Positions 1 to 64,000 of a stretch of DNA of 64,000 nt are shown here, one piece after another (position 1 is the stretch's first letter; the number at the start of each line of letters is the position of its first letter). Position numbers and translations under genes: made by a program. The notes under the pieces were generated by a model. That model ran no database searches. It had not been told where the DNA came from and worked only from the letters and a program-made list of their open reading frames with translations. Source of the DNA: Bacteroidota bacterium (GTDB taxonomy: Bacteria > Bacteroidota > Bacteroidia > Cytophagales > Cyclobacteriaceae); contig JAFDYX010000020.1 of NCBI GenBank assembly GCA_018267215.1, positions 1-64,000 on the forward strand, given 5' to 3'.

Positions 1-62
1 TGCGCAACAAGTATGTTGGGGAAGAACACAAACGCAGGCAAGGCAGTACCGAGGTCAGGGGC

Positions 63-82
63 GGCATTACAAATGCCTTTTT
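63..82 (+). terminator. Rho-independent terminator
   Basis: A 6-bp stem GGCATT/AATGCC closes a 3-nt loop and is followed directly by five T on the + strand. It would end a + strand transcript entering from the left edge, so a + strand gene may end just outside or within the first 60 bases. No reading frame in those bases is long enough to name. Confidence 0.45.
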
Positions 83-89
83 ATTTGTC

Positions 90-120
90 GTTCGACATGC
101 GCTGCGCTAACATGTCGAAC
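90..120. repeat. 10-bp inverted repeat downstream of the histidine kinase
   Basis: Arms GTTCGACATG and CATGTCGAAC are perfectly complementary around an 11-nt spacer. No T-run follows on either strand. A second small perfect hairpin (CTCTCT-AC-AGAGAG) lies at 206-219. The 235 bases to the left of the kinase otherwise hold nothing I can support as a gene; these hairpins may be 3' ends of the convergent transcripts or a dispersed repeat. Confidence 0.45.
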
Positions 121-235
121 AGCAATAACAGCAATAAGTCAGAGAGTAATAGGGTGAATGTCGGCTGCGATTGCTCGGAAGCAATAAAGCAGGCGTTGGC
201 CGGCCCTCTCTACAGAGAGAAACATGGTAAGGCCG

Positions 236-2071
236 TTAGGCGTTACCCATGGGAACTTGCACTAATAGGGTAGTGCCTTTTTCTGGATGGCTGTTGATCT
301 CGATTCGGCCACTTAAACTTTCTGCCCTGATTTTCATTTGACTTAGCCCAAAGCCCGATGTGTTTGTTATGTCGAAGCCCTTTCCGTTGTCTTCAATCAC
401 CACATCTATGCTGTTGCCATGGCCAAAAATCTGAATATTTATTTGCGAGGGTTGTGCATGGCGAATGGCGTTATGCAATGCCTCCTGCACTATGCGGTAA
501 ACTTGTCTGATTTGAAACGAGTTGAGACCGCCTTGAAATTGATGAACCTGAAAATAGATGGAGATACCCGTAGCTTTTGCTTGCTCAGCAATTAATTTTT
601 CGAGTAGCGGAACCAACCCCGCTACACTGGCCATCGGAGGTGCTAAGTCGTGCGATAACCTGCGCACATCGCCAATCAAAACATCTAATTGACCGACAGT
701 TTTGCTACTCAGTTCTTGCTGCCCTACAATTAACCGCTTTAAATAACTCAGGCGGCTGCCTACATCATCGTGCAACTCGCCCGCAATGCGCGAACGCTCT
801 TTTTCGATACCCAAGATGTATTGCTGGTACATTTCTTTTTGCTGAGCGACAACCTGCTTGGCAAGTTTCAATTTTTCAATATTGAGTTGTCGGAAGAAAA
901 ATGCGATGGCTATACTCAGTAAGGTGGCCTCAGCAATATAACTGATCAGAATGGGGTTAGGCCCAAAATAATTGAACATGCCAAAAGACACATCTAAAAT
1001 AGTAAATACTGCACATATAGCCAGCAGGCCGCAAGATGCCAGAAAAAATATTGCTACTATACGATTGGTTGAGAGCGACCTGATTCCAATATAAGTAATG
1101 AGCCCAAACGAAAACAGGATGACTACATTTAGAAAAGGGAATAATAAGGGCGCAAAATTGAACATGAAGCCCGGTGCGATATAGCTGAGCGCAACCATGA
1201 TAATAACAAATAAAAAAATGAAGTTGATAACACGGTGGCAGTACTTAAAATATTTCTTGGTTTCCAAAAGCGACTGGGTGAATTTAATGAGAAAGGCAAA
1301 CAACAATGCACCCGAATCAATCAAGACTGAGGGCGAAACCTCCGGATGGTTAGGATAGAAAAACTGGAAGCTGAACCCTTGATCGGTGAGGCCAAATAAA
1401 ACAACCGATAGCATATACAAAAAATACCAGACGAATACACTTCTGCGCATCACAATCCAGCCTATCAAGGCCAGCAACGAACAAAATGAAATAAATCCGG
1501 CCCAAAAGCCCCACTCCAGATTTTGAAGGTAGTTGGATGAGAATAACTCGGTGCTGGTTTCAAGATAAACCGGAACCGAAAGACTGTTGATATGATGTAT
1601 CTTTATTAGAGCCGTATAGCTGCCGCCTGCCAAACAGTGTACCGGAAAAGCAAAACTACGAATGGGCATCGGTCGAGAATAAAATGGGAAATACAAACCC
1701 GCTTGGTGCAGTAGTTCAGGCTTCTGTTTGACTTGAAAAAAATAAACCTGATAGATTTGTGGCTGCTTGATTTTTAAAAACAAATCTTGTGGCCGGTCGG
1801 TAATATTTTTTACAACAAGAGTCATCCAGAAGTATCCGTTAACGGGTCCAAAATTGACAGGCATATCGCGCTGGGTGTTCACACCCTGCTGAAACAAATG
1901 CCAAACAGAGTCGATCGGGAGATCAATAGGAGAGCTAACATATTGCAAAAAAGAATTTACCGGCAAGCTGCTCTCTTTTCCATTGAAACAGACTGTATCC
2001 ACCTGCGCCCGGATAGCCGGAGAGCAGCAAAAGAGGAAGCCCGTAAAAAGGATAAAGACAGTGTTTTTCAT
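236..2071 (-). CDS. 7TMR-DISM sensor histidine kinase
   Basis: Membrane sensor kinase of 611 residues, probably partner of the response regulator just upstream (62-bp gap, same strand). Order of parts: signal peptide (about 1-22), an extracytoplasmic 7TMR-DISMED2-like domain (about 25-170), about seven hydrophobic segments (about 185-400), a short coiled coil, then a HisKA_3 dimerisation domain with the phospho-acceptor His434 in ELHDDVG, and a HATPase domain with N-box (EALHNAIRHA), G1 (DNGKGFD) and G2 (GFGLSQ). This is the NarL/DesK kinase class. The DISMED2 fold is thought to bind carbohydrate or other small ligands; the ligand here is unknown. Confidence 0.9.
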   Translation of the reverse strand: MKNTVFILFTGFLFCCSPAIRAQVDTVCFNGKESSLPVNSFLQYVSSPIDLPIDSVWHLFQQGVNTQRDMPVNFGPVNGYFWMTLVVKNITDRPQDLFLKIKQPQIYQVYFFQVKQKPELLHQAGLYFPFYSRPMPIRSFAFPVHCLAGGSYTALIKIHHINSLSVPVYLETSTELFSSNYLQNLEWGFWAGFISFCSLLALIGWIVMRRSVFVWYFLYMLSVVLFGLTDQGFSFQFFYPNHPEVSPSVLIDSGALLFAFLIKFTQSLLETKKYFKYCHRVINFIFLFVIIMVALSYIAPGFMFNFAPLLFPFLNVVILFSFGLITYIGIRSLSTNRIVAIFFLASCGLLAICAVFTILDVSFGMFNYFGPNPILISYIAEATLLSIAIAFFFRQLNIEKLKLAKQVVAQQKEMYQQYILGIEKERSRIAGELHDDVGSRLSYLKRLIVGQQELSSKTVGQLDVLIGDVRRLSHDLAPPMASVAGLVPLLEKLIAEQAKATGISIYFQVHQFQGGLNSFQIRQVYRIVQEALHNAIRHAQPSQINIQIFGHGNSIDVVIEDNGKGFDITNTSGFGLSQMKIRAESLSGRIEINSHPEKGTTLLVQVPMGNA

Positions 2072-2133
2072 AGAGATATACTGTGCGAAGAAATTAAAAA
2101 TAGTAACATTCTGCCATACTCACTTCTGAGTAA

Positions 2134-2766
2134 TTAGAGCAGGTGGTTTTCAAACGCAAAGCGCGTCAGATCGGCAATATTTTTTAGGTTAAGTTTGACG
2201 AGGATGTTTCTGCGGTGCGTATCTACCGTGTGAAGGCTCAGGAATAGTTCATCGGCAATTTCTTTGGCAGATTTACCCTGTGCAACAAACCGGATGATTT
2301 CAATTTCGCGGGGCGAGAGGTGCATCCGTTGTACAAACCCATCGCGAAATGTAGTATTCTCCTGATGTTGTTTTTTTAAATTCGACTGAAGATAAAAGTC
2401 GGGAGAGGTGGTTACATGCCGCAACGCATTGTGCAACTCGTCATTGGCCATATTTTTAAGCAGAAAACCGGCCGCTCCCAGTTTAAGGGCTTTTTCTATT
2501 AAATAGACCTCCTCGTACATGGTGAAGATGACAACGCGGATGGATGGACATTCTTTATTTATTTTTTGTAAAATCGAAAAGCCATCTTCTTTTTTTAAGT
2601 TGAGATCGAGCAAAATAATGGAAACCGGCTCTAACTGCAGTAGCGATTGCAACTGGGCATAGTCATGGGCGTGGCCGCTGAGTGCAAATTCGGTTTGCCC
2701 GATCAACATTAATTTCAAGCCCTCTACCACAATATCGTGGTCTTCGCAGATGATGATTTTATGCAG
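2134..2766 (-). CDS. LuxR/NarL-family response regulator
   Basis: Receiver domain (phospho-site in IILLDLNL, conserved Lys in GFLLKN) followed by a LuxR-type HTH (LSPREIEIIRFVAQGKSAKE ... SLHTVDTHRRNI). It lies upstream of the kinase and would be phosphorylated by it. Start choice is odd: the first GTG in frame (2730) falls inside the receiver and removes the acidic pair in IIICEDHD, which is essential for Mg binding. In-frame sequence continues upstream to at least 2796 without ATG, GTG or TTG. I placed the start at a CTG at 2766; an ATT at 2793 is the alternative. Either a rare start codon is used or one base differs from the true sequence. Confidence 0.85.
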   Translation of the reverse strand: MHKIIICEDHDIVVEGLKLMLIGQTEFALSGHAHDYAQLQSLLQLEPVSIILLDLNLKKEDGFSILQKINKECPSIRVVIFTMYEEVYLIEKALKLGAAGFLLKNMANDELHNALRHVTTSPDFYLQSNLKKQHQENTTFRDGFVQRMHLSPREIEIIRFVAQGKSAKEIADELFLSLHTVDTHRRNILVKLNLKNIADLTRFAFENHLL

Positions 2767-3030
2767 ATCTTGGGGTTTAAGTTGTTGTAAAATACTAAAA
2801 AGTAAGTATTGACAAATGCTAACCCCTTCAAAGAGTGTAAAAAAACTGAGTTTTCTGTATTGAAAATTCTAAATAGGTTTGTTACAGGCGTTTGTGCGAA
2901 GTGCTTGCTAAGGTGTCACTGGCAATGCGGTGGTAAAGAAGGAGTGATGATGAGAAAAAATATAAGTCAACTGATTTCTGAATTAAAATTAAATTAAAAT
3001 CAGAACCTTTTCTTCGAGTGTAGCACGGCT

Positions 3031-3636
3031 TCAGTAATCCGTTTTTTTAATTTGACTGAGTGTAATTTTTGTTTTCATTTGAGGCGGGTCGATGGCAGGG
3101 TCAATGTCTTCAAAGTAATTGATTGCTCGCAACGGTATCATTGGGTTGAAGTGGGGATATTTCAAAGAATAGAATCCGATCATCTCATTCAATGAAAAAT
3201 GTTCTAACAAAAAAGAAATGTCAATAAAATCCTTCAGCCGCTTGCAGGAATTGCTGATGGCGTTGAGCTTCATGGCGGCAATATCTTGCAGCGATAAGTA
3301 GGTGATGCCCTCTTCGCTGATCGGTGGATGGACGAATGGATAAGGATGTGTAATAAAATCTACTTTTATTTTATTGATATAGCCGATAATGGTGTTCTTG
3401 AAGTTGTACAACACATCAAACCCAAATGAATATGATTTCACGTAATCGATGATAACATCATTTTCAAATTCGTTTTGTGTAAACAAATCAATGTCAATTG
3501 AATTACGATGGTTGAGTTGCAGGGCAAGCGCAGTGCCCCCAACCAGATTGAATTCTTTTAAATTAGGTAAGGATTGAAGCTGCTGAATAAGTCTGAAAGT
3601 TTCAGGCTTGACAATGAAAGGATCTTTATGCAGCAT
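3031..3636 (-). CDS. AbiEii-like nucleotidyltransferase toxin
   Basis: 201-residue protein of the nucleotidyltransferase AbiEii/AbiGii family. The diagnostic N-terminal signature is GGTALALQLNHRNSIDIDLF, with the DxD metal-binding pair at its end; a later segment LSLQDIAAMKLNAIS-CKRLKDFIDI is the usual second conserved block (K and D of the family). Such proteins are toxins or abortive-infection effectors that transfer nucleotides to tRNA or other targets. The gene overlaps its upstream partner by 11 bp, a typical antitoxin-then-toxin layout. The exact substrate cannot be read from the sequence. Confidence 0.82.
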   Translation of the reverse strand: MLHKDPFIVKPETFRLIQQLQSLPNLKEFNLVGGTALALQLNHRNSIDIDLFTQNEFENDVIIDYVKSYSFGFDVLYNFKNTIIGYINKIKVDFITHPYPFVHPPISEEGITYLSLQDIAAMKLNAISNSCKRLKDFIDISFLLEHFSLNEMIGFYSLKYPHFNPMIPLRAINYFEDIDPAIDPPQMKTKITLSQIKKTDY

Positions 3637-3880
3637 GCAAGAAATCAGATTTTAAGAAAAGCATAGAAAACTCTTTTTCATGCGGTCTTAACTGGGCACT
3701 CCAATGAATGGTTTCTAATATTTTTTGTTCACCATAGTAGTTGAGTATAGCTTTCCACTCTTCAATTGTGCCCAATTGCAGTACGCGCTCTATTACAATT
3801 TTATACGACTTATCGTAGTTAAACGTATCCAAGTTGTATTCCCACAAAAGACGACCGTTAATGTTGGGTTGGGTGCGCAT
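3626..3880 (-). CDS. Small DUF6922-like antitoxin partner
   Basis: 84-residue protein (LLWEYNLDTFNYDKSYKIVI ... LGTIEEWKAIL ... HEKEFSMLFL) that resembles the small DUF6922-type proteins regularly encoded just upstream of AbiEii-like nucleotidyltransferases in Bacteroidetes. It overlaps the toxin start by 11 bp, so the two are translationally coupled. Inferred role: antitoxin, and possibly autorepressor through the inverted repeat at its start. No classical HTH is obvious, so the mechanism is open. Confidence 0.7.
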   Translation of the reverse strand: MRTQPNINGRLLWEYNLDTFNYDKSYKIVIERVLQLGTIEEWKAILNYYGEQKILETIHWSAQLRPHEKEFSMLFLKSDFLHAA

Positions 3881-3910
3881 GTATCTTGATTATTTGATTC
3901 TACAAGATAC
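3881..3910. promoter_or_regulatory. Inverted repeat at the AbiE-like operon start
   Basis: Perfect 8-bp arms GTATCTTG and CAAGATAC, separated by 14 bp, abut the antitoxin start codon. Toxin-antitoxin operons are usually autorepressed through such repeats, so I propose this as the operator. It is seen in sequence; binding is inferred. Confidence 0.45.
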
Positions 3911-3941
3911 AAAAAAGCGTGCGCTTTATGAAGAGAAAAGA

Positions 3942-4775
3942 TCAACTCAGTCCGCTTAGAAAATCGCGTTCTTCAAAAATTTCAGAGTCAATGGTAAAAT
4001 CATCGGCATCTAAAAATGCCGGAAAGCGGTCGCGGTAAGCTTGCAAAGCGTGTGCATTTAACTCTATGGTCTTTACGGCCTCCACCCCTTCTACCGTAAA
4101 AATAGGGTCGCCCTTAGGGCCGATGATGGCGCTGTGGCCATTGTATTCAATACCGTTGCCGTCAGTGCCCACGCGGTTTACGCCCACACAGTAACTTAAA
4201 TTTTCTATGGCACGTGCGCGCAGCAAAGTCTCCCAAGCCGTGGCGCGCACTTCGGGCCAGTTGGCCACATACACCAACAAATCATACGAAGATTTTTTCA
4301 GCGAGGTATTCCATTTGTTTCTGCTCCACACCGGAAAGCGCAGGTCATAACATATCAGCGGGCAAATACGCCAGCCTTTCCAATGCCCGATCAGCAAACT
4401 TTCGCCTTGCGAAAACACCGAGTGCTCTTCGGCCATGCGGAACAGGTGCCGCTTGTCGTATGTTTTAAAATTGCCGCCCGGCTCCATCCACAGCAGGCGG
4501 TTGTAGTAGCGCTCGTGCACATGGGCAATGAAGCTCCCCAAAATCAGCGCCCCGGTCTGGTCGGCCATCTGCTTCATCCACTTAAAGGTGCGCAGGTTCA
4601 TCATCTCGGCCAGTTTATTGGCGCGCATGGTGAACCCCGTGGTAAACATTTCGGGCAGCACAATCACATCAGTCTGGCCGGCATGCCATATTTTTTCTTC
4701 AAACATGGCCAAATTAGCCCCTATGTCTTCCCAGTGGAGATCGGATTGTATGATGGTGACTTTTAAGTCTTGCAT
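3942..4775 (-). CDS. Omega-amidase (nitrilase superfamily, Nit2/YafV type)
   Basis: 277-residue carbon-nitrogen hydrolase with the full catalytic triad: Glu42 (LPEMFTTGF), Lys108 (TYDKRHLF) and Cys142 (LICYDLRFP). The YDLRFP context and length match the omega-amidase branch, which hydrolyses alpha-ketoglutaramate and alpha-ketosuccinamate. The neighbour on the same strand is a YbdL-like methionine/glutamine aminotransferase whose product is that ketoacid amide, so the pair forms the known transaminase/omega-amidase route for methionine salvage and metabolite clearing. The family assignment is firm; substrate is inferred from subfamily and neighbour. Confidence 0.85.
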   Translation of the reverse strand: MQDLKVTIIQSDLHWEDIGANLAMFEEKIWHAGQTDVIVLPEMFTTGFTMRANKLAEMMNLRTFKWMKQMADQTGALILGSFIAHVHERYYNRLLWMEPGGNFKTYDKRHLFRMAEEHSVFSQGESLLIGHWKGWRICPLICYDLRFPVWSRNKWNTSLKKSSYDLLVYVANWPEVRATAWETLLRARAIENLSYCVGVNRVGTDGNGIEYNGHSAIIGPKGDPIFTVEGVEAVKTIELNAHALQAYRDRFPAFLDADDFTIDSEIFEERDFLSGLS

Positions 4776-4844
4776 AGTTTGCCAAAACGGACTGCAAAGA
4801 AACGAAGCAACTCAAAGAAAACCTAAGATAATTTTCTGGCGGCC

Positions 4845-4934
4845 TGCCCGTGTGCGGGCACCGCGCTGTCGGCAGTCGCCAGCCTTCTGCCAAGGCTGGG
4901 CTCCAACAAATGCCTCCATCGCTGGCCGAAGGCA
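4845..4934. repeat. GC-rich triple-hairpin intergenic element
   Basis: Between the omega-amidase and its aminotransferase partner lie three consecutive stem-loops: TGCCCG/CGGGCA at 4845-4860, CCAGCCT/AGGCTGG at 4879-4899 and TGCCT/AGGCA at 4911-4934. The stretch is much richer in G+C than its surroundings. It has the look of a dispersed REP-like element. I saw no second full copy in this window. Confidence 0.5.
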
Positions 4935-4962
4935 CCGTAAACCGTGCACATAGATTTCTTCA

Positions 4963-6114
4963 TTAAATCTTTTTCAAAATTTCGCCTGCTTTTCTTAACG
5001 TATTCTCGTTTTTGGCAAAACAAAAGCGCAATAATTTATTGTCTGTCTGGTCTTTATAAAATGCCGACACCGGTATGGGAGCCAGCTTCATTTCCTGCGT
5101 CATCCAGATAGCCATGTCGCGGTCTGTCTTTTGCGATACACCTTCGTAGGAGAGCAACTGAAAGTAACTTCCCGAGCAAGGCAGTGGCCGCAGCGATGTG
5201 CCCTTAATTTGTTCAAGAAAAAAATCACGCTTCTGCTGATAAAACTTCCCTAAGTGCAAATAATTTTCCGGGTCAGCCATAAACTCGGCCAGCGCCAGTT
5301 GCACCGGTGTGTTGACACTGAAGGTAACGAATTGATGAGCCTTGCGTATTTCTTGGGTGATGGCTTCGGGTGCTACGGTGTAGCCCACTTTCCAGCCGGT
5401 GGCATGAAATGTTTTGCCAAACGAAAAAACGGCAATGCTTTGTTGGGCCAGCGCAGGGTATTTTAAAACCGACTCGTGTACCCGGCCATCAAAAATAATC
5501 CGCTCATACACTTCATCGCTCAACACAATCAGGTTGTGCTCAGCGGCAATCATCTCCAACGATTGTAAATCAGACGAGCTGAGCACCGCCCCGGCCGGGT
5601 TGTGCGGTGTGTTTACCATGATCAGGCGCGTGCGCGGTGTGATTTTCTTTTTCACCTCGCTCCAGTCTATGGCAAAATGAGGAGGAGACAAATTCAGATG
5701 AACCGGTGTGCCTCCGCTTAAGCGGATGGCTGGGTCGTACGAATCATACGAAGGGTCAAACAAAATTACCTCATCGCCCGGGCGGATCAGTGCGGCAATA
5801 GACGAGAAAATGGCTTCGGTGCCGCCTGCCGTAATGGTAATTTCTGTTTCGGCATTCACTTCGTGGCGGTAGGTTTTTAATATGATGTCGCGGATAATAT
5901 TTCGCAAGGCCTCTACACCGGGCATCGGAGCATATTGGTTATGCCCCTCTTTCATTTTTTGGTGGATAAGGTCTATCAATTTTTCTGATACCGGAAAATC
6001 AGGAAACCCTTGCGAGAGGTTAATGGCGTTGTGCACCAACGCCATTTTCGACATGATGCTGAAAATAGTGGTGCCCACATCGGGAAGGCGGGACGAGAGA
6101 TTCAATGATTTCAA
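4963..6114 (-). CDS. ybdL: Methionine (glutamine-dependent) aminotransferase, YbdL-like
   Basis: PLP-dependent class I aminotransferase, 383 residues. The N-terminus (VGTTIFSIMSKMA...INLSQGFPDFP) is the signature of the YbdL/kynurenine aminotransferase group. Seen: VNTPHNPAG motif, Asp200 (VLSDEVYE) and the PLP lysine Lys234 in SFGKTFHATGWKVGY. In this group methionine or aromatic amino acids and a ketoacid are exchanged, with glutamine often as amino donor, giving alpha-ketoglutaramate for the adjacent omega-amidase. Same strand as that gene with a 187-bp gap containing a hairpin-rich element. Confidence 0.85.
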   Translation of the reverse strand: MKSLNLSSRLPDVGTTIFSIMSKMALVHNAINLSQGFPDFPVSEKLIDLIHQKMKEGHNQYAPMPGVEALRNIIRDIILKTYRHEVNAETEITITAGGTEAIFSSIAALIRPGDEVILFDPSYDSYDPAIRLSGGTPVHLNLSPPHFAIDWSEVKKKITPRTRLIMVNTPHNPAGAVLSSSDLQSLEMIAAEHNLIVLSDEVYERIIFDGRVHESVLKYPALAQQSIAVFSFGKTFHATGWKVGYTVAPEAITQEIRKAHQFVTFSVNTPVQLALAEFMADPENYLHLGKFYQQKRDFFLEQIKGTSLRPLPCSGSYFQLLSYEGVSQKTDRDMAIWMTQEMKLAPIPVSAFYKDQTDNKLLRFCFAKNENTLRKAGEILKKI

Positions 6115-6131
6115 ACTAAAAAAATGAAAAC

Positions 6132-6491
6132 CTAATAATCTTGTATTAAAACATCAGCCGGAATATTCAATGTCTTATTCAGCCTTCTAATCATTGTAAG
6201 GCTGAGCTTTCTTTTGCCTGAAAGTATTTCCGATTTACGTGTGCGATGCCCAAGAATAGTTGATAACTCGGCTTCAGTAATTCCTTGCTGTTCCATTCGG
6301 AAGCGTATGGCATTTAATGGATTGGGCTTCTCCATCGGGAAATGAACATTTTCATATTCTTTCACCAAAACAGACAGAACCTCCAGCTCGTTTGATTCAG
6401 CGGAATTTTTCTTTAATTTTTTTTGGATCAACCCATATATCCGGCTCAATGCCGATTCGTATTGATCATTATTTTTTATTGGCCTTATCAT
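6132..6491 (-). CDS. higA: HigA-type antitoxin (XRE HTH)
   Basis: 119-residue protein with a C-terminal HTH (ITEAELSTILGHRTRKSEIL ... LSLTMIRRLNKTLNIPADVL), typical of HigA antitoxins. The N-terminal half would neutralise HigB; the HTH would bind the operator of the pair. It starts 23 bp inside the end of the toxin gene, matching the toxin-first order that defines higBA modules. Confidence 0.85.
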   Translation of the reverse strand: MIRPIKNNDQYESALSRIYGLIQKKLKKNSAESNELEVLSVLVKEYENVHFPMEKPNPLNAIRFRMEQQGITEAELSTILGHRTRKSEILSGKRKLSLTMIRRLNKTLNIPADVLIQDY

Positions 6492-6786
6492 AACTGATCC
6501 TTTTTACATCAATTTTATCGTACTGCTTATGGCTTCCAAACCAAACGATGAAAACTATTTTTAAACGATATTCTATATCCACTACCAATCGAAATAAATT
6601 TCCGTGAATATTAAAAACAACTCTTTTATCCGAAATGATAGAAGCATGACGATATTGAAATTTAAGCTCTTGTGGACTACCCCAATTAGCCCCTTCGGCT
6701 TCTTCATACCATGATAAAATAGATTGTTGAGCAACCGGGTACTCAGCCATATACTTCTTTAAAGTCTTAACAGCAACTACCCGCAT
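6469..6786 (-). CDS. higB: HigB-type mRNA interferase toxin
   Basis: 105 residues of the HigB_toxin family: MRVVAVKTLKKYMAEYP ... NIHGNLFRLVVDIEY ... VFIVWFGSHKQYDKID. The WFGSHKQYD stretch carries the usual catalytic/His-Tyr-Asp end of the RelE-like fold. HigB toxins cleave ribosome-bound mRNA. I use the ATG at 6786; the longer frame begins with a TTG at 6795 that lies inside a -7 promoter box, so the shorter start is preferred. Overlaps higA by 23 bp. Confidence 0.85.
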   Translation of the reverse strand: MRVVAVKTLKKYMAEYPVAQQSILSWYEEAEGANWGSPQELKFQYRHASIISDKRVVFNIHGNLFRLVVDIEYRLKIVFIVWFGSHKQYDKIDVKRISYDKANKK

Positions 6787-6792
6787 GAAGTA

Positions 6793-6821
6793 CAAATATA
6801 GGATATGATACCAAAATGGTA
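6793..6821 (-). promoter_or_regulatory. higBA promoter and candidate operator
   Basis: A Bacteroidetes -7 box TATATTTG (6793-6800, minus strand) lies 6 bp before the higB ATG. Just upstream is an inverted repeat TACCA-AAA-TGGTA (6809-6821). The overlap of repeat and promoter suits autorepression by HigA. The closeness of the -7 box to the ATG implies an almost leaderless transcript. Confidence 0.5.
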
Positions 6822-6834
6822 ACGAAAGTTGGAG

Positions 6835-7389
6835 CTATTTTCTCAGCGGGGCCAAAATTCTGTACTCGGTATCTACATCGCCTTTGCTGATGTCGGTCAG
6901 TTTTCCTTTCAGGGTGCGCTTCTTTAATGAAGAGAGGTAGTCAATAAATAATTTTCCTTCGATGTGGTCGTACTCGTGCTGGATGATGCGGGCTTTCATG
7001 CCGTCAAATTCTTCTTCAAACTCTTTCCAGGTTTCATCAAAATAACGCAAGCGGATTTTCTCTTTGCGCTCTACTTCCTCGCGTATGTTGGGAATGCTCA
7101 GGCATCCCTCTTCAAACGACCAAGGCTGCCCGTGTTCGTTTAACATCTGCGGGTTTACAAATGCTTTTTTGAAATCTTTCAGGGTAGGCTCATCTTCCAG
7201 CGTGGTGCCATCTACTACAAACAAACGGATGCTTTTGCCCACCTGCGGGGCAGCCAGCCCGATTCCATTGGCGGCATGCATCGTTTCATATAGATCGTTT
7301 ACGAGGGCTGCCAAGTCGGTGCCGGGCTCTATGTCGGCAGCTTTTTTGCGCAGCACCGGGTCGCCATACATTACAATCGGATAAACCAT
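6835..7389 (-). CDS. def: Peptide deformylase
   Basis: Removes the N-formyl group from new proteins in the cytoplasm. 184 residues from the ATG at 7389 (MVYPIVMYGDPVLR), which matches the family start; the open frame reaches 7440 but the extra residues are not family-like. All three motifs are present: GIGLAAPQVG (42-51), EEGCLSIP (93-100, metal Cys) and QHEYDHIEG (137-145, HExxH). Downstream of ruvX on the same strand with a 43-bp gap. Confidence 0.95.
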   Translation of the reverse strand: MVYPIVMYGDPVLRKKAADIEPGTDLAALVNDLYETMHAANGIGLAAPQVGKSIRLFVVDGTTLEDEPTLKDFKKAFVNPQMLNEHGQPWSFEEGCLSIPNIREEVERKEKIRLRYFDETWKEFEEEFDGMKARIIQHEYDHIEGKLFIDYLSSLKKRTLKGKLTDISKGDVDTEYRILAPLRK

Positions 7390-7432
7390 AATCAAAAATA
7401 TGGAGCAAAGGTAAAAGTATTTTGGGATAGGC

Positions 7433-7882
7433 TCACACACTGCCTGAGTTGCCGGTACGTGCTGTGCGCAGATTTTTAGAAGTCAGGTAATCTTGCAAAA
7501 TGAGCACCGCGCTGATTTTATCTACGTTACCTTTCTGCTGACGGTCTTTTTTTTTCGCGCCTCCGGCAAGCAAAGCCTGCTGCGCCAAAGAAGACGTAAA
7601 CCGCTCATCTATTTCGTAAATAGGAGTGGCAGGAAATTTTTTTTTGAATTGCAGGATAAATGCTCGCACACCGGGTGCGTTGGCCGAATCGGTGTTGTCT
7701 AATTTTTTAGGCATGCCGATAACAACTTCACTCACGGTTTCTTTTTCAAAATATTTTTGCAGGTAAGCAATTAACAAAGATGACTCAACTGTTTCGAGTG
7801 CCGTGGCAATCATTTGCAGTGGATCGGTAACCGCCAAGCCGGTTCGTTTGGCTCCGAAGTCAATGGCTAAAATGCGTGGCAT
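7433..7882 (-). CDS. ruvX: Putative Holliday junction resolvase / pre-16S rRNA nuclease RuvX (YqgF)
   Basis: 149-residue RNase H-fold protein beginning MPRILAIDFGAKRTGLAVTD, with the catalytic Asp in AIDFG, the second acidic site in VVIGMPK and the third region in DERFTS. YqgF proteins finish the 5' end of 16S rRNA in E. coli and can act on Holliday junctions. It sits before def on the same strand and near ruvB on the opposite strand. Confidence 0.9.
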   Translation of the reverse strand: MPRILAIDFGAKRTGLAVTDPLQMIATALETVESSLLIAYLQKYFEKETVSEVVIGMPKKLDNTDSANAPGVRAFILQFKKKFPATPIYEIDERFTSSLAQQALLAGGAKKKDRQQKGNVDKISAVLILQDYLTSKNLRTARTGNSGSV

Positions 7883-7897
7883 AGGTGTACGAATAGG

Positions 7898-8656
7898 TCA
7901 GTTTAATTTTACTTTTTCCATTAGTAAAATCTTAACCTTTGTTTCCAGCAACATGGCTTTTGGGAAGAGGATTTCATTTTCTATGCGCGCATGTGCTTTG
8001 AGGTTCTTTTCAAAGTCGAGAAGCTCGGCAAAAATTATTTTTACATGTGCCGAAGCGTTTTTTGTCAGGAAATAATCTTTGGTAATCCTCCGGATGCCCG
8101 CCATCTCATCGTCATGCCCCCGGTGCTCGAGTGCGCACTGCTGAAGTGAAAATTTTTCCATGGTGTGATAAAGCCGGGTAGGGTTATAGCTCCCCTGTTC
8201 GGCACGCTCCAGCGACTGAACGTAGCGGAACAGCGTATCTTCTTCTTCGTAAATGTGATGAATGAAATCTTCCATGAAAAGCGGAAACAAAACCTTCAGG
8301 TCTTTCTCTACGGTTTCATATTCAGGCTGGTCGGCCTTAAAATTTTGAACCAGTTTGTGGATGAACGGCAGCTTATGTTTGATGAACAGATAATGAGCAT
8401 GTTTCAAATACTCAATGATCAGATCAATACGGTAAGAAAAAAGAGATAAGTCTGCTTCCGGTTGCGTTTCCTTTGAGTAATTCAGTTCGCGTATGATTTT
8501 CTCAGAAGCAATTCCCTTTTCGCGGCACACCTCGTTTAGTGTTTCGTTGGGGTATTCATAAAACGTGATGCCGAACGAATATAACACACGCGCCAGCAGG
8601 TGATCGTTACTCACCAGGTCGTTGATTTTTTGATGAAGCAAAGGGTGTGCGCTCAT
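7898..8656 (-). CDS. Hemerythrin-domain protein related to RIC/ScdA
   Basis: 252 residues from the ATG at 8656 (MSAHPLLHQKI); the frame extends to 8707 without family-like sequence. The C-terminal hemerythrin domain keeps its His/Glu ligands (HAHYLFIKH, HIYEEEDTLF, HRGHDDEM, HARIENEILFP), so a di-iron site is likely. The N-terminus (YSFGITFYEYPNETLNEVCR) aligns with ScdA_N but lacks the CC-GG signature. The true RIC paralogue is at 23442-24392. This could be a related oxygen- or NO-responsive di-iron protein; its role is not known. Confidence 0.8.
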   Translation of the reverse strand: MSAHPLLHQKINDLVSNDHLLARVLYSFGITFYEYPNETLNEVCREKGIASEKIIRELNYSKETQPEADLSLFSYRIDLIIEYLKHAHYLFIKHKLPFIHKLVQNFKADQPEYETVEKDLKVLFPLFMEDFIHHIYEEEDTLFRYVQSLERAEQGSYNPTRLYHTMEKFSLQQCALEHRGHDDEMAGIRRITKDYFLTKNASAHVKIIFAELLDFEKNLKAHARIENEILFPKAMLLETKVKILLMEKVKLN

Positions 8657-8714
8657 AGAAAAAGTAAATATACTCGGATAGCCCGGTTGCAGCAAACACA
8701 GGCTCAAATTATCC

Positions 8715-8722
8715 TATCTTTG
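8715..8722 (+). promoter_or_regulatory. -7 promoter box of ruvB (TATCTTTG)
   Basis: Matches TAnnTTTG and lies 9 bp before the ruvB ATG; no TTG at the ideal 19-bp spacing, the nearest being 25 bp away. If used, the mRNA has a very short leader. Confidence 0.35.
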
Positions 8723-8731
8723 AACTAAAAT

Positions 8732-9757
8732 ATGCGCGAAGATTATTTAAAAGGCGACAGCGAAGGCCAAGACGCCAGCGACAAAGAATTGGAGCGGGCT
8801 CTGCGCCCTCTTTCGTTTGGCGATTTTACAGGCCAGCAAAAAGTAACGGATAACATCAAAATTTTTGTGATGGCAGCCAAACAACGCAGCGAGCCGCTCG
8901 ACCATGTGTTGCTGCACGGCCCGCCCGGACTGGGCAAAACCACCTTGTCGTTTATTATTGCCAATGAGTTGGGGTCAAACATTAAAATTACATCAGGGCC
9001 TGTGTTAGATAAACCCAGCGACTTAGCCGGGCTGCTGACAAACCTGGAGGCGCACGATGTGTTGTTTATTGACGAGATACACCGGCTCAATCCCATCGTG
9101 GAGGAATATCTGTATTCTGCCATGGAAGATTTCCGTATAGACATTATGCTCGACAGCGGCCCCAATGCCCGGTCGGTGCAGATTGGCTTAAACCCGTTCA
9201 CACTGATAGGTGCTACCACCCGTGCCGGCTTGCTCACTTCGCCCTTGCGCGCGCGCTTTGGCATCAATGCACGGCTGGAATATTACGACTCGCAACTGCT
9301 CACAAAAATTGTAAAAAGATCTTCCGCTATTTTGAATACGCCCATTGACAGCGATGCGGCTTTTGAAATTGCGCGGAGAAGCCGGGGCACTCCGCGCATT
9401 GCCAACAATCTGCTGAAACGCACACGCGACTTTGCTCAGATTAAAGGCAACGGCACTATCACCAAACCTATTGCCCAACTGGCGCTCACCGCGCTGGATG
9501 TAGATGAAAACGGATTAGACGAAATGGACAACCGTATTCTGAGCGCCATCATCGAAAAATTTAAAGGAGGCCCGGTAGGGCTTACCACTATTGCTACCGC
9601 AGTTGCCGAAGAAGCCGAAACCATCGAAGAAGTGTACGAGCCATTTTTAATTCAGGAAGGGTACATCAAGCGCACCTCGCGCGGCCGCGAAGCCACGGAG
9701 TTAGCTTACAAGCATTTAAAAATACCACGACCCAAATCGCAAGGGTTGTTTGATTAA
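8732..9757 (+). CDS. ruvB: Holliday junction branch-migration DNA helicase RuvB
   Basis: 341-residue AAA+ motor that drives branch migration with RuvA. Seen: Walker [10 protein letters not shown] (63-71), Walker B LFIDEIHR (112-118), sensor region [18 protein letters not shown], and a C-terminal winged helix ([17 protein letters not shown]) that binds DNA. Length and motif order are standard. Divergent from the hemerythrin gene. Confidence 0.97.
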
Positions 9758-9801
9758 TTGTTTGTTGCTTTCAGGTAATAACAATTGGGAAAGAGGCAGG
9801 C

Positions 9802-10884
9802 TCATGTTTTATATTTCATACCAAAAAGAAAGCGGAATATTTTGATTCTTTTTATAATCTCGTAAGTGATCAAACTACCAAATAGCGTAAAGGTAATGCA
9901 GAGAATATATCGCACTTCAATGGAGATACTCAACGAAAAGAATAATGTCCCGCCTAGGAATAAGAAAATCATGTGGAGAATATAAACCGGATAAGCAGCC
10001 CCTGAAAGATAACTGAGCGTTTTACTGGGATAGTTGAGATAAAGATGTCCAAAAGATAGGATGGAGAATATCCAACAACATGATTCAATAGGTATCAGAT
10101 AAGTAGCTGACTGTATGTTCCATTGCCCCCCAACACGCCATAAAAATAATACTACCGCTACGGAAAAAAACAACCACCGCCACTTCGTAACCATCTTCCA
10201 AAATTCTTCACCGCTGAACACAATAAAAAAACCAGCGAAGAAGGCAAGTAGCCCGAGAAAAAAACCATGTTTAGTCATGGCATATAGTTCGTAAGGAATT
10301 GGGCGGATAATTAGCGCTTCCACTACAAAGGCTCCAACGAAAGGAAGAAGTGATAAAGAAGAACTCATCGTCTTCTTCAGTCTGATTATAGTTTTTCCGT
10401 TTTCATTTTTCTTTAAGTATAAAAACAAGGGAGCAAATATTAGCACATAAATAAAAATGTTGCCCAGAAACCAAAGATGCCCTGTGTCGGGCGTATACAC
10501 TTGCTCCAAGCTATAATATGATTGCCAGATATATATATGAATAGGTACAATGCAAAACATACCAAAGATGAACGGAACGAGGATGCGAAGCGTACGCTCA
10601 GCAATAAGTTGCTTCCAGGTTTTATTTTGCAATGCAAAGTAAACGCCCATCCCTGACACGAAAAACAGCAAAGGAATACGCCACACGTTTAGCATGACCA
10701 TGGGTGTCCATAAGGCCACCCATGATTCATCCGTTGTTATAAACCCAATCATTCTCCCCCAAGGTTGGAAACAAATGGCAGAGTGATAGACCACTAATAA
10801 ACCGATAGCAATTACGCGTATCCAGTCAATGTCGTACCTACGTTGAGACTCAGTCATTTTATGAGTTATTTTGTTGTTGCTCAC
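9802..10884 (-). CDS. Acyltransferase family 3 membrane protein
   Basis: Integral membrane acyltransferase of about 360 residues and ten hydrophobic segments. The first segment (RRYDIDWIRVIAIGLLVVYH) carries the family's conserved His. Such proteins O-acylate surface glycans, lipids or antibiotics. The frame starts with GTG at 10884, whose first base pairs overlap the stop of the ankyrin gene (GTGA), implying coupling; an internal ATG at 10857 is the alternative. The target is unknown. Confidence 0.82.
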   Translation of the reverse strand: MSNNKITHKMTESQRRYDIDWIRVIAIGLLVVYHSAICFQPWGRMIGFITTDESWVALWTPMVMLNVWRIPLLFFVSGMGVYFALQNKTWKQLIAERTLRILVPFIFGMFCIVPIHIYIWQSYYSLEQVYTPDTGHLWFLGNIFIYVLIFAPLFLYLKKNENGKTIIRLKKTMSSSLSLLPFVGAFVVEALIIRPIPYELYAMTKHGFFLGLLAFFAGFFIVFSGEEFWKMVTKWRWLFFSVAVVLFLWRVGGQWNIQSATYLIPIESCCWIFSILSFGHLYLNYPSKTLSYLSGAAYPVYILHMIFLFLGGTLFFSLSISIEVRYILCITFTLFGSLITYEIIKRIKIFRFLFGMKYKT

Positions 10885-11465
10885 TTTAACAAGGCTGCTA
10901 TTTCAGGACGTGTTTTTTCCACGTATGTGTAGTCGAGTTTCAAACCCATTGGGGCTAGCGAACTTACAATCATGTCGTATGCAGGCTTCATCTCTTTGAA
11001 CGAACCACTTACATTTTCATAAGCTGTGGAATTGTATTTGTTTTTAATGGTTTTGTCTGCATGTTTATCTAACAACATCTTTACAATTTCCGGCCGACAG
11101 AAGAAAGCTGCGCAGTGAAGTGCAGTCGAGCCATCATTGTTCTGTATGTTCAGGTCAGCTCCGGCATCTATTAATGCTTTGGCAATTTCGGTCTTTCCAA
11201 ATACTGCTGCACTGATTAATGGGCTTGAACCACCAAACGGGTCTTTTTCATTAATGTCAGACCCTGCGGCTATATGCTGACGGATAGCCTCAAGATTGCC
11301 TGTTACAACCGCGGTATGGATATCCATCTGTGGAGGTTTTATACTTGTTTTGTTACCATCAGGCAAAATAGTTTTTTTTTGTTGGCAGGCGCCTGAGGTG
11401 AGCATTAATACAGACAGCATGATTATGCTTGTCGCTTTCATAGTGCGGATGTTTGTAATTTTCAT
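10881..11465 (-). CDS. Secreted/lipoprotein ankyrin-repeat protein
   Basis: 194 residues from the ATG at 11465 (MKITNIRTMK), with a hydrophobic leader ending in LTSGACQQ, a lipobox-like site. Then about three ankyrin repeats: HTAVVTGNLEAIRQHIAAG, SPLISAAVFGKTEIAKAL and TALHCAAFFCRPEIVKMLLD. It probably sits on the periplasmic face of a membrane as a protein-binding scaffold. Coupled by 4 bp to the acyltransferase gene. Binding partner unknown. Confidence 0.82.
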   Translation of the reverse strand: MKITNIRTMKATSIIMLSVLMLTSGACQQKKTILPDGNKTSIKPPQMDIHTAVVTGNLEAIRQHIAAGSDINEKDPFGGSSPLISAAVFGKTEIAKALIDAGADLNIQNNDGSTALHCAAFFCRPEIVKMLLDKHADKTIKNKYNSTAYENVSGSFKEMKPAYDMIVSSLAPMGLKLDYTYVEKTRPEIAALLK

Positions 11466-11689
11466 AATTGTTGTTTTAAAATGATCGCAAATAAAGAGAC
11501 AACCCAAAGAGGAGACTAAATACTTGTGTCTCCAAAAGCATCAACTTTGAAGAAAGGGGTATAAACTATGGTGCAGATCATATAAATTTTGATGCAATGC
11601 GATATTCTAGCCAGCTTATGATTGTAAAAGCACTTTTTTACTAATAGAGGCAACAGTACTTTTACATCAAATTTTCGATCTGATAAGCC

Positions 11690-13738
11690 ATGGCAGATAA
11701 CCCTGTTCCCAGCCGAGACTTCATAAGTCAGGTAATGAATGTTATTGAACAAAACATGGCCAATGAACAGTTTGGTGTTTCAGAATTGGCAGAAAATATG
11801 AACATGAGCCGCTCAAATTTGCTTAGAAAAGTGAAAAAAGAAAGCAAACTGTCAGTGAGTCAACTCATCAACCAAGTTCGTCTAAAAAGAGCTATGCTAT
11901 TGCTGCGGACGTCATCCCTGAACGTGTCTGAGGTATCGCATGAGGTGGGCTTTAACAGCAACTCACATTTTATCAAATGTTTCCACAAATATTACGGCTA
12001 TCCGCCTGGTGAAGTAGGCAAACACCCTGAAACGGAGCAGGTGATTGCTGCACCTTCTATAAAAAGATCAAAATATTTTTTAGTAGGGGGAGTAATTGTA
12101 CTTATTGGATTGCCCATACTATATGTTTTTAAAACCTCTCATGTCACTCCGATCCGTGAAAAATCTATTGCTGTATTGCCTTTCAAAAACGAAAGTAACG
12201 ACTCTACAAATGTGTACTTGATCAACGGCCTGATGGAATCAACCCTCAGTAATCTTCAAAAGATAAAAGACTTACGTGTAGTCAGCCGTACGTCTTCAGA
12301 AAAATATCGAAATACGCACAAGTCAATTCCTGAGATGGCAAAGGAACTGAATGTAAATTATTTTGTAGAAGGGAGTGGGCAAAAGATTGGTGATCAAATT
12401 TTTCTTCATATTCAGTTAATTGACGCTGCCACTGATCAGCATGTATGGTCTAATCAGTATAAACGAGAGAGTAAAGATATTTTTCAGCTTCAACAAGAGA
12501 TAGCCAAAAATGTTGCCGATGAAATCAAAGTCTTCATCACACCCGAAGAGGAAACCCGAATTCAAAAAAAACCAACCAATAACTTAAAGGCCTATGATTT
12601 TTTCCTGAAAGGACAGAATCTGCAAACTATTGGAGAAAAAAATGATCTGAGAAAAGCAATTGAGTATTTTAAACTGGCAGTTCAAGAAGATCATGAGTTT
12701 GCATTAGCGTATGCCGAGATGGCTATTTCATATTACTACCTTGATCTCTTTCAATCCGACAAGAAATATTCCAACAAAATAGAAAGCTATGCTGACAAGG
12801 CAGAATTGTATGATTCCAAACTTGGGGAGAGTTTGGTAGCCAAGGCAGTGGCGTATATGTCTAAAAAAGAGTATGAAGCGGCAGTGCCATACCTTGAGAA
12901 GGCACTGGAGTATAATCCTAATTCGGCTACAGTAATAGGTTTCTTTACTGATTTCTACGCGCTCTACATGCCCAATACAGCGAAATATTTACAATATGCT
13001 CTAAAAGGAATGCAACTCAATATAGTTTCTCTTGATTCAATGACTGCCAGCTATACTTATTTACGTCTCGGTAATGCTTTAATTCAAAACGGTTTTGTTG
13101 ATGAGTCTTTAAAATGTATTGACCGATCGCTTGAATATAACCCCAATAACCCTTTCTCCAGATACGTGCGAGCATTTGTACTTATGGCTAAAACCGGTGA
13201 TGCAAAACAGACACGCGATCTGTTACTGGTTGAATTTAATAAAGACACAACGCGTTTTGATATTCTGCAAGACATTGGCAAGGTTTCCTATTATTTCCAC
13301 GATTACAAAGGTGCTTATAAGTATTACAAAAAATTTCTTCAAATCAGGCAGTCACAAAAACTTGATGTCTATCGGCAAGAAAATCTGATTATTGCGTTTG
13401 TACTGGCGCAAAACGGATTCAAGAAAGAATCTGAAATGATAGCAGAGGATTATAAATCTTTTTTAGAAAAGGACAAATCAATCTATCGAGACCTCGGGTA
13501 TTCAGCATACTATACCTACATGAAAGACAGGAAGAAGGCTGTAGAGTACATGAAGGCTTTTTCATCGCAAGACAACGTGCAATACTGGCTTATATTATTT
13601 TTAGAGAAAGACCCGATGATGGAAAAAATTTCTCGATATCCTGAATTCAAAAAATACTTTGGACAAGTCAAGGAACGTTTTTGGAAGGCACATGACCAAT
13701 TAAAAGATATATTGTATGATCAGCAGCTTTTGCCATAA
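11690..13738 (+). CDS. AraC-type regulator with membrane anchor, TolB-like domain and TPR repeats
   Basis: 682 residues. The N-terminus (about 12-108) is an AraC/HTH_18 domain (GVSELAENMNMSRSNLLRKV ... VGFNSNSHFIKCF). A single transmembrane helix follows (129-147). The rest would be periplasmic: a TolB/FlgO-like region from 159 (SIAVLPFKNES ... DLRVVSRTSS ... VEGSGQKIGDQIFL) and then several TPR repeats. It is a one-component transmembrane regulator: a sensor outside, DNA binding inside. The divergent ankyrin/acyltransferase pair is the nearest candidate target. The HTH-first layout is the reverse of classic hybrid regulators. Confidence 0.85.
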   Translation: MADNPVPSRDFISQVMNVIEQNMANEQFGVSELAENMNMSRSNLLRKVKKESKLSVSQLINQVRLKRAMLLLRTSSLNVSEVSHEVGFNSNSHFIKCFHKYYGYPPGEVGKHPETEQVIAAPSIKRSKYFLVGGVIVLIGLPILYVFKTSHVTPIREKSIAVLPFKNESNDSTNVYLINGLMESTLSNLQKIKDLRVVSRTSSEKYRNTHKSIPEMAKELNVNYFVEGSGQKIGDQIFLHIQLIDAATDQHVWSNQYKRESKDIFQLQQEIAKNVADEIKVFITPEEETRIQKKPTNNLKAYDFFLKGQNLQTIGEKNDLRKAIEYFKLAVQEDHEFALAYAEMAISYYYLDLFQSDKKYSNKIESYADKAELYDSKLGESLVAKAVAYMSKKEYEAAVPYLEKALEYNPNSATVIGFFTDFYALYMPNTAKYLQYALKGMQLNIVSLDSMTASYTYLRLGNALIQNGFVDESLKCIDRSLEYNPNNPFSRYVRAFVLMAKTGDAKQTRDLLLVEFNKDTTRFDILQDIGKVSYYFHDYKGAYKYYKKFLQIRQSQKLDVYRQENLIIAFVLAQNGFKKESEMIAEDYKSFLEKDKSIYRDLGYSAYYTYMKDRKKAVEYMKAFSSQDNVQYWLILFLEKDPMMEKISRYPEFKKYFGQVKERFWKAHDQLKDILYDQQLLP

Positions 13739-13792
13739 TGTGTAAAAATTAGAAGGCTGAATGATGAACTGATTATTGCACAACACAAAAAA

Positions 13793-14785
13793 CTATTCTA
13801 TCAAACTTACCCTTTTCGAAACAATAGCATTGCTCACCACAAAGCTGATTACTCCCAGTACAATCATCAGCAATGTTTGCCAAGCATGAAATACAAACAC
13901 AAATGCCACCGCATCAGGTTTAGCAACTTGATAAAGCGATGTTAATGCCAGCGGCACCAGCACGTGGTAGGAGCCCGCACCGCCCGGCAGCGGAGTTGCC
14001 ATAGCAATAGAGCCCACCGCAAACAAGGTAACCACCGCGCGAAAGCCTAACAGATTGGTTTCGGGGAAAGCCATGAGCACTAAGTAGCTCATTAAAAAAT
14101 ACAAAGCCCAAATGCCAAATGAATAAAATATAAAAAGCCATTTGTGTTCCAAATGAAAAACAGAGAGTAGCCCTCCTTTAAAACCGCGAATAATTTTTAC
14201 AAATTTTTCATTTTTACGGAGCAAGTAAATACCGATCAAAAAAACAATACCCGCCAGGGCAGCAGCCCACACCCACCACGGCACAGATACACTCCCCGAT
14301 GAAAAGGGCAACGCATCTAAAAACTTTTTTAGTTTCTCCCATTCGAGGTAGAAAGAAAATGCGATTAAAATAAGTAAGCACAACACATCGGCAATCCGCT
14401 CGGTCACCACAGTGCCAAAAGAAGTTTCGACAGGTGTTTTTTCTAACTGATAAAGTGTGTAGCAACGGGAAATTTCGCCACCACGCGGTACGGCCAAGTT
14501 TACCAAGTAGCCCGTCATCAGCGCCCAAAAGCTGTTGGAAGTTTTTATATCATGGCCGGTGGGCTTCAGCAGCATCTTCCACCGCATAGCCCGCAGGATG
14601 TGGCTGGCAATGCCGGCCAATGCCATAAGCCATAGATACATTTTGTCAGATTTTAGCCAGGCTTGCCAGAGGTAGTCAAATTTATTTTCGCCCTCCACAT
14701 GCAAGCCGCGCAGCGAGAGCCATAGCAACAAGCCGGTGATGGCGATCATCAGCGCATAGCGGGAGCCGGATTTTAATTTTTGCAT
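13793..14785 (-). CDS. LPG-synthase-type transmembrane protein (UPF0104 / YbhN family)
   Basis: 330-residue protein with about eight transmembrane segments and family signatures (LMTGYLVNLAVPRGGEISR, VTERIADVLCLL, GSIAMATPLPGGAGSYH). Related to the flippase half of MprF. It lacks the aminoacyl-transferase domain, so it may move a lipid or isoprenoid-linked substrate. Shares one base with the end of panD; last gene of the panC-panD operon. Confidence 0.82.
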   Translation of the reverse strand: MQKLKSGSRYALMIAITGLLLWLSLRGLHVEGENKFDYLWQAWLKSDKMYLWLMALAGIASHILRAMRWKMLLKPTGHDIKTSNSFWALMTGYLVNLAVPRGGEISRCYTLYQLEKTPVETSFGTVVTERIADVLCLLILIAFSFYLEWEKLKKFLDALPFSSGSVSVPWWVWAAALAGIVFLIGIYLLRKNEKFVKIIRGFKGGLLSVFHLEHKWLFIFYSFGIWALYFLMSYLVLMAFPETNLLGFRAVVTLFAVGSIAMATPLPGGAGSYHVLVPLALTSLYQVAKPDAVAFVFVFHAWQTLLMIVLGVISFVVSNAIVSKRVSLIE

Positions 14786-15132
14786 CAGGCTAATTGGTTG
14801 TCGGGGTTAGGAAACACCAGCGAAGGTTTGAATTTTTTGGCTTCCTCCAGTTCCATGGATGCATACGAGATGACGATTACCACATCGCCCACTTGGGCTT
14901 TGCGTGCCGCAGGGCCGTTTAGACAAACGGTGCCGCTGTTGCGCTCGCCTTTGATGACATAAGTTTCCAAGCGCTCGCCATTGTTGATGTTCACCACCTG
15001 CACTTTTTCGCCTTCTATTAAATGGGCAGCATCCATGAGGGCTTCGTCTATGGTAATGCTGCCCACGTAATGTAACTCGGCTTGCGTAATCTTTACGCGA
15101 TGGATTTTTGATTTTAAAACTTCAATTCTCAT
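14785..15132 (-). CDS. panD: Aspartate 1-decarboxylase
   Basis: 115-residue proenzyme that makes beta-alanine from aspartate for pantothenate. It should self-cleave between Gly24 and Ser25 in HYVGSITID to form the pyruvoyl cofactor. Other conserved stretches: [15 protein letters not shown] and [18 protein letters not shown]. Overlaps panC by 11 bp. Confidence 0.96.
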
Positions 15133-15964
15133 GTATCAATACATTATCAATCAATCTCACTTCGCCTACAGAGGCGGCTATCAATAAAACAGTCTGGTTT
15201 GTAACGCTATTGGCAGGTTCTAAGTTTTCAGTTTCGGCTAATTCAAAATATTCCAGTTGCACACCCGGAACCGAATCGAAATTTTGTTTTACCGTTTCTT
15301 TTACCTTCTCTATTTTTTCACCTTCGGTTAATTGCTTCTTCGCCTGCGTCAGCGACTGATAAAGCACCGTGGCTTTTTCTCTATCGGCATCCGTTAGCCG
15401 CATGTTGCGCGATGACATAGCCAAACCATCGGGCTCGCGAAGAATAGGCATGCGTTTTAAGGTCAGATTGAATTTCAGTTCGCTCACTAATTTTTCGATA
15501 ATCTTAAACTGCTGGAAATCTTTTTGCCCAAAATAGGCTATTGTAGGGTTTACAATGTGAAAGAGTTTGGACACCACTAAAGCCACACCGCTAAAATGCC
15601 CCGGCCTGAATTTTCCTTCTAAAATTTTATCGAGTTTGCCGAAATCAAATTTGATGGTGGGCACGCTTTCGTACATGCTTTTTTCATCAGGAGCAAAGAC
15701 CACATCGCAGCCGGCATCGGCCAAAAGCCGGCAGTCTTTCTCAAATGTGCGTGGGTATTTCTTCAGGTCTTGCGGATTATTGAACTGGGTCGGGTTGACA
15801 AATATGGTGCAGACGGTAAGTTTATTTTCTTGCTGTGAGGCCTCGATCAGCGATAAATGACCCTGATGGAGTGCGCCCATGGTAGGCACCAAGCCCACCG
15901 TAGCAGTGGCTCCTTTTTCACTCAAAAATGCCTTTAAAGGAGCAATTTCCTTGAAAATTTCCAT
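15122..15964 (-). CDS. panC: Pantothenate synthetase
   Basis: 280 residues; joins pantoate and beta-alanine using ATP. Seen: [15 protein letters not shown] with the HIGH-like His33/His36, FGQKDFQQ (ATP site), and the KMSKS-like [12 protein letters not shown]. First gene of panC-panD-UPF0104 on the minus strand, 121 bp from a divergent gene. Confidence 0.97.
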
Positions 15965-15986
15965 AATTGGCTTGCCCGAAAGGGCG

Positions 15987-15994
15987 CAAATATA
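15987..15994 (-). promoter_or_regulatory. -7 promoter box of panC (TATATTTG)
   Basis: Perfect TAnnTTTG, 22 bp upstream of panC. A matching TTG at the -33 position is not clear. Confidence 0.5.
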
Positions 15995-16016
15995 GCCCTA
16001 TTGTTTAAAGGTAATA

Positions 16017-16046
16017 TTGATAAAGGCTATATTTTCCGTACCTTTG
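16017..16046 (+). promoter_or_regulatory. Bacteroidetes promoter: TTG-N19-TACCTTTG
   Basis: TTG at 16017-16019 and TACCTTTG at 16039-16046 with an exact 19-bp spacer. This is the best match to the sigma-ABfr consensus that I found in the window. It drives the GT5-like gene with a leader of about 35 nt and is back-to-back with the panC promoter. Confidence 0.65.
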
Positions 16047-16085
16047 CATTCCGGTTTTTCTTTGACCGAGTAAAAATCAAACGAT

Positions 16086-16889
16086 ATGTCGAAAATCCGC
16101 ATACTGTATGTAGCCAGCGAAATCAACCCGTTCCTCCAAACTACAGAGGTGTCTGAGTTTGTGCGCAAATTGCCTCAGGCAATGCAGGAGAGAGGGATGG
16201 AGATCCGCATTTTAGTACCCAGGTTTGGATTGATCAATGAACGGAAAAACAGACTGCACGAAGTTGTGCGCCTCTCGGGGATCAACATTGCCGTGGGCGA
16301 TGAGGAAAAACCATTGATTATTAAAGTGGCTTCCATACCCAACGCTAAGTTGCAAGTATATTTTATTGACAATGAAGATTACTTCCACCGCAAATCTGTT
16401 TTCCATGATAAGGAAAATAGATTTTTTGAAGACAACGATGAGCGCGCCATCTTTTTTTGCAAGGGAGTAATTGAAACCGTGCGCAAGTTAGGCTGGGGGC
16501 CTGATATTGTTCATTGCAACGACTGGATTACCAGTTTCATTCCTTTGTATTTGAAGACCACGTATAAAAACGATCCGTTGTTTAAAAACTCTAAATCAGT
16601 ATTTACGATTTACAACAACAGCTTCTCTCACAAATTTAAGGGCGACCTGATGGGTAAAGTCCGCATGCTGGATATTGAAGACAACATGCTGGGGCACTTG
16701 AAGTCGGGCGATTACGAAGGCTTCATCAAATTAGGTGCACAGTGGGCAGATGTAGTCAATGTGGCCGGAGACGGAAAAAAATTAGAAGGCTTGGTAAAGA
16801 AAATTAAAGAGAAAAAAATTGCCAACATCGAGAAATCGGAAGATTATACCGAAGAGTTTTATAATCTCTATACCGATTTGGTGGGATAA
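16086..16889 (+). CDS. Short starch/glycogen-synthase-like protein (GT5 N-domain only)
   Basis: 267 residues matching the N-terminal half of glycogen synthase: ILYVASEINPFLQTTEVSEF (in place of the usual SExxPFxKxGGL), VRKLPQAMQERGMEIRILVPRFG, and WGPDIVHCNDWITSFIPLYL. The entire C-terminal Rossmann domain with the nucleotide-sugar site is absent, and the K-x-GG loop is replaced, so ADP-glucose transfer is unlikely. Its conserved place between panC and glmS in Bacteroidetes-type genomes is from memory and not checked here. Possibly a scaffold or sugar-sensing protein. The end is followed by a strong terminator. Confidence 0.75.
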   Translation: MSKIRILYVASEINPFLQTTEVSEFVRKLPQAMQERGMEIRILVPRFGLINERKNRLHEVVRLSGINIAVGDEEKPLIIKVASIPNAKLQVYFIDNEDYFHRKSVFHDKENRFFEDNDERAIFFCKGVIETVRKLGWGPDIVHCNDWITSFIPLYLKTTYKNDPLFKNSKSVFTIYNNSFSHKFKGDLMGKVRMLDIEDNMLGHLKSGDYEGFIKLGAQWADVVNVAGDGKKLEGLVKKIKEKKIANIEKSEDYTEEFYNLYTDLVG

Positions 16890-16915
16890 AAAAATTTAAA
16901 GCAATTCGATTGAAA

Positions 16916-16948
16916 GTCAGGTGTGGTTTTTCGCACCTGACTTTTTTA
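16916..16948 (+). terminator. Terminator after the GT5-like gene
   Basis: Perfect 8-bp stem GTCAGGTG/CACCTGAC with a 10-nt loop, followed by six T. It separates the GT5-like gene from glmS. A TAnnTTTG box (TAATTTTG, 16947-16954) begins in the T-run, so the glmS promoter seems to overlap the terminator tail. Confidence 0.8.
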
Positions 16949-16954
16949 ATTTTG
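16947..16954 (+). promoter_or_regulatory. -7 promoter box of glmS (TAATTTTG)
   Basis: Perfect TAnnTTTG 21 bp before the glmS ATG. No TTG at the expected spacing because the terminator stem occupies that place. Confidence 0.4.
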
Positions 16955-16975
16955 ACCAACTAAACAATAAATGTT

Positions 16976-18811
16976 ATGTGTGGAATAGTAGCTTATGTGG
17001 GGCACCGGAAAGCAAGCGATATTATTATTAAAGGATTAAAGCGTTTGGAATATCGAGGCTACGATAGTGCGGGCATTGCCCTACTCAATGGCGGGCTCAA
17101 TATTTACAAAAAGAAAGGAAAGGTATCAGAGCTTGAAAAATTTGTTGCCGGCCAAAATCTCGACAGTTCCATTGGCATGGGCCACACACGCTGGGCTACA
17201 CATGGCGAGCCTAACGATGAAAACGCTCACCCACATTATTCGGCTACCAAAAAAATGGCCATCATCCACAATGGTATTATTGAAAACTATAGTTCTCTCA
17301 AACAAGATCTGATTCGCAAGGGACATCAGTTTTTAAGCGAAACAGATACGGAGGTATTCATCCATTTTATTGAAGACATAAAAGAAAAAGAAAATTGCTC
17401 GCTCGATGAGGCAGTACGTTTGGCGTTAACGAAAGTAGTAGGCGCGTATGCCATTGTGGTGATGTCGCTGGAAGATCCAAATTTACTGATTGCAGCGCGT
17501 AAAGGAAGCCCGCTGGTGGTGGGCGTTGGCAAGAGCGAATTTTTTATGGCCTCCGATGCCACCCCTATTATTGAATATACCAACGAAGTAGTTTACCTCA
17601 ACGATCAGGAAATTGCCGTGGTCAATAACGGTGAATTGAAAATAAAAAATACAGCTAACCTGCCGCTCACACCTTATGTGCAAAAGATTGATTTAGAGTT
17701 GGAGGCTATTGAGAAAGGCGGCTTCGAACATTTTATGCTCAAAGAAATTTTTGAGCAGCCCCGCTCGATTAAAGATTGTATGAGAGGCCGGTTAGATACC
17801 AATGCCGGGCGGTTGATATTGGGCGGCTTGCGCGAATACATCAATAAACTTGTTCATGCCGACCGGATATTAATCGTGGCCTGTGGCACCTCGTGGCATG
17901 CAGGGCTCGTGGCCGAATATTTCTTTGAAGAATTTTGCCGCATTCCCGTTGAGGTAGAGTATGCCTCAGAGTTTCGTTACCGCAATCCAGTCATCCGCGA
18001 AGGGGATGTGGTCATTGCTGTATCTCAATCAGGCGAAACGGCCGATACGCTGGCCGCTATAGAAATGGCGAAGGCAAAAGGCGCCATTATTTTTGGCGTT
18101 TGTAATGTGGTGGGCTCGTCTATTCCGCGAGCCACTCATGCAGGGGCTTATACCCATGCCGGCCCTGAAATTGGTGTGGCCAGCACCAAGGCATTTACCG
18201 CACAGCTCACTGTGCTGAATATGATTGCCTTGATTGTAGCACAAAAGAAAGGAACCATCACCGAACAAAAATTTCATGAGCTGCTGGTGGAGATGGAAAA
18301 TATTCCGGCCAAAGTAGAGCAGGTGTTAAAATTGAACGATCAGATTCAACAGATAGCCAACGAATTTAAACAGGCGCGAAATTTTATTTATCTGGGGCGC
18401 GGCTACAATTTTCCGGTAGCGCTGGAAGGAGCCTTGAAGTTGAAAGAAATTTCATACATCCATGCCGAGGGCTACCCGGCTGCAGAGATGAAACATGGCC
18501 CCATTGCATTGATAGACGAAGAGATGCCCGTAGTGTTTATTGCCACCAAAGATGCTTCTTATGAAAAAGTAGTTTCTAATATTCAGGAGGTAAAAGCCCG
18601 CAAGGGACGTGTCATTTCAATCATAACGGAAGGAGATACACTCATTCCTAAAATGAGCGAATTTGTTATTGAAGTACCCGCCACGCTCGATCCGCTGATG
18701 CCGATGGTTTCGGTAGTGCCATTGCAGTTGCTATCCTACCATATTGCTGTGATGCGCGGCTGCAATGTGGATCAGCCCCGCAATTTGGCAAAGAGTGTAA
18801 CAGTAGAGTAA
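16976..18811 (+). CDS. glmS: Glutamine-fructose-6-phosphate aminotransferase
   Basis: 611 residues; makes glucosamine-6-phosphate for peptidoglycan and LPS. Cys2 (MCGIVAYVG) is the glutaminase nucleophile after Met removal; GHTRWATHGEPNDENAHPH is the GATase signature. Two SIS domains follow (ACGTSWHAGL, AVSQSGETADTL, GRGYNFPVALEGALKLKEIS). The C-terminus DQPRNLAKSVTVE is the intact family end. No glmS ribozyme-like leader: only 28 bp separate it from the terminator. Confidence 0.98.
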   Translation: MCGIVAYVGHRKASDIIIKGLKRLEYRGYDSAGIALLNGGLNIYKKKGKVSELEKFVAGQNLDSSIGMGHTRWATHGEPNDENAHPHYSATKKMAIIHNGIIENYSSLKQDLIRKGHQFLSETDTEVFIHFIEDIKEKENCSLDEAVRLALTKVVGAYAIVVMSLEDPNLLIAARKGSPLVVGVGKSEFFMASDATPIIEYTNEVVYLNDQEIAVVNNGELKIKNTANLPLTPYVQKIDLELEAIEKGGFEHFMLKEIFEQPRSIKDCMRGRLDTNAGRLILGGLREYINKLVHADRILIVACGTSWHAGLVAEYFFEEFCRIPVEVEYASEFRYRNPVIREGDVVIAVSQSGETADTLAAIEMAKAKGAIIFGVCNVVGSSIPRATHAGAYTHAGPEIGVASTKAFTAQLTVLNMIALIVAQKKGTITEQKFHELLVEMENIPAKVEQVLKLNDQIQQIANEFKQARNFIYLGRGYNFPVALEGALKLKEISYIHAEGYPAAEMKHGPIALIDEEMPVVFIATKDASYEKVVSNIQEVKARKGRVISIITEGDTLIPKMSEFVIEVPATLDPLMPMVSVVPLQLLSYHIAVMRGCNVDQPRNLAKSVTVE

Positions 18812-18860
18812 AATTGAGGTTACATATAGTGCCATCACTACTGTGTATAGCGGCTGCTCG

Positions 18861-19583
18861 TTATTCTTGCCCGGAAGCGTCCTTGTCAATAATCAAAATA
18901 GCATTCTGATGCTTTCGGATCAGGGTAGCGGGAACTTGTGTGGAGATCGGATACTCCAAAGTCTTTTTTACAATCTCTTTTTTTTTAATTCCGTTGGCCA
19001 TCATCATAACCTTCCTGGCTGCATAAAAATGAGCAAGTCCCAGCGTAAGTCCTTTTTGCAGGTGGATGGTTTCAGTAAAATACTTTTGTCCGACCTCGAT
19101 CGTTAAGGGATCAAGTTGCGATATATGAGCAAAATTATTCTCTGCATCGCCCGGCTCGTTAAATCCAATATGCCCGTTCCTTCCTATTCCAACAAGCATC
19201 AGATCTATTCCTTGTAGCCGATCAATCAACTCATTCATCTTTTTACATTCATCGGCTAAGTTGGCACTCAGGGCATCAAACAAATGGATGTTTTTTAAAT
19301 TTACATTTAACGGAGTGAATATGTTTTTATGCAAGAAATAATGGCAGCTTCCCGGGTTGGTATGAGGCACACCCACCCATTCGTCAAGACCCACAAAATG
19401 AATCTGAGAAATTTTAATCTTTTGCCGAATGATTTTTTCGACTAAAAGTTGATAGGTAAGCAGAGGTGTGTCTCCGGTAGCTAAACATAAAGTTGCCTTC
19501 GGGTTGGCAGCGAGTACCGATAAAATTTCGTTAGCTGCAAATTCAGACATCTGATGATAATCGCTGTGAACGGAACAATTCAT
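18861..19583 (-). CDS. nagB: Glucosamine-6-phosphate deaminase
   Basis: Converts glucosamine-6-phosphate to fructose-6-phosphate and ammonia, the reverse of GlmS. Conserved: LATGDTPLLTY, HFVGLDEWVGV, GIGRNGHIGFNEPG, and LTLGLAHFYAARKV. I use the ATG at 19583 (MNCSVHSDY), 240 residues; an in-frame ATG at 19628 adds 15 residues that are not family-like. It is convergent with glmS and divergent from a ROK kinase, forming a compact amino-sugar cluster. Sequence is shorter than E. coli NagB (266), as in the NagB-like short group. Confidence 0.9.
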   Translation of the reverse strand: MNCSVHSDYHQMSEFAANEILSVLAANPKATLCLATGDTPLLTYQLLVEKIIRQKIKISQIHFVGLDEWVGVPHTNPGSCHYFLHKNIFTPLNVNLKNIHLFDALSANLADECKKMNELIDRLQGIDLMLVGIGRNGHIGFNEPGDAENNFAHISQLDPLTIEVGQKYFTETIHLQKGLTLGLAHFYAARKVMMMANGIKKKEIVKKTLEYPISTQVPATLIRKHQNAILIIDKDASGQE

Positions 19584-19669
19584 TCTATCATTTTTTGTAT
19601 GAAGATAAGGTTGATTGTTGAGATACAACTGTTTTTGTTTTTAAATTCGTAAAAAATAGAATCAAGCAG

Positions 19670-20515
19670 ATGAACAAAATTGGTGTAGATCTTGGCGGAA
19701 CTAATATTCGTGCAGCAATCGTCAATGGTCAATCAATAGGTAAGCATAATTCTATTCAACTTACAGGGAAGGATGATTTTGAAAGTACGATCCGTCAGCT
19801 AAAATCAGTCATCCATTCTGTGTTTGATGAGAGTGTAAAAGGAATTGGCGTGGGGGTGCCAGCGATTGTAGATATCGAAAAAGGGGTTGTGTACAATGCA
19901 GTAAATATTTCGTCATGGAAGGAAGTTCCGCTTCGAGAAATTCTGGAAAAAGAATTTGGTGTTCCTGTGTTTATCAATAATGACTCGAACTGTTTTGTGT
20001 TGGGCGAAAAATATTTTGGTCAAGGCAAACCTTATAAAAACATAGTGGGCATCACGCTGGGCACCGGCATCGGATCGGGGATTGTAATAGAGGGCCTGCT
20101 TTATTGCGGGCATAATTGCGGAGCTGGAGAAATCGGCTATTTGCCTTATCTCGACCATGATTTTGAATACTATTGTGGCACCAATTTTTTTAAAGCGCTT
20201 CATTCCACCTCCGGCCGAGAGCAAGCTCTTGCAGCACAACAAAATGATGCTCATGCGCTGGCGCTATGGAGTGCGTATGGAACCCATATTGGCATTGCGC
20301 TGCGTTCAGTGGTTTACGCTTTTGATCCTGAAATAATTATTTTAGGAGGATCGATAGCAAAGGCATACGCTTTCTTCAAAAACTCGATGCACAAGGCGAT
20401 GAGCGATATTCATTTTCCAAAATCAATTGACCGATTAAAAATTTGTATTTCAGAATTAGAGCATGCAACCGTGCTGGGGGCAGCAGCATTAGTTGATCAT
20501 TATCATTCAAAGTAA
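19670..20515 (+). CDS. ROK-family sugar kinase
   Basis: 281 residues. ATP loop GVDLGGTNIRAAIV at the start, catalytic Asp in INNDSNCFVLGE, second phosphate loop ITLGTGIGSGIVI and a C-terminal IILGGSIAKA. Likely phosphorylates glucose, N-acetylglucosamine or a related sugar. The usual ROK zinc signature (CxCGxxGCxE) is reduced to a single YYCGTNFF, so this is a zinc-free variant. Divergent from nagB, with 86 bp between the two start codons, which suggests shared control. Confidence 0.85.
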   Translation: MNKIGVDLGGTNIRAAIVNGQSIGKHNSIQLTGKDDFESTIRQLKSVIHSVFDESVKGIGVGVPAIVDIEKGVVYNAVNISSWKEVPLREILEKEFGVPVFINNDSNCFVLGEKYFGQGKPYKNIVGITLGTGIGSGIVIEGLLYCGHNCGAGEIGYLPYLDHDFEYYCGTNFFKALHSTSGREQALAAQQNDAHALALWSAYGTHIGIALRSVVYAFDPEIIILGGSIAKAYAFFKNSMHKAMSDIHFPKSIDRLKICISELEHATVLGAAALVDHYHSK

Positions 20516-20577
20516 AAGCGGGTCACGTCAGTTTTGTCACCCCAAGAGGCATCAGAGCTTCTACAGGGCTTTTGTTG

Positions 20578-21009
20578 TTATTCGCCCACCCAGGCCAAAC
20601 CGTTTTCTACTTGCAGGCAAAGATCGTCAATTGTATTTTCACTGCACATCTTTCTGAATAGCTCCCGCACCTTTTTAAAATCGTGATGAAAGGGGCAAGG
20701 GCGGTGATCGTTGCAACTGGCAAAGCCAAGCCCACATTGCTCAAAAACAGTTAGCCCATCAATCGCATCAACTAATGTAATGACCGGACGTGTCTTTTGT
20801 TTATCGGAAATATAGAAACCTCCGTTAGGCCCTTTGGTGCTGTGTATAATTTCTGACTGCACTAACTTTTGTAATACTTTACCAACCGTGTGCTCGTTTT
20901 CGTTGATGAACCGCGCAATGTCTTTCACACCTGCGCGGTCATCGGGTTGCAGCTTGGAGCCCAAGTACACCACGGATTTTATAGCAGCTTTACAACTGAC
21001 GCTCAGCAT
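20578..21009 (-). CDS. Rrf2-family Fe-S transcriptional regulator (NsrR-like)
   Basis: 143 residues: winged HTH (DIARFINENEHTVGKVLQKL ... STKGPNGGFYI) and three cysteines Cys92, Cys99 and Cys105 in QCGLGFASCNDHRPC. Number and spacing resemble NsrR (Cys91, 96, 102 in the Bacillus and E. coli proteins), which holds an NO-sensitive Fe-S cluster. It is the last gene of the RIC operon (4-bp gap), so an NO-sensing autoregulator is the natural reading. IscR-type or RsrR-type sensing cannot be excluded. Confidence 0.85.
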   Translation of the reverse strand: MLSVSCKAAIKSVVYLGSKLQPDDRAGVKDIARFINENEHTVGKVLQKLVQSEIIHSTKGPNGGFYISDKQKTRPVITLVDAIDGLTVFEQCGLGFASCNDHRPCPFHHDFKKVRELFRKMCSENTIDDLCLQVENGLAWVGE

Positions 21010-21013
21010 GCTG

Positions 21014-21337
21014 TTAACGGTTTAAAAATTCGCGGCCTGCTGCCGATAGCATATCGCGGCTCCAGGGTGGCTCGAAGGTAAGCTGTATTTCGGCCTGATG
21101 ATGGGGCAGTGCTTGTTGCAATGCCTGATGGGCACTGTCAACAATCACATCGCCCATCGGGCAAAACTGCGAGGTGAGCGTCATCCGGCATGTTATTTTT
21201 TTTGGGTCTTCATCAAAGTGCAGTTCGTAGATCAAACCTAAATCTACTACGTTCAGTCCGATTTCAGGATCTATAACATGATGGAGTTGTGCCAGCGCTT
21301 GCTGACAAAGCACTTCATCGTTGGTGAGGATATTCAT
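21014..21337 (-). CDS. DUF59 / MIP18-family metal-sulfur cluster assembly protein
   Basis: 107 residues from the ATG at 21337 (MNILTNDEVL), which overlaps the stop of the upstream gene as ATGA. The frame extends 13 codons further, but the coupled ATG is the family-like start. Conserved DPEIGLNVVDLGLIYEL and MTLTSQFCPMGDVI, with the reactive Cys in FCPMG. Such proteins (SufT, PaaD, Cia2) help insert or repair Fe-S clusters. In an operon with RIC this fits Fe-S repair. Confidence 0.87.
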   Translation of the reverse strand: MNILTNDEVLCQQALAQLHHVIDPEIGLNVVDLGLIYELHFDEDPKKITCRMTLTSQFCPMGDVIVDSAHQALQQALPHHQAEIQLTFEPPWSRDMLSAAGREFLNR

Positions 21338-22617
21338 GGTGTTGGGCGATGCCATAAAATCTGCATTACGTTCCAATTATAAAATATAGCTGTGAAAACT
21401 AAGAGTAACGCTCCACCCTGAAGAAAATAGATAGAAACCGGGGCGAGCACTCCGACAATAAATAATACAAACCCAATAATATAACACAATCCCATCGCCT
21501 TAAACAACAAACTGCTCACTAAGTCTTTGGGGTTAGGTGTGTTTTTAAAGGCAGCCCGGTTGTGATAAATTTTATTCCACACAATGAAGGGCAATGTTTT
21601 AAATGTCATACCTAAGATAATGGCTGTGATCCATCCGAAAAAAATCATAAAGCCGTAGGCAAGTACCACATTGGTTTTTTCATGGGCGGCCACTACCATG
21701 GAAACGATGATGACGATCAATAGAAAAATAGGTAACACCGCCATAGTTACCGAGAGAAGCGACAGGCGCATGGGGTCATCTACCTGCTTGCGTATTCGGT
21801 AATGAAAAGCTTGATAAGCATAACGGACAAACAGCAAAATAGAAATGAGCAGCAACAAGCCGGGCACGAATGTCCAGATGTAATTATCAACAAAATAAAA
21901 AATAAAAATGTAACTGATTAGCGCGCCATTGATGCCAAAATAAATTACCCACAACAGTTTGGGGTTGCTGTATTTTGAAATCAGGAACATCGGAATAAGG
22001 CGTGAGCCCACACCGATAACAAGCAACAGAAACCAACCCACCACGCCAGCGTGCGCGTGCAAAGGCAAGTAGTGCAGCGAATCGTGTGGCATCAACGGGT
22101 AAGTGAAGTTATACACTAACGCCAAACCGAAGAAGGCTGTTAAAAACAACCAAAATACAGAGGTAAAAACAAAAATGGCATGCACGTTTTCGCTTTTGCC
22201 GTTGGCAATGGTCTTCCCTAAATTGATCAGGTAGCTGAGGAATGCAAGAACCACAAAACGCCCGCCCCACTTAGCAGGATTGCCCATATTAAATGTAAAA
22301 AATCCATACACCAATATCGGGATGCCTATGGCCGCCAAGGCGAATGACACATACGCCAGCTTTTCGCTATACAATTTCCCTTCACAGATAACCGGCACTA
22401 ATTGGTGGCTGGCACCAAGGATTACCATCGTGCCCCAGCCGATAGCCATCAGGTGGGTGATGGCTAAAATTTTAGGATGAAAATAATGTTGCTGAAACAC
22501 ATCGGCAGAAAGCAACAACAAAACGGCTGACAACAAAAAGCAGAGAGCCGCATAAACATAAAAAGGAATGACAACGCGTGAAGAAGTATGGGTGGACGAA
22601 CCGGGTGTTACAATCAT
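21334..22617 (-). CDS. Heme-copper-oxidase-like / NnrS-like 12-TM membrane protein
   Basis: 427 residues with about twelve hydrophobic helices. Conserved His55 and His71 in ITHLMAIGWGTMVILGASHQ, and His185/His187 in PLHAHAGVVGWF look like heme ligands of oxidase subunit I or NnrS. The copper-site motif HPEVY and the helix-7 HH pair are absent, so it is not an oxidase in the usual sense. Overlaps DUF2249 gene by 4 bp upstream and the DUF59 start downstream. Likely binds heme and acts in NO handling; the reaction is unknown. Confidence 0.78.
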   Translation of the reverse strand: MIVTPGSSTHTSSRVVIPFYVYAALCFLLSAVLLLLSADVFQQHYFHPKILAITHLMAIGWGTMVILGASHQLVPVICEGKLYSEKLAYVSFALAAIGIPILVYGFFTFNMGNPAKWGGRFVVLAFLSYLINLGKTIANGKSENVHAIFVFTSVFWLFLTAFFGLALVYNFTYPLMPHDSLHYLPLHAHAGVVGWFLLLVIGVGSRLIPMFLISKYSNPKLLWVIYFGINGALISYIFIFYFVDNYIWTFVPGLLLLISILLFVRYAYQAFHYRIRKQVDDPMRLSLLSVTMAVLPIFLLIVIIVSMVVAAHEKTNVVLAYGFMIFFGWITAIILGMTFKTLPFIVWNKIYHNRAAFKNTPNPKDLVSSLLFKAMGLCYIIGFVLFIVGVLAPVSIYFLQGGALLLVFTAIFYNWNVMQILWHRPTP

Positions 22618-23432
22618 ACGTTTTTTCTTACGATCAAAAGATGCACTTCGGCATCGCTGATTTCTTTAATCAGAAATTCAAAATTCCTTTCGCGCAATTC
22701 GGGCAAAAGAAAAACCGGTATCCGTTTATGGTAAACAAACAAGGCGTGCCCGGCCGGAAGGTTTTCTAATTTATCCAAAATAGTAAGCATCGGCAAAGGC
22801 ATCTCTAAGTGCCGCACATCGGCATAAATTAATTTTCCCTCCAAATTGCGAATGGCAGCTTCCCACTCCGACTCATCGGTGGGGCTCACATCTTCCGTAG
22901 CTATCTTCACATCTGCTGTTTTATGAAAGTAGGTGATGGCACAGTTTTCGTCAACTGTCTGCACATAACTTTCAAAACCTTGCTTACCTAAAAGATCAAT
23001 CAGCGGCACAGGCTCAAAGCTATTGATAAGTTTTAAAATTTGTCCGGGCTCAATACCCTTTACTTTTGCCATGATCATCTTAAATGGATCTTGACCAGAT
23101 TCGATAACCGGCCGCACATCCAGTTCGTTCACTTTCTCGGCTGCCAGCTTTTTCATGAAAGCAGGCAGCGGAGATGTTTCATCTTCTTTGTCGGGCAGCG
23201 AGGCGCGATCAATGACAAAACCGAGCGGTTGCAGTTTTTCGAAGAAATCTTCTACGGTGCAGCCTCCCACTTTGCTGGCCATTTGTATGGTAGCGCGCGC
23301 GGCCATTATTTTGCGCAGCAGCGGGTTGCGCAATTTGTTGAACCGGGGCGAAATACTGATGATGGCCTCCAGCGCTTCGGGCTTGTCTTTTAGAATGGCA
23401 GCAATTTTTGTATGTGCATTGATAACGGCCAT
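22614..23432 (-). CDS. DUF1858 + double DUF2249 protein
   Basis: 272 residues. An N-terminal DUF1858-like helix bundle (HTKIAAILKDKPEALEAIIS ... RATIQMASKVGG, 8-60) is followed by two DUF2249 domains: DVRPVIESGQDPFKMIMAKV and DVRHLEMPLPMLTILDKL. DUF2249 repeatedly co-occurs with hemerythrin and NO-response genes, and may act as a redox carrier or sulfur-transfer partner. Starts 9 bp after ric and overlaps the next gene by 4 bp. The function is not established. Confidence 0.82.
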   Translation of the reverse strand: MAVINAHTKIAAILKDKPEALEAIISISPRFNKLRNPLLRKIMAARATIQMASKVGGCTVEDFFEKLQPLGFVIDRASLPDKEDETSPLPAFMKKLAAEKVNELDVRPVIESGQDPFKMIMAKVKGIEPGQILKLINSFEPVPLIDLLGKQGFESYVQTVDENCAITYFHKTADVKIATEDVSPTDESEWEAAIRNLEGKLIYADVRHLEMPLPMLTILDKLENLPAGHALFVYHKRIPVFLLPELRERNFEFLIKEISDAEVHLLIVRKNV

Positions 23433-23441
23433 AACATTTGG

Positions 23442-24392
23442 TTACACGGCTTTCTCTAACTGAATAGCTTTCGGGAAAAGTATATTGTTCTCCAAATGGA
23501 TGTGCAGATGTAAGTCTTCTTCAAACTCGGCCAGCAAACGGTAGAGCAGACTATAGCTGGCGCAAGCATCGGAGGGAAGGGTATAGTTGCCGGTTACCAT
23601 CCGCAGTTCATCAAAATATTTTCCGACCATCTCATGCTCTTTTTCCATCATCATCACGGGGTTGCGCACGGAGCCAAATGAGGCCGTTGTTTTTTGTGAT
23701 GCACCCGCAGTGGCCAAAGATTTTATGTAAGGGAAAAGAATCTGCTCTTCTTTTAAAAGATGCTCTGTCAACTCAGTGTTGGCAGCTTCTACTAATTCAT
23801 AGACAAGGTTCAACTCCGGATGACGGCTGCCGTGTACCTTCATTACCTTCTGGGCATAGGTGCGCAAGTCGGGCAGGTTTTTCCTCACGTACGTGTGATG
23901 CACCTGCACGATATAATCGGCCAGAAAATCTAAGTTCCAATCGTTATACGGAAGCGGGCGCGCTGATGAAGACAACTTATCGGCTTGCTGTAATTCGCGC
24001 TCAACTTTTTCAGGTTCAATACCTTTTTCTTCGCAGGCTTGCTTCACAGTCTTTTTTCCGCCACAGCAGAAGTCGAGGCCGTACTTTTTAAACACCTGTG
24101 CCTTGCGCAGATCTTGTGCTGCCAGTTGGCCAAGAGTTTCGTCTAAATCACCTGCCAGCTTTTTAGAAATTTTTATGCGCCAGTTTTCGGGCCCCTTCTC
24201 GACATACTCCCAGGTGAAAATGTTGCCCCGCTCGCCCAACAACTGATAGTACAAAGGCTTCGGGTCGTGGTCATTTAATATAGTCAGTGTTTCGCCATCG
24301 CTTAGCTGATCGAACCGATCGAAGATAGTCGGGTGTTTCATGCGTGGCGCCAATAAGGTAACATTCAAAATGTTTTCGTCTATCGTATTCAT
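23442..24392 (-). CDS. ric: Iron-sulfur cluster repair di-iron protein (RIC) with N-terminal DUF2249
   Basis: 316 residues with three parts: DUF2249 (about 18-85: LNDHDPKPLYYQLLGERG ... WEYVEKGPENWR), ScdA_N (FKKYGLDFCCGGKKTVKQAC), and a hemerythrin-like domain with its ligands in VHHTYVRKNL, HLLKEEQILFPYI, EHEMVGKYF and HIHLENNILFP. RIC (YtfE/ScdA) delivers iron to damaged Fe-S clusters after NO or H2O2. First gene of the operon; a palindrome covers its promoter. The DUF2249 fusion links it to the next gene, which has two more copies. Confidence 0.92.
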   Translation of the reverse strand: MNTIDENILNVTLLAPRMKHPTIFDRFDQLSDGETLTILNDHDPKPLYYQLLGERGNIFTWEYVEKGPENWRIKISKKLAGDLDETLGQLAAQDLRKAQVFKKYGLDFCCGGKKTVKQACEEKGIEPEKVERELQQADKLSSSARPLPYNDWNLDFLADYIVQVHHTYVRKNLPDLRTYAQKVMKVHGSRHPELNLVYELVEAANTELTEHLLKEEQILFPYIKSLATAGASQKTTASFGSVRNPVMMMEKEHEMVGKYFDELRMVTGNYTLPSDACASYSLLYRLLAEFEEDLHLHIHLENNILFPKAIQLEKAV

Positions 24393-24412
24393 ATTTTTTG
24401 GATTTAACTCGA

Positions 24413-24458
24413 CAAAGTTAATCCTATTTCAATTAAAAGTATTTGAATACTTCTAATT
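24413..24458 (-). promoter_or_regulatory. ric operon promoter and 28-bp palindromic operator
   Basis: The -7 box TAACTTTG (minus, 24413-24420) lies 20 bp before the ric ATG. Immediately upstream, at 24431-24458, is an inverted repeat with 12 of 14 base pairs matching, core AAGTATTTGAATACTT. It occupies the -33 region, as a repressor site should. The Rrf2 regulator of this operon is the obvious candidate to bind. Binding is inferred. Confidence 0.6.
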
Positions 24459-24537
24459 TTATACACTGATTCTTGTCAGTTTTTTCTATAAAAATTGCGG
24501 TAATGATGTTTTTTAAAGCATTTCTTATTTTTGCTGG

Positions 24538-25005
24538 ATGAAGTGGAAATTAGTTGTGATGTTTTTGTGCGCGAGCAGTTTGGTTTCGGCACAGCGTAAA
24601 ATTACCATGTACAAAACCTTTGGCGGTGTGATCTATATGCTTGCCGACTCTGCGGAGATCAGCCCCAAGCAAACAGCCAGTATTTTGTTTACCCACCCGC
24701 AGGCATATCCCGAATTTAAGAAGGCGAGGAGATGGTCAACGGCATCGGCAGTAACGGGCTTTACCGGTGCCGCCATGGTGGCTATCCCGCTTGCCACCTT
24801 AGCCTTTGGCGAGCGCTCCGACTGGGGTTATGCCATTGGCGGTTCTGCTTTGATGGCCGTGGGTCTTGTGTGCAACTATGTGTATAAAGGCCGCGCATTA
24901 TATGCCATAGACTTATACAATGCCGACTTGCCACAAAAAACTTCGCGCATCAAACCTCAAATTCAATTTTACGGAACAGGCGCTGGGCTGGTGATTAAGT
25001 TTTAG
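24538..25005 (+). CDS. Secreted/membrane protein of unknown function
   Basis: 155 residues with a clear signal peptide (MKWKLVVMFLCASSLVSA), a short extracellular region, and two hydrophobic segments (about 64-86 and 94-113), then a soluble tail. Nothing in it is recognisable to me. A -7-like box TATTTTTG sits at 24526-24533, 4 bp before the ATG. It is divergent from the ric operon and shares that intergenic region, and is followed with a 1-bp gap by another unknown gene. Confidence 0.75.
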   Translation: MKWKLVVMFLCASSLVSAQRKITMYKTFGGVIYMLADSAEISPKQTASILFTHPQAYPEFKKARRWSTASAVTGFTGAAMVAIPLATLAFGERSDWGYAIGGSALMAVGLVCNYVYKGRALYAIDLYNADLPQKTSRIKPQIQFYGTGAGLVIKF

Positions 25006-25006
25006 T

Positions 25007-25366
25007 ATGGATAGAGTGAGGGTATTGAACATTCAGGGCAAAGAAATTATTTACATTGACTACACTGGCTGTAAAACAGAGGCAACGATAGAGATTTTTG
25101 AAAAAGCCAAAGAAGCAGTGCTACTACAGCAGAAGGATTGTTTGCTGTTGAGCAACTTTGAAAGGACTTACATCACCCCTGCCTTTATGCGCCTTGCCGA
25201 GCGCGAAATGCTCCCGCTCAAACATCTGATTAAAAAAAATGTGTTTATCAATTTATCCGCACCGCAGCGGATGATCCTGAAAGGATTTTCTTTATTTATA
25301 GGCAGCAAAGATTATGTTGCTTTCGATAGCTATGATGAGGCAATTGATTTTTTGCTGTGCGAGTAA
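25007..25366 (+). CDS. STAS/SpoIIAA-like small protein, unknown
   Basis: 119 residues, soluble, no signal peptide. Alternating strands and helices (GKEIIYIDYTGCKTEATIEI ... DCLLLSNFERTYITPAFM ... KNVFINLSAPQRMILKGFSL) resemble a STAS/SpoIIAA-like fold as in small DUF-type proteins of Bacteroidetes. Likely co-transcribed with the preceding gene. Fold assignment is a guess; function unknown. Confidence 0.72.
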   Translation: MDRVRVLNIQGKEIIYIDYTGCKTEATIEIFEKAKEAVLLQQKDCLLLSNFERTYITPAFMRLAEREMLPLKHLIKKNVFINLSAPQRMILKGFSLFIGSKDYVAFDSYDEAIDFLLCE

Positions 25367-25410
25367 AGAAGTTTGCAAAGAAAAGTAAGGGCTGCCTCCG
25401 GCAACGTACC

Positions 25411-26742
25411 CTATCGCCCGAATGGATTTAATGCACCCAGCGCTCTTTTTCCACCTCCCATTTTGTTCATGGTCTTCATCATCTTGCGCATGTCTTCAAA
25501 CTGCTTGAGCAGTTGGTTTACCTGCTGAATGCTGGTGCCGCTTCCTTTGGCAATGCGCGTTTTGCGGCTGCTGTTCAGCACTTCAGGATTTTCTCTTTCT
25601 TTTTTTGTCATCGACTGGATGATGGCCTCCACAGGTTTAAAAGAATTTTCATCGAAGTCAACACCTTTCATGGCTTTGCCCATGCCGGGAATCATGCTGA
25701 GCATGTCCTTCATGTTGCCCATTTTTTTAACTTGCTCCAATTGCGACAAAAAATCGGTGAAGTCGAATTGGTTTTTGCGCATCTTGGCGTGCAGCCTGCG
25801 GGCTTCATCTTCATCAAATGTTTGCTGCGCTTTTTCTACCAAGCTCACCACATCACCCATACCCAAAATACGGCTGGCCATCCGGTCGGGGTAGAAACGG
25901 TCAATGGCTTCCATCTTTTCGCCCGAGCTGATAAACTTGATGGGCTTCTCCACCACTTTGCGGATGGAGAGAGCCGCCCCACCGCGGGTGTCGCCATCCA
26001 GTTTGGTGAGCACCACGCCATCAAAATTCAACCGGTCGTTAAAAGATTTGGCAGTGTTTACAGCATCCTGGCCTGTCATCGAGTCAACCACAAACAATGT
26101 CTCCGAAGGCTTCAGCGTTTCCTTCAGTTGGGAGATTTCGTTCATCATCTCCTCATCCACGGCCAAGCGCCCGGCTGTATCCACAATGACGATACGGTGA
26201 TTATTTTTCTTGGCGTGTTCAATAGCTGCCTTGGCAATTTTTACAGCATCTTTATTTTCCGGCTCGGCATATACCTCTACACCGATTTGCGTTCCCAATA
26301 CCTTCAACTGATCAATGGCGGCAGGGCGATAGATGTCGCAGGCGGTAAGTAATACACTTCGTCCTTGTCGCTTCAGGTAGTTGGCCAGTTTGCCGCTGAA
26401 GGTCGTTTTACCTGAACCCTGCAATCCGGTAATTAAAATTACGGCCGGGTTGCCTTCAATTTTTATTTCTTCGCTTTGGCCGCCCATCAGTTGGGTTAGC
26501 TCATCGTTGGTAACTTTGGTGAGCAGTTGTCCGGGGCTGATGGCCGTGAGCACATTCAGGCCCATGGCCTTCGTCTTGATTTCGTCTGTTACTTCCTTAG
26601 CAACTTTATAGTTTACGTCCGCATCAATCAGCGCCTTGCGGATTTCTTTTACTGTGCCGGCCACGTTGATTTCGGAGATGCGCCCCTGGCCGCGCAGCGT
26701 TTGAAATGCCTTTTCGAGTTTAAGACTTAAATTATCAAACAT
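25411..26742 (-). CDS. ffh: Signal recognition particle protein Ffh
   Basis: 443 residues, GTPase of co-translational targeting, works with 4.5S RNA and FtsY. N domain, then G domain with GLQGSGKTT, DTAGRLAVD, TKLDGDTRGGAAL, then the Met-rich M domain ending in MRKMMKTMNKMGGGKRALG. All in standard order and length. Confidence 0.98.
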   Translation of the reverse strand: MFDNLSLKLEKAFQTLRGQGRISEINVAGTVKEIRKALIDADVNYKVAKEVTDEIKTKAMGLNVLTAISPGQLLTKVTNDELTQLMGGQSEEIKIEGNPAVILITGLQGSGKTTFSGKLANYLKRQGRSVLLTACDIYRPAAIDQLKVLGTQIGVEVYAEPENKDAVKIAKAAIEHAKKNNHRIVIVDTAGRLAVDEEMMNEISQLKETLKPSETLFVVDSMTGQDAVNTAKSFNDRLNFDGVVLTKLDGDTRGGAALSIRKVVEKPIKFISSGEKMEAIDRFYPDRMASRILGMGDVVSLVEKAQQTFDEDEARRLHAKMRKNQFDFTDFLSQLEQVKKMGNMKDMLSMIPGMGKAMKGVDFDENSFKPVEAIIQSMTKKERENPEVLNSSRKTRIAKGSGTSIQQVNQLLKQFEDMRKMMKTMNKMGGGKRALGALNPFGR

Positions 26743-26786
26743 AGAACAGAATTTTCTGAATTAAAGAGATAGAAAAATTAGGGAGG

Positions 26787-26794
26787 CAAAGGTA
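26787..26794 (-). promoter_or_regulatory. -7 promoter box of ffh (TACCTTTG)
   Basis: Perfect TAnnTTTG, 44 bp upstream of ffh. A TTG lies 22 bp further up, a little beyond the preferred spacing. Confidence 0.5.
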
Positions 26795-26813
26795 AAGATT
26801 TTTGACTATGCCA

Positions 26814-26872
26814 CCCCAACTTCCAACCTCCAACTTCTAACTTCCACTTACACTTACACTTTCACTTCTGTT
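26814..26872. repeat. Low-complexity ACTTCCA-type intergenic repeat
   Basis: Short words of the type CAACTTC, CTTCCAACC, CTTACACTT and CTTTCACTT are reiterated between the aroG-type gene and ffh. This is an ordinary kind of Bacteroidetes intergenic simple repeat. Confidence 0.5.
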
Positions 26873-27942
26873 TTGTTCATTACCTTCTCCTGCACTTGGA
26901 TGGATTCGTGGTGAACCAGCCGCAGCAGGTCGCGGGTGAAACCTTCATCGAGGCCCATGGCTTTGCAGAGGGCTACACGGGTTTTGATGATTTCTTCCCA
27001 GCGCGAAACTTGCAGGATGGTAACGTTATTCTCTTTTTTATACTGACCGATTTTTTCAGAAACCTTCATACGGGCGGCCATCTTTTGCATGATCTCATCA
27101 TCGAGGTGGTCAATCTGTTCGCGCAGCACACTCAGGGTGTCTTTAAACATTTTGTTTTCGCTTGACACAGATCGTACTACCAACTCTTTCACGATTTTTC
27201 CGAGTACGGCAGGTGTTACTTGTTGTTTGGCATCACTCCAGGCCGCATCGGGGTTGATGTGGCTTTCAATCATCAGCCCGGCCATATCGAGGTCGAGTGC
27301 CTTTTGCGAAATGAAGGCAATCAGGTCGCGGTTGCCGCTGATGTGGCTGGGGTCGCAAATGATTTCCAGTTCGGGCAGGCGGGTTTTCAGTTCGATGGCG
27401 ATATCCCACATGGGCAGATTGCGGAACGGCCCTTTTTCGTGCGAAGAAAATCCGCGGTGGATGGCTGCCATTGTTTTGATGCCTGCTTTGTGCAGACGCT
27501 CCATCGCACCGATCCACAATTCCAGGTCGGGGTTGACGGGGTTTTTCACCATCACCGGAATATCTACGCCTTTGAGGGCATCGGCTACTTCTTGCACCGA
27601 GAAGGGGTTGACAGTCGTGCGGGCACCTACCCACAGTATATCTACACCGGCTTTCAGGCAGGCTTCTACGTGTGCCGCGTTGGCTACTTCAGTGGTTACG
27701 GGCAAACCGGTTTCTTTCTTGGCGGCCATCAGCCATTGTAGCCCGATGTTGCCCGCGCCTTCGTACTGGCCGGGCCGTGTGCGGGGCTTCCAGATGCCGG
27801 CACGCAGGGCGTGCACCTCTCCGGTAGCCGCAATTTGTCGGGCGGTAGCAATGGTTTGTTCTTCAGTTTCGGCACTGCACGGGCCGCTGATGATGATGGG
27901 TTTCTTGACATTTAAAAAACCGGAGATAGATTGGAAGTTCAT
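26854..27942 (-). CDS. Bifunctional DAHP synthase / chorismate mutase type II
   Basis: 362 residues joining two steps of aromatic amino acid synthesis. The N-terminal part (1-about 260) is a KDO8P-synthase-like DAHP synthase: IISGPCSAET, LRAGIWKPRTRPGQYEG, VMVKNPVNP, ICDPSHISGNRD. The C-terminal part (about 270-350) is an AroQ chorismate mutase: LREQIDHLDDEIMQKMAARM, VSEKIGQYKK. This fusion is common in Bacteroidetes. It is the last gene of the pheA-aminotransferase-tyrA operon, so entry and branch steps are co-expressed. Confidence 0.95.
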   Translation of the reverse strand: MNFQSISGFLNVKKPIIISGPCSAETEEQTIATARQIAATGEVHALRAGIWKPRTRPGQYEGAGNIGLQWLMAAKKETGLPVTTEVANAAHVEACLKAGVDILWVGARTTVNPFSVQEVADALKGVDIPVMVKNPVNPDLELWIGAMERLHKAGIKTMAAIHRGFSSHEKGPFRNLPMWDIAIELKTRLPELEIICDPSHISGNRDLIAFISQKALDLDMAGLMIESHINPDAAWSDAKQQVTPAVLGKIVKELVVRSVSSENKMFKDTLSVLREQIDHLDDEIMQKMAARMKVSEKIGQYKKENNVTILQVSRWEEIIKTRVALCKAMGLDEGFTRDLLRLVHHESIQVQEKVMNKTEVKV

Positions 27943-27975
27943 AGGTCTGTGTACAATTAAGGTTAAAAAAAGAAT

Positions 27976-28821
27976 TTAATTTTTTAAAACGCGTTTGATG
28001 TCGTTGGCCTGGGTCATGATTTTATGTATTGCCTGACTGTCTTTCTTCATCAGGAGGTATTGAAATTTTTGCAGGTGCATGATGTATTCAGTCAATGCTT
28101 GCCCCAGATATTCGGCATTTTGCTCAAAAATAGGCGCCCACATATCGGGCGAACTTTTGGCGAGGCGCACGGTGGAAGCAAAACCACTGCCGGCCAAATC
28201 GAAAATGTTTTTCTCGTCTTTCTCTATGTCGAGCACGGTTTGCCCCAGTAAAAATGAACTGACGTGAGAGAGGTGCGAAATATAGGCCACGTGCTTGTCG
28301 TGTTCTTGGGGCTCCATATAAATAGTGTTCAACTTCAACGCATCAAAAACTTTCAGTGCCGTGGCCAAGGCTCTCTCCGATGATTTTTCGCGTTCGCAGA
28401 CGATGTTCGTTTTGCCTTCAAATAATCCGTGAAAGGCAGCGGTGGGCCCCGAGTATTCTGTGCCGGCAATCGGATGAGATGCCACAAACTGCATCCGCTT
28501 CGGATGGTTGGTCATTGCCTTGCTGATCAAATTTTTGGTTGAGCCTACATCAATCACTACGGTATGGTCGCTAACGGCATCCAACACCGAAGGCAATAAA
28601 GCGGCAGTGGCGTTTACCGGAATGGAGACGATGACAAAATCACTTTTAGATAAGGCTTCGTTTTCAGGAAGAATTTTATCTACGATTTGGAGTTCTACTG
28701 CCTTCGCAGCGTTGGCCTCATTTCTATCAACGCCAAACAGCTCAGTAGCAACTCCTTCTTTGCGAAGTGTAATGGCCATTGAGCCACCGATCAACCCCAA
28801 CCCGATAACTGTTACTTTCAT
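27976..28821 (-). CDS. tyrA: Prephenate dehydrogenase
   Basis: 281 residues; oxidises prephenate to 4-hydroxyphenylpyruvate. NAD site VIGLGLIGGSMAITLRK, then FGVDRNEANAAKA, the prephenate site ASHPIAGTEYSG (catalytic His) and HDKHVAYISHLSH. No chorismate mutase domain; that activity is supplied by the fused gene 33 bp downstream. Overlaps the aminotransferase gene by 4 bp. Confidence 0.94.
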   Translation of the reverse strand: MKVTVIGLGLIGGSMAITLRKEGVATELFGVDRNEANAAKAVELQIVDKILPENEALSKSDFVIVSIPVNATAALLPSVLDAVSDHTVVIDVGSTKNLISKAMTNHPKRMQFVASHPIAGTEYSGPTAAFHGLFEGKTNIVCEREKSSERALATALKVFDALKLNTIYMEPQEHDKHVAYISHLSHVSSFLLGQTVLDIEKDEKNIFDLAGSGFASTVRLAKSSPDMWAPIFEQNAEYLGQALTEYIMHLQKFQYLLMKKDSQAIHKIMTQANDIKRVLKN

Positions 28822-29996
28822 TTCCGATTTTCAATTTGAGCTTTGTAATCTTTTATCCTGCTGAGCGCCTCTTTCAATTTTTCTTCAGTCGCGCAAAGTG
28901 AGATACGGACGAATCGCTGGCCGGCATGGCCGAAGATGAACCCCGGGGTGATAAATACTTTGGTGCGATATAAAATTTCATCAATCCATTTTTCAACATC
29001 CGCCACCGCATCGGGTGCTTTGGCCCACATAAACAATCCCGATTGTTTTTGGGCGAAGGAACAGCCCAGCAATTCGAGGATGGCAGCAGCGGCCGCTTGG
29101 CGGGCGCGGTATATTTTATTTTGATTTTGAAACCACTCTTGCCCGCTTTGAAGCGCTACGACAGCAGCATGTTGCAACCCCAAAAACATGCCGGAGTCCA
29201 TGTTGCTTTTTACTTTCAGCACTGCTTCAATCAATTCTTTTTTTCCGGCCACCCAGCCAATGCGCCAGCCCGCCATGTTGTGGCTTTTGCTGAGCGAGTT
29301 CAACTCCAACGTTACATCGCCTGCTCCTTCTATAGACAAAATGCTTTGCGGGTTGTCATTTAAAATCAGGCTGTACGGATTGTCGTTTACGAGCAGGAAA
29401 TTGTTTTTTCTCGCTAGGTCAACTAAAACTTTCAACTCCTCACGCGATGCTATCCGTCCGGTGGGCATGTGCGGAAAATTTACCCACATCACCTTTACCT
29501 TCGACAAATCTTTTTTCTGCAACGCTTCAATATCAATTCCCCAATTCAGTTCTTCTTTCATTTCGTAAGGCACCAACTTAGCGCCCACTAAATTGGAAAC
29601 AGAAGAATAGGTTGGATAACCCGGATTGGGGATCAGCACTTCATCGCCTTCATTCACAAAAGCCATGCTGATGTGCATGATTCCCTCCTTCGAGCCCATC
29701 AGCGGAAGGATTTCCGTTTCCGGATGAAGTGACACCGAGTAGGTGGAAGAATAAAAACCGGCAATGGCTTGCCGCAGTTGCGGAATGCCCTTATAGTTTT
29801 GGTAGCCGTGGTTGGCATGGTCTTTTGCGGATGCGCTCAGGGCTTCAATCGTTTCGGGCGATGGCGCTAGGTCGGGGCTGCCAATGCCGAGATTGATCAC
29901 CCGCAGTTCGGGTGTATCCAGCGTGCGCACCTCTGCCAGTTTCCTGCTGAAGTAATATTCTTCTACTTGCTGAATCCGTTTGGCTGTTGCTATCAT
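28818..29996 (-). CDS. PLP aminotransferase of the Phe/Tyr operon
   Basis: 392-residue class I aminotransferase. Seen: LGIGSPDLAPSP, VNFPHMPTGR, DNPYS and the PLP lysine in ELNSLSKSHNMAGWRIGWV. Placed between pheA and tyrA, it most likely transaminates phenylpyruvate and 4-hydroxyphenylpyruvate (or prephenate). Its sequence looks like the LL-DAP-aminotransferase/aspartate-aminotransferase group. Overlaps tyrA by 4 bp. Confidence 0.88.
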   Translation of the reverse strand: MIATAKRIQQVEEYYFSRKLAEVRTLDTPELRVINLGIGSPDLAPSPETIEALSASAKDHANHGYQNYKGIPQLRQAIAGFYSSTYSVSLHPETEILPLMGSKEGIMHISMAFVNEGDEVLIPNPGYPTYSSVSNLVGAKLVPYEMKEELNWGIDIEALQKKDLSKVKVMWVNFPHMPTGRIASREELKVLVDLARKNNFLLVNDNPYSLILNDNPQSILSIEGAGDVTLELNSLSKSHNMAGWRIGWVAGKKELIEAVLKVKSNMDSGMFLGLQHAAVVALQSGQEWFQNQNKIYRARQAAAAAILELLGCSFAQKQSGLFMWAKAPDAVADVEKWIDEILYRTKVFITPGFIFGHAGQRFVRISLCATEEKLKEALSRIKDYKAQIENRK

Positions 29997-30002
29997 AATT
30001 TT

Positions 30003-30042
30003 TTGTCAGCAGTCCACAGACGACAGTTGACTGTTAGCCGTG
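30003..30042. repeat. Pseudo-palindromic intergenic phrase
   Basis: About 40 bp with reiterated GTCCACAG, GACGACAG, GTTGACTG and GCCGTGGTC. It resembles the ACAGTCNNCxGTGGxC phrases often seen between Bacteroidetes genes. It fills the gap between pheA and the aminotransferase gene; function unknown. Confidence 0.35.
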
Positions 30043-30044
30043 GT

Positions 30045-30887
30045 CTATTTATATTCAATTTTCCCTTTTTTGTATTCACCCAGAATATTCAAGTTGTGCA
30101 CCTGCCGCAACACCTGGCTGACGGCATCGTCATAATTTTTTCTGCGCTTCCATTCTAAATCAATGTGGATCGAATATTCGCTGGGTTTGCCGATGATGGG
30201 GATGGACTGGATTTTGGTCAGGTTGATAGTATTTTTTTTAAAAGTCATCAGCGCCTCGGCCAGGCTGCCCACTTCGTTGGCTACTTCAAAGCATAGCGAG
30301 GCTTTGTTCGCTTCACCATTTGCATTTGATTTTCGCGCCAGCACCAGAAAGCGCGTAAAATTTTTCTTGTGCGTCTCAATACGCTTTTCTAAAATCTCCA
30401 ACCCGAATTTTTTGGCGGCATATTCATTGGCAATGGCGGCTGTGTCTTTCAGTTTTTGGGTAGCCACCTTTTTTGCTGAAACGGCCGTATCATCGCTTTC
30501 GCGGATGTCCACCCCTTTCAGCCGATACAGGTAATCCGAACATTGACGGATGGCCATGGGGTGGCTTTCGATGTTTTTGATGTCGCCCAGTTTCACACCG
30601 GGCAGCGCCAGCAAGTGCATGTGGATGGGCAGGTACACCTCACCGATGATGGCGAAGTGATACTCCTGCAACAAAAAATAGTTGGGCAGGATGCTTCCCG
30701 CAATGGAGTTTTCAATGGCCATCATGGCAAAATCGCTTTCGCCTTTTTTCAGTGACTCACACAATGCATGAAAGGAAAGACACTCAATAGCTTCTATCGG
30801 CTCAGCAAAGTAGGTAAGGGCTGCCACTTCATGAAAGCTGGTGGCAATGCCTTGAATGGCTATTTTTAACTTTTTCTTTTTGCTCAT
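30045..30887 (-). CDS. pheA: Prephenate dehydratase
   Basis: 280 residues; turns prephenate into phenylpyruvate. Catalytic region with the SDYLYRLKG and DTAAIANEYAAKKFG stretches and FTRFLVLA, then an ACT domain (LAEALMTFKKNTINLTKIQS ... YSIHIDLE) for Phe feedback. No chorismate mutase part, unlike enterobacterial PheA. First gene of the Phe/Tyr operon; a terminator stem ends 15 bp before its ATG and is part of a leader-peptide attenuator. Confidence 0.95.
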   Translation of the reverse strand: MSKKKKLKIAIQGIATSFHEVAALTYFAEPIEAIECLSFHALCESLKKGESDFAMMAIENSIAGSILPNYFLLQEYHFAIIGEVYLPIHMHLLALPGVKLGDIKNIESHPMAIRQCSDYLYRLKGVDIRESDDTAVSAKKVATQKLKDTAAIANEYAAKKFGLEILEKRIETHKKNFTRFLVLARKSNANGEANKASLCFEVANEVGSLAEALMTFKKNTINLTKIQSIPIIGKPSEYSIHIDLEWKRRKNYDDAVSQVLRQVHNLNILGEYKKGKIEYK

Positions 30888-30902
30888 ATACTATAAATGA
30901 AA

Positions 30903-30923
30903 AGCCCCGATGCTATCGGGGCT
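30903..30923 (-). terminator. Attenuator terminator of the pheA operon
   Basis: Perfect 9-bp stem AGCCCCGAT/ATCGGGGCT with a 3-nt loop, followed on the minus strand by TTTTCATTTAT. It lies between the leader peptide and pheA, not after a gene, so it is a conditional terminator. On the + strand it is followed by CTCTTTTATTATTTTT but there is no + strand gene to end here. Confidence 0.8.
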
Positions 30924-30970
30924 CTTTTATTATTTTTCGTTTTGTCTGTTTCTTAATTTACAAAGCGATT

Positions 30971-31036
30971 TTACTTCAAGCCCCGGTGGAGTTGATAAAA
31001 GTAAAACCAAAAATAAAATCGCTGGCTGTTGCTCAT
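30971..31036 (-). CDS. pheL: Aromatic leader peptide (attenuation control)
   Basis: 21-codon open frame, ATG at 31036 to TAA at 30971, too short for usual gene calling. Codons 7-14 encode FYFWFYFY: four Phe, three Tyr and one Trp in a row, which is far outside chance. Preceding residues are MSNSQR and following are QLHRGLK. It sits 84 bp before pheA, separated by the terminator. Leader peptides rich in the end-product amino acid are the classical sensor of charged tRNA. The symbol is by analogy with the E. coli leader. Confidence 0.88.
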   Translation of the reverse strand: MSNSQRFYFWFYFYQLHRGLK

Positions 31037-31107
31037 GGGCTCAAAGAAAAAAGAAAAATTATTGATGTACAATAGTTTGTGTTTAGAATTTTAAATATTT
31101 TTTTAGC

Positions 31108-31119
31108 TAACGGCCGTTA
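31108..31119. promoter_or_regulatory. 12-bp palindrome between pheA operon and purH
   Basis: Perfect palindrome TAACGGCCGTTA in the intergenic region between divergent operons, about 70 bp upstream of the leader peptide start. Candidate binding site of an unknown regulator. A CCCGC/GCGGG hairpin lies beside it at 31132-31146 without a T-run. Confidence 0.3.
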
Positions 31120-31167
31120 TTTATGAGTAACCCCGCCTGATGCGGGCTGAGCTGCGGCTTAATCTGT

Positions 31168-31175
31168 TACATTTG
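31168..31175 (+). promoter_or_regulatory. -7 promoter box of purH (TACATTTG)
   Basis: Perfect TAnnTTTG, 22 bp before the purH ATG; the -33 partner is not clear. Confidence 0.5.
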
Positions 31176-31197
31176 CACCTTCAAAAAAGAAGCCTTC

Positions 31198-32724
31198 ATG
31201 AGCAAGAAAAAAATAACCCGGGCGCTGGTTTCCGTTTTCTATAAAGACGGTCTTGATCCCATCATCCACCAGTTGGCCAAAAACAATGTAGAGTTTGTTT
31301 CTACAGGTGGCACGGAAGAGTTTATTAAAAAATTAGGATACCCCGTTACCCCGGTAGAGCAACTCACCGGCTACCCGTCTGTTTTTGGAGGACGTGTGAA
31401 GACACTTCATCCGGCTGTGTTTGGCGGTATCTTGTTCAGGCGCGAGGATGCCAACGATGTAAAGCAGGCGGCCGAGTTTAATATTGCCCCGGTGGATCTG
31501 GTGATTGTAGATTTATACCCGTTTGAAGAAACCGTGGCCAAAGGCGGCACCGAAGAAGAGATTGTTGAAAAAATTGATATTGGCGGGATTGCCCTGATAC
31601 GCGGGGCAGCAAAAAATTTTAATGATGTGTTGATCGTTTCCTCGCGCAGCCAGTATGCTGATGTGCTGGAACTGCTCCAAAAAAATCAGTCATCTACCGA
31701 ACTGGCCGACCGCAAAAGGTTTGCCTCGCTTGCCTTCGATGTTACCTCTCATTACGATGCTGCCATTTTCAGTTATTTCAATAAAGAACAACAAAGTTTA
31801 AGTTTTAAATCGAGCTATCCACAGGGGCACACCTTGCGTTACGGAGAAAACCCACATCAAAAGGGAGTTTATTATGGAGACTTGAACGCCCTGTTCGAGC
31901 AGCAAAACGGCAAAGAACTTTCGTACAATAATCTAGTGGATGCAGATGCCGCAGTAAACCTGGTGCAAGAATTTGAAGGCGAAACGGCTTTTGTCATCAT
32001 CAAACACACCAATGCCTGTGGGGTGGCCACGGCCTCGTCTGTAAAGGAAGCCTACCTCAAGGCATTTCAGGCCGATACTATTTCCGCCTTTGGCGGTGTG
32101 CTGGCCACGAATAAAAAAATAGACGTAGGTGCAGCTACAGAAATCAATAAATTGTTTTTCGAAATTTTAATCGCTCCCGGTTTCGATGCCGAAGCATTGG
32201 ATTTATTGAAAACAAAAAAGAACAGGATTATTTTAAAACAAAAGCAACAGCTTACAGCCACCCGCCAATTTAAGAGCTTGCTGAACGGTGTGATAGAGCA
32301 GGATAGAGACAGCCACACCGACACGCACGCAGATTTGAAAACAGTAACCAAGCGTGCCCCAACACCAGCCGAGGTGAACGCCCTTTTATTTGCCAGCAAA
32401 GTGTGCAAGCACACTAAGTCGAACACCATTATCTTGGCAGTAGATGGCCAGATGCTGTCGAGCGGGGTGGGACAAACCAGCCGGGTAGATGCACTGAAGC
32501 AAGCCATCGAAAAAGCTGCTTCATTTGGTTTTGATCTGAAAGGAGCTGTGATGGCCTCCGATGCCTTTTTCCCTTTTCCCGATTGTGTGGAGATTGCCAG
32601 CCAGCAGGGGATCACGGCTGTGATTCAGCCGGGCGGCTCTATCAAAGACCAGGATTCCGTTGACTTTTGCAACAAGCAAAACATGGCCATGGTCTTCACA
32701 GGCTATCGTCACTTTAAACATTGA
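31198..32724 (+). CDS. purH: Bifunctional AICAR transformylase / IMP cyclohydrolase
   Basis: 508 residues; last two steps of IMP synthesis. N-terminal MGS-like IMP cyclohydrolase (ALVSVFYKDGLDPIIHQLAK ... FVSTGGTEEF ... GRVKTLHPAVFGGIL), then transformylase (RYGENPHQKGVYYG, VIIKHTNACGVA, SGVGQTSRVDALKQA, FPFPDCVEIA). Ends in the usual MVFTGYRHFKH. Confidence 0.97.
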   Translation: MSKKKITRALVSVFYKDGLDPIIHQLAKNNVEFVSTGGTEEFIKKLGYPVTPVEQLTGYPSVFGGRVKTLHPAVFGGILFRREDANDVKQAAEFNIAPVDLVIVDLYPFEETVAKGGTEEEIVEKIDIGGIALIRGAAKNFNDVLIVSSRSQYADVLELLQKNQSSTELADRKRFASLAFDVTSHYDAAIFSYFNKEQQSLSFKSSYPQGHTLRYGENPHQKGVYYGDLNALFEQQNGKELSYNNLVDADAAVNLVQEFEGETAFVIIKHTNACGVATASSVKEAYLKAFQADTISAFGGVLATNKKIDVGAATEINKLFFEILIAPGFDAEALDLLKTKKNRIILKQKQQLTATRQFKSLLNGVIEQDRDSHTDTHADLKTVTKRAPTPAEVNALLFASKVCKHTKSNTIILAVDGQMLSSGVGQTSRVDALKQAIEKAASFGFDLKGAVMASDAFFPFPDCVEIASQQGITAVIQPGGSIKDQDSVDFCNKQNMAMVFTGYRHFKH

Positions 32725-32791
32725 GCTACTTCGCTTTTGTTATAGGTTAATTCTGTAATTTCACCGCTTCATTCAGTTAGTAAATAAAAAA

Positions 32792-33817
32792 ATGGGACTT
32801 TTCGATTTCTTTACCAGCGACATAGCTATAGATTTGGGCACCGCCAATACACTGATCATCCACAAAGACAAGGTAGTGGTGGATGAGCCCAGCATCATTG
32901 CCATAGATAAGACCAATAACCGCGTGATGGCGATTGGCCGCGAAGCCATGCAGATGCACGAAAAAACACACGACAGCATCAAAACCATCCGCCCGCTCAA
33001 GGAAGGTGTGATAGCCGACTTCCATGCAGCCGAAATGATGATACGCGGGCTGATAAAAATGATTGACACAGGCAGCAGGTTTTTTCCGCCATCGTTGCGC
33101 ATGGTTATTTGCGTTCCTTCGGCCATCACCGAGGTGGAGAGACGTGCCGTGCGCGACTCGGCCGAGCATGCCAACGCCAAAGAAGTGTATATGATTTACG
33201 AACCGATAGCGGCAGCCATCGGCACGGGCATAGATATTGAACAGCCTATCGGCAACATGGTGGTGGACATAGGTGGAGGAACTACTGACATAGCCGTGAT
33301 TGCCTTGTCGGGCATTGTGTGCGACCAGTCCATCCGTGTGGCAGGCGATACTTTCAACCGCGATATTTTGGATTATATGCGCAGGCAACACAACCTGCTG
33401 ATCGGAGAGCGGTCGGCCGAGCGCGTAAAAATTGAAGTGGGCTCTGCCATGACCGAATTAGACGATGGCCCCGATGACTATGAGATCAGAGGTCGCGATT
33501 TGATGACAGGCATACCGAAGACAATTAAAATCTCTTATTCGGAAGTTGCTTTTGCATTGGATAAATCAGTTTCTAAATTAGAAGAAGCCGTGCTGAAAGC
33601 GCTGGAGTTATCTCCACCCGAGTTGTCGGCAGATATTTACGAACGCGGAATTTATTTAACCGGAGGTGGAGCCATGTTGCGCGGCCTTGACAAAAGACTG
33701 GCTCTGAAAACTAAACTGCCTATTCATGTGGCAGAAGATCCGCTACGGGCAGTGGTGCGCGGTACGGGTGCAGCCCTGAAAAATCTTAACCATTATCGCA
33801 AAGTGCTGATGACTTGA
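32792..33817 (+). CDS. mreB: Rod shape-determining protein MreB
   Basis: 341-residue actin homologue that guides lateral wall synthesis. Actin phosphate-1 motif DIAIDLGTANTLI, phosphate-2 motif VVDIGGGTTDIAVI, and GLYLTGGG-type adenosine motif (YLTGGGAML). First gene of the mreBCD-mrdA-rodA operon, 4 bp before mreC. Confidence 0.98.
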   Translation: MGLFDFFTSDIAIDLGTANTLIIHKDKVVVDEPSIIAIDKTNNRVMAIGREAMQMHEKTHDSIKTIRPLKEGVIADFHAAEMMIRGLIKMIDTGSRFFPPSLRMVICVPSAITEVERRAVRDSAEHANAKEVYMIYEPIAAAIGTGIDIEQPIGNMVVDIGGGTTDIAVIALSGIVCDQSIRVAGDTFNRDILDYMRRQHNLLIGERSAERVKIEVGSAMTELDDGPDDYEIRGRDLMTGIPKTIKISYSEVAFALDKSVSKLEEAVLKALELSPPELSADIYERGIYLTGGGAMLRGLDKRLALKTKLPIHVAEDPLRAVVRGTGAALKNLNHYRKVLMT

Positions 33818-33821
33818 TGAG

Positions 33822-34667
33822 ATGGAACGGCTGTTTAACTTTGTTTACACCTACCGGGCTTTCTTTACCTTTTTATTGCTGGAATTATTTTGCACTTGGC
33901 TGATTGTTCAAAACAACCGTTACCAAAGTGCTGCTTATTTTAATTCGTCTAATGCGCTGTTTGCACGCATCCATACAGTCTCGCAAAATATCAGAGATTA
34001 TTTTTCTTTAACAGATATTAATGCAGCGCTGGCTCAGCAAAACAATTGGTTACTAAAAAAGACAACCCAACAAAGTCAGGCTTTGCATTTTCGGCAGGCT
34101 ACAACCCCGACACAAAATGATTCGAGCCGGATTAAACAATATGATTTTGTGACAGCGCGGGTAATCAACAACTCTACCAAATCGTATAAAAATTATATCA
34201 CCATAGATCGAGGTATGGATGATGGATTAACACCGGGCATGCCGGTAATCAGTGCCGGCAACGTGGTGGGTAAAGTAAAGACAGTATCTAGGCATTATGC
34301 CGTGCTGATTTCATTGCTGAATATTGACGAACAGGTTTCGTGCGTCATCAGGCGCACCGGGCATTTCGGCACCGTGCAGTGGGATGGTGTGAACCCGTTG
34401 CTGATCAGTTTGAAATATATCCCCCGCCACGTTCTGCCAAGAACAGGCGACTCCATCGTCACATCAGGCTACAATGCCATCTTCCCGGCAGGCGTTTATG
34501 TAGGAAAGATCAAAGACGTGAAGCTGAAAGACGAGGCGATGTTTTATGATATCAGTGTAGAAGTAGGTCAGGATTTTTCCAAGCTCAGTTATGTGCAGAT
34601 AATTAACGACCGGCTGAAAAAGGAAAGAGATTCGTTAGAGGTACACACAACCGGAGAAATAAAATGA
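33822..34667 (+). CDS. mreC: Rod shape-determining protein MreC
   Basis: 281 residues: one N-terminal transmembrane helix, a short coiled coil, and a periplasmic beta-barrel pair (NYITIDRGMDDGLTPGMPVI, GNVVGKVKTVSRHYAVLISL, VTSGYNAIFPAGVYVGKI). Links the MreB filament to PBP2. Overlaps mreD by 4 bp. Confidence 0.94.
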   Translation: MERLFNFVYTYRAFFTFLLLELFCTWLIVQNNRYQSAAYFNSSNALFARIHTVSQNIRDYFSLTDINAALAQQNNWLLKKTTQQSQALHFRQATTPTQNDSSRIKQYDFVTARVINNSTKSYKNYITIDRGMDDGLTPGMPVISAGNVVGKVKTVSRHYAVLISLLNIDEQVSCVIRRTGHFGTVQWDGVNPLLISLKYIPRHVLPRTGDSIVTSGYNAIFPAGVYVGKIKDVKLKDEAMFYDISVEVGQDFSKLSYVQIINDRLKKERDSLEVHTTGEIK

Positions 34668-35179
34668 GCCGATCAATTATTATCCAAATCATTTTATTTT
34701 TTGTGTATGTACTGGCACAAGCATTGTTATTTAAAAACTTAGTATTGTTCAACAATGGTTTTTGCTTTTTGTACATAGCTTACATTCTCTTATTACCCAT
34801 CGAAACCAATTCGCTGGCGCTGATGATTATCGGGTTCTTGATCGGCTTCTCGGTAGATATTTTTTACAACAGCTTGGGGCTACACGCATTGACCACAGTC
34901 TTTACCGGGTATGTCCGCAATTACTGGCTGCGAGTAATCACTCCACAAGGTGGGTACGATGCCGGAGCTTCTCCGGCTTTGGCAGAAAATGGCGCGCAAT
35001 GGTTTTTGGTGTATACCATGCCGCTGGTATTTGTGCATCACTTAATTTTGTTTTTAGTGGAGTCGGCAGGGGTGGCTCTGTTTTGGCACTCTATGATGAA
35101 GAGCATCAGCAGCCTGCTGTTTACCATGACGGCTATGATGCTGATTGAATATTTGGTACCCGGCCGCAGAAGAATATGA
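34664..35179 (+). CDS. mreD: Rod shape-determining protein MreD
   Basis: 171-residue integral membrane protein with about five helices, small and hydrophobic as expected for MreD; position between mreC and mrdA confirms it. Segment IETNSLALMIIGFLIGFSVDIF is the family core. Overlaps the next gene by 4 bp. Confidence 0.9.
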   Translation: MSRSIIIQIILFFVYVLAQALLFKNLVLFNNGFCFLYIAYILLLPIETNSLALMIIGFLIGFSVDIFYNSLGLHALTTVFTGYVRNYWLRVITPQGGYDAGASPALAENGAQWFLVYTMPLVFVHHLILFLVESAGVALFWHSMMKSISSLLFTMTAMMLIEYLVPGRRRI

Positions 35180-36993
35180 ACGAGGGGAGAAAAGAAATAT
35201 TTCAAATTGTTTTCGTACTGGTGGGTTTGATTTTTCTGGTCAAACTTTTTTTTATCCAGGTGATTGACAACCGCTATGCCGAGTTGGCCAACAGCAATTC
35301 TATCTTGCGTGTGGTGGAGTATCCCTTTCGTGGGCTGATCAAAGACAGAAATGAAAAACTGATTGTGTACAATACGCCCGAGTATGATCTGCAAGTGATC
35401 ATGAAGGATGTCAGCCATTTTGATTCAGTAAAATTTTGTGAGGTCTTTCATCTGACATTGCCCGAGTTGCGCAAGCGCTTCAAAGACCTGAAGGCTAAAA
35501 AGAAAGAGTATTCGGCTGTTAAGCCAATGCGTTTTTTGGAGCAACTCTCGGCCGAAGACTGGGCCAGGTCGGCAGACCGCTTAGATGAGTTTCCGGGCTT
35601 CTACATACAGGCCAGAACCACGCGGGCATACACCACCACCGCGCTGGCCAATGCCTTGGGTTATGTAAGCGAGGTAAGCAAAGAGCAACTGCGACAAGAT
35701 GCCGCCAACATTTACAAACAGGGCGACTACATCGGGCAGAGCGGCATCGAAGCATTTTACGAAGAGCAACTGCGCGGCAAACGAGGCGTTCGTTTTCGCT
35801 TGCGTGATGTGAAAGGAATTGAAAAAGGCTCTTTCAAAAACGGAGAGTACGATACCCTGTCCATTCCCGGGCAAGACCTGACCACCAGCATAGATTTAGA
35901 CCTTCAGCTTTACGGTGAGAAATTGATGAGAGGAAAAGCGGGCAGTATAGTAGCCATCGAACCGGCCACGGGCGAAATCCTTTCGATCGTATCAGGCCCT
36001 TCCTACGACCCGGCCCTACTGACCGGCAAAAAATACAGCGCCAACTTTAAATTGATCAGCCAAGATACGATGAAGCCCTTGTTCAACAGGCCACTCATGG
36101 CACAATACCGACCCGGATCAATTTTTAAAATCGCCCAGGCGATGACAGCACTGCAAGAAAAAGTAATCACCCCGGAAACACGGATTGTTTGCGACCGCAC
36201 GATCATCGGCTGCCACGGCCCGCATACAAACGAAGACCTGCGCGGAGCCATTGCCAACTCGTGCAATGTTTATTTCTATACCGCTCTCCGCAGGATGATC
36301 AATCAGGGAAAAGGTAGCGACCCTTTTTCGGATGCGCGCATCGGCCTCAAAGAGTGGGATCAGCACATCAACAGTTTTGGTTTTGGAAATAAACTGGGCA
36401 TTGATTTGCCCAATGAAAAAGACGGACTGATACCAACACCCGCTTATTACGACAAAGCCTACAACAACCGACCGTGGAAGTTTTCGAATATTTATTCTAT
36501 TGCCATCGGAGAGGGCGAAAATTTAGTAGTGCCTTTGCAGATGGCCAACTTTGCTGCCACCGTGGCCAACCGTGGCTATTACTACATACCTCATCTGGTG
36601 AAGGGCATCGGAAAAGAAAACAAACCTTTGCCACGCTATACAGAACGGCACTACACTACCATAGACTCAGCTAATTTCAAGATAGCCGTGGACGCCATGC
36701 AGCAAGTAGTTGATGCCGGCACCGGTCAATGGTATGCACACCTGCCCGATGTAGTGGTGTGCGGCAAAACCGGCACTGTGCAAAACGACCCGTTCCCGGC
36801 TCACTCTGTTTTTATTGCCTTTGCCCCACGCAACAATCCACGCATTGCCATCTCCGTATATGTAGAACATGGTGGGCAGGGCGCACGAGCGGCAGCAAGC
36901 ATCGCCAGCCTGATGATAGAACAATATTTGTTTAAACAGACCAGAAGACAATACATTGAAGACTATGTACTGGCCGGAAAATTTTTAGACTGA
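35176..36993 (+). CDS. mrdA: Penicillin-binding protein 2 (elongasome transpeptidase)
   Basis: 605 residues: N-terminal transmembrane helix, dimerisation domain (RGLIKDRNEKLIVYNTPEYD), and the transpeptidase with SIFK nucleophile motif (PGSIFKIAQAM), SCN (ANSCNVYF) and KTGT (VCGKTGTVQN). Cross-links peptidoglycan during elongation with RodA. Overlaps mreD and touches rodA by 1 bp. Confidence 0.95.
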   Translation: MNEGRKEIFQIVFVLVGLIFLVKLFFIQVIDNRYAELANSNSILRVVEYPFRGLIKDRNEKLIVYNTPEYDLQVIMKDVSHFDSVKFCEVFHLTLPELRKRFKDLKAKKKEYSAVKPMRFLEQLSAEDWARSADRLDEFPGFYIQARTTRAYTTTALANALGYVSEVSKEQLRQDAANIYKQGDYIGQSGIEAFYEEQLRGKRGVRFRLRDVKGIEKGSFKNGEYDTLSIPGQDLTTSIDLDLQLYGEKLMRGKAGSIVAIEPATGEILSIVSGPSYDPALLTGKKYSANFKLISQDTMKPLFNRPLMAQYRPGSIFKIAQAMTALQEKVITPETRIVCDRTIIGCHGPHTNEDLRGAIANSCNVYFYTALRRMINQGKGSDPFSDARIGLKEWDQHINSFGFGNKLGIDLPNEKDGLIPTPAYYDKAYNNRPWKFSNIYSIAIGEGENLVVPLQMANFAATVANRGYYYIPHLVKGIGKENKPLPRYTERHYTTIDSANFKIAVDAMQQVVDAGTGQWYAHLPDVVVCGKTGTVQNDPFPAHSVFIAFAPRNNPRIAISVYVEHGGQGARAAASIASLMIEQYLFKQTRRQYIEDYVLAGKFLD

Positions 36994-38267
36994 TGAGGAG
37001 AGACTCAGACATACCCAGCTCCATAGACTGGACTACCGTGTCGCTTTATCTGGCGTTGGTAACCCTCGGGTGGCTGAATGTATTTGCGGCAGTTTATGAT
37101 GAGAATGCTAAACAATCCATTTTCGATTTGTCGCTTAACTCTGGCCGCCAACTTTTATTTATTGCAGCCTCCGGTTTCATTGCGCTGGCCATCACCATCA
37201 TAGACATGCGTTTTTATGAAACCTTTGCCTACATCCTTTACGGAATTATTTTAGTCGTTTTGGTGATGGTGCCCATCATCGGCAAGGAAGTAGGTGGCAA
37301 TAAAGCTTGGATTGGTATCGGTTCGTTCGGACTCCAGCCTTCTGAGTTTGCCAAGTGTATCACAGCATTGGCGGTGGCTAAATACATCGGCTCGGTTGGG
37401 TTTCGGATGGACAACCTGAGAAATCAAGCAGCATTGTTTATCATGATCGGCTTGCCCATGGGGCTGATATTACTGCAAAAAGATACCGGCACAGCGCTGG
37501 TGTTTACCTCTTTTGTTTTGGTTTTCTTTCGCGAAGGGATGTCGCCCTTTCTTTTGATTGTGGGCTTATGCGCTGCCGCCATTTTTGTTTTGACGCTGCT
37601 TATTCCTAATCCGGTTTATCTGCACATAGCCATTGGGATAGTATGGATAGCACTTATGGTGATGGGCAAAAAAAAGATCAAGCGCATGGTACTTTTAACG
37701 GTAGGTGCATTGCTGATCAGCGGGGTGATTGAGAGTGTAGATTATGTGGTGCATCATGTTCTTAAACCGCATCAGCAAAACCGTGTGAAGGCACTGATCA
37801 ATCCCGATGCCGACCCGTTGGGTTTCGGCTGGAACGTTACCCAATCTAAAATTGCCATTGGCAGCGGAGGTTTCTGGGGCAAAGGATTTTTAAAAGGAAC
37901 GCAGACAAAATTTGATTTTGTGCCGGCTCAAAGCACTGATTTTATTTTTTGCACCATTGGTGAAGAACATGGATGGATCGGCAGCCTGATCGTTGTCGGA
38001 CTTTTTGTGGCTTTATTATTACGGATTATTTTCATAGCCGAACGACAGAAAAATCGCTTTGCCCGTGCTTATGCTTACAGTGTGGCCTGTATTTTCTTTT
38101 TTCATTTTGCTGTAAACGTGGGCATGACGGTTGGATTGTTTCCGGTGATCGGTATCCCATTGCCGTTTTTCAGTTATGGAGGATCAGCCCTGTGGGGTTT
38201 TACTATGTTGTTGTTTATCCTGTTGAAGCTGGATGCCCACCGCGGGCAGGTGTTGCAGCGGATATAA
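36993..38267 (+). CDS. rodA: RodA peptidoglycan glycosyltransferase (SEDS)
   Basis: 424 residues, about ten membrane helices. SEDS motifs: KAWIGIGSFGLQPSEFAK, KDTGTALVF, and VTQSKIAIGSGGFWGKGF, FVPAQSTDFIFCTIGEEHGW, with the conserved Glu/Asp. The C-terminal PVIGIPLPFFSYGGSA is complete. Polymerises glycan strands with PBP2. Shares its first base with mrdA; last gene of the operon. Confidence 0.96.
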   Translation: MRRDSDIPSSIDWTTVSLYLALVTLGWLNVFAAVYDENAKQSIFDLSLNSGRQLLFIAASGFIALAITIIDMRFYETFAYILYGIILVVLVMVPIIGKEVGGNKAWIGIGSFGLQPSEFAKCITALAVAKYIGSVGFRMDNLRNQAALFIMIGLPMGLILLQKDTGTALVFTSFVLVFFREGMSPFLLIVGLCAAAIFVLTLLIPNPVYLHIAIGIVWIALMVMGKKKIKRMVLLTVGALLISGVIESVDYVVHHVLKPHQQNRVKALINPDADPLGFGWNVTQSKIAIGSGGFWGKGFLKGTQTKFDFVPAQSTDFIFCTIGEEHGWIGSLIVVGLFVALLLRIIFIAERQKNRFARAYAYSVACIFFFHFAVNVGMTVGLFPVIGIPLPFFSYGGSALWGFTMLLFILLKLDAHRGQVLQRI

Positions 38268-38269
38268 AA

Positions 38270-39004
38270 TTATTTCCGGCTGCCGTAGAAGATGGTTAAA
38301 AAAACAGTGGGGTAAATAGCATAATTTTCTACCGGTGGGTTGCCCGTACCAAAACTCATTAAAGGCACTTTCTTAAAATAGGCATCGAGTAAAAACCCTG
38401 CTTCAAATCCGGTTACCTGGCTTTTGGTTGTGCCCAGTTCAAAGTTAATGGCCGCTTTAAGATTTCCCCCCAGTTGCACCTTCGATTGGCCGAGCCCCTC
38501 AAATAGATTGCCGGTACCTTGAATATCGGTGTACTGTTGTTGTCCGTTATAAGGCACATTGTAGGTGTAATAAGAATTGGGGTCGTTGCTGATCTGTACG
38601 TAGTAAGGAGTAACCAGACCGATGGTAGGGCCGGCAGCAAACACCGCTTTTACTTCCACACCTTGTTGAGGGCCTTTTTTAAAAAGAATACGATCGCGCC
38701 CATATTGCAGGCGGATGGCATACAAATAATTGGTCTTGCCCCAGATGAAGAAATTTCCGCTTAGCGATTGAATCCTTGTTTCGTGCGGGTTCTTAACATT
38801 CATCAGCTCGAGGCCATAGGTTTCAAAAAATTTGTCGTTCAGCCTCCGTGCCTTTTTGAACATAACCCCTCCGATCAACCCACCGTACGAATTTTTGTTG
38901 ATACCCCAATTGAACTCAGAGTTATAATCGTAGCTGTCATTCGTCTGGGCTAAAAGCCCAATGCTGCTTCCCCAAAAAATAACCAACCCAATTAATCTTT
39001 TCAT
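38270..39004 (-). CDS. Outer-membrane beta-barrel-like protein
   Basis: 244 residues with signal peptide (MKRLIGLVIFWGSSIGLLAQ) and alternating aromatic strands (NWGINKNSYGGLIGGVMFKK, YGLELMNVKNPHETR, YAIRLQYGRDRILF) ending in YPTVFLTIFYG, a C-terminal strand with aromatic residues. Typical small outer-membrane barrel of Bacteroidetes; function unknown. Convergent with rodA by 2 bp. Confidence 0.78.
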   Translation of the reverse strand: MKRLIGLVIFWGSSIGLLAQTNDSYDYNSEFNWGINKNSYGGLIGGVMFKKARRLNDKFFETYGLELMNVKNPHETRIQSLSGNFFIWGKTNYLYAIRLQYGRDRILFKKGPQQGVEVKAVFAAGPTIGLVTPYYVQISNDPNSYYTYNVPYNGQQQYTDIQGTGNLFEGLGQSKVQLGGNLKAAINFELGTTKSQVTGFEAGFLLDAYFKKVPLMSFGTGNPPVENYAIYPTVFLTIFYGSRK

Positions 39005-39074
39005 TTTTGCGGAGAAATATTTGCGAAATTTAAGTCCTTTATCATTAACGAAAAATAACTAAATCCATTTTACT

Positions 39075-39485
39075 ATGAACACAACCATGGCAACAGTAGA
39101 ATATCAAGGCGATTTGCGCACCGAGGCCAAGCACTTAAAATCAGGGCAAAAGCTAACCACAGACGCCCCCACAGACAATCAAGGCAAAGGAGAGGCATTC
39201 AGCCCAACGGATCTGGTGTGCGCTTCGCTGTGCAGTTGTATGATGACTATTATGGGGCAGGTGGCACAGCGCGAAGATATACCCCTGAAAGGGTTAAAAG
39301 CAGACATTGTAAAAGTGATGGCCTCATCACCGAGAAAAATTGCTGAAATCAATATCACATTTACGCACCCTCATTTGCAGGCAACCGATGTGCAGAAACA
39401 AAAATTGAAAAATGCCGCCCTGACTTGCCCCGTGGCACTCAGCCTGAGCGATAACGTAAAGCAAACCGTTGAATTTAATTTTTAG
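39075..39485 (+). CDS. OsmC-family peroxiredoxin-like protein
   Basis: 136 residues; OsmC/Ohr fold. The two reactive Cys lie in LVCASLCSCMMT and TCPVALSLS, with the catalytic Glu-free but usual STDLVC helix. Reduces organic peroxides or acts in thiol stress. The start at 39075 gives an MNTTMATVEYQG N-terminus; the internal MATVEYQ is an alternative. The last 11 bp overlap the convergent YtxJ gene. Confidence 0.9.
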   Translation: MNTTMATVEYQGDLRTEAKHLKSGQKLTTDAPTDNQGKGEAFSPTDLVCASLCSCMMTIMGQVAQREDIPLKGLKADIVKVMASSPRKIAEINITFTHPHLQATDVQKQKLKNAALTCPVALSLSDNVKQTVEFNF

Positions 39486-39813
39486 CGGTTGCCGCTTCCT
39501 CCAGTTCGTTTAGTTGAATATCAAAATGAGAGCGTACCCACACAGGCTGGCCTTGGCTGATTAGCAGGGCTTGCGGAGACTCGTGCTGCACGTGAAAATA
39601 TTCTGCTACCCGGTTAGATATATTCCGATATGACAGCAGGTCTAAAAAGTAAGGCTTGATAGAGTCGCTCTGCCAGCTTCGCTCCAGCCTGTTTAATACA
39701 GTTTTGCTGATAGAGCAGCGCGTGCTGTGTTTGAAGATGAGTACCGGTTGTGCTTGAGATTCTTGCCTGATCAACTCCAGTTGATCTTCGCTTATCAGTT
39801 CATTCCATTTCAT
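39475..39813 (-). CDS. ytxJ: YtxJ-like monothiol bacilliredoxin-type protein
   Basis: 112 residues, thioredoxin-like fold with a single Cys in STRCSISKT, matching the YtxJ (DUF2847) group tied to bacillithiol. Cis-Pro region SPQALLI. With bshA elsewhere in the window this supports bacillithiol as the low-molecular-weight thiol. The 3' ends overlap OsmC by 11 bp; 3 bp from the upstream repeat protein. Confidence 0.85.
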   Translation of the reverse strand: MKWNELISEDQLELIRQESQAQPVLIFKHSTRCSISKTVLNRLERSWQSDSIKPYFLDLLSYRNISNRVAEYFHVQHESPQALLISQGQPVWVRSHFDIQLNELEEAATAKN

Positions 39814-39816
39814 AAA

Positions 39817-42459
39817 TCAGTCGTATAGGTCTTTCCAAAGTTCTCTTTCCTTTTTGTCGTACCTCGGCCTGCGCACTTTTTCTTTTACTACGGTAGGCTG
39901 AATGGCATTTTTGCGGAAAAGTTTCGACCACATCAACTTGATATCCATTAAAAAAGTTCGGTCTTTTTTTACATTATTTCGGAAGCCATGGGCAAACTCT
40001 GAATCGGGGTGCAGGTTGGCACCTTGTGCTTTGTTCATTTTTACATTGCCCTGGTAATCGCGGATGCGCCCCACCACACGGGAAGGTGCGATAACATCCA
40101 GTGCGTGCTTGTCGCTCTGTGGATTGTGCACATATCGCTTTCTGTGCAGATGGCCGGCAAAGTCGTTTCCTTTCATGAAGGCTGAGGAAGGTTTGATAGA
40201 ACGCATGGCCAGTTTGCTGCTGCTTGGGTTTCTTTGGTACGACCACATCATTTTCATTTTGCCTGCATACTCGCTTGCCTTGGTTGAATTTTTAGAAGGG
40301 GTCAATCCTTTGATGGAGGCCTTTACACTCAATGGATTTTTGCCTGACTCCGGTTGTTTTACTCTCACCTGCAATTCGCCCACTGTCTTGGTGTACTTCG
40401 AAGGGCGCTCTTGCTTCAGTCCTTCGTCCACCGCATGAGGACTGCGTACATATCTTTTTCTGAAAAACGGCAATTTTATTTTTCCCGAATAGCCTACTTC
40501 TTTAGCTTCGGCCGTACTGGGTGCGGTGGTAAGGATGGGCTTGCCATTGTTGTTCCATAGTATTCCGCTATTGCTGCCACCTCCTTTTTTGTGCCGTTGT
40601 GCAGCCATGGCACCTCGATAAAGTTCGCCCGAATAACCGAACCCGGGAGATAAATCGCGAGGCCGGTAATTACCTTTAAAGTTGCCGATAACCCGGGATG
40701 AAATATTTCCGCGTACAGTTACGGAGTGGCCGTTATTATTCCACGATCGGCTGTTGCTACCCCCGCCTTTTGGTGGTCTGTGTGCTTTGATGTTGCCCGC
40801 AAAACTATAGCCCGCCTGACTGAACGATTTTTCGCCACCTTTCAGGTTGCCGCTAAAGTTGCGCATACCTGTGCCCATGCCGGGGGCTCGTACTTGTATG
40901 GCATGCCCGTTGTTGTTGAATATCCGCCCGCTGTTGCTGCCGCCACCTTTCAACAATCTTCTGGTTTTGATGTTGCCGGCAAAACTATAGCCTGCCTGAC
41001 TGAACGATTTTTCGCCACCTTTTAGGTTGCCGCTAAAGTTGCGCATACCCGTACCCATGCCGGGCGCACGCACTTGTATGGCATGCCCGTTGTTGTTGAA
41101 TATCCGCCCGCTGTTGCTGCCGCCACCTTTCAACAATCTTCTGGTTTTGATGTTTCCGGCAAAACCATAGCCTGCCTGGCTGAACGATTTTTCGCCACCT
41201 TTTAGGTTGCCGCTAAAGTTGCGCATGCCTGTACCCATGCCGGGAGCACGCACTTGGATGGCATGCCCATTGTTGTTGAATATCCGTCCGCTGTTGCTGC
41301 CGCCACCTTTCAACATCCTTCCGGTTTTGATGTTGCCGGCAAAGCCATACCCACTCTGGCTGAACAACTTTCCTCCGCCTTTTATGTTGCCAGAGAAATT
41401 ACCCATTTGGGCACCCATGCCGGGCGATTTTACATTGATCGGACGGCCATTATTATTGAACCGTTTACTGTTGCTGCCCCCGCCTTTGATAGGCCGGAAG
41501 CCGCTGATCTTGCCGAGGAATTTCTGGAGGAAAGTGGCTCCCATGCCGGGGTAACGTGTGGGGATGGGCTGCGTGTAGTTCCTTGCCCGCCCCGAGTTAG
41601 ATAGTTTTCGCGGGTAAACGGAAACATCCACTCCCGATACTTCGCCCGTCCGGGGTCGAATGTTGCGCAGGGCATGGCCGGATATGTCGCCCCGCCAGGC
41701 ACGTTGTGTGCGGCCGGGGGAAGCCATCATAAAACGGTTTCGATAAGATCCGTTATACGACCTGTCGCCTTGGCGATTTTTTCGATGAATTAGTTTCTCT
41801 GCGAGAGCACCTCCCGGATTAACTGAATGAAAATCTCTTTTGCGCAAAGGCCTACCGGCAATATCGGTTGAAACTGATTTTTCGCCACCTACTTTTATTT
41901 TTCCCCAATACACATTGGCATTCGTTTTCTTTCTGGTTCTGAAAGAGCGGGAGTTAGTACGAGGCTTAACTCTTTTCCGGGATGGAGGCTCGCGCTGGGT
42001 AACCATAGAGTTGATTTTTGCCAACTGCTCTTTGTTAGAAAAACCACGGCTGTTTTCGTGCGATGGGGTGGGCGATGGATTATAATTCCATTGATAATTT
42101 TTAGGATAGATATTGTTGCGGGCTACATCTGCCGATGAAGAGCGCACACGCATTTGATGGCCGCCAATGGGCTTGCCGGAACGGCTGCGGTCGCGTATGT
42201 TTTTTCGTGCATAAGGCATGGGCTTGTTGGTATGAGCGCGCGATGCCCTGGATTCGCTGTGTGGGTTTATCCGCCTGCTGCTAAAAAAATTTTTGAAACT
42301 CGCTTTTCTCCCCGACTTGGATTTTATCCTTTTCCCTTTTGTATTTTTTTGAGTAAAAATAGGCTTGTCGCCTTTCGTATTTTGGGCGAAAACACAACTG
42401 CTGCTGACCATTACGATCAACAAAGCACTGATTTTAAATATAGTTTGCAGCCGAAGCAA
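39817..42459 (-). CDS. Secreted basic Gly/Asn-rich tandem-repeat protein, unknown
   Basis: 880 residues, strongly basic and low in acidic residues, with a signal peptide (MLRLQTIFKISALLIVMVSS-SCVFA). The core contains six KGGGSNSxxx(F/W)NNNG blocks, of which three lie in near-identical 60-residue units. Between them a short motif (F/Y)xGN(I/L)K recurs about fifteen times (FSGNLK, FAGNIK, YSGKIK, YQGNVK). The pattern suggests a repeated beta-strand surface or glycan/DNA-binding filament. I recognise no family. Directly upstream of ytxJ on the same strand. Confidence 0.8.
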   Translation of the reverse strand: MLRLQTIFKISALLIVMVSSSCVFAQNTKGDKPIFTQKNTKGKRIKSKSGRKASFKNFFSSRRINPHSESRASRAHTNKPMPYARKNIRDRSRSGKPIGGHQMRVRSSSADVARNNIYPKNYQWNYNPSPTPSHENSRGFSNKEQLAKINSMVTQREPPSRKRVKPRTNSRSFRTRKKTNANVYWGKIKVGGEKSVSTDIAGRPLRKRDFHSVNPGGALAEKLIHRKNRQGDRSYNGSYRNRFMMASPGRTQRAWRGDISGHALRNIRPRTGEVSGVDVSVYPRKLSNSGRARNYTQPIPTRYPGMGATFLQKFLGKISGFRPIKGGGSNSKRFNNNGRPINVKSPGMGAQMGNFSGNIKGGGKLFSQSGYGFAGNIKTGRMLKGGGSNSGRIFNNNGHAIQVRAPGMGTGMRNFSGNLKGGEKSFSQAGYGFAGNIKTRRLLKGGGSNSGRIFNNNGHAIQVRAPGMGTGMRNFSGNLKGGEKSFSQAGYSFAGNIKTRRLLKGGGSNSGRIFNNNGHAIQVRAPGMGTGMRNFSGNLKGGEKSFSQAGYSFAGNIKAHRPPKGGGSNSRSWNNNGHSVTVRGNISSRVIGNFKGNYRPRDLSPGFGYSGELYRGAMAAQRHKKGGGSNSGILWNNNGKPILTTAPSTAEAKEVGYSGKIKLPFFRKRYVRSPHAVDEGLKQERPSKYTKTVGELQVRVKQPESGKNPLSVKASIKGLTPSKNSTKASEYAGKMKMMWSYQRNPSSSKLAMRSIKPSSAFMKGNDFAGHLHRKRYVHNPQSDKHALDVIAPSRVVGRIRDYQGNVKMNKAQGANLHPDSEFAHGFRNNVKKDRTFLMDIKLMWSKLFRKNAIQPTVVKEKVRRPRYDKKERELWKDLYD
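40780..41500. repeat. 180-bp tandem repeats within the 880-residue gene
   Basis: The core is a set of tandem 180-bp units, three of them near-identical in DNA (for example starting near 40920, 41100 and 41280), with a more diverged one on each side. The high DNA identity, not just protein identity, points to recent duplication or gene conversion, and repeat number may vary between strains. Confidence 0.85.
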
Positions 42460-42557
42460 CAGACAAATTGATTGATGCTTAATAATAAACAGGCTAAGTT
42501 AGCAAAAATTGTTCAGGCAGAACCGATTCATTTTAATCAAACCGCTGTACCTCGTTT

Positions 42558-42851
42558 ATGAATTTATTGGAATTTAAAGCGTCCCTTAACGGGAATGAGC
42601 CGCCCGCAGAATTAAGCCAACTTTTGAAAGCCCTATGGTACGATGCGCAAGGCGATTGGCATCGGGCGCATGCGTTAGCACAAGAGATAGAAAATGAAGA
42701 AGGTGCCTGGGTACATGGATATTTGCACCGGAAGGAAGGAGACATATCAAACGCCCGTTATTGGTATCAGCGAGCCGGCAGAAAACTCTCAAGCATAAAC
42801 TTAAAACAAGAATGGGAAGAAATAGCAGCGAAACTGCTCAACCGCGAATAG
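42558..42851 (+). CDS. Small conserved-looking TPR-like protein, unknown
   Basis: 97 residues, helical, with an AHALAQEIENEEGAWVHGYL and GDISNARYWYQRAG pair resembling tetratricopeptide helices. No signal peptide. It stands alone on the + strand. Function unknown; the helical and Trp-rich pattern is typical of a real protein. Confidence 0.65.
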   Translation: MNLLEFKASLNGNEPPAELSQLLKALWYDAQGDWHRAHALAQEIENEEGAWVHGYLHRKEGDISNARYWYQRAGRKLSSINLKQEWEEIAAKLLNRE

Positions 42852-42872
42852 GATGAGAGAAGCCCATTAATT

Positions 42873-42930
42873 AGAAAATTTGAAGATGAATCAATTTGAA
42901 AATCAATATTCAAATCGGCTCATTTTCAAA
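42873..42930. repeat. AATTTGAAAAT-type intergenic repeat
   Basis: Imperfect direct and inverted copies of ATTTGAA and TTCAAAT (AAATTTGAAG, CAATTTGAAAAT, TATTCAAATC, TTTTCAAATT). A simple repeat of a common Bacteroidetes type; too irregular for a CRISPR. Confidence 0.55.
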
Positions 42931-44913
42931 TTAGAACTTCATCAACTCCTCAATTTTATTTTTTAATCTTCCTTTTGGCAGGAAATTATTTTCGAGTGTC
43001 GGGGCAAAAGGAATGGCGGTATCCAGACTGGCAACGCGCATCACGGGCGCATCTAAGTTTTTGAAACAATGTTCGGTAATCCATGCAGAAATTTCCGCCC
43101 CGATGCCGCCTGTCAAAGTATCTTCATGAAGAATCAATACACGATTAGTTTTCTTTACCGTCTGCTCTACTGCTTCTTTATCCCACGGAAGCAATGTGCG
43201 CAGGTCAAGCACATCGGCATTCACCGCTGGCATAGAGGCTAAAATTTCTTTAGCCCAATGCACACCCATACCATACGTAATAATAGAGAGGTCATTTCCC
43301 TCGTTCACTAATTTGGCTTTGCCGATTTCTACGGTGTAGTAATCATTCGGAATTTCTTCTTTCACCGAACGGTATAATAACTTGTGTTCGAAATATAAAT
43401 AAGGGTTGGGGTCTTCCAGCGCAGCGCATAAAAGCCCTTTGGCATCATACGGATTAGAGGGATAAACAATTTTTAAACCTGGCGTATGAAAAAACCATGC
43501 TTCATTGCTTTGTGAGTGATAAGGCCCGGCTGCCGTGCCGGCACCCGTGGGCATGCGCACCACCACATCGGCACACTGCCCCCAGCGCCAGTAGGCTTTG
43601 GCCAGGTTGTTGATGATTTGGTTAAACCCTTCGGTTACAAAATCGGCAAACTGCATTTCCACCATGGCCTTCATGCGTTTAATGGAAAGCCCGAACCCCG
43701 CACCAACAATAGCGGATTCGCAAAGCGGTGTGTTGCGCACACGGTCTTTGCCAAATTGCTTAACAAAGCCTTCGGTGATTTTGAACACACCGCCATAGTC
43801 GGCAATATCTTGACCCATCAACACTAAGTTGGCGTGCCGCTCCATACTTTGGCGGAGCCCATCGCTGATGGCATCAATGAAACGCTTTTCTGACTTCCCC
43901 TCTTCGGCTGTTGGTGCGATAACCTCTTGGTCAAACGGACAATAAACATCGTTCAATTCTTTTTCTGTGCTTGCTGGCGGATGTGTTTCTTCAAACGCTA
44001 TGGCCAAGCCTTCTTCTATTTCTTTTTTTATTTTTTTGCGAAGTGTGTCAATCGTTTTTTGATCTATGATTTTTTCTGCCAACAAGTATTTCTCATAATT
44101 ATCAACCGGATCTTTTTTTGCCCATGTTTCCATCAATTCTTTTGGAACGTATTTGGTGCCGCTGGCTTCTTCGTGCCCGCGCATGCGGAACGTAAGGCAC
44201 TCCAGCAAAACAGGTCGTGGCTTTTGACGGATGTCTTCCGCAATTTTTTTAACGGTATCATAAACTTCCAGCACATTGTTGCCGTCCACTTGGATGCCCT
44301 CGATGCCGTAGCCGATGGCTTTGTCAACAAATTGTTGGCAGCGAAACTGCTCGTTGCCGGGTGTGCTCAGGCCGTAGCCGTTGTTTTCTATCACGAAGAT
44401 GACGGGCAGATCCCACACGGCAGCTACGTTGATGCCTTCATGAAAATCGCCTTCGCTGGTGCCGCCATCGCCATTGAAAACTGCTGTAACTTTATTTTCC
44501 TTTTTCAGTTTGGAGGCAAGCGCAATACCATCGGCCACACCGTTTTGCGGGCCGAGGTGCGAGATCATGCCCACGATGTGGTGTTCGTTCGTACCAAAAT
44601 GAAAGGAGCGGTCGCGCCCTTGGGTATAGCCGCTCATCGTACCCTGCCATTGGGCGAACAGTTTTTCGAAAGGCATGTCGCGGCCTGTGAAAACGCCCAG
44701 GTTGCGGTGCATGGGCAAAATGTATTCGTCTTTGCTTAATGCGGCCGTGATGCCCACAGAGATGGCTTCCTGCCCGATGCCGCTGAACCATTTGCTGATT
44801 TTATTTTGACGTAGCAAGATCAGCATCTTCTCTTCAATCAACCTCGGCTTGAGCAGCCGCTCATACAAATGGAGGAGTGTTTCGTCTGAGTATTTTTTGC
44901 GCGAGAATTTCAT
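42931..44913 (-). CDS. 2-oxoacid dehydrogenase E1, alpha-beta fusion
   Basis: 660 residues. The N-terminal alpha half has the thiamine-diphosphate motif (FNGDGGTSEGDFHEG ... IENNGYGLST); the C-terminal beta half starts near 330 (KRFIDAISDGLRQSMERHAN ... CESAIVGAGFGLSI ... VVRMPTGAGTAAGPYHSQS ... LHEDTLTGGIGAEI). In two-gene form these are separate subunits. The substrate is probably branched-chain 2-oxoacids or pyruvate; the sequence does not decide. No E2 or E3 gene is nearby. Confidence 0.92.
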   Translation of the reverse strand: MKFSRKKYSDETLLHLYERLLKPRLIEEKMLILLRQNKISKWFSGIGQEAISVGITAALSKDEYILPMHRNLGVFTGRDMPFEKLFAQWQGTMSGYTQGRDRSFHFGTNEHHIVGMISHLGPQNGVADGIALASKLKKENKVTAVFNGDGGTSEGDFHEGINVAAVWDLPVIFVIENNGYGLSTPGNEQFRCQQFVDKAIGYGIEGIQVDGNNVLEVYDTVKKIAEDIRQKPRPVLLECLTFRMRGHEEASGTKYVPKELMETWAKKDPVDNYEKYLLAEKIIDQKTIDTLRKKIKKEIEEGLAIAFEETHPPASTEKELNDVYCPFDQEVIAPTAEEGKSEKRFIDAISDGLRQSMERHANLVLMGQDIADYGGVFKITEGFVKQFGKDRVRNTPLCESAIVGAGFGLSIKRMKAMVEMQFADFVTEGFNQIINNLAKAYWRWGQCADVVVRMPTGAGTAAGPYHSQSNEAWFFHTPGLKIVYPSNPYDAKGLLCAALEDPNPYLYFEHKLLYRSVKEEIPNDYYTVEIGKAKLVNEGNDLSIITYGMGVHWAKEILASMPAVNADVLDLRTLLPWDKEAVEQTVKKTNRVLILHEDTLTGGIGAEISAWITEHCFKNLDAPVMRVASLDTAIPFAPTLENNFLPKGRLKNKIEELMKF

Positions 44914-44929
44914 TTTCGATGGGAAAAGA

Positions 44930-44937
44930 CAAAGGTA
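44930..44937 (-). promoter_or_regulatory. -7 promoter box of the E1 gene (TACCTTTG)
   Basis: Perfect TAnnTTTG, 16 bp before the E1 ATG. Confidence 0.5.
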
Positions 44938-44968
44938 AAGGAGATTTTTATGAGTGAAAACTCAAAAA

Positions 44969-45976
44969 CTAACTCACTTTCTCGGTAACGAATTCAATAT
45001 CCGGCTTGCTTTCATCACTCAGTTTCACTTTGCCGCGCTCGGCACGGGTGATACGCGAATACAGCGACAGATTTTTATCAAATAAAAAACGGAAAAATAA
45101 TTTTACCCACGATGAATGCGAGTAAAGAGAGTCGTAAAAGGATGGAGCTGTTTTTTTTAGGTTAGGAAGTTTGTTCCACGGAATGCTGGGAAAATCATGG
45201 TGCTCATTATGGTAGCCAACATTGAACGCCACCGTGTTGAGCGGCCCATAGTAACTGTACGTTTCCTGCGTTTCGCTGAGTGTCAGGTAATGCTCTTGAA
45301 TCCAGCGTGCGCCCAGCGGGTGCAAGCCTACCGAAAAAAAGAAACTGAACAACAAAAAGAAAAATGCCTTGGGGCCGATCAACATCCAGATGGCAACATT
45401 AAAAATAATTTGGGCTATCCAGTTCGTAATGATCCAGCCGTCCACGGGTTTGATCTCCTTTAACCGGAAGGTGCGGAACACCTGAAAGAATGGATAGAGC
45501 AGCAACCAAAACATTTTGCCGATGGTAGAATTATTAAACAAGCGCGCTTCCCAAAAATCTGGCAAGTCGGCATCCAACTCGTGAACGCCCTGAAACGAAT
45601 GATGTTTAATGTGGTAACGCTCAAACGAAATGGCGGAAGGAAAAACATGAGGCATGTTGGCAATGATGGCAGCTATTCGGTTTAGCGATTTGTTTTTGAA
45701 CAACAGGTGGTGCGAACACTCGTGCACCATCACAAACAAAGCATGATTGAAAAACGCCCCTACACAATAGGCTACGAGCAGCACTACCCACCAGGCGCTA
45801 TCTTTTACCACAAAACCGATGGCCACCATACCGCCCACTAAAAAAAGGATGGCCAGCGCAGTCAGCGGGTTTTTGCCCATCAGTTTTTTTACATCCGGGT
45901 ATTGTTTCAGAATTTGCAGCGTACGGATGCGGTGCGGCTCCGGTGTTTCGGAGAAGCGGAAGCTGGTCTCTTTCAT
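44969..45976 (-). CDS. Sphingolipid delta(4)-desaturase-like protein (DES1 family)
   Basis: 335 residues from the ATG at 45976 (MKETSFRFSE); the longer frame to 46189 is not family-like. The N-terminus FRFSETPEPHRIRTLQILKQ-YPDVKKLMG is the lipid-desaturase leader of DEGS1. Three His boxes: HECSHH (85-90), HIKHH (122-126) and HNEHH (256-260) in NVGYHNEHHDFPSIPW, almost as in animal DEGS1, with GARWIQEHY and ETYSYYGPLN also matching. It most likely desaturates a (dihydro)ceramide at C4 in the membrane. An FA2H-like gene 12 kb away supports a sphingolipid context. Confidence 0.88.
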   Translation of the reverse strand: MKETSFRFSETPEPHRIRTLQILKQYPDVKKLMGKNPLTALAILFLVGGMVAIGFVVKDSAWWVVLLVAYCVGAFFNHALFVMVHECSHHLLFKNKSLNRIAAIIANMPHVFPSAISFERYHIKHHSFQGVHELDADLPDFWEARLFNNSTIGKMFWLLLYPFFQVFRTFRLKEIKPVDGWIITNWIAQIIFNVAIWMLIGPKAFFFLLFSFFFSVGLHPLGARWIQEHYLTLSETQETYSYYGPLNTVAFNVGYHNEHHDFPSIPWNKLPNLKKTAPSFYDSLYSHSSWVKLFFRFLFDKNLSLYSRITRAERGKVKLSDESKPDIEFVTEKVS

Positions 45977-46046
45977 AGGTAAGGCAAGTTTGGCAATATT
46001 TGCCGAAAGGTAAAATGTTTTACTGCACGATTTCAGAAAACAAAAG

Positions 46047-46054
46047 TAATTTTG
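46047..46054 (+). promoter_or_regulatory. -7 promoter box of the M16 peptidase gene (TAATTTTG)
   Basis: Perfect TAnnTTTG ending 7 bp before the ATG; implies a near-leaderless mRNA if used. Confidence 0.35.
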
Positions 46055-46061
46055 TCTGAAT

Positions 46062-47300
46062 ATGATTTCCTTCAACGAGTTTACGCTAAATAACGGTCTG
46101 CGTGTGATCGTGCATGAAGACCACACCGTGCAGGTGGCGGTAATGAATATTTTGTACGATGTGGGTTCGCGCGATGAAGACCCCAACAAAACCGGCTTTG
46201 CCCACTTATTTGAACACCTGATGTTTGGCGGCTCAAAAAATATACCCAGCTACGATGAGCCGCTACAGTTAGTGGGTGGAGAAAACAATGCCTTTACCAG
46301 CACAGACATCACCAACTATTACCTGACTGTGCCGGCCTCCAATATAGAAACCGGCTTTTGGCTGGAGAGCGACCGCATGCTGAGTTTGTCGTTCGACCCC
46401 AAAGCATTAGAGGTGCAGCGTAAGGTGGTGATTGAAGAATTTAAGCAACGCTACCTCAACCAACCTTATGGCGATGTGTGGCTTAAACTCCGGCCGCTGG
46501 CTTACCATACCCATCCGTATCAATGGGCTACCATCGGCAAAGAAATAGCGCATATCGAAAATGCCACGATGGAAGATGTAAAAGAATTTTTCTTTGCGCA
46601 TTACCTCCCTAGCAATGCAGTGCTGGTGGTGGCAGGAAACGTTACTACTGATCAGGTGAAAAAATTAGCCGACAAATGGTTTGCCCCGATTCCACATGGA
46701 AATAAAAAAGAAAAAAACTTAAAACAGGAACCCGGCCAAACGGCTAAACGCACATTGCATGTAGAAGCCAAAGTGCCGGCTCATGCTTTGTATAAAACTT
46801 TTCACATGGCCGGCCGGTTTCATGCTGATTATTACGCCACCGATTTGCTGAGTGACATACTGAGCCGGGGAGAATCCAGCAGGCTATACCAAACATTGGT
46901 AAAAGAAAAAGAAATCTTTACATCTATTTCTTCGTTTGTGATGGGCACGATTGACCCGGGGCTGTTGGTAGTGAACGGCCGCGTGCGCGATGGCATCAGC
47001 TTGCCGGATGCAGAGCATGAAGTGGACGAGGTTATTCAAACGGTGTTGCAACAAGGAGTAACGGAGCGCGAACTTCGGAAAGTAAAAAATCAGGCCGTTT
47101 CTACATTGGTCTTTGGAGAAATAGAGTTGCTGAACCGTGCGATGAATCTGGCATTTGCCTCTTTGAGTGGCCATACCGATTGGGTTAACAGCGAAGCCGA
47201 AGCCATTGAAAAAGTTTCGGTGCAGGATGTTCACCGCGTGGCGCACGAAATTCTTTCGCCACAAAATTCAAGTGTCATGTATTATCACGCCATCAAATGA
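46062..47300 (+). CDS. M16-family zinc metallopeptidase
   Basis: 412 residues; the inverted zinc motif HLFEH (48-52) with GGSKN following, and the distal Glu region VIEEFKQRYLNQPYGD. C-terminal half is the inactive M16_C domain. The family includes pitrilysin and mitochondrial-processing peptidase relatives. Usually two genes pair in Bacteroidetes; here only the active one is present. It overlaps ispF by 4 bp. Confidence 0.92.
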   Translation: MISFNEFTLNNGLRVIVHEDHTVQVAVMNILYDVGSRDEDPNKTGFAHLFEHLMFGGSKNIPSYDEPLQLVGGENNAFTSTDITNYYLTVPASNIETGFWLESDRMLSLSFDPKALEVQRKVVIEEFKQRYLNQPYGDVWLKLRPLAYHTHPYQWATIGKEIAHIENATMEDVKEFFFAHYLPSNAVLVVAGNVTTDQVKKLADKWFAPIPHGNKKEKNLKQEPGQTAKRTLHVEAKVPAHALYKTFHMAGRFHADYYATDLLSDILSRGESSRLYQTLVKEKEIFTSISSFVMGTIDPGLLVVNGRVRDGISLPDAEHEVDEVIQTVLQQGVTERELRKVKNQAVSTLVFGEIELLNRAMNLAFASLSGHTDWVNSEAEAIEKVSVQDVHRVAHEILSPQNSSVMYYHAIK

Positions 47301-47776
47301 AAATCAGGGTAGGTTTAGGCTTCGATGTGCATCCGCTGCAAAGCGGCCACGATTTTTGGCTGGGCGGCATAAAACTGGAGGCAGAGAAAGGAGCAGTCGG
47401 CTACAGCGATGCCGATGTGTTGATCCATGCTATCTGCGATGCGCTGCTGGGCGCAGCTAACCTGCGCGACATCGGATTCCATTATTCTAACAACGACCCA
47501 CGGTGGAAAGGAAAAGATTCAAAATTTTTTCTTCAGGATGTAACGCGGATGCTTTCAGAAAAAGGATGGACAATTGAAAATGTTGACAGCACACTTGTAC
47601 TCGAAAAACCAAAAGTTAACCCGCACATTGAGGAGATGAAAAAAGTACTGGCACCTTTAATGAATATCAGCCCAGACGATATTTCCATTAAAGCGACTAC
47701 GAACGAAAAGCTTGGCTACGTGGGTCGTGAAGAAGGAGTGAATGCCATGGCGGTGGTGTTGATATCGAAAAAATAA
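47297..47776 (+). CDS. ispF: 2-C-methyl-D-erythritol 2,4-cyclodiphosphate synthase
   Basis: 159 residues; non-mevalonate isoprenoid pathway. Zinc ligands Asp10 and His12 (GLGFDVHPL), and HAICDALLGAANLRDIGFHY; C-terminal TTNEKLGYVGREEG. Overlaps the M16 gene by 4 bp (ATGA). Confidence 0.97.
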   Translation: MKIRVGLGFDVHPLQSGHDFWLGGIKLEAEKGAVGYSDADVLIHAICDALLGAANLRDIGFHYSNNDPRWKGKDSKFFLQDVTRMLSEKGWTIENVDSTLVLEKPKVNPHIEEMKKVLAPLMNISPDDISIKATTNEKLGYVGREEGVNAMAVVLISKK

Positions 47777-47783
47777 TTTTTGT

Positions 47784-48452
47784 TTGAAAATCATTGAAAC
47801 AGGTGATGGATCCCACTCGTTGCTAAACGAGTCGCTGAGTGAAACCTACCACTCCGTTCATGGTGCGGTTCAAGAGTCTGTATATGTCTTTATAAAAAAT
47901 GGCCTGCTCGATTTCATCCAAAAAAATAAACCCAAAGAAATTTCTGTTTTAGAAATCGGTTTTGGTACCGGCCTGAATGCCCTGCTTGCGCTGAAAGAAT
48001 CGGTAGAACAGAAAACTAAAATTTACTACACTTCCATCGAGGCTTCCCCGATAGGAGAAGAAATATACAGCCAACTCAACTACGCAAAACATATCATAAG
48101 AGCAGATGCAGATCGGCTGTTTAAACAACTTCATTCTTCACCGTGGAACTTGCCCATATCTGTTGCCGAAAATTTTGTATTGAAAAAAATTCAGAGTAAA
48201 ATTCAAGAAATAGTATTGCCGCCATCAGCTTTTGATATTGTTTTCTTTGACGCTTTTGCACCAGCCAAACAACCGGAGATGTGGGAACTACCTGTTTTGA
48301 CAAAAGTTGTTCTGTCGCTCAAACCAAAAGGAGAGTTTGTTACCTACTGTGCGCAAGGGCAATTGAAAAGAAATTTAAAATCACTCGGCCTGATCGTAGA
48401 AACACTTCCCGGCCCACCCGGCAAAAGAGAAATGGTGAGGGCGTTAAAGTGA
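47784..48452 (+). CDS. mnmD: tRNA (mnm5s2U34) methyltransferase MnmD
   Basis: 222 residues, starts with TTG. SAM-binding motif LEIGFGTGLNALLAL and DUF752 motif FDIVFFDAFAPAKQPEMWEL. It is the methyltransferase half of MnmC alone; the FAD-dependent MnmC1 domain is absent. It makes the wobble uridine modification together with MnmE/MnmG. 7 bp after ispF. Confidence 0.93.
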   Translation: MKIIETGDGSHSLLNESLSETYHSVHGAVQESVYVFIKNGLLDFIQKNKPKEISVLEIGFGTGLNALLALKESVEQKTKIYYTSIEASPIGEEIYSQLNYAKHIIRADADRLFKQLHSSPWNLPISVAENFVLKKIQSKIQEIVLPPSAFDIVFFDAFAPAKQPEMWELPVLTKVVLSLKPKGEFVTYCAQGQLKRNLKSLGLIVETLPGPPGKREMVRALK

Positions 48453-48483
48453 TATTTTATTTTAGATTTCTGATTTACGATTG

Positions 48484-48491
48484 TAGTTTTG
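48484..48491 (+). promoter_or_regulatory. -7 promoter box of aguB (TAGTTTTG)
   Basis: Perfect TAnnTTTG, 16 bp before the GTG start. Confidence 0.4.
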
Positions 48492-48507
48492 TGATAAACT
48501 ATCCGAT

Positions 48508-49383
48508 GTGACAAAACTTGTAAAAATCGGCACCGTGCAGATGAGTTGCACAGCCAATAAAGAAGAAAATCTTTCGAAGGCAATTAGCAAAGTGCGCGAG
48601 GCAGCAAAGAAAGGTGCGCAGATTGTTTGCCTGCAAGAATTGTTTACCTCGCTGTATTTCTGCGATGTGGAAGATTATAAAAACTTTGAATTGGCCGAAG
48701 CTGTCCCCGGTCCTTCTACCGACAAGTTAGCAGTCGTAGCCAAAGAATTAGGGGTTGTTATCATCGCTTCACTTTTTGAAAAAAGGACACACGGAATTTA
48801 CCACAACACCACGGCCGTGCTCGATGCGGACGGAACTTACCTCGGCAAATACCGCAAGATGCATATCCCCGATGATCCGGCTTATTACGAAAAATTTTAT
48901 TTCACACCTGGCGACTTAGGCTACAAAGTATTCAAAACAAAGTTTGCCACCATTGGTGTGCTGATCTGCTGGGATCAATGGTACCCGGAGGGCGCGCGCA
49001 TCACTGCGTTGATGGGTGCAGAAGTTTTGTTTTATCCCACAGCCATCGGCTGGGCTACTTCACAAGACGAGTTGACGAACGAAGAACAATACAACGCCTG
49101 GCAAACCATCCAGCGCAGTCATGCTGTTGCCAACGGTGTGCACGTAGTGAGTGTGAACCGTGTGGGGCTCGAACAAAACGGAGCGATGAAATTTTGGGGT
49201 GGCTCGTTTATTGCCAATCCGCTCGGAAGGCTCTTGTATCTTGCTTCGCACGATCAGGAAGATGTAAATGTAACAGAAATTGATCTCGGCCGCACCGACA
49301 GTGTGCGCGTGCATTGGCCCTTTATGCGCGACCGGAGAATAGATTCATATCAACCAATTACGAAGAGGTTTATTGATGAGTGA
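48508..49383 (+). CDS. aguB: N-carbamoylputrescine amidohydrolase
   Basis: 291 residues, GTG start. Nitrilase-fold with Glu44 (LQELFTSLYFC), Lys in KYRKMHIPDD and Cys in LICWDQWYPE. HIPDDPAYYEKFYF and FPTAIGW-like FYPTAIGW are hallmarks of the AguB group, which converts N-carbamoylputrescine to putrescine. aguA is not next to it. Confidence 0.92.
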   Translation: MTKLVKIGTVQMSCTANKEENLSKAISKVREAAKKGAQIVCLQELFTSLYFCDVEDYKNFELAEAVPGPSTDKLAVVAKELGVVIIASLFEKRTHGIYHNTTAVLDADGTYLGKYRKMHIPDDPAYYEKFYFTPGDLGYKVFKTKFATIGVLICWDQWYPEGARITALMGAEVLFYPTAIGWATSQDELTNEEQYNAWQTIQRSHAVANGVHVVSVNRVGLEQNGAMKFWGGSFIANPLGRLLYLASHDQEDVNVTEIDLGRTDSVRVHWPFMRDRRIDSYQPITKRFIDE

Positions 49384-49413
49384 TTAGTGCTGTTTCTCTT
49401 TGCAGGTGTCCAG

Positions 49414-50586
49414 TTATTCCAACTTCGGCAAATACTTTTTGATAAAAACATCTAAACTCACTCTGCGCACCCCTTCTTGAGAGAGATAGTCTGTTTCGAA
49501 AGGCGTAATCACAAAATTATTTTTCGATTTCAGGTCGGCAATAGAATGATAAAAACCTTTGCTCACAACGACCGACTTTCCATACTTTATTTCAATGGCT
49601 GCCTTCACGGAGTTTCCCTTCGCCAGCACTAAGTCGCACTCAGCGCCTGCATGTGTGCGATAGTAAAAGGCATCAAGCCGCGAATCTTTGGCATATTTAA
49701 TTTGACTGATGACATAGCCTTCCCATGAAGCTCCTACGCTGGGGTGGTTTACTAAATCTTTTTCATTTTGGATGCTCAATAGAAAATGAAGAATGCCCGA
49801 GTCGTTTGTATAAAGTTTAGGAGCCTTTACCAATCGCTTACCGATGTTTGTAAAAAATGGAGGCAGACGATAAATGATAAAAGCCCCTTCTAAAAAATCA
49901 AGGTAACGTTTCAGCGTAGTGCCGGTTATGTCAAGCGCATTGCCGAGGTTTTCGGCATTCAGTATTTGCCCGTGGCTGTGTGCCAACATTTGCCAAAGTT
50001 TTCGCATCGTTACAGTAGAGAATTTTACATCAAACAGCAACGGGAGATCTCTTTCGATATAAGTGGTGACGAATGAATCCATCCAGTCCATGCGGAGAGA
50101 ATTAGACCGCATTGTTAAGGGTACAGGAAATCCTCCCCGGAGCCAATGCTTTTTCATACTGATGGCTGGAGGCAACTCGTGCAATCCAATGGGGTTGAGT
50201 TGACAATATTTTACACGCCTGGCCAAACTTTCCGATGCGCCTTTGAGCAGCTCTGGTGAGGCAGAACCGGTGATAATAAATCGTGCCGGTTTTCTTTTCT
50301 CGTCAATCAATGAACGCAACAATGGAAACAACGAAGGCATCCGTTACACTTCATCAATGATAACACAATGGTTGACGTAGACAGAAAAATATTCTTCCGG
50401 CTCTCTCACAATAGACGCCAATGAGCCGGGGCGCTCCAGATCAACATGATGAACAGGTTTCTTTAATTGGTCAACTAATTCTTTAGCCAGCGTAGTCTTC
50501 CCCACTTGCCTGGCTCCGATGATGGCAACCGAAGGAAAGGCCTTCAGTGACTTCAACAGGGCAGGAATAATAGCTTTTTCAATCAC
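49414..50586 (-). pseudogene. DUF4143 AAA-type ATPase, interrupted by a nonsense codon
   Basis: The gene reads as one protein of 390 residues apart from an in-frame TAA at 50344-50346. The N-terminal piece has Walker A (IIGARQVGKTTLAKEL) and ends in IIDEV; the next codon would be a Gln in the common IIDEVQRMP motif, so CAA to TAA is the simplest change. The second frame starts at an ATG two codons later and includes FIITGSAS and the DUF4143 C-terminal domain. Such ATPases accompany defence and toxin-like loci. A sequencing error is possible. Confidence 0.85.
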
Positions 50587-50602
50587 CTTGCAAAGAGGAC
50601 TA

Positions 50603-50645
50603 CATCCTTGAAATATTCAAATCGTATTTGAATATTTCAAGGATG
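50603..50645. repeat. Perfect 20-bp inverted repeat (stem-loop)
   Basis: Arms CATCCTTGAAATATTCAAAT (50603-50622) and its exact complement (50626-50645), with the 3-nt loop CGT. It overlaps the last codons and stop of the HAD gene and lies 17 bp before the start of the broken ATPase gene. No T-run follows. It would form a very stable AT-rich hairpin in either transcript. It shares the word GTATTTGAATA with the ric operator. Confidence 0.9.
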
Positions 50646-51296
50646 ATATTTGAACTGATCAACTAACCAAGAAGGGGTTTGCTGCGTGAAGTCTTTCATC
50701 TTTATTGAAACTTCTAATTCTTGGGCTGTATGAGTCGTAGTGATGCCCACAACATGGCAGCCCGCTGCTTTCGCAGCCGCAATACCTGAAAGCGAATCTT
50801 CAAAGACAACGCACTGCGCAGGTGGAAGTTTTAAAGATGCTGCACACTTTGTATAAATTTCCGGATCAGGCTTGCCGTGTGTTACATGCGATTCATCCAA
50901 TATTGCAGAAAAGAATTTTTCAATCCCGGTATGTTTCAATACAAAATCCACGTTGCTGCGGGGTGCCGAAGTGCCAATCGCCATTTTGATATTCAACCGA
51001 GTAGCTTCTTCCAAAAACGAAGTGAGTCCTTTTACTTCGACTATGTCTTTTTCGTATAACTCGCGAAACATCGCTTCTTTCTCTTCTCCAAAATACGACA
51101 ACTCGGCTGTCGTTATTGTGCGGCCAAACAAATGAGGTATCCATTCTTTGTTGGTGCGACCGTATATTTTTTTGATCAACCCTTCTTCATCCAACGGGTA
51201 GCCATATTTTTCAGCGAATTGTTTCAGCGCTATTTTGTGATAGGGGTTCGTGTCAACAATAACACCGTCCATGTCGAAGATAAAAGCAAAAGGCAT
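50637..51296 (-). CDS. HAD-family phosphatase (beta-phosphoglucomutase-like)
   Basis: 219 residues. Nucleophile motif FIFDMDGVIVDT (Asp8, Asp10), motif II GTSAPR, motif III/IV GKPDPEIYTKC and VVFEDSLSGIAAAKAAG. Cap domain of the PGM-like type. Substrate unknown. Its 3' end lies inside the 50603-50645 hairpin. Confidence 0.9.
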   Translation of the reverse strand: MPFAFIFDMDGVIVDTNPYHKIALKQFAEKYGYPLDEEGLIKKIYGRTNKEWIPHLFGRTITTAELSYFGEEKEAMFRELYEKDIVEVKGLTSFLEEATRLNIKMAIGTSAPRSNVDFVLKHTGIEKFFSAILDESHVTHGKPDPEIYTKCAASLKLPPAQCVVFEDSLSGIAAAKAAGCHVVGITTTHTAQELEVSIKMKDFTQQTPSWLVDQFKYHP

Positions 51297-51299
51297 TGA

Positions 51300-51360
51300 T
51301 GATTTTAGATTTTAGATTTTTGATTTACGATTTTTGATTTTTGATTTACGATTTTAGAAT
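51300..51360. repeat. ATTTTAGATTTTTGATTTACGA-type simple repeat
   Basis: Several copies of TTTTGATTTACGATTT and TTTTAGATTT, the same kind of phrase as at 48460-48485 (ATTTTAGATTTCTGATTTACGA). A plain Bacteroidetes intergenic repeat. Confidence 0.65.
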
Positions 51361-51384
51361 TGCAATCTGCAACTGGTAATCAAT

Positions 51385-51864
51385 TTACCAAGCTCCGAAT
51401 TTTTTGAGTGAGCCGATGGTTTTACGCAAAAGTAATTCGTCATACCCGTCCATCACAAAGTCTTTCAGTACACCAATTTTTTCATAGCCCAGCCGAAAAT
51501 ATAATTCAGCGGCTCGTTGGTTAAATGACGAACAGAGCATGAACACGTTGGGCGATTCTGAAAAAATTCTTTTTTCGGCATGCTGCATCAAGGCCGAGCC
51601 GATGCCCCGGCTTCTTGCTTGTGCGGAAACACAGATGCTTTGAATATAACCTTTGAATACGCCTGCCATCTGGATGACAATAAAGCCTATCAGTTTTTCG
51701 TTTTCTGTTGCTACAAAAATTTCTTTTGCCTGGCCTTGCATTGCCTGGCGGCAAGCGGATAAGTCGCGCTGCATCGTTATCCACGGTTCGCTGATGCTCA
51801 TCATTTGCGCACAGGCTTCCAAATAATTTTCGTCAACGGTTAGCTTGATTGTATAATTTATCAT
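51385..51864 (-). CDS. GNAT-family N-acetyltransferase
   Basis: 159 residues; acetyl-CoA motif ARSRGIGSALMQHAEKRI and the LIGFIVIQMAGVFKGYIQSI strand of the fold. Acceptor not predictable. Alone on the minus strand between two transcripts. Confidence 0.88.
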   Translation of the reverse strand: MINYTIKLTVDENYLEACAQMMSISEPWITMQRDLSACRQAMQGQAKEIFVATENEKLIGFIVIQMAGVFKGYIQSICVSAQARSRGIGSALMQHAEKRIFSESPNVFMLCSSFNQRAAELYFRLGYEKIGVLKDFVMDGYDELLLRKTIGSLKKFGAW

Positions 51865-51982
51865 CTTTTATATTGTGTTCAAACGATTGCACCCAGCAGA
51901 CTGTCGGTTAAAATTTACATAGTAAGATTGTTTTGTGTTGCTATTTATTAGCTTCGCGCCACATTTTTAAAAAAATATTGGC

Positions 51983-53635
51983 ATGGCGCAATTGTTCAAT
52001 CCGTTTTCGTACAAATTTGATAAAAAATATTCCAAGCCGGTGGCTTATTTCTCGATGGAGTTTGCCATAGACCAGCCGCTAAAAATTTATAGTGGGGGGC
52101 TCGGCTTCTTGGCAGGCTCGCACATGCGCAGCGCTTATGAGTTGAAACAAAACATGATCGGCATCGGTATCCTTTGGAAGAAAGGATATTACGATCAGGA
52201 GCGCAATCAGGATCAAACGCTGAAGATCACTTTCAATGATAAAGATTATTTTTTTCTGACTGATACTAACATTGTTTTCCCGATCACTATTCACGGGGCT
52301 AAGGTGTATGTAAAGGCCATGTTGCTCAAGCCCGAAGTATTTAAAACTGCGCCCATCTTTTTGCTCACCACCGATATTCCCGAAAATGACTTTTTAGCTC
52401 AGACCATCACCCACCGTCTGTACGACCCCAATCAGACCACACGGATAGCCCAATCTATTTTATTGGGAGCCGGTGGCGCCAAGTTGCTCGACATCCTGGA
52501 GCGGCCTACCGATATCTACCACCTGAACGAAGGCCACGCATTGCCCCTTTGTTTTTACCTGCTCGATAAATACAAAGATTTAGAGGAAGTAAAGAAGCGT
52601 GTGGTGTTCACTACGCACACACCCGAACTGGCCGGCAACGAAGAGCATAGTATGCCGCTGCTCAGCAGCATGAATTTTTTCAATGGCACCACCGTAGAGC
52701 AGGTAGAAGAAGTAGTGAAGCCCGAACACAGCATGCTTAACTACACCCTCACGGCTCTGCGCATGGCCAAGTTGGCTAATGGAGTTTCGCAACTGCACGG
52801 AGAGGTGGCACGCAAGATGTGGAATAAAAATGAGGGCATTTGTAAAATCGTGGCCATTACCAATGCACAAAACAAAACGTATTGGATGGATGAACAAATG
52901 GAAGCAGCTTTTGAAAAAGACAACGACAAAGCGCTGACTAAACGAAAAAAAGAATTGAAGCAGCAACTATTCCGGTTGGTAGCTAATCAAACCGGAAAAT
53001 TGTTTGACCCCGATGTGCTCACTATTGTTTGGGCACGCAGATTTGCCGCTTACAAACGAGCTAACTTGGTGTTGTCTGATTTCGACCGTTTCCTGAAGCT
53101 TGCCAAAAATACAGAGAGACCCATCCAGTTTATTTGGGCAGGCAAGCCTTACCCCGAAGATTTCGGATCAATCAACATCTTCAACGAGATCTATTGGAAA
53201 ACAAAAGACCTGCCGAATTGCACCGTGCTTACCGGCTACGAACTTTGGTTATCAGATTATTTAAAAAAGGGATCAGACGTTTGGCTGAACAATCCGCGCC
53301 TCTACCATGAAGCATCGGGTACATCCGGCATGACAGCAGCTATGAACGGCAGCGTGAATGTATCTATACCCGATGGCTGGGTGCCTGAGTTTGCCAAGCA
53401 TGGAAAAAATTGTTTCATCATCTCCACGGCCGATGATAAACTTTCGTTGGAAGAAAGAGACCGGCTGGAAGCAAAAAATTTATACGACTTGCTGGAGAAA
53501 GAGGTGATTCCTCTGTACTACAGCTCGCCTGCCAAGTGGATGAAAATAGTAAAGCAGGCCATGGGCGAAATACTACCTCAATTCGATTCATCGCGCATGG
53601 CCGATGAGTATTACCAGAAGATGTATCTTTCGTAA
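51983..53635 (+). CDS. Alpha-glucan phosphorylase-like protein without PLP lysine
   Basis: 550 residues of the short GT35/glycogen-phosphorylase type: AYFSMEFAIDQPLKIYSGGL, YHLNEGHALPL, WARRFAAYKRANLVL, and HEASGTSGMTAAMNGSVNVS. The last motif in active enzymes reads GTSGMK or GTGNMK, the Lys carrying PLP; here Thr451 stands in its place. This predicts loss of PLP-dependent phosphorolysis, or use as a hydrolase, transferase or glucan-binding protein. A TTG-N18-TAGCTTCG promoter-like string precedes (51928-51956). Confidence 0.78.
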   Translation: MAQLFNPFSYKFDKKYSKPVAYFSMEFAIDQPLKIYSGGLGFLAGSHMRSAYELKQNMIGIGILWKKGYYDQERNQDQTLKITFNDKDYFFLTDTNIVFPITIHGAKVYVKAMLLKPEVFKTAPIFLLTTDIPENDFLAQTITHRLYDPNQTTRIAQSILLGAGGAKLLDILERPTDIYHLNEGHALPLCFYLLDKYKDLEEVKKRVVFTTHTPELAGNEEHSMPLLSSMNFFNGTTVEQVEEVVKPEHSMLNYTLTALRMAKLANGVSQLHGEVARKMWNKNEGICKIVAITNAQNKTYWMDEQMEAAFEKDNDKALTKRKKELKQQLFRLVANQTGKLFDPDVLTIVWARRFAAYKRANLVLSDFDRFLKLAKNTERPIQFIWAGKPYPEDFGSINIFNEIYWKTKDLPNCTVLTGYELWLSDYLKKGSDVWLNNPRLYHEASGTSGMTAAMNGSVNVSIPDGWVPEFAKHGKNCFIISTADDKLSLEERDRLEAKNLYDLLEKEVIPLYYSSPAKWMKIVKQAMGEILPQFDSSRMADEYYQKMYLS

Positions 53636-53660
53636 TTCATTCGGTTGTGATTACCTTGTT

Positions 53661-54740
53661 ATGCTGACACTCTCTTTACTGGTTGCATTAGGGGGCATCC
53701 TTTTTATACTTGTAAAGCGCGATACATTTGGGAAAACACCAACCGGCAATAGGCTGAAGAGAATTCATCAATCGCCCCATTTTAAAAAAGGATCTTTTCA
53801 AAACCTTACCGAAAGCCCGGTGCTTCTGAAAGGAACCTCTTACTTTAAAATGATAGCAGATCAACTCAATAAACCGATCGGCACAAAACCTTCAAAAGCT
53901 ATTCCATCCGTAAAGACTGATTTAAAAAACCTGAAAGCCAACACTCCGACTATTATTTGGTTTGGCCATTCTTCTTATTTGATCATGGCAGAAAGATTCA
54001 ATATTTTGGTTGATCCGGTCATGAAAGGAAATGCCTCTCCCTTTTCCTTCTTCGGAAAACCTTTTGATGGTACGGATACATACGCGCTAACGGATTTGCC
54101 ACTTATTGATTTAGTTCTTCTTACACACGATCATTACGATCACCTTCACTACGAAAGCATCAGACAGATGGCTACAACAGCCGGACATTTCTGCACATCG
54201 CTGGGTGTAGGTGCTCATTTGGAATATTGGGGAGTGCCGCAAGAAAAAATTACTGAACTGGATTGGTGGCAATCTGCTTCGTTTGAAAACAGAATTTCTC
54301 TAACAGCCGTGCCAGCCCGCCATTTTTCCGGCCGCACTTTTAAACGAGGCCAAACATTATGGAGTGGATTTGTTTTGAAAGTAGATGGATATAATTTATT
54401 TCTCGGTGGCGACTCGGGTTATGAAAACCACTTTAAAGAAATAGGTGAAAAACTTGGCCCGTTTGATCTGGCTCTGCTGGAATGCGGACAGTATGGAAAA
54501 AACTGGCCATACATACACATGCTGCCGGAAGAAACAGCACAAGCGGCACAAGACTTAAAAGCAAAAGTGCTAATGCCTATACACTGGGCAAAATTTGAGT
54601 TGTCAATGCATGAATGGAATGAACCGATTGAGCGCGTGGTAAACGCGGCTCAAAAAATCAATCAACCGATAACTACACCGATGATTGGTGAGCCGGTGAT
54701 CATTCATTCGGTTTATCCCAATAAAATGTGGTGGATATGA
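53661..54740 (+). CDS. MBL-fold hydrolase, NAPE-PLD / UlaG-like
   Basis: 359 residues from the ATG at 53661 (MLTLSLLVALGG), after one N-terminal membrane helix. Metal motif LTHDHYDHLHYES, further His in ARHFSGR, Asp in LGGDSGYENHF, and final MPIHWAKF. These enzymes hydrolyse phosphodiesters of N-acyl-phosphatidylethanolamine or similar membrane lipids. The gene starts 25 bp after glucan phosphorylase on the same strand. Confidence 0.88.
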   Translation: MLTLSLLVALGGILFILVKRDTFGKTPTGNRLKRIHQSPHFKKGSFQNLTESPVLLKGTSYFKMIADQLNKPIGTKPSKAIPSVKTDLKNLKANTPTIIWFGHSSYLIMAERFNILVDPVMKGNASPFSFFGKPFDGTDTYALTDLPLIDLVLLTHDHYDHLHYESIRQMATTAGHFCTSLGVGAHLEYWGVPQEKITELDWWQSASFENRISLTAVPARHFSGRTFKRGQTLWSGFVLKVDGYNLFLGGDSGYENHFKEIGEKLGPFDLALLECGQYGKNWPYIHMLPEETAQAAQDLKAKVLMPIHWAKFELSMHEWNEPIERVVNAAQKINQPITTPMIGEPVIIHSVYPNKMWWI

Positions 54741-54766
54741 TGTTAATACCAATTCGGTGGTAGCCT

Positions 54767-56302
54767 TTACTCCGGTTGCTCTTCACTGAAATCAGCAAAT
54801 GTTTTTTTCAGTTCTTTGTTGGAGTAGCTCGCGCTCAGTGGGCGCGAGGCATCTAACTCTAAGGTGGCCAGCTTCTGGTGGTTGATAATGGGCAGAAATT
54901 TATCGCGGTCATTATCAAAGTCGGCAGACCTCCGGTTAGATTTCAGCGCATATTTTCTGGCAAAAATTTCACCTTCTAATTGCAACTGGTTTCTGATTTC
55001 AGTTTCTGTTTTGAGTAGTTCAAGAATATCGTTTTTAGATTTGCCCAATACTTCGGCTGCTTCCAGCGTACCGATCGTAGCCGTGGTAGATCCGCCAATG
55101 ACAGTAATCGGTTTGATGGCCGAAGGGCTGGTAACCAACGCAGACGATACAGCCGTGCTGGCTCCGATGGAGGCTCCGAAAATAGAGCGGTTCTTTTTGC
55201 CTTTCTTGGCCTGGCGGTAGGCGCGCTCCAGCGATTTGTGCTTATCGGCCAGCATCTCTATCAGCGCCTTCGTTTGCACCAGGGTGGTACGGTATTTCTG
55301 ATACAGAAATTTGTCCTTTTCTTCCAGGTTTTCGGTATCCAGTATTTTTACTTTCACTTTGCGCTGCACACGGTTATTGGACTTATCCAACGCAAAAAAA
55401 ACCAACTCCACAGTTTTTATCTTTTCGGCATCATCGGTAAACTGGTAGCCCGGTGTCCAGGTAAATTCATATTGCACTTTGGTATTTTCCTTGAGCGAAC
55501 TTTTCGGTATCCGTTCATCGGAGGTAATAAATCCGGCTGTCATCACATCTTCATCTCCATTGGCATCTGACACATAGATTTTAAAATTAACCCGTTCATT
55601 TTCTTTGAAGGTAACAACCGAATCGCCAGGTACGATTAACAACTCGGGGGGCAAATCCTGCTGGGTGGCCATCACCTTCAGTTTGCCGGTGGCTTCGGCT
55701 TTCTCGGGCTGATCTTGTACCGTAAACTCTACGATGAGCGGATTGCTTTTGATGGCGGCAAACTGGTTGCGCGATGGCGACCAGGAAATCATGCCCGAGG
55801 AGGTAATGGTCATCCCCTCGGGTAACTGGGTGGGCGAAATTCTAAAAGCCAGAGGGTCTCCATCGGGGTCATGCACATAATCAGATGAAATCTGGTATTT
55901 GTTCACAGCCGATTGTTTGACATAAAAAATTGGCAGGTCATTAACTTCGGGCGGCCGGTTTTGGTGGAGGACGGTAAGGGTTATCGGGGCATTCACTTTC
56001 CGCCCATCTTTCCATTCAGCTTGAAAGATCAGATTGATTTCCTTTTGTTTTTCCAACCGATCTACCAAATCATAAGACGGAGTCCACGAAAAATTTCCGA
56101 GCGTATCAAATTGAATGGTCAGGTCTCCGGTTTTTTGAAGTGAATACCGTGGCGCAACCGGCTCGCTGGATTTTAGTTGAAATGTAAGCGGCTGGCCTTC
56201 CTTTAAAGTATTCCAGTTTTGTGCAGCAGGAAAAATCAGTTGCTGGGAAAACCCGAACCGGAAGAGAAAAATAAAAAAAAATAAAAAAGTCCTGTTTGCC
56301 AT
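54767..56302 (-). CDS. Secreted protein with Ig-like/cadherin-type domains, unknown
   Basis: 511 residues. Signal peptide (MANRTFLFFFIFLFRFGFSQ) followed by three beta-sandwich domains with putative-Ig signatures (DTLGNFSWTPSYDLVD, SSDYVHDPDGDPLAFRISPT, VSDANGDEDVMT). A coiled-coil stretch about 330-375 (LIEMLADKHKSLERAYRQAK), a short glycine/alanine-rich segment, and a charged tail follow. Likely a surface or periplasmic adhesin-type or scaffold protein. Function unknown. Confidence 0.78.
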   Translation of the reverse strand: MANRTFLFFFIFLFRFGFSQQLIFPAAQNWNTLKEGQPLTFQLKSSEPVAPRYSLQKTGDLTIQFDTLGNFSWTPSYDLVDRLEKQKEINLIFQAEWKDGRKVNAPITLTVLHQNRPPEVNDLPIFYVKQSAVNKYQISSDYVHDPDGDPLAFRISPTQLPEGMTITSSGMISWSPSRNQFAAIKSNPLIVEFTVQDQPEKAEATGKLKVMATQQDLPPELLIVPGDSVVTFKENERVNFKIYVSDANGDEDVMTAGFITSDERIPKSSLKENTKVQYEFTWTPGYQFTDDAEKIKTVELVFFALDKSNNRVQRKVKVKILDTENLEEKDKFLYQKYRTTLVQTKALIEMLADKHKSLERAYRQAKKGKKNRSIFGASIGASTAVSSALVTSPSAIKPITVIGGSTTATIGTLEAAEVLGKSKNDILELLKTETEIRNQLQLEGEIFARKYALKSNRRSADFDNDRDKFLPIINHQKLATLELDASRPLSASYSNKELKKTFADFSEEQPE

Positions 56303-56377
56303 GTTATCTATGCTCTAAATTTAGAGTCAGCAAAGGTAATGTTTTAGAAGTTTTTTAAAACCTTTATTGTACCGAAG

Positions 56378-56740
56378 ATGACCACAACAAAAAGTAATAA
56401 GAAAGACGGAAGCGACCGCTCTAATTTTTTTGGCGAGGTGTATGAAGTTGCCAAGCTGATTCCGAAAGGAAGGGTAACAAGTTATGGGGCTATTGCCCAG
56501 TACCTGGGCACCCGCATGAGTGCCCGGATGGTGGGCTGGGCTATGAATGCCGTGCCCCGCAATCAAAAAGTACCGGCTCACCGGGTGGTTAACAGCCAAG
56601 GGTTGCTTACCGGGAAACATCACTTCGGCTCGCCCACAGCCATGCAGCAAATGCTGGAGAAAGAAGGTGTAAAAGTGGTCAACGATAAGGTGGCCGACTT
56701 CAAAAATAAATTTTGGAACCCCTCGCAAGAATTACTCTAA
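56378..56740 (+). CDS. Alkyltransferase-like (ATL) DNA repair protein
   Basis: 120 residues, the DNA-binding domain of MGMT/Ogt (VAKLIPKGRVTSYGAIAQYL, MSARMVGWAMNAVP). The active site PCHRV is VPAHRVVNSQG, with Ala67 in place of the Cys acceptor. ATL proteins lack the Cys and signal O6-alkylguanine to nucleotide excision repair. Many have Trp at this site; Ala is also described. Convergent gene to the DUF-type protein on the minus strand. Confidence 0.9.
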   Translation: MTTTKSNKKDGSDRSNFFGEVYEVAKLIPKGRVTSYGAIAQYLGTRMSARMVGWAMNAVPRNQKVPAHRVVNSQGLLTGKHHFGSPTAMQQMLEKEGVKVVNDKVADFKNKFWNPSQELL

Positions 56741-56857
56741 TGGGAATTTGTTTCCCATAATGAGAGCATCTGAACAAGCTGAATGTTGAAATTGGTTTAA
56801 AACAAAGATTTTTTCCGTTGGCACATCTTTGGCAAAGGTCTGTTGCAAAAAATCTCT

Positions 56858-57166
56858 ATGAAAATTATTGCCGCCCTGGTCATCTGTTTAAATCTGCTTA
56901 CTTGTGCTGTAGCCACCTGGGCATCGTCTCCGCATAAATCGGTGCGGATTCTTTCTGCTAAAGAAAATCTGTTTGTGATGAAGGTGGATAAAGAATGGCA
57001 GAATGCCCACGTAGAAGTGCTGGCCGTCAATGGCGACTGTGTAACCTGCCAGCTATTGACGAGGAGTAAGTTGGTGATCAATTTTCAAGATGTAAAACAA
57101 GGCCTCTACACTATCCGGGTAACCAAAGGAGATCAGGCAGAGGAATTTCATTTTACTAAGAACTAA
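56858..57166 (+). CDS. Small secreted protein, unknown
   Basis: 102 residues from the ATG at 56858; a longer frame begins with TTG at 56843. Signal peptide (MKIIAALVICLNLLTCAVATW-ASS), then a small beta-sandwich-like region (VRILSAKENLFVMKVDKEWQ, NFQDVKQGLYTIRVTKGD) resembling the secretion-tail-type domain. Two Cys (C-V-T-C). Likely periplasmic. Followed by a terminator. Confidence 0.72.
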   Translation: MKIIAALVICLNLLTCAVATWASSPHKSVRILSAKENLFVMKVDKEWQNAHVEVLAVNGDCVTCQLLTRSKLVINFQDVKQGLYTIRVTKGDQAEEFHFTKN

Positions 57167-57248
57167 CGATAGAAAATGATGCAGACAGAATACGATTGTC
57201 TTCATAAGAAAATAGAAATGTGAAGTTGGTTGGTTTTTAATCGAAGAG

Positions 57249-57275
57249 CCGCGCCATTCAAGGCGCGGTTTTTTT
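57249..57275 (+). terminator. Terminator after the small secreted protein
   Basis: Perfect 7-bp stem CCGCGCC/GGCGCGG with a 6-nt loop and seven T on the + strand. Confidence 0.9.
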
Positions 57276-57293
57276 ATGATAAAAATTTTCTAG

Positions 57294-57905
57294 CTATTTG
57301 GCCGTAGTGCCATACACATAATCCCAGAAAGGAGAGGAAACGCCAAATACCACATCCCCATTTTTGTAGTGATGGATGCTGTGGTTGATCCACAGAATTT
57401 TTAGAAAATTTTTAGGAGGCTGATAAGCATGCACCATGTAGTGAATGACCAGGTATAGGGCGTAACCAACCAAAAATCCGGGCAAAAAAGAAAATACTAA
57501 ATCGCCCAAGATGAACCTGAACCCCCAAAGCAGCAAGGTAGCCAATGTAATGCTGAGCAGGGGCGGCATGGCCAAACGGCTTTTGTCTTTCGGAAACTCA
57601 TGATGCACCCCGTGTATGGTGTACTGCATCTTTTCTTTCTTTTTTGTATTGATAGACATGTGAAACAGGTAGCGATGGACGATGTACTCCACCCAAGTAA
57701 AAAAAATTACTCCTAACAAAAACATGCCCAGCATAACGGCCAGCGACAGATGCGTGTGGGTGATGCTCCAATACAACAACACCGTACTATAAACAAAAAA
57801 AATAATCAGCGGTGCGGCAATGTGCGTGTGCGACAACTTCTCTAATATCGGGTTCTGAAAGAGTTGCTTGGTTCCTTTAGATTGTGGTTTAATCGTTGAT
57901 TCCAT
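57294..57905 (-). CDS. FA2H/Scs7-like fatty-acid 2-hydroxylase
   Basis: 203 residues, four membrane helices and the histidine motifs of the fatty acid hydroxylase superfamily: WVEYIVHRYLFH, HGVHHEFP, HYMVHAYQPP and HSIHHYKNGDVVFGVSSPFW. The FGVSSPFWDYVYGT end is characteristic of the ceramide 2-hydroxylases FA2H/Scs7. Probably hydroxylates the N-acyl chain of sphingolipids. No cytochrome b5 domain, unlike the eukaryotic enzymes. Directly downstream of bshA on the same strand. Confidence 0.86.
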   Translation of the reverse strand: MESTIKPQSKGTKQLFQNPILEKLSHTHIAAPLIIFFVYSTVLLYWSITHTHLSLAVMLGMFLLGVIFFTWVEYIVHRYLFHMSINTKKKEKMQYTIHGVHHEFPKDKSRLAMPPLLSITLATLLLWGFRFILGDLVFSFLPGFLVGYALYLVIHYMVHAYQPPKNFLKILWINHSIHHYKNGDVVFGVSSPFWDYVYGTTAK

Positions 57906-57958
57906 AACACAAATTCGATAAGCAAAATTAAATGTCAGATAAAAATTAAAAATAACTT

Positions 57959-59110
57959 TTAGGAGGTTGGCTGGGGAACCGGCATTTCAAGAATTTGCTG
58001 ATAGTAATTTTCGTATTGCGGCAGAATGTTTGAGATGTCAAACTCCTGCGCACGCTTCAGGGCATTGGCTTTGAATGAAGGCAAATTCTTTTTGTCGAGG
58101 ATGAACAATGCTTTGCGGGTCATGTCTTCCACATCGCCTATGTTGCTCATAAAACCTGTTACTCCCTGCACCTGCAGTTCGGGCAAGCCGCCCGAGTTGG
58201 TACTGATTACCGGCACTTCGCAAGCCATGGCCTCCAGTGCGGCCAACCCGAAACTTTCCTTTTCTGAAGGCATCAAAAACAAATCGGCCACGGAAAGCAC
58301 TTCTTCTACGGCTTCCAGTTTGCCCAGAAACCGGATACTATCGCAAATGTCCAAGTCGCGGCATTGTTGCTCGGCTCCACTCCGTTCGGGGCCATCGCCA
58401 ATCATCAATAGTTTGGCGGGTATTTCTTGATGGATGTTATAAAAAATTTTAATCACATCGCCTACCCGCTTCACTTTACGAAAATTAGAAGTGTGTACGA
58501 TCAGCATTTCCCCGTTAGGGCAAATCGCTTTTTTAAAATGATCTTTCTTTTGTTTTTTGAATTTTTCTAAATCAATAAAATTGGGGATTACCTCAATGTG
58601 TTTTTGAATGTCGAAAAATTCATAGGTTTCTTTTTTTAAATCGTGCGATACACTCGTCACCCCATCGGATTGGTTGATGCTGAAAGTAACCACCGGCTCG
58701 TAAGAGGCATCGCGACCTACCAGCGTAATGTCGGTGCCGTGCAGCGTAGTAACCACCGGAATGTGGATGCCCTGACTCTTCAGGATTTGTTTGGCCATGT
58801 AGGCGGCCGATGCGTGTGGGATGGCATAGTGCACATGCAGCAAATCCAGTTTTTCATTTTTTACTACGCTCACCATTTTGCTGGCCAGCGCTAGTTCGTA
58901 AGGTGGATATTCAAATAGCGGGTAAGAACGAAATTCCACTTCGTGGTAAAATAAATTTTCGTTCAGAAAATCGAGACGGCTCGGCTGGTTGTAGGTAATG
59001 AAGTGTACCTTGTGCCCTTCTTTGGCCAATGCCTTTCCCAGTTCGGTAGCAACCACACCACTTCCGCCAAACGTAGGGTAACAAACTATGCCGATGTTGA
59101 TATGTTTCAA
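57959..59110 (-). CDS. bshA: N-acetyl-alpha-D-glucosaminyl L-malate synthase BshA
   Basis: 383-residue GT4 glycosyltransferase; first step of bacillithiol synthesis from UDP-GlcNAc and malate. Family start HINIGIVCYPTFGGSGVVA-TELG, then LLHVHYAIPHASAAYMAKQI, HGTDITLVGRD, and the donor-site motif MPSEKESFGLAALEAMACEV. bshB and bshC are not in this window. Confidence 0.93.
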   Translation of the reverse strand: MKHINIGIVCYPTFGGSGVVATELGKALAKEGHKVHFITYNQPSRLDFLNENLFYHEVEFRSYPLFEYPPYELALASKMVSVVKNEKLDLLHVHYAIPHASAAYMAKQILKSQGIHIPVVTTLHGTDITLVGRDASYEPVVTFSINQSDGVTSVSHDLKKETYEFFDIQKHIEVIPNFIDLEKFKKQKKDHFKKAICPNGEMLIVHTSNFRKVKRVGDVIKIFYNIHQEIPAKLLMIGDGPERSGAEQQCRDLDICDSIRFLGKLEAVEEVLSVADLFLMPSEKESFGLAALEAMACEVPVISTNSGGLPELQVQGVTGFMSNIGDVEDMTRKALFILDKKNLPSFKANALKRAQEFDISNILPQYENYYQQILEMPVPQPTS

Positions 59111-59158
59111 AGGTGAAATTTTGATGTATAAACTATTTTTTTGTCTGTTTAGTTTCGT

Positions 59159-61573
59159 TTAGTTACAATAATTAAAGATGGATCGGTAAATAACATCCTG
59201 AATGCGAGGGCGTATGTTGGCATTGCCCAACTTGGGGTTGTTCATATCGGGGTTGACACGGTTGGAGAGAAAAACATAGACCAGGTCAAACTCAGGATCC
59301 ACCCAGATGCACGTACCCGTAAAACCGGTGTGCCCGAAAGTTTTGGCCGATGCATACACAGAGGTGGGGCCGTCATAATCGTTTACCACCGGCTTGTCCC
59401 AGCCGAGGCCACGCCTGCTGTCATCAAATTGTTTGGCTGTAAAAAAATCAATCGTCTCCGGCTTAAACACCCGCACGCCACCATAGTTTCCTTTGTTTAA
59501 CCACATCTGCCCCAATTTGGCGAGATCGTTGGCGGAACTAAACAAGCCCGCATGGCCGGCAATGCCGCCATGCATGGCCGCGCCCTGATCGTGCACGTAG
59601 CCCACCAGCAAACTTTTGCGGAAGAGCGTATCTTTTTCGGTGGGGGCGATGCGGCCGGAAGGGAACCGGCTCAACGGCAGAAAGCCCGTGGTGTAGGCCC
59701 CGAGGGGGCCGTAAATATTTTTTTGAAGAAAATCTTCCATAGGCATCTTCAATATTTTTTCAGCCAGATGCTGCATCATATAAAAGGCCATGTCGCTGTA
59801 CTTATAATCATATACCGACCGGGCGGGCTTATCGCGCACCCGTGCTTTGATGATCCATCGCCACAACGAATCTTTCATAGACTTAGAAGCATACATATCT
59901 TTTGCCACCGGATAGGGAAAATCATAACTGAAGTGGTGGCTGTAATATTTTTTAAAAACAGAAGAGTCTTTCACCGTCTCTATCCAAAATGGTAAGTAAG
60001 GCCAAAGCCCCGCCTGATGGGTGAGGACGTCTTTAATGATCATGTCTTCTTTGTTGGTGCCTTTTAGTTCGGGTAAATACACCGATACTTTTTTATTGAT
60101 GTCAATCAATCCCTTTTCGTAGAGGTACATCACCGCCTGCAGCGTGGCCGACACTTTGGTTACCGAAGCCAGATCGAAAATTGTTTCTTCGGTTACATTG
60201 CTTTTTTTGTTGTACTCAAGCGTACCAAACGCTCTTTCGTACACAACTTTTCCGTGCCGCGCGATGAACACCTCGCAACCGGGCGTTGCCCCTGAGGAGA
60301 TAGCTTCGTCTGCGATGGTTTCAATTTTACTCAGCGTTTCGCTGTCCATAGAGGCTGCTTCAGGCTCGGTATAGATAAAACGGTTGGCTTGTGCTCCGCC
60401 AAAAATTTTTTCGGACATTGCTTTCGCCAATCCTTCTGCATAATCGGGGCAATACAAAACAGAAAAATTTTCTGGCGACCATTCGGATTCATAGAAACGG
60501 CAAATGATGATGGTACTTTGCCGGCTCCAGTGCTGTATCATTTCTTTGATCGCGGGTAGCTCGCCCATCTCTTTTGTAAACAAAGCCACCACCACCATGT
60601 TTTTTCCGTTTAGTTTGGCGGTGAGGCCGGCTGTATCAGACAATGAGTGAATAGAAAGATGACTGAAATTGGCATACTTACTTAAATAATGGGTAAGCTC
60701 GTTTTTGCTGTCGCGGCCGATGCTGACGGAAGCAAACGTGCGGTCGCCCAAATTGCTGATGGGTATAATTGCTGGCGAACTGTTTTTTATTTGGATGGCT
60801 GCCTGAGCCAACGCTTCTTTCAGCAGGCGGGCAGCGGGCGTGTGCAAATTTCTGATCAAATTATCTTTTGAAAGTGGCGCGAATGGATAGAGTTGCGACC
60901 TGATTTTTTTTAACAACACTTTCTTAACAGCACTATCGAGCAGTGGCAGCGGAAAGTTTTTCTTCCGGATTGTTTTGGCTGCCATCTGTACAAAGGGCTC
61001 TACTTCGGCTGTTGATAAGAAAATATCTTTTGGGTTTGTCAGCAGCAGTTGTATTTCATTGTCTCTCTTTTTTTTGTCTTGCAATACGGTTAAGTCAGTG
61101 TGTGTCGGCAATACAGATGAGGTATCGTTGACGGATAGTAGTTTGAGTTGCCGTAATCTTTCGGTTTTCAGTTGCCGCAGTAAGGTGTCGTTGGCAATCG
61201 GTCGCAGTACGGCAGCATTATAAAAATAAAATGTGCTGTCGAACGCAACTGCCGGATCTGCAGCACAGGCGCATGCCACCGTCACCGGAATTTTGGAAAG
61301 AGGCTGGAGTGTATTAATTATATTGATCTGATATACCGGGCTGCTGTGTGTAATGATTAGTTTGCCGATGGTATTTTTTTTGATTAGTTGTTGGAGTGTA
61401 TTTATTTCTGCTAATGTCATGGCAGAAGAAAACGGTACGGCAATCAGTTGCCCCACCTTCTCTTCTACCGACAGGGTCATCAGCAGGCTGTCTGCCCTGT
61501 TCGTTTTTTTGTTTTGTGCGGAGAGTGCCGTAGCAATCAGAAAGAAAAAAGAAACCAATAAAAACCGATTCAT
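59159..61573 (-). CDS. Degenerate GH3-serine beta-lactamase-fold fusion
   Basis: 804 residues with a signal peptide (MNRFLLVSFFFLIATALSAQ). N-terminal half resembles glycoside hydrolase family 3 (LMTLSVEEKVGQLIAVPFSS, IGKLIITHSSPVYQINIINT) but lacks the KHFPGHG and catalytic Asp motifs. The C-terminal half (about 430-800) is a beta-lactamase-type serine hydrolase with SVTK (Ser470, Lys473), YSD in YKYSDMAF and HTG in FGHTGFTGT. Bacteroidetes have similar fusions with an active GH3. The remaining active site is the serine hydrolase, perhaps a D-ala-type peptidase or esterase. Confidence 0.85.
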   Translation of the reverse strand: MNRFLLVSFFFLIATALSAQNKKTNRADSLLMTLSVEEKVGQLIAVPFSSAMTLAEINTLQQLIKKNTIGKLIITHSSPVYQINIINTLQPLSKIPVTVACACAADPAVAFDSTFYFYNAAVLRPIANDTLLRQLKTERLRQLKLLSVNDTSSVLPTHTDLTVLQDKKKRDNEIQLLLTNPKDIFLSTAEVEPFVQMAAKTIRKKNFPLPLLDSAVKKVLLKKIRSQLYPFAPLSKDNLIRNLHTPAARLLKEALAQAAIQIKNSSPAIIPISNLGDRTFASVSIGRDSKNELTHYLSKYANFSHLSIHSLSDTAGLTAKLNGKNMVVVALFTKEMGELPAIKEMIQHWSRQSTIIICRFYESEWSPENFSVLYCPDYAEGLAKAMSEKIFGGAQANRFIYTEPEAASMDSETLSKIETIADEAISSGATPGCEVFIARHGKVVYERAFGTLEYNKKSNVTEETIFDLASVTKVSATLQAVMYLYEKGLIDINKKVSVYLPELKGTNKEDMIIKDVLTHQAGLWPYLPFWIETVKDSSVFKKYYSHHFSYDFPYPVAKDMYASKSMKDSLWRWIIKARVRDKPARSVYDYKYSDMAFYMMQHLAEKILKMPMEDFLQKNIYGPLGAYTTGFLPLSRFPSGRIAPTEKDTLFRKSLLVGYVHDQGAAMHGGIAGHAGLFSSANDLAKLGQMWLNKGNYGGVRVFKPETIDFFTAKQFDDSRRGLGWDKPVVNDYDGPTSVYASAKTFGHTGFTGTCIWVDPEFDLVYVFLSNRVNPDMNNPKLGNANIRPRIQDVIYRSIFNYCN

Positions 61574-61649
61574 TATAAAAAATTAAGTAGCCGATAACTT
61601 TTAAAAATACATTAAAGAATAGAAATCTGTTGTATTCTTTTTAATTCAG

Positions 61650-62357
61650 TTACTCATACGTCTTTAGCTCCGCTTCAATCATTTCAAGCAAATTCAATGT
61701 CTTAGGCAGGGCAGAATAGAGAAGCCCGTTGCGATAAATAACCAATTCCTTCTGGAGTTGCTTCAGGTATAGTTGAGCTGCTTTGTCTTTTCGGAATCGG
61801 CTTATAATTTTTTTGTATGATAAATTTTGGAGTGAGTTAATCTCTTCATATTCGAGCAGACTCATGAAGGCAGCATTGTACGAGAGAATAGGTATTGCCT
61901 TTTGCTGAAATGCCATCAGGTTGTTTAAAAAAATGTAGTGAGCGATAATGGCATTTCGGAGTTTTATATTCCGAATGATTCTGCTGTTTCCGGTAGCCCG
62001 TAAGTCCTCATAGACAGATGTGTTATAAGCCGGATCAATCAACATCAATATAGATTGCACTGTTTCAGAAAATTCTTCATCAGAAAACGAGTTCTTCTCT
62101 GATTCAATCAGCTTAATGAATTGACTGGCCGCATTGAGTTTATGAAAAGAATTTTGTAATGCCAAGTTGATCGCTGTGGTATCAGATTGTAAGGCATCTC
62201 GAAATGCGAAGAGATACTCTTTTTCCATCTCGTGCTCATGTAGCGATTCTCTGTAATTCTCAACAGCCAGAGCCGCCAGCACGCCAATAAAAGTAAGCAG
62301 CAAGTCTATTGCAATCGAAGAAACTCTTTCGCGGATCAAAGGCTTTCGAGACGACAT
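61650..62357 (-). CDS. DUF6090-like membrane protein
   Basis: 235 residues with one N-terminal helix (IAIDLLLTFIGVLAALAVEN-YRE) followed by a long helical region. The GVLAALAVENYRE start and acidic YLFAFRDALQSD stretch match the DUF6090 type common in Bacteroidetes. Function unknown. Stop overlaps nothing; 14 bp from the cupin gene on the same strand. Confidence 0.75.
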   Translation of the reverse strand: MSSRKPLIRERVSSIAIDLLLTFIGVLAALAVENYRESLHEHEMEKEYLFAFRDALQSDTTAINLALQNSFHKLNAASQFIKLIESEKNSFSDEEFSETVQSILMLIDPAYNTSVYEDLRATGNSRIIRNIKLRNAIIAHYIFLNNLMAFQQKAIPILSYNAAFMSLLEYEEINSLQNLSYKKIISRFRKDKAAQLYLKQLQKELVIYRNGLLYSALPKTLNLLEMIEAELKTYE

Positions 62358-62371
62358 GTACTAATCAGCTT

Positions 62372-62728
62372 CTATTTTTTCTTGTATTCAATAATCTGAG
62401 CTTTGGCCACTCCCTTTCCACTATTGATAACTGTGTGCGTTTCCGCTTCAGACCAAAAAGTTGTTCCGGCTGGTTGTTTTTGGGTAAATGTTTTTCCGTT
62501 GGGAAGCGTAACGGTTACGGTGGCCTCCGTTAACAGGATGGTGAGATGAGCCGGATGGGTGTGCATTCCCAAGCCGCAGATGTCTTTGTTAGGCTGACTT
62601 TCAAATTCCGTAACTTTTACTTTTTCATTGTTCAGTATGACTTTGCCAAGTGAGTGAGATGTTGGATTGGCCTGACCGTAAACTGTTACCGTAAGGAGAG
62701 CAAATAGGAATACCAAAATTGTTTTCAT
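62372..62728 (-). CDS. Small secreted cupin-like protein
   Basis: 118 residues with a signal peptide (MKTILVFLFALLTVTVYG) and a cupin fold: MHTHPAHLTILLTEATVTV and TFWSEAETHTVINSG. Metal-binding His in MHTHP and ETH. Probably periplasmic sugar- or ligand-binding or an isomerase. Function unknown. The 190 bases between it and the next gene hold no recognisable feature. Confidence 0.8.
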   Translation of the reverse strand: MKTILVFLFALLTVTVYGQANPTSHSLGKVILNNEKVKVTEFESQPNKDICGLGMHTHPAHLTILLTEATVTVTLPNGKTFTQKQPAGTTFWSEAETHTVINSGKGVAKAQIIEYKKK

Positions 62729-62918
62729 TGATATGTTGTTAAAAATGTACGCCTTGTTTTTAAGAAAGAATTAATATTTTTTTTTAATGATTAACGCTCT
62801 CCCAAGTTTACACCTATAAGTTTAATTCCACAAACTGTTAGTTCACTAAAAAATCAGATGCTGGATATGCTACCAACGTTTTATTAGCAGGTGATTGATG
62901 ATTGGACAAAATTATTTT

Positions 62919-63932
62919 TTACCATTCATAAGTAGATGCCTCGCATTTCTTTAAAGCAACTGCACCAAACTGATTTTTAAGAACCAGCGATACCTCGTAA
63001 ACAGTGGTGGATACTATTTCTGTGTGCAGTGTGAGCGGAGCATGGGGATGTTCGCTGTTTAGTTTTTTAAAGGCATCAAAAATTTCTGCTTCATCAAAAT
63101 TAATTTCTGTTCCCAGCTCTTTTCCGGATTTACTTTTCCAATGCCATAAAATCCGTTTAGGTATTGTTTGATGAACGCTCCACTTATTGGCTGCAGGCTG
63201 GGCGAGGCGGTATTCACCAGAACCATCAAAGTAACTGATCAGCGCATCAGAAGTTTGAGCTTCCACATTATTGGTAACTGACAATGAATACTTCTTCCGG
63301 TAGTCGTCATCATATTTCCCTTTCCAACCGAGTGGGATGCTGGCTATCTTCATTTCGCTGGAGTCGAGCGCGCTGTGAAGTGCCGTGGCGATATAATCTT
63401 CTCTCGAGGTATTTAATCCCCCCGAAAATTTTTTCCAGTCATAGTCCACAGCATCAGCTTTAAAAAAACCAACTTCGGTAGTTATTTGGCCGGCCTTAAT
63501 CCAGACGGATACATTTCCACCGGGCGCACAACCAACAACAATATGGTATAACCCATCTGCATTAGCGTTGGTAAAATCTTCTTTCATGATTTTGGCAAGT
63601 GCCTCTGTAGGCAACGGAAAATTGCCTTGGTAAAATTTATTTTCGATGTATGAAAACCAAAGTAGCTGCAATGATGCCGGCAATGGTTTCTGCTCTGGCC
63701 CTACCAGTTCTGTCGGGCCTGTTGAGCCCCAGCCATTGGGGCCACAATGACCCTGTGGAATGCGCACTATGGTTTGACCTGGCAATACAAATTGCCCCGC
63801 AACAATTTCCATTGGGTACAGGTTGATCTGGCATGTGGTGGGGTACCACTCATATTTCTGGCTCATCAGATTATTACAGCTAAAGGTGAGGAAAGAAAAA
63901 GCCATGTATAAAATTTTGATTTTAAATTTCAT
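62919..63932 (-). CDS. DUF2931-like lipoprotein
   Basis: 337 residues. Lipobox-like leader (MAFSFLTFSC), then an alternating region with LYPMEIVAGQFVLPGQ, GHCGPNGWGSTGP and LWFSYIENKFYQGNF, matching DUF2931, a family found in Bacteroidetes and elsewhere with unknown function. Start at 63932 is consistent with the leader. Confidence 0.78.
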   Translation of the reverse strand: MKFKIKILYMAFSFLTFSCNNLMSQKYEWYPTTCQINLYPMEIVAGQFVLPGQTIVRIPQGHCGPNGWGSTGPTELVGPEQKPLPASLQLLWFSYIENKFYQGNFPLPTEALAKIMKEDFTNANADGLYHIVVGCAPGGNVSVWIKAGQITTEVGFFKADAVDYDWKKFSGGLNTSREDYIATALHSALDSSEMKIASIPLGWKGKYDDDYRKKYSLSVTNNVEAQTSDALISYFDGSGEYRLAQPAANKWSVHQTIPKRILWHWKSKSGKELGTEINFDEAEIFDAFKKLNSEHPHAPLTLHTEIVSTTVYEVSLVLKNQFGAVALKKCEASTYEW

Positions 63933-64000
63933 CCGGTATTTATTTTTCTAATGGATAAACAAATATTTTTTCACTTGAGCAGCAGACCCAGCGTTTGAGG

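Follow-up and report, generated by a model that had tools for sequence, protein, structure and literature searches.

According to our analysis, the pheA operon of the window (the whole 64,000-nucleotide stretch of DNA analysed here, from a source genome of 3.38 Mb in 35 contigs) is preceded by what we consider, with a probability of about 90%, to be a classical ribosome-mediated transcription attenuator. A short leader frame carrying codons for the amino acids made by the operon is followed by an intrinsic terminator, and RNA pairings are found that would exclude the terminator or cover the regulatory codons. The initial annotation had read the region as a case of ribosome-stalling attenuation, a reading that anatomy, conservation and covariation support at the level of sequence.

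Leader region and controlled genes in the window

The features discussed below all lie on the minus strand and are given in the order in which they would be transcribed, together with the evidence for each.

31108..31119, minus strand: palindrome TAACGGCCGTTA, possible operator (pattern search)
31042..31072, minus strand: possible promoter TTG-N20-TTTCTTTG, tentative (judged by eye)
30971..31036, minus strand: leader peptide frame of 21 codons, MSNSQRFYFWFYFYQLHRGLK and stop (sequence; leader present in 30/30 same-genus loci)
31011..31023, minus strand: region 1, arm across codons 5-9, partner of region 2b (fold, duplex energies, alignment pairing)
30995..31018, minus strand: regulatory codons 7-14, FYFWFYFY (sequence; F and Y both in 122/122 distinct leaders)
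30978..30985, minus strand: region 2a CGGGGCTT, antiterminator strand within the leader frame (duplex energies, anchored alignment)
30964..30976, minus strand: region 2b AAGTAAAATCGCT, containing the stop codon, partner of region 1 (duplex energies, alignment pairing)
30900..30926, minus strand: intrinsic terminator, with region 3 (30926-30915), loop, and region 4 (30911-30900) with U run (terminator in 30/30 same-genus loci)
30045..30887, minus strand: pheA, prephenate dehydratase, first controlled gene (PF00800)
28818..29996, minus strand: aminotransferase class I/II (PF00155)
27976..28821, minus strand: tyrA, prephenate dehydrogenase (NF006307, above cut-off)
26854..27942, minus strand: DAHP synthase/chorismate mutase fusion (PF00793 and PF01817)

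The leader frame starts with the ATG at 31036 and ends with the TAA at 30973-30971, and its codons 7-14 (31018-30995) read TTT TAT TTT TGG TTT TAC TTT TAT, that is, eight aromatic residues in a row. The terminator, AAGAGCCCCGAT-AGC-ATCGGGGCTTTT, forms 9 Watson-Crick pairs, or 12 when a G-U and two more A-U pairs are counted, and its end lies 12 nt from the pheA ATG (30887), or 15 nt when measured from the 9-bp core. Region 2a pairs with the 5' arm of the terminator over 7 bp (8 including a wobble), and AGCGATTTTA (31023-31014) pairs with TAAAATCGCT (30973-30964) over 10 bp, extended by wobbles. The initial annotation had described the frame from 31036 to 30971 with its FYFWFYFY codons, the 9-bp stem 15 bp before pheA, the 7-bp pairing of the stop-codon end of the frame with the terminator and the 10-bp stem from the aromatic codons to the stop codon; all of these are confirmed, the three stems being longer by the additional pairs just given. 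It had also named the four genes of the operon, whose identities match Pfam. The aminotransferase scores highest with NCBIfam models of LL-diaminopimelate aminotransferases, though under their cut-off. The 191-nt stretch 30870-31060 has a folding energy of −50.1 kcal/mol (z = −4.76), as low as none of 200 shuffles, and an Rfam scan of the window returned no family at its cut-off, so that no T-box or riboswitch match was obtained.

Upstream of the frame, 31042..31072 is tentatively what we take to be a promoter, on comparison with the consensus. A palindrome resembling TAAC-N4-GTTA lies 81-112 nt upstream of the leader start in 32 of the 49 loci of the window's own family (copies counted) and occurs 11 times elsewhere in these loci; in L016, whose frame start was misjudged, it lies at 49 nt. 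The exact pattern CTAAC-N4-GTTAG has 2, 4 and 5 sites in three genomes against 9, 11 and 7 for a control pattern, which is commoner than the palindrome in all three genomes. The palindrome at 31108-31119 is listed as a possible operator. Some of the exact sites precede an ilvE-like gene or sit between pyrB and a cysteine-synthase-like gene, as judged from sequence.

Conservation of the leader within the genus and beyond

When we searched 58 genomes for pheA, we obtained a match in 47 of them, including 32 of the 36 genomes of the window's own genus, and the search returned 30 loci, all of this genus and with the window's own among them. Leaders were scored by the number of aromatic residues within 9 codons. 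All 30 loci have a leader at a score of at least 6, and 29 of them reach at least 7 in a stricter scan; the miss is L016, with a one-base shift in the leader and two stops in the pheA match of the same assembly, which are probably sequencing errors. Two further own-genus pheA matches (L045 and L046) likewise have both leader and terminator. An RFYF start of the leader is common to much of the genus.

A terminator was found in all 30 same-genus loci, 9-78 nt upstream of the matched pheA start. This range bears on the idea of a control without a transcriptional switch, in which the hairpin acts on pheA translation or the leader does no more than supply pheA with ribosomes, as could be suspected in the window from a hairpin end only 12 nt from the pheA start. 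Such a variable gap argues against it; moreover, a stable stem with its U run and an alternative strand able to pair are the needs of a transcriptional switch, and we regard a purely translational role as very unlikely compared with transcription attenuation.

Outside this set, 169 further loci were collected, consisting of 16 from the other matches of the 58-genome search, 80 named loci (the best 80 of at least 587 matches) and 73 from a class-wide sample, in which 295 genomes were drawn and 79 had a pheA match (the six omitted being the own genome, two already in the set and three not taken). The sets overlap, since at least seven named loci copy genus loci and some class genomes are the same as named ones. 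L085 was dropped as it lacks an upstream stretch, leaving 168 usable loci, nearly all from Bacteroidota. Among these, 91 score at least 7, against 0 of 840 dinucleotide shuffles of the same stretches, and 104 score at least 6, against 16 of 840 shuffles; 64 of the 168 have no leader at score 6. Across all 199 loci, 119 ATG frames with a score of at least 7 lie within 320 nt upstream of pheA, compared to 8 at other places in 2.6 million strand-bases. One might imagine that such a frame lies by chance next to a terminator that serves unrelated transcription, given that T-rich sequence would make Phe codons common, but the scores reached by 91 loci and by no shuffle, the covariation of the helices described below and the conservation itself, which already contradicts chance, leave this explanation a negligible probability.

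To see where the leader occurs, 62 of the named loci were grouped by record title. Among these, again drawn from the best 80 of at least 587 matches, a leader at score 6 is found in 15/15 loci of Cyclobacteriaceae and kin, 21/21 of Sphingobacteriaceae and kin, 8/16 of Bacteroidales plus Prolixibacteraceae, 2/4 of Chitinophagales and the single Hymenobacter locus (1/1), and in 0/3 Flavobacteriales MAGs and 0/2 Chlorobi-like loci. In 9 of the 16 loci from the other matches of the 58-genome search, pheA is preceded by a chorismate-mutase-like stretch and has no leader. The Phe/Tyr leader is therefore not peculiar to the source genome, and it recurs in Cyclobacteriaceae, Sphingobacteriaceae and part of the examined Bacteroidales and Chitinophagales loci. 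Tandem aromatic frames precede pheA in L033 (MLQTRFFFGYYYFYAAA and MVPTQQVFFTYGYYFFYLKKPARCCQC) and in L186, and are perhaps double attenuators. In L062, a MAG record titled Legionellaceae bacterium, pheA and leader are Sphingobacteriaceae-like, and the contig is probably mis-binned.

Amino acids sensed by the leader

In total, 133 leaders were found at score 6, of which 122 are distinct; a terminator was identified in 112 of the distinct ones, and the scan returned none in the other 10. The aromatic runs of the 122 leaders contain 508 Phe, 415 Tyr and 34 Trp codons. Phe and Tyr occur together in every one of them, with at least two of each in 120, and Trp occurs in 34. This mix fits, as far as the gene content goes, a cluster that would serve both branches together with their common first step. 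A DAHP synthase gene lies downstream in 95 of 97 loci with a leader and in 13 of 48 without one (Fisher test), counting, from L047 onwards, the loci whose downstream sequence exceeds 3.8 kb, near-copies included; in 44 of the 97 leader-bearing loci, the order is aminotransferase, TyrA, DAHP synthase. Genes of divergent sequence are missed in this count, because the tblastn search used the window's proteins at 1e-10.

The same 122 leaders bear on whether the amino acid sequence, rather than codon supply, stalls the ribosome upon binding of free Phe or Tyr, in the manner of TnaC, an arrest peptide that responds to tryptophan. Such an arrest would suit a peptide that is short and aromatic and that, in much of the genus, begins with RFYF. 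Nevertheless, the residue order and its surroundings vary over the distinct leaders, the conserved part being the aromatic make-up, and the RNA helices explain most of the recurrence of letters at the C-terminal end; an arrest peptide is thus highly improbable.

RNA pairing and covariation

The initial annotation had pointed to compensatory changes among relatives as a check of the element. Relatives do share the aromatic run as well as the three helices, whose pairing is kept through double changes and the replacement of whole arms. Covariation is apparent from the duplex energies, the region 1:2b helix and an anchored count for the antiterminator, but for the antiterminator it is not seen on a plain alignment within the genus.

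For the antiterminator, the stretch after the aromatic run was paired with the terminator 5' arm in the 112 distinct leaders with a terminator. The mean duplex energy is −13.7 kcal/mol for cognate partners, −10.6 for the partner from another locus and −6.8 for shuffled partners; outside the own family (n = 71), the respective values are −13.2, −9.4 and −6.7 kcal/mol. A helix of at least 7 is present in 86/112 cognate, 299/665 other-locus and 43/560 shuffled combinations. Both arms have changed together in L092 (GCCAGGGCT with GGTCCTGGC), L117 (AGCGGGGTT with GACCCCGCT) and L167 (GAGGCTTT with AAAGCCTC).

The helix between regions 1 and 2b, which covers the regulatory codons, behaves similarly, with means of −10.7 kcal/mol for cognate and −6.8 for both other-locus and shuffled partners, and of −8.9, −5.9 and −6.1 kcal/mol, respectively, outside the own family. 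It is kept despite replacement of whole arms, by ACAACAC with GTGTTGT in L048 and by CATATTGGT with CTAATATG in L071, a Pedobacter. The p-values of both duplex tests, as well as that of the Fisher test above, are too small because related loci share descent.

On the plain MAFFT alignment of the 30 genus loci, which give 29 distinct rows, pairing in the 1:2b helix reaches 93.1%, compared to 39.2-62.2% after sliding. At the outer pair of this helix, 14 of the 29 rows have G-C and 11 have C-G; on the pheA tree, two to three changes suffice for this switch, one of them forced by well-supported branches, and a test on independent pairs was rejected since the events are too few. The antiterminator is 83.8% paired on the same alignment, but its covariation in the genus is no greater than in shuffled rows, as 382 of 500 shuffles were as high, and sliding by +1 gave a higher value. 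Six of the 30 rows (L001-L003, L023, L028 and L029) are shifted by one base at this place. In an anchored alignment of 41 of the 49 own-family loci (seven copies and L023 having been dropped), the antiterminator pairs in 333 of 369 cells, above the mean of 313 and the maximum of 324 from 1000 row shuffles. When terminator pairs defined in L008 were counted on the MAFFT alignment, the stated structure was 64.7% paired and a +1 slide 90.5%; because the rows are out of register there, this count was set aside in favour of the terminator scan of the genus loci, the duplex energies and the anchored alignment.

Proposed mechanism and ribosome model

From the anatomy, conservation and covariation set out above, we infer how transcription, translation, stalling and read-through would be linked. 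RNA polymerase would start just upstream of the small frame, with a ribosome trailing behind it. With too little charged tRNA-Phe or tRNA-Tyr, the ribosome would stall on FYFWFYFY, covering region 1 and freeing region 2a; as region 3 emerges, 2a would pair with it, no terminator would form and the pheA operon would be transcribed. When both charged tRNAs are plentiful, the ribosome would reach the stop codon, where in the window it would sit on 2a, so that region 3 would pair with region 4 and transcription would end before pheA. The third helix, formed by regions 1 and 2b and possible when the aromatic codons are ribosome-free, should restrain 2a kinetically.

We modelled these states by equilibrium folding of RNA cut in the terminator loop, assuming a ribosome footprint of −15 to +13 around the P site. 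For the window, the predicted antiterminator probability is 0.93 when the ribosome occupies the first aromatic codon and 0.00 when it has reached the stop. For ribosome-free RNA before region 4 it is 0.97, and termination without translation therefore needs a kinetic argument, namely that helix 1:2b forms first. Averaged across 103 leaders, after omission of nine whose helix is below 6, the probability is 0.92 in the stalled, 0.32 in the stop and 0.77 in the free state. The stalled state exceeds the stop state in the window and in 57 of 62 loci outside the own family, but in only 19 of 41 inside it, where the mean at the stop is 0.62. For the other 22 leaders of this family, the model does not prefer the stalled state, since the stop codon lies far beyond 2a; in many own-family leaders, 20-28 nt separate the first base of 2a from the beginning of the last sense codon, compared to 9 nt in the window. 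In these long-frame leaders, either the parked ribosome just downstream of 2a would hinder the long-range pairing or termination would follow release. As a full test of the mechanism, equilibrium folding was rejected, being only partly consistent with it. Among the own-family loci, L004, L007 and L008, for example, have frames that read through 2b and end at TTTGTTAA or TTTGTTGA, well past 2a; the window differs from loci of this type in that its frame stops right after 2a.

Relation to known leader attenuators

Among known leader attenuators, the ilv and thr leaders of enterobacteria have mixed codons, and his and trp leaders are known too; to our knowledge, a Phe plus Tyr leader is not among them. 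A comparative genomics study by Vitreschak from 2004 reportedly names, in its abstract, Bacteroidetes/Chlorobi among the groups with candidate attenuators.

The initial annotation had called this kind of control known from proteobacterial pheA, and E. coli pheL (NC_000913.3) indeed shows the same order of parts, with aromatic codons, a 2a strand, a 2b strand pairing back to the codons and a GC-rich terminator before pheA. The two differ in that the pheL peptide contains Phe and no Tyr, whereas Phe and Tyr are mixed in the window leader, and in that the pheL stop codon precedes 2a, whereas that of the window leader follows it. In E. coli, a fused chorismate mutase/prephenate dehydratase lies downstream and tyrA is on the other strand, in contrast to the single cluster of the window with pheA, the aminotransferase, tyrA and the DAHP synthase/chorismate mutase. 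The window leader is not a Phe-only pheL, since Phe, Tyr and sometimes Trp codons are mixed.

The Rfam model of the family Phe_leader (RF01859) has its genome-wide best match at the window element, end to end, with 39 bits (the next match having 32.7), which is under the 55-bit gathering cut-off. At E up to 10, it matches at the leader in 11 of the 15 same-genus loci searched; such sub-threshold matches are common, being found in 12 of 14 control genomes at the same limit, with one over the cut-off. The helix of the model also differs from the conserved one, as it sets the aromatic codons against an A-rich linker with several mismatches. We therefore rejected the match as proof of shared descent, the aligned helix not being the conserved one and other places in the genome reaching 28-33 bits. 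At four loci behind other matches (L282, L283, L284 and L286) there are short frames, none with an aromatic run of the leader kind.

Leader peptides have been treated as known in Proteobacteria and Actinobacteria, with Firmicutes added (PMC2965389, as far as its available text goes). For Bacteroidota, the accessible part of a transcriptome study of Flavobacterium psychrophilum reports a structured element before pheA, also in other Flavobacteriaceae and without an Rfam match, as well as strong indications that amino-acid operons are subject to leader-peptide attenuation (PMC9723704), and the accessible part of a report on B. thetaiotaomicron mentions small frames reminiscent of leader peptides (PMC7366714). 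The F. psychrophilum element, which may be the same as the window element, shares the phylum and the first gene with it; that part of the text gives no peptide, helices or amino-acid specificity (PMC9723704). In our literature search this was the nearest case, and no described Phe/Tyr leader was found in Bacteroidota or, within them, in Cytophagales. The initial annotation had known of no described case in Cytophagales, and this holds as far as we searched; a pheA element in Flavobacteriaceae is in print (PMC9723704, in its accessible part).

This kind of switch is well known but hardly described in Bacteroidota; what appears new, and was not found described, is the Phe/Tyr mix and the anatomy predicted here. 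At the level of sequence and backed by covariation, the element would extend the case for ribosome-stall attenuation to Bacteroidota, a phylum not among the textbook groups, with one switch that would be set to two amino acids together for a joint Phe/Tyr operon. It would make transcription-translation coupling in Bacteroidota directly testable, and it points to very small, easily missed genes ahead of amino-acid operons.

Other candidate leaders in the source genome

A scan around the amino-acid genes of the same genome suggested four more candidate leaders: a His leader, MNNTHTTHHHHTILTDGRLMR, before hisG (L200, 1180-1245); a Trp leader, MYQFTINAWWWHRSINDRCRSLYC, before a chorismate-binding, trpE-like gene (L201, 748-822); an Ile/Leu/Val leader, MNNRFTILSGRIELIVISLIIVLTKMKR, before the ilv cluster (L204, 263-349); and a Thr/Ile leader, MQSSHLISISAATVSFTGTGATIITTTIITG, before an aspartate kinase/homoserine dehydrogenase gene (L207, 1823-1918). 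By eye, the candidate His, Trp and Ile/Leu/Val leaders are followed by a terminator-like hairpin.

The Bacteroidetes phylum starts translation largely without Shine-Dalgarno sites. We tentatively raise the possibility, to which we give somewhat less than even chances, that control by leader-peptide attenuation is both ancient and general in Bacteroidia, with a joint Phe/Tyr sensor for the aromatic operon and sister His, Trp, Ile/Leu/Val and Thr/Ile leaders. Ribosomes and RNA polymerase would then move in step, and in the part of the own family where the stop codon lies past 2b, termination would come after ribosome release and not from a ribosome parked on the stop. If true, this would mean coupling of ribosome and RNA polymerase in a phylum largely without Shine-Dalgarno initiation.

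Two of the candidate leaders were followed in other loci. Before hisG, a His-rich frame and a terminator are present in 20 of 20 same-genus loci with enough upstream sequence (L209-L226, L234 and L237; L238 is a second piece of the same gene, and L235 and L236 are too short) and, outside the genus, in one of seven loci (L230). Before ilv, a branched-chain-rich frame is present in 17 of 18 same-genus loci (L239-L255 and L260, the miss being L255), with a weak hairpin in L243.
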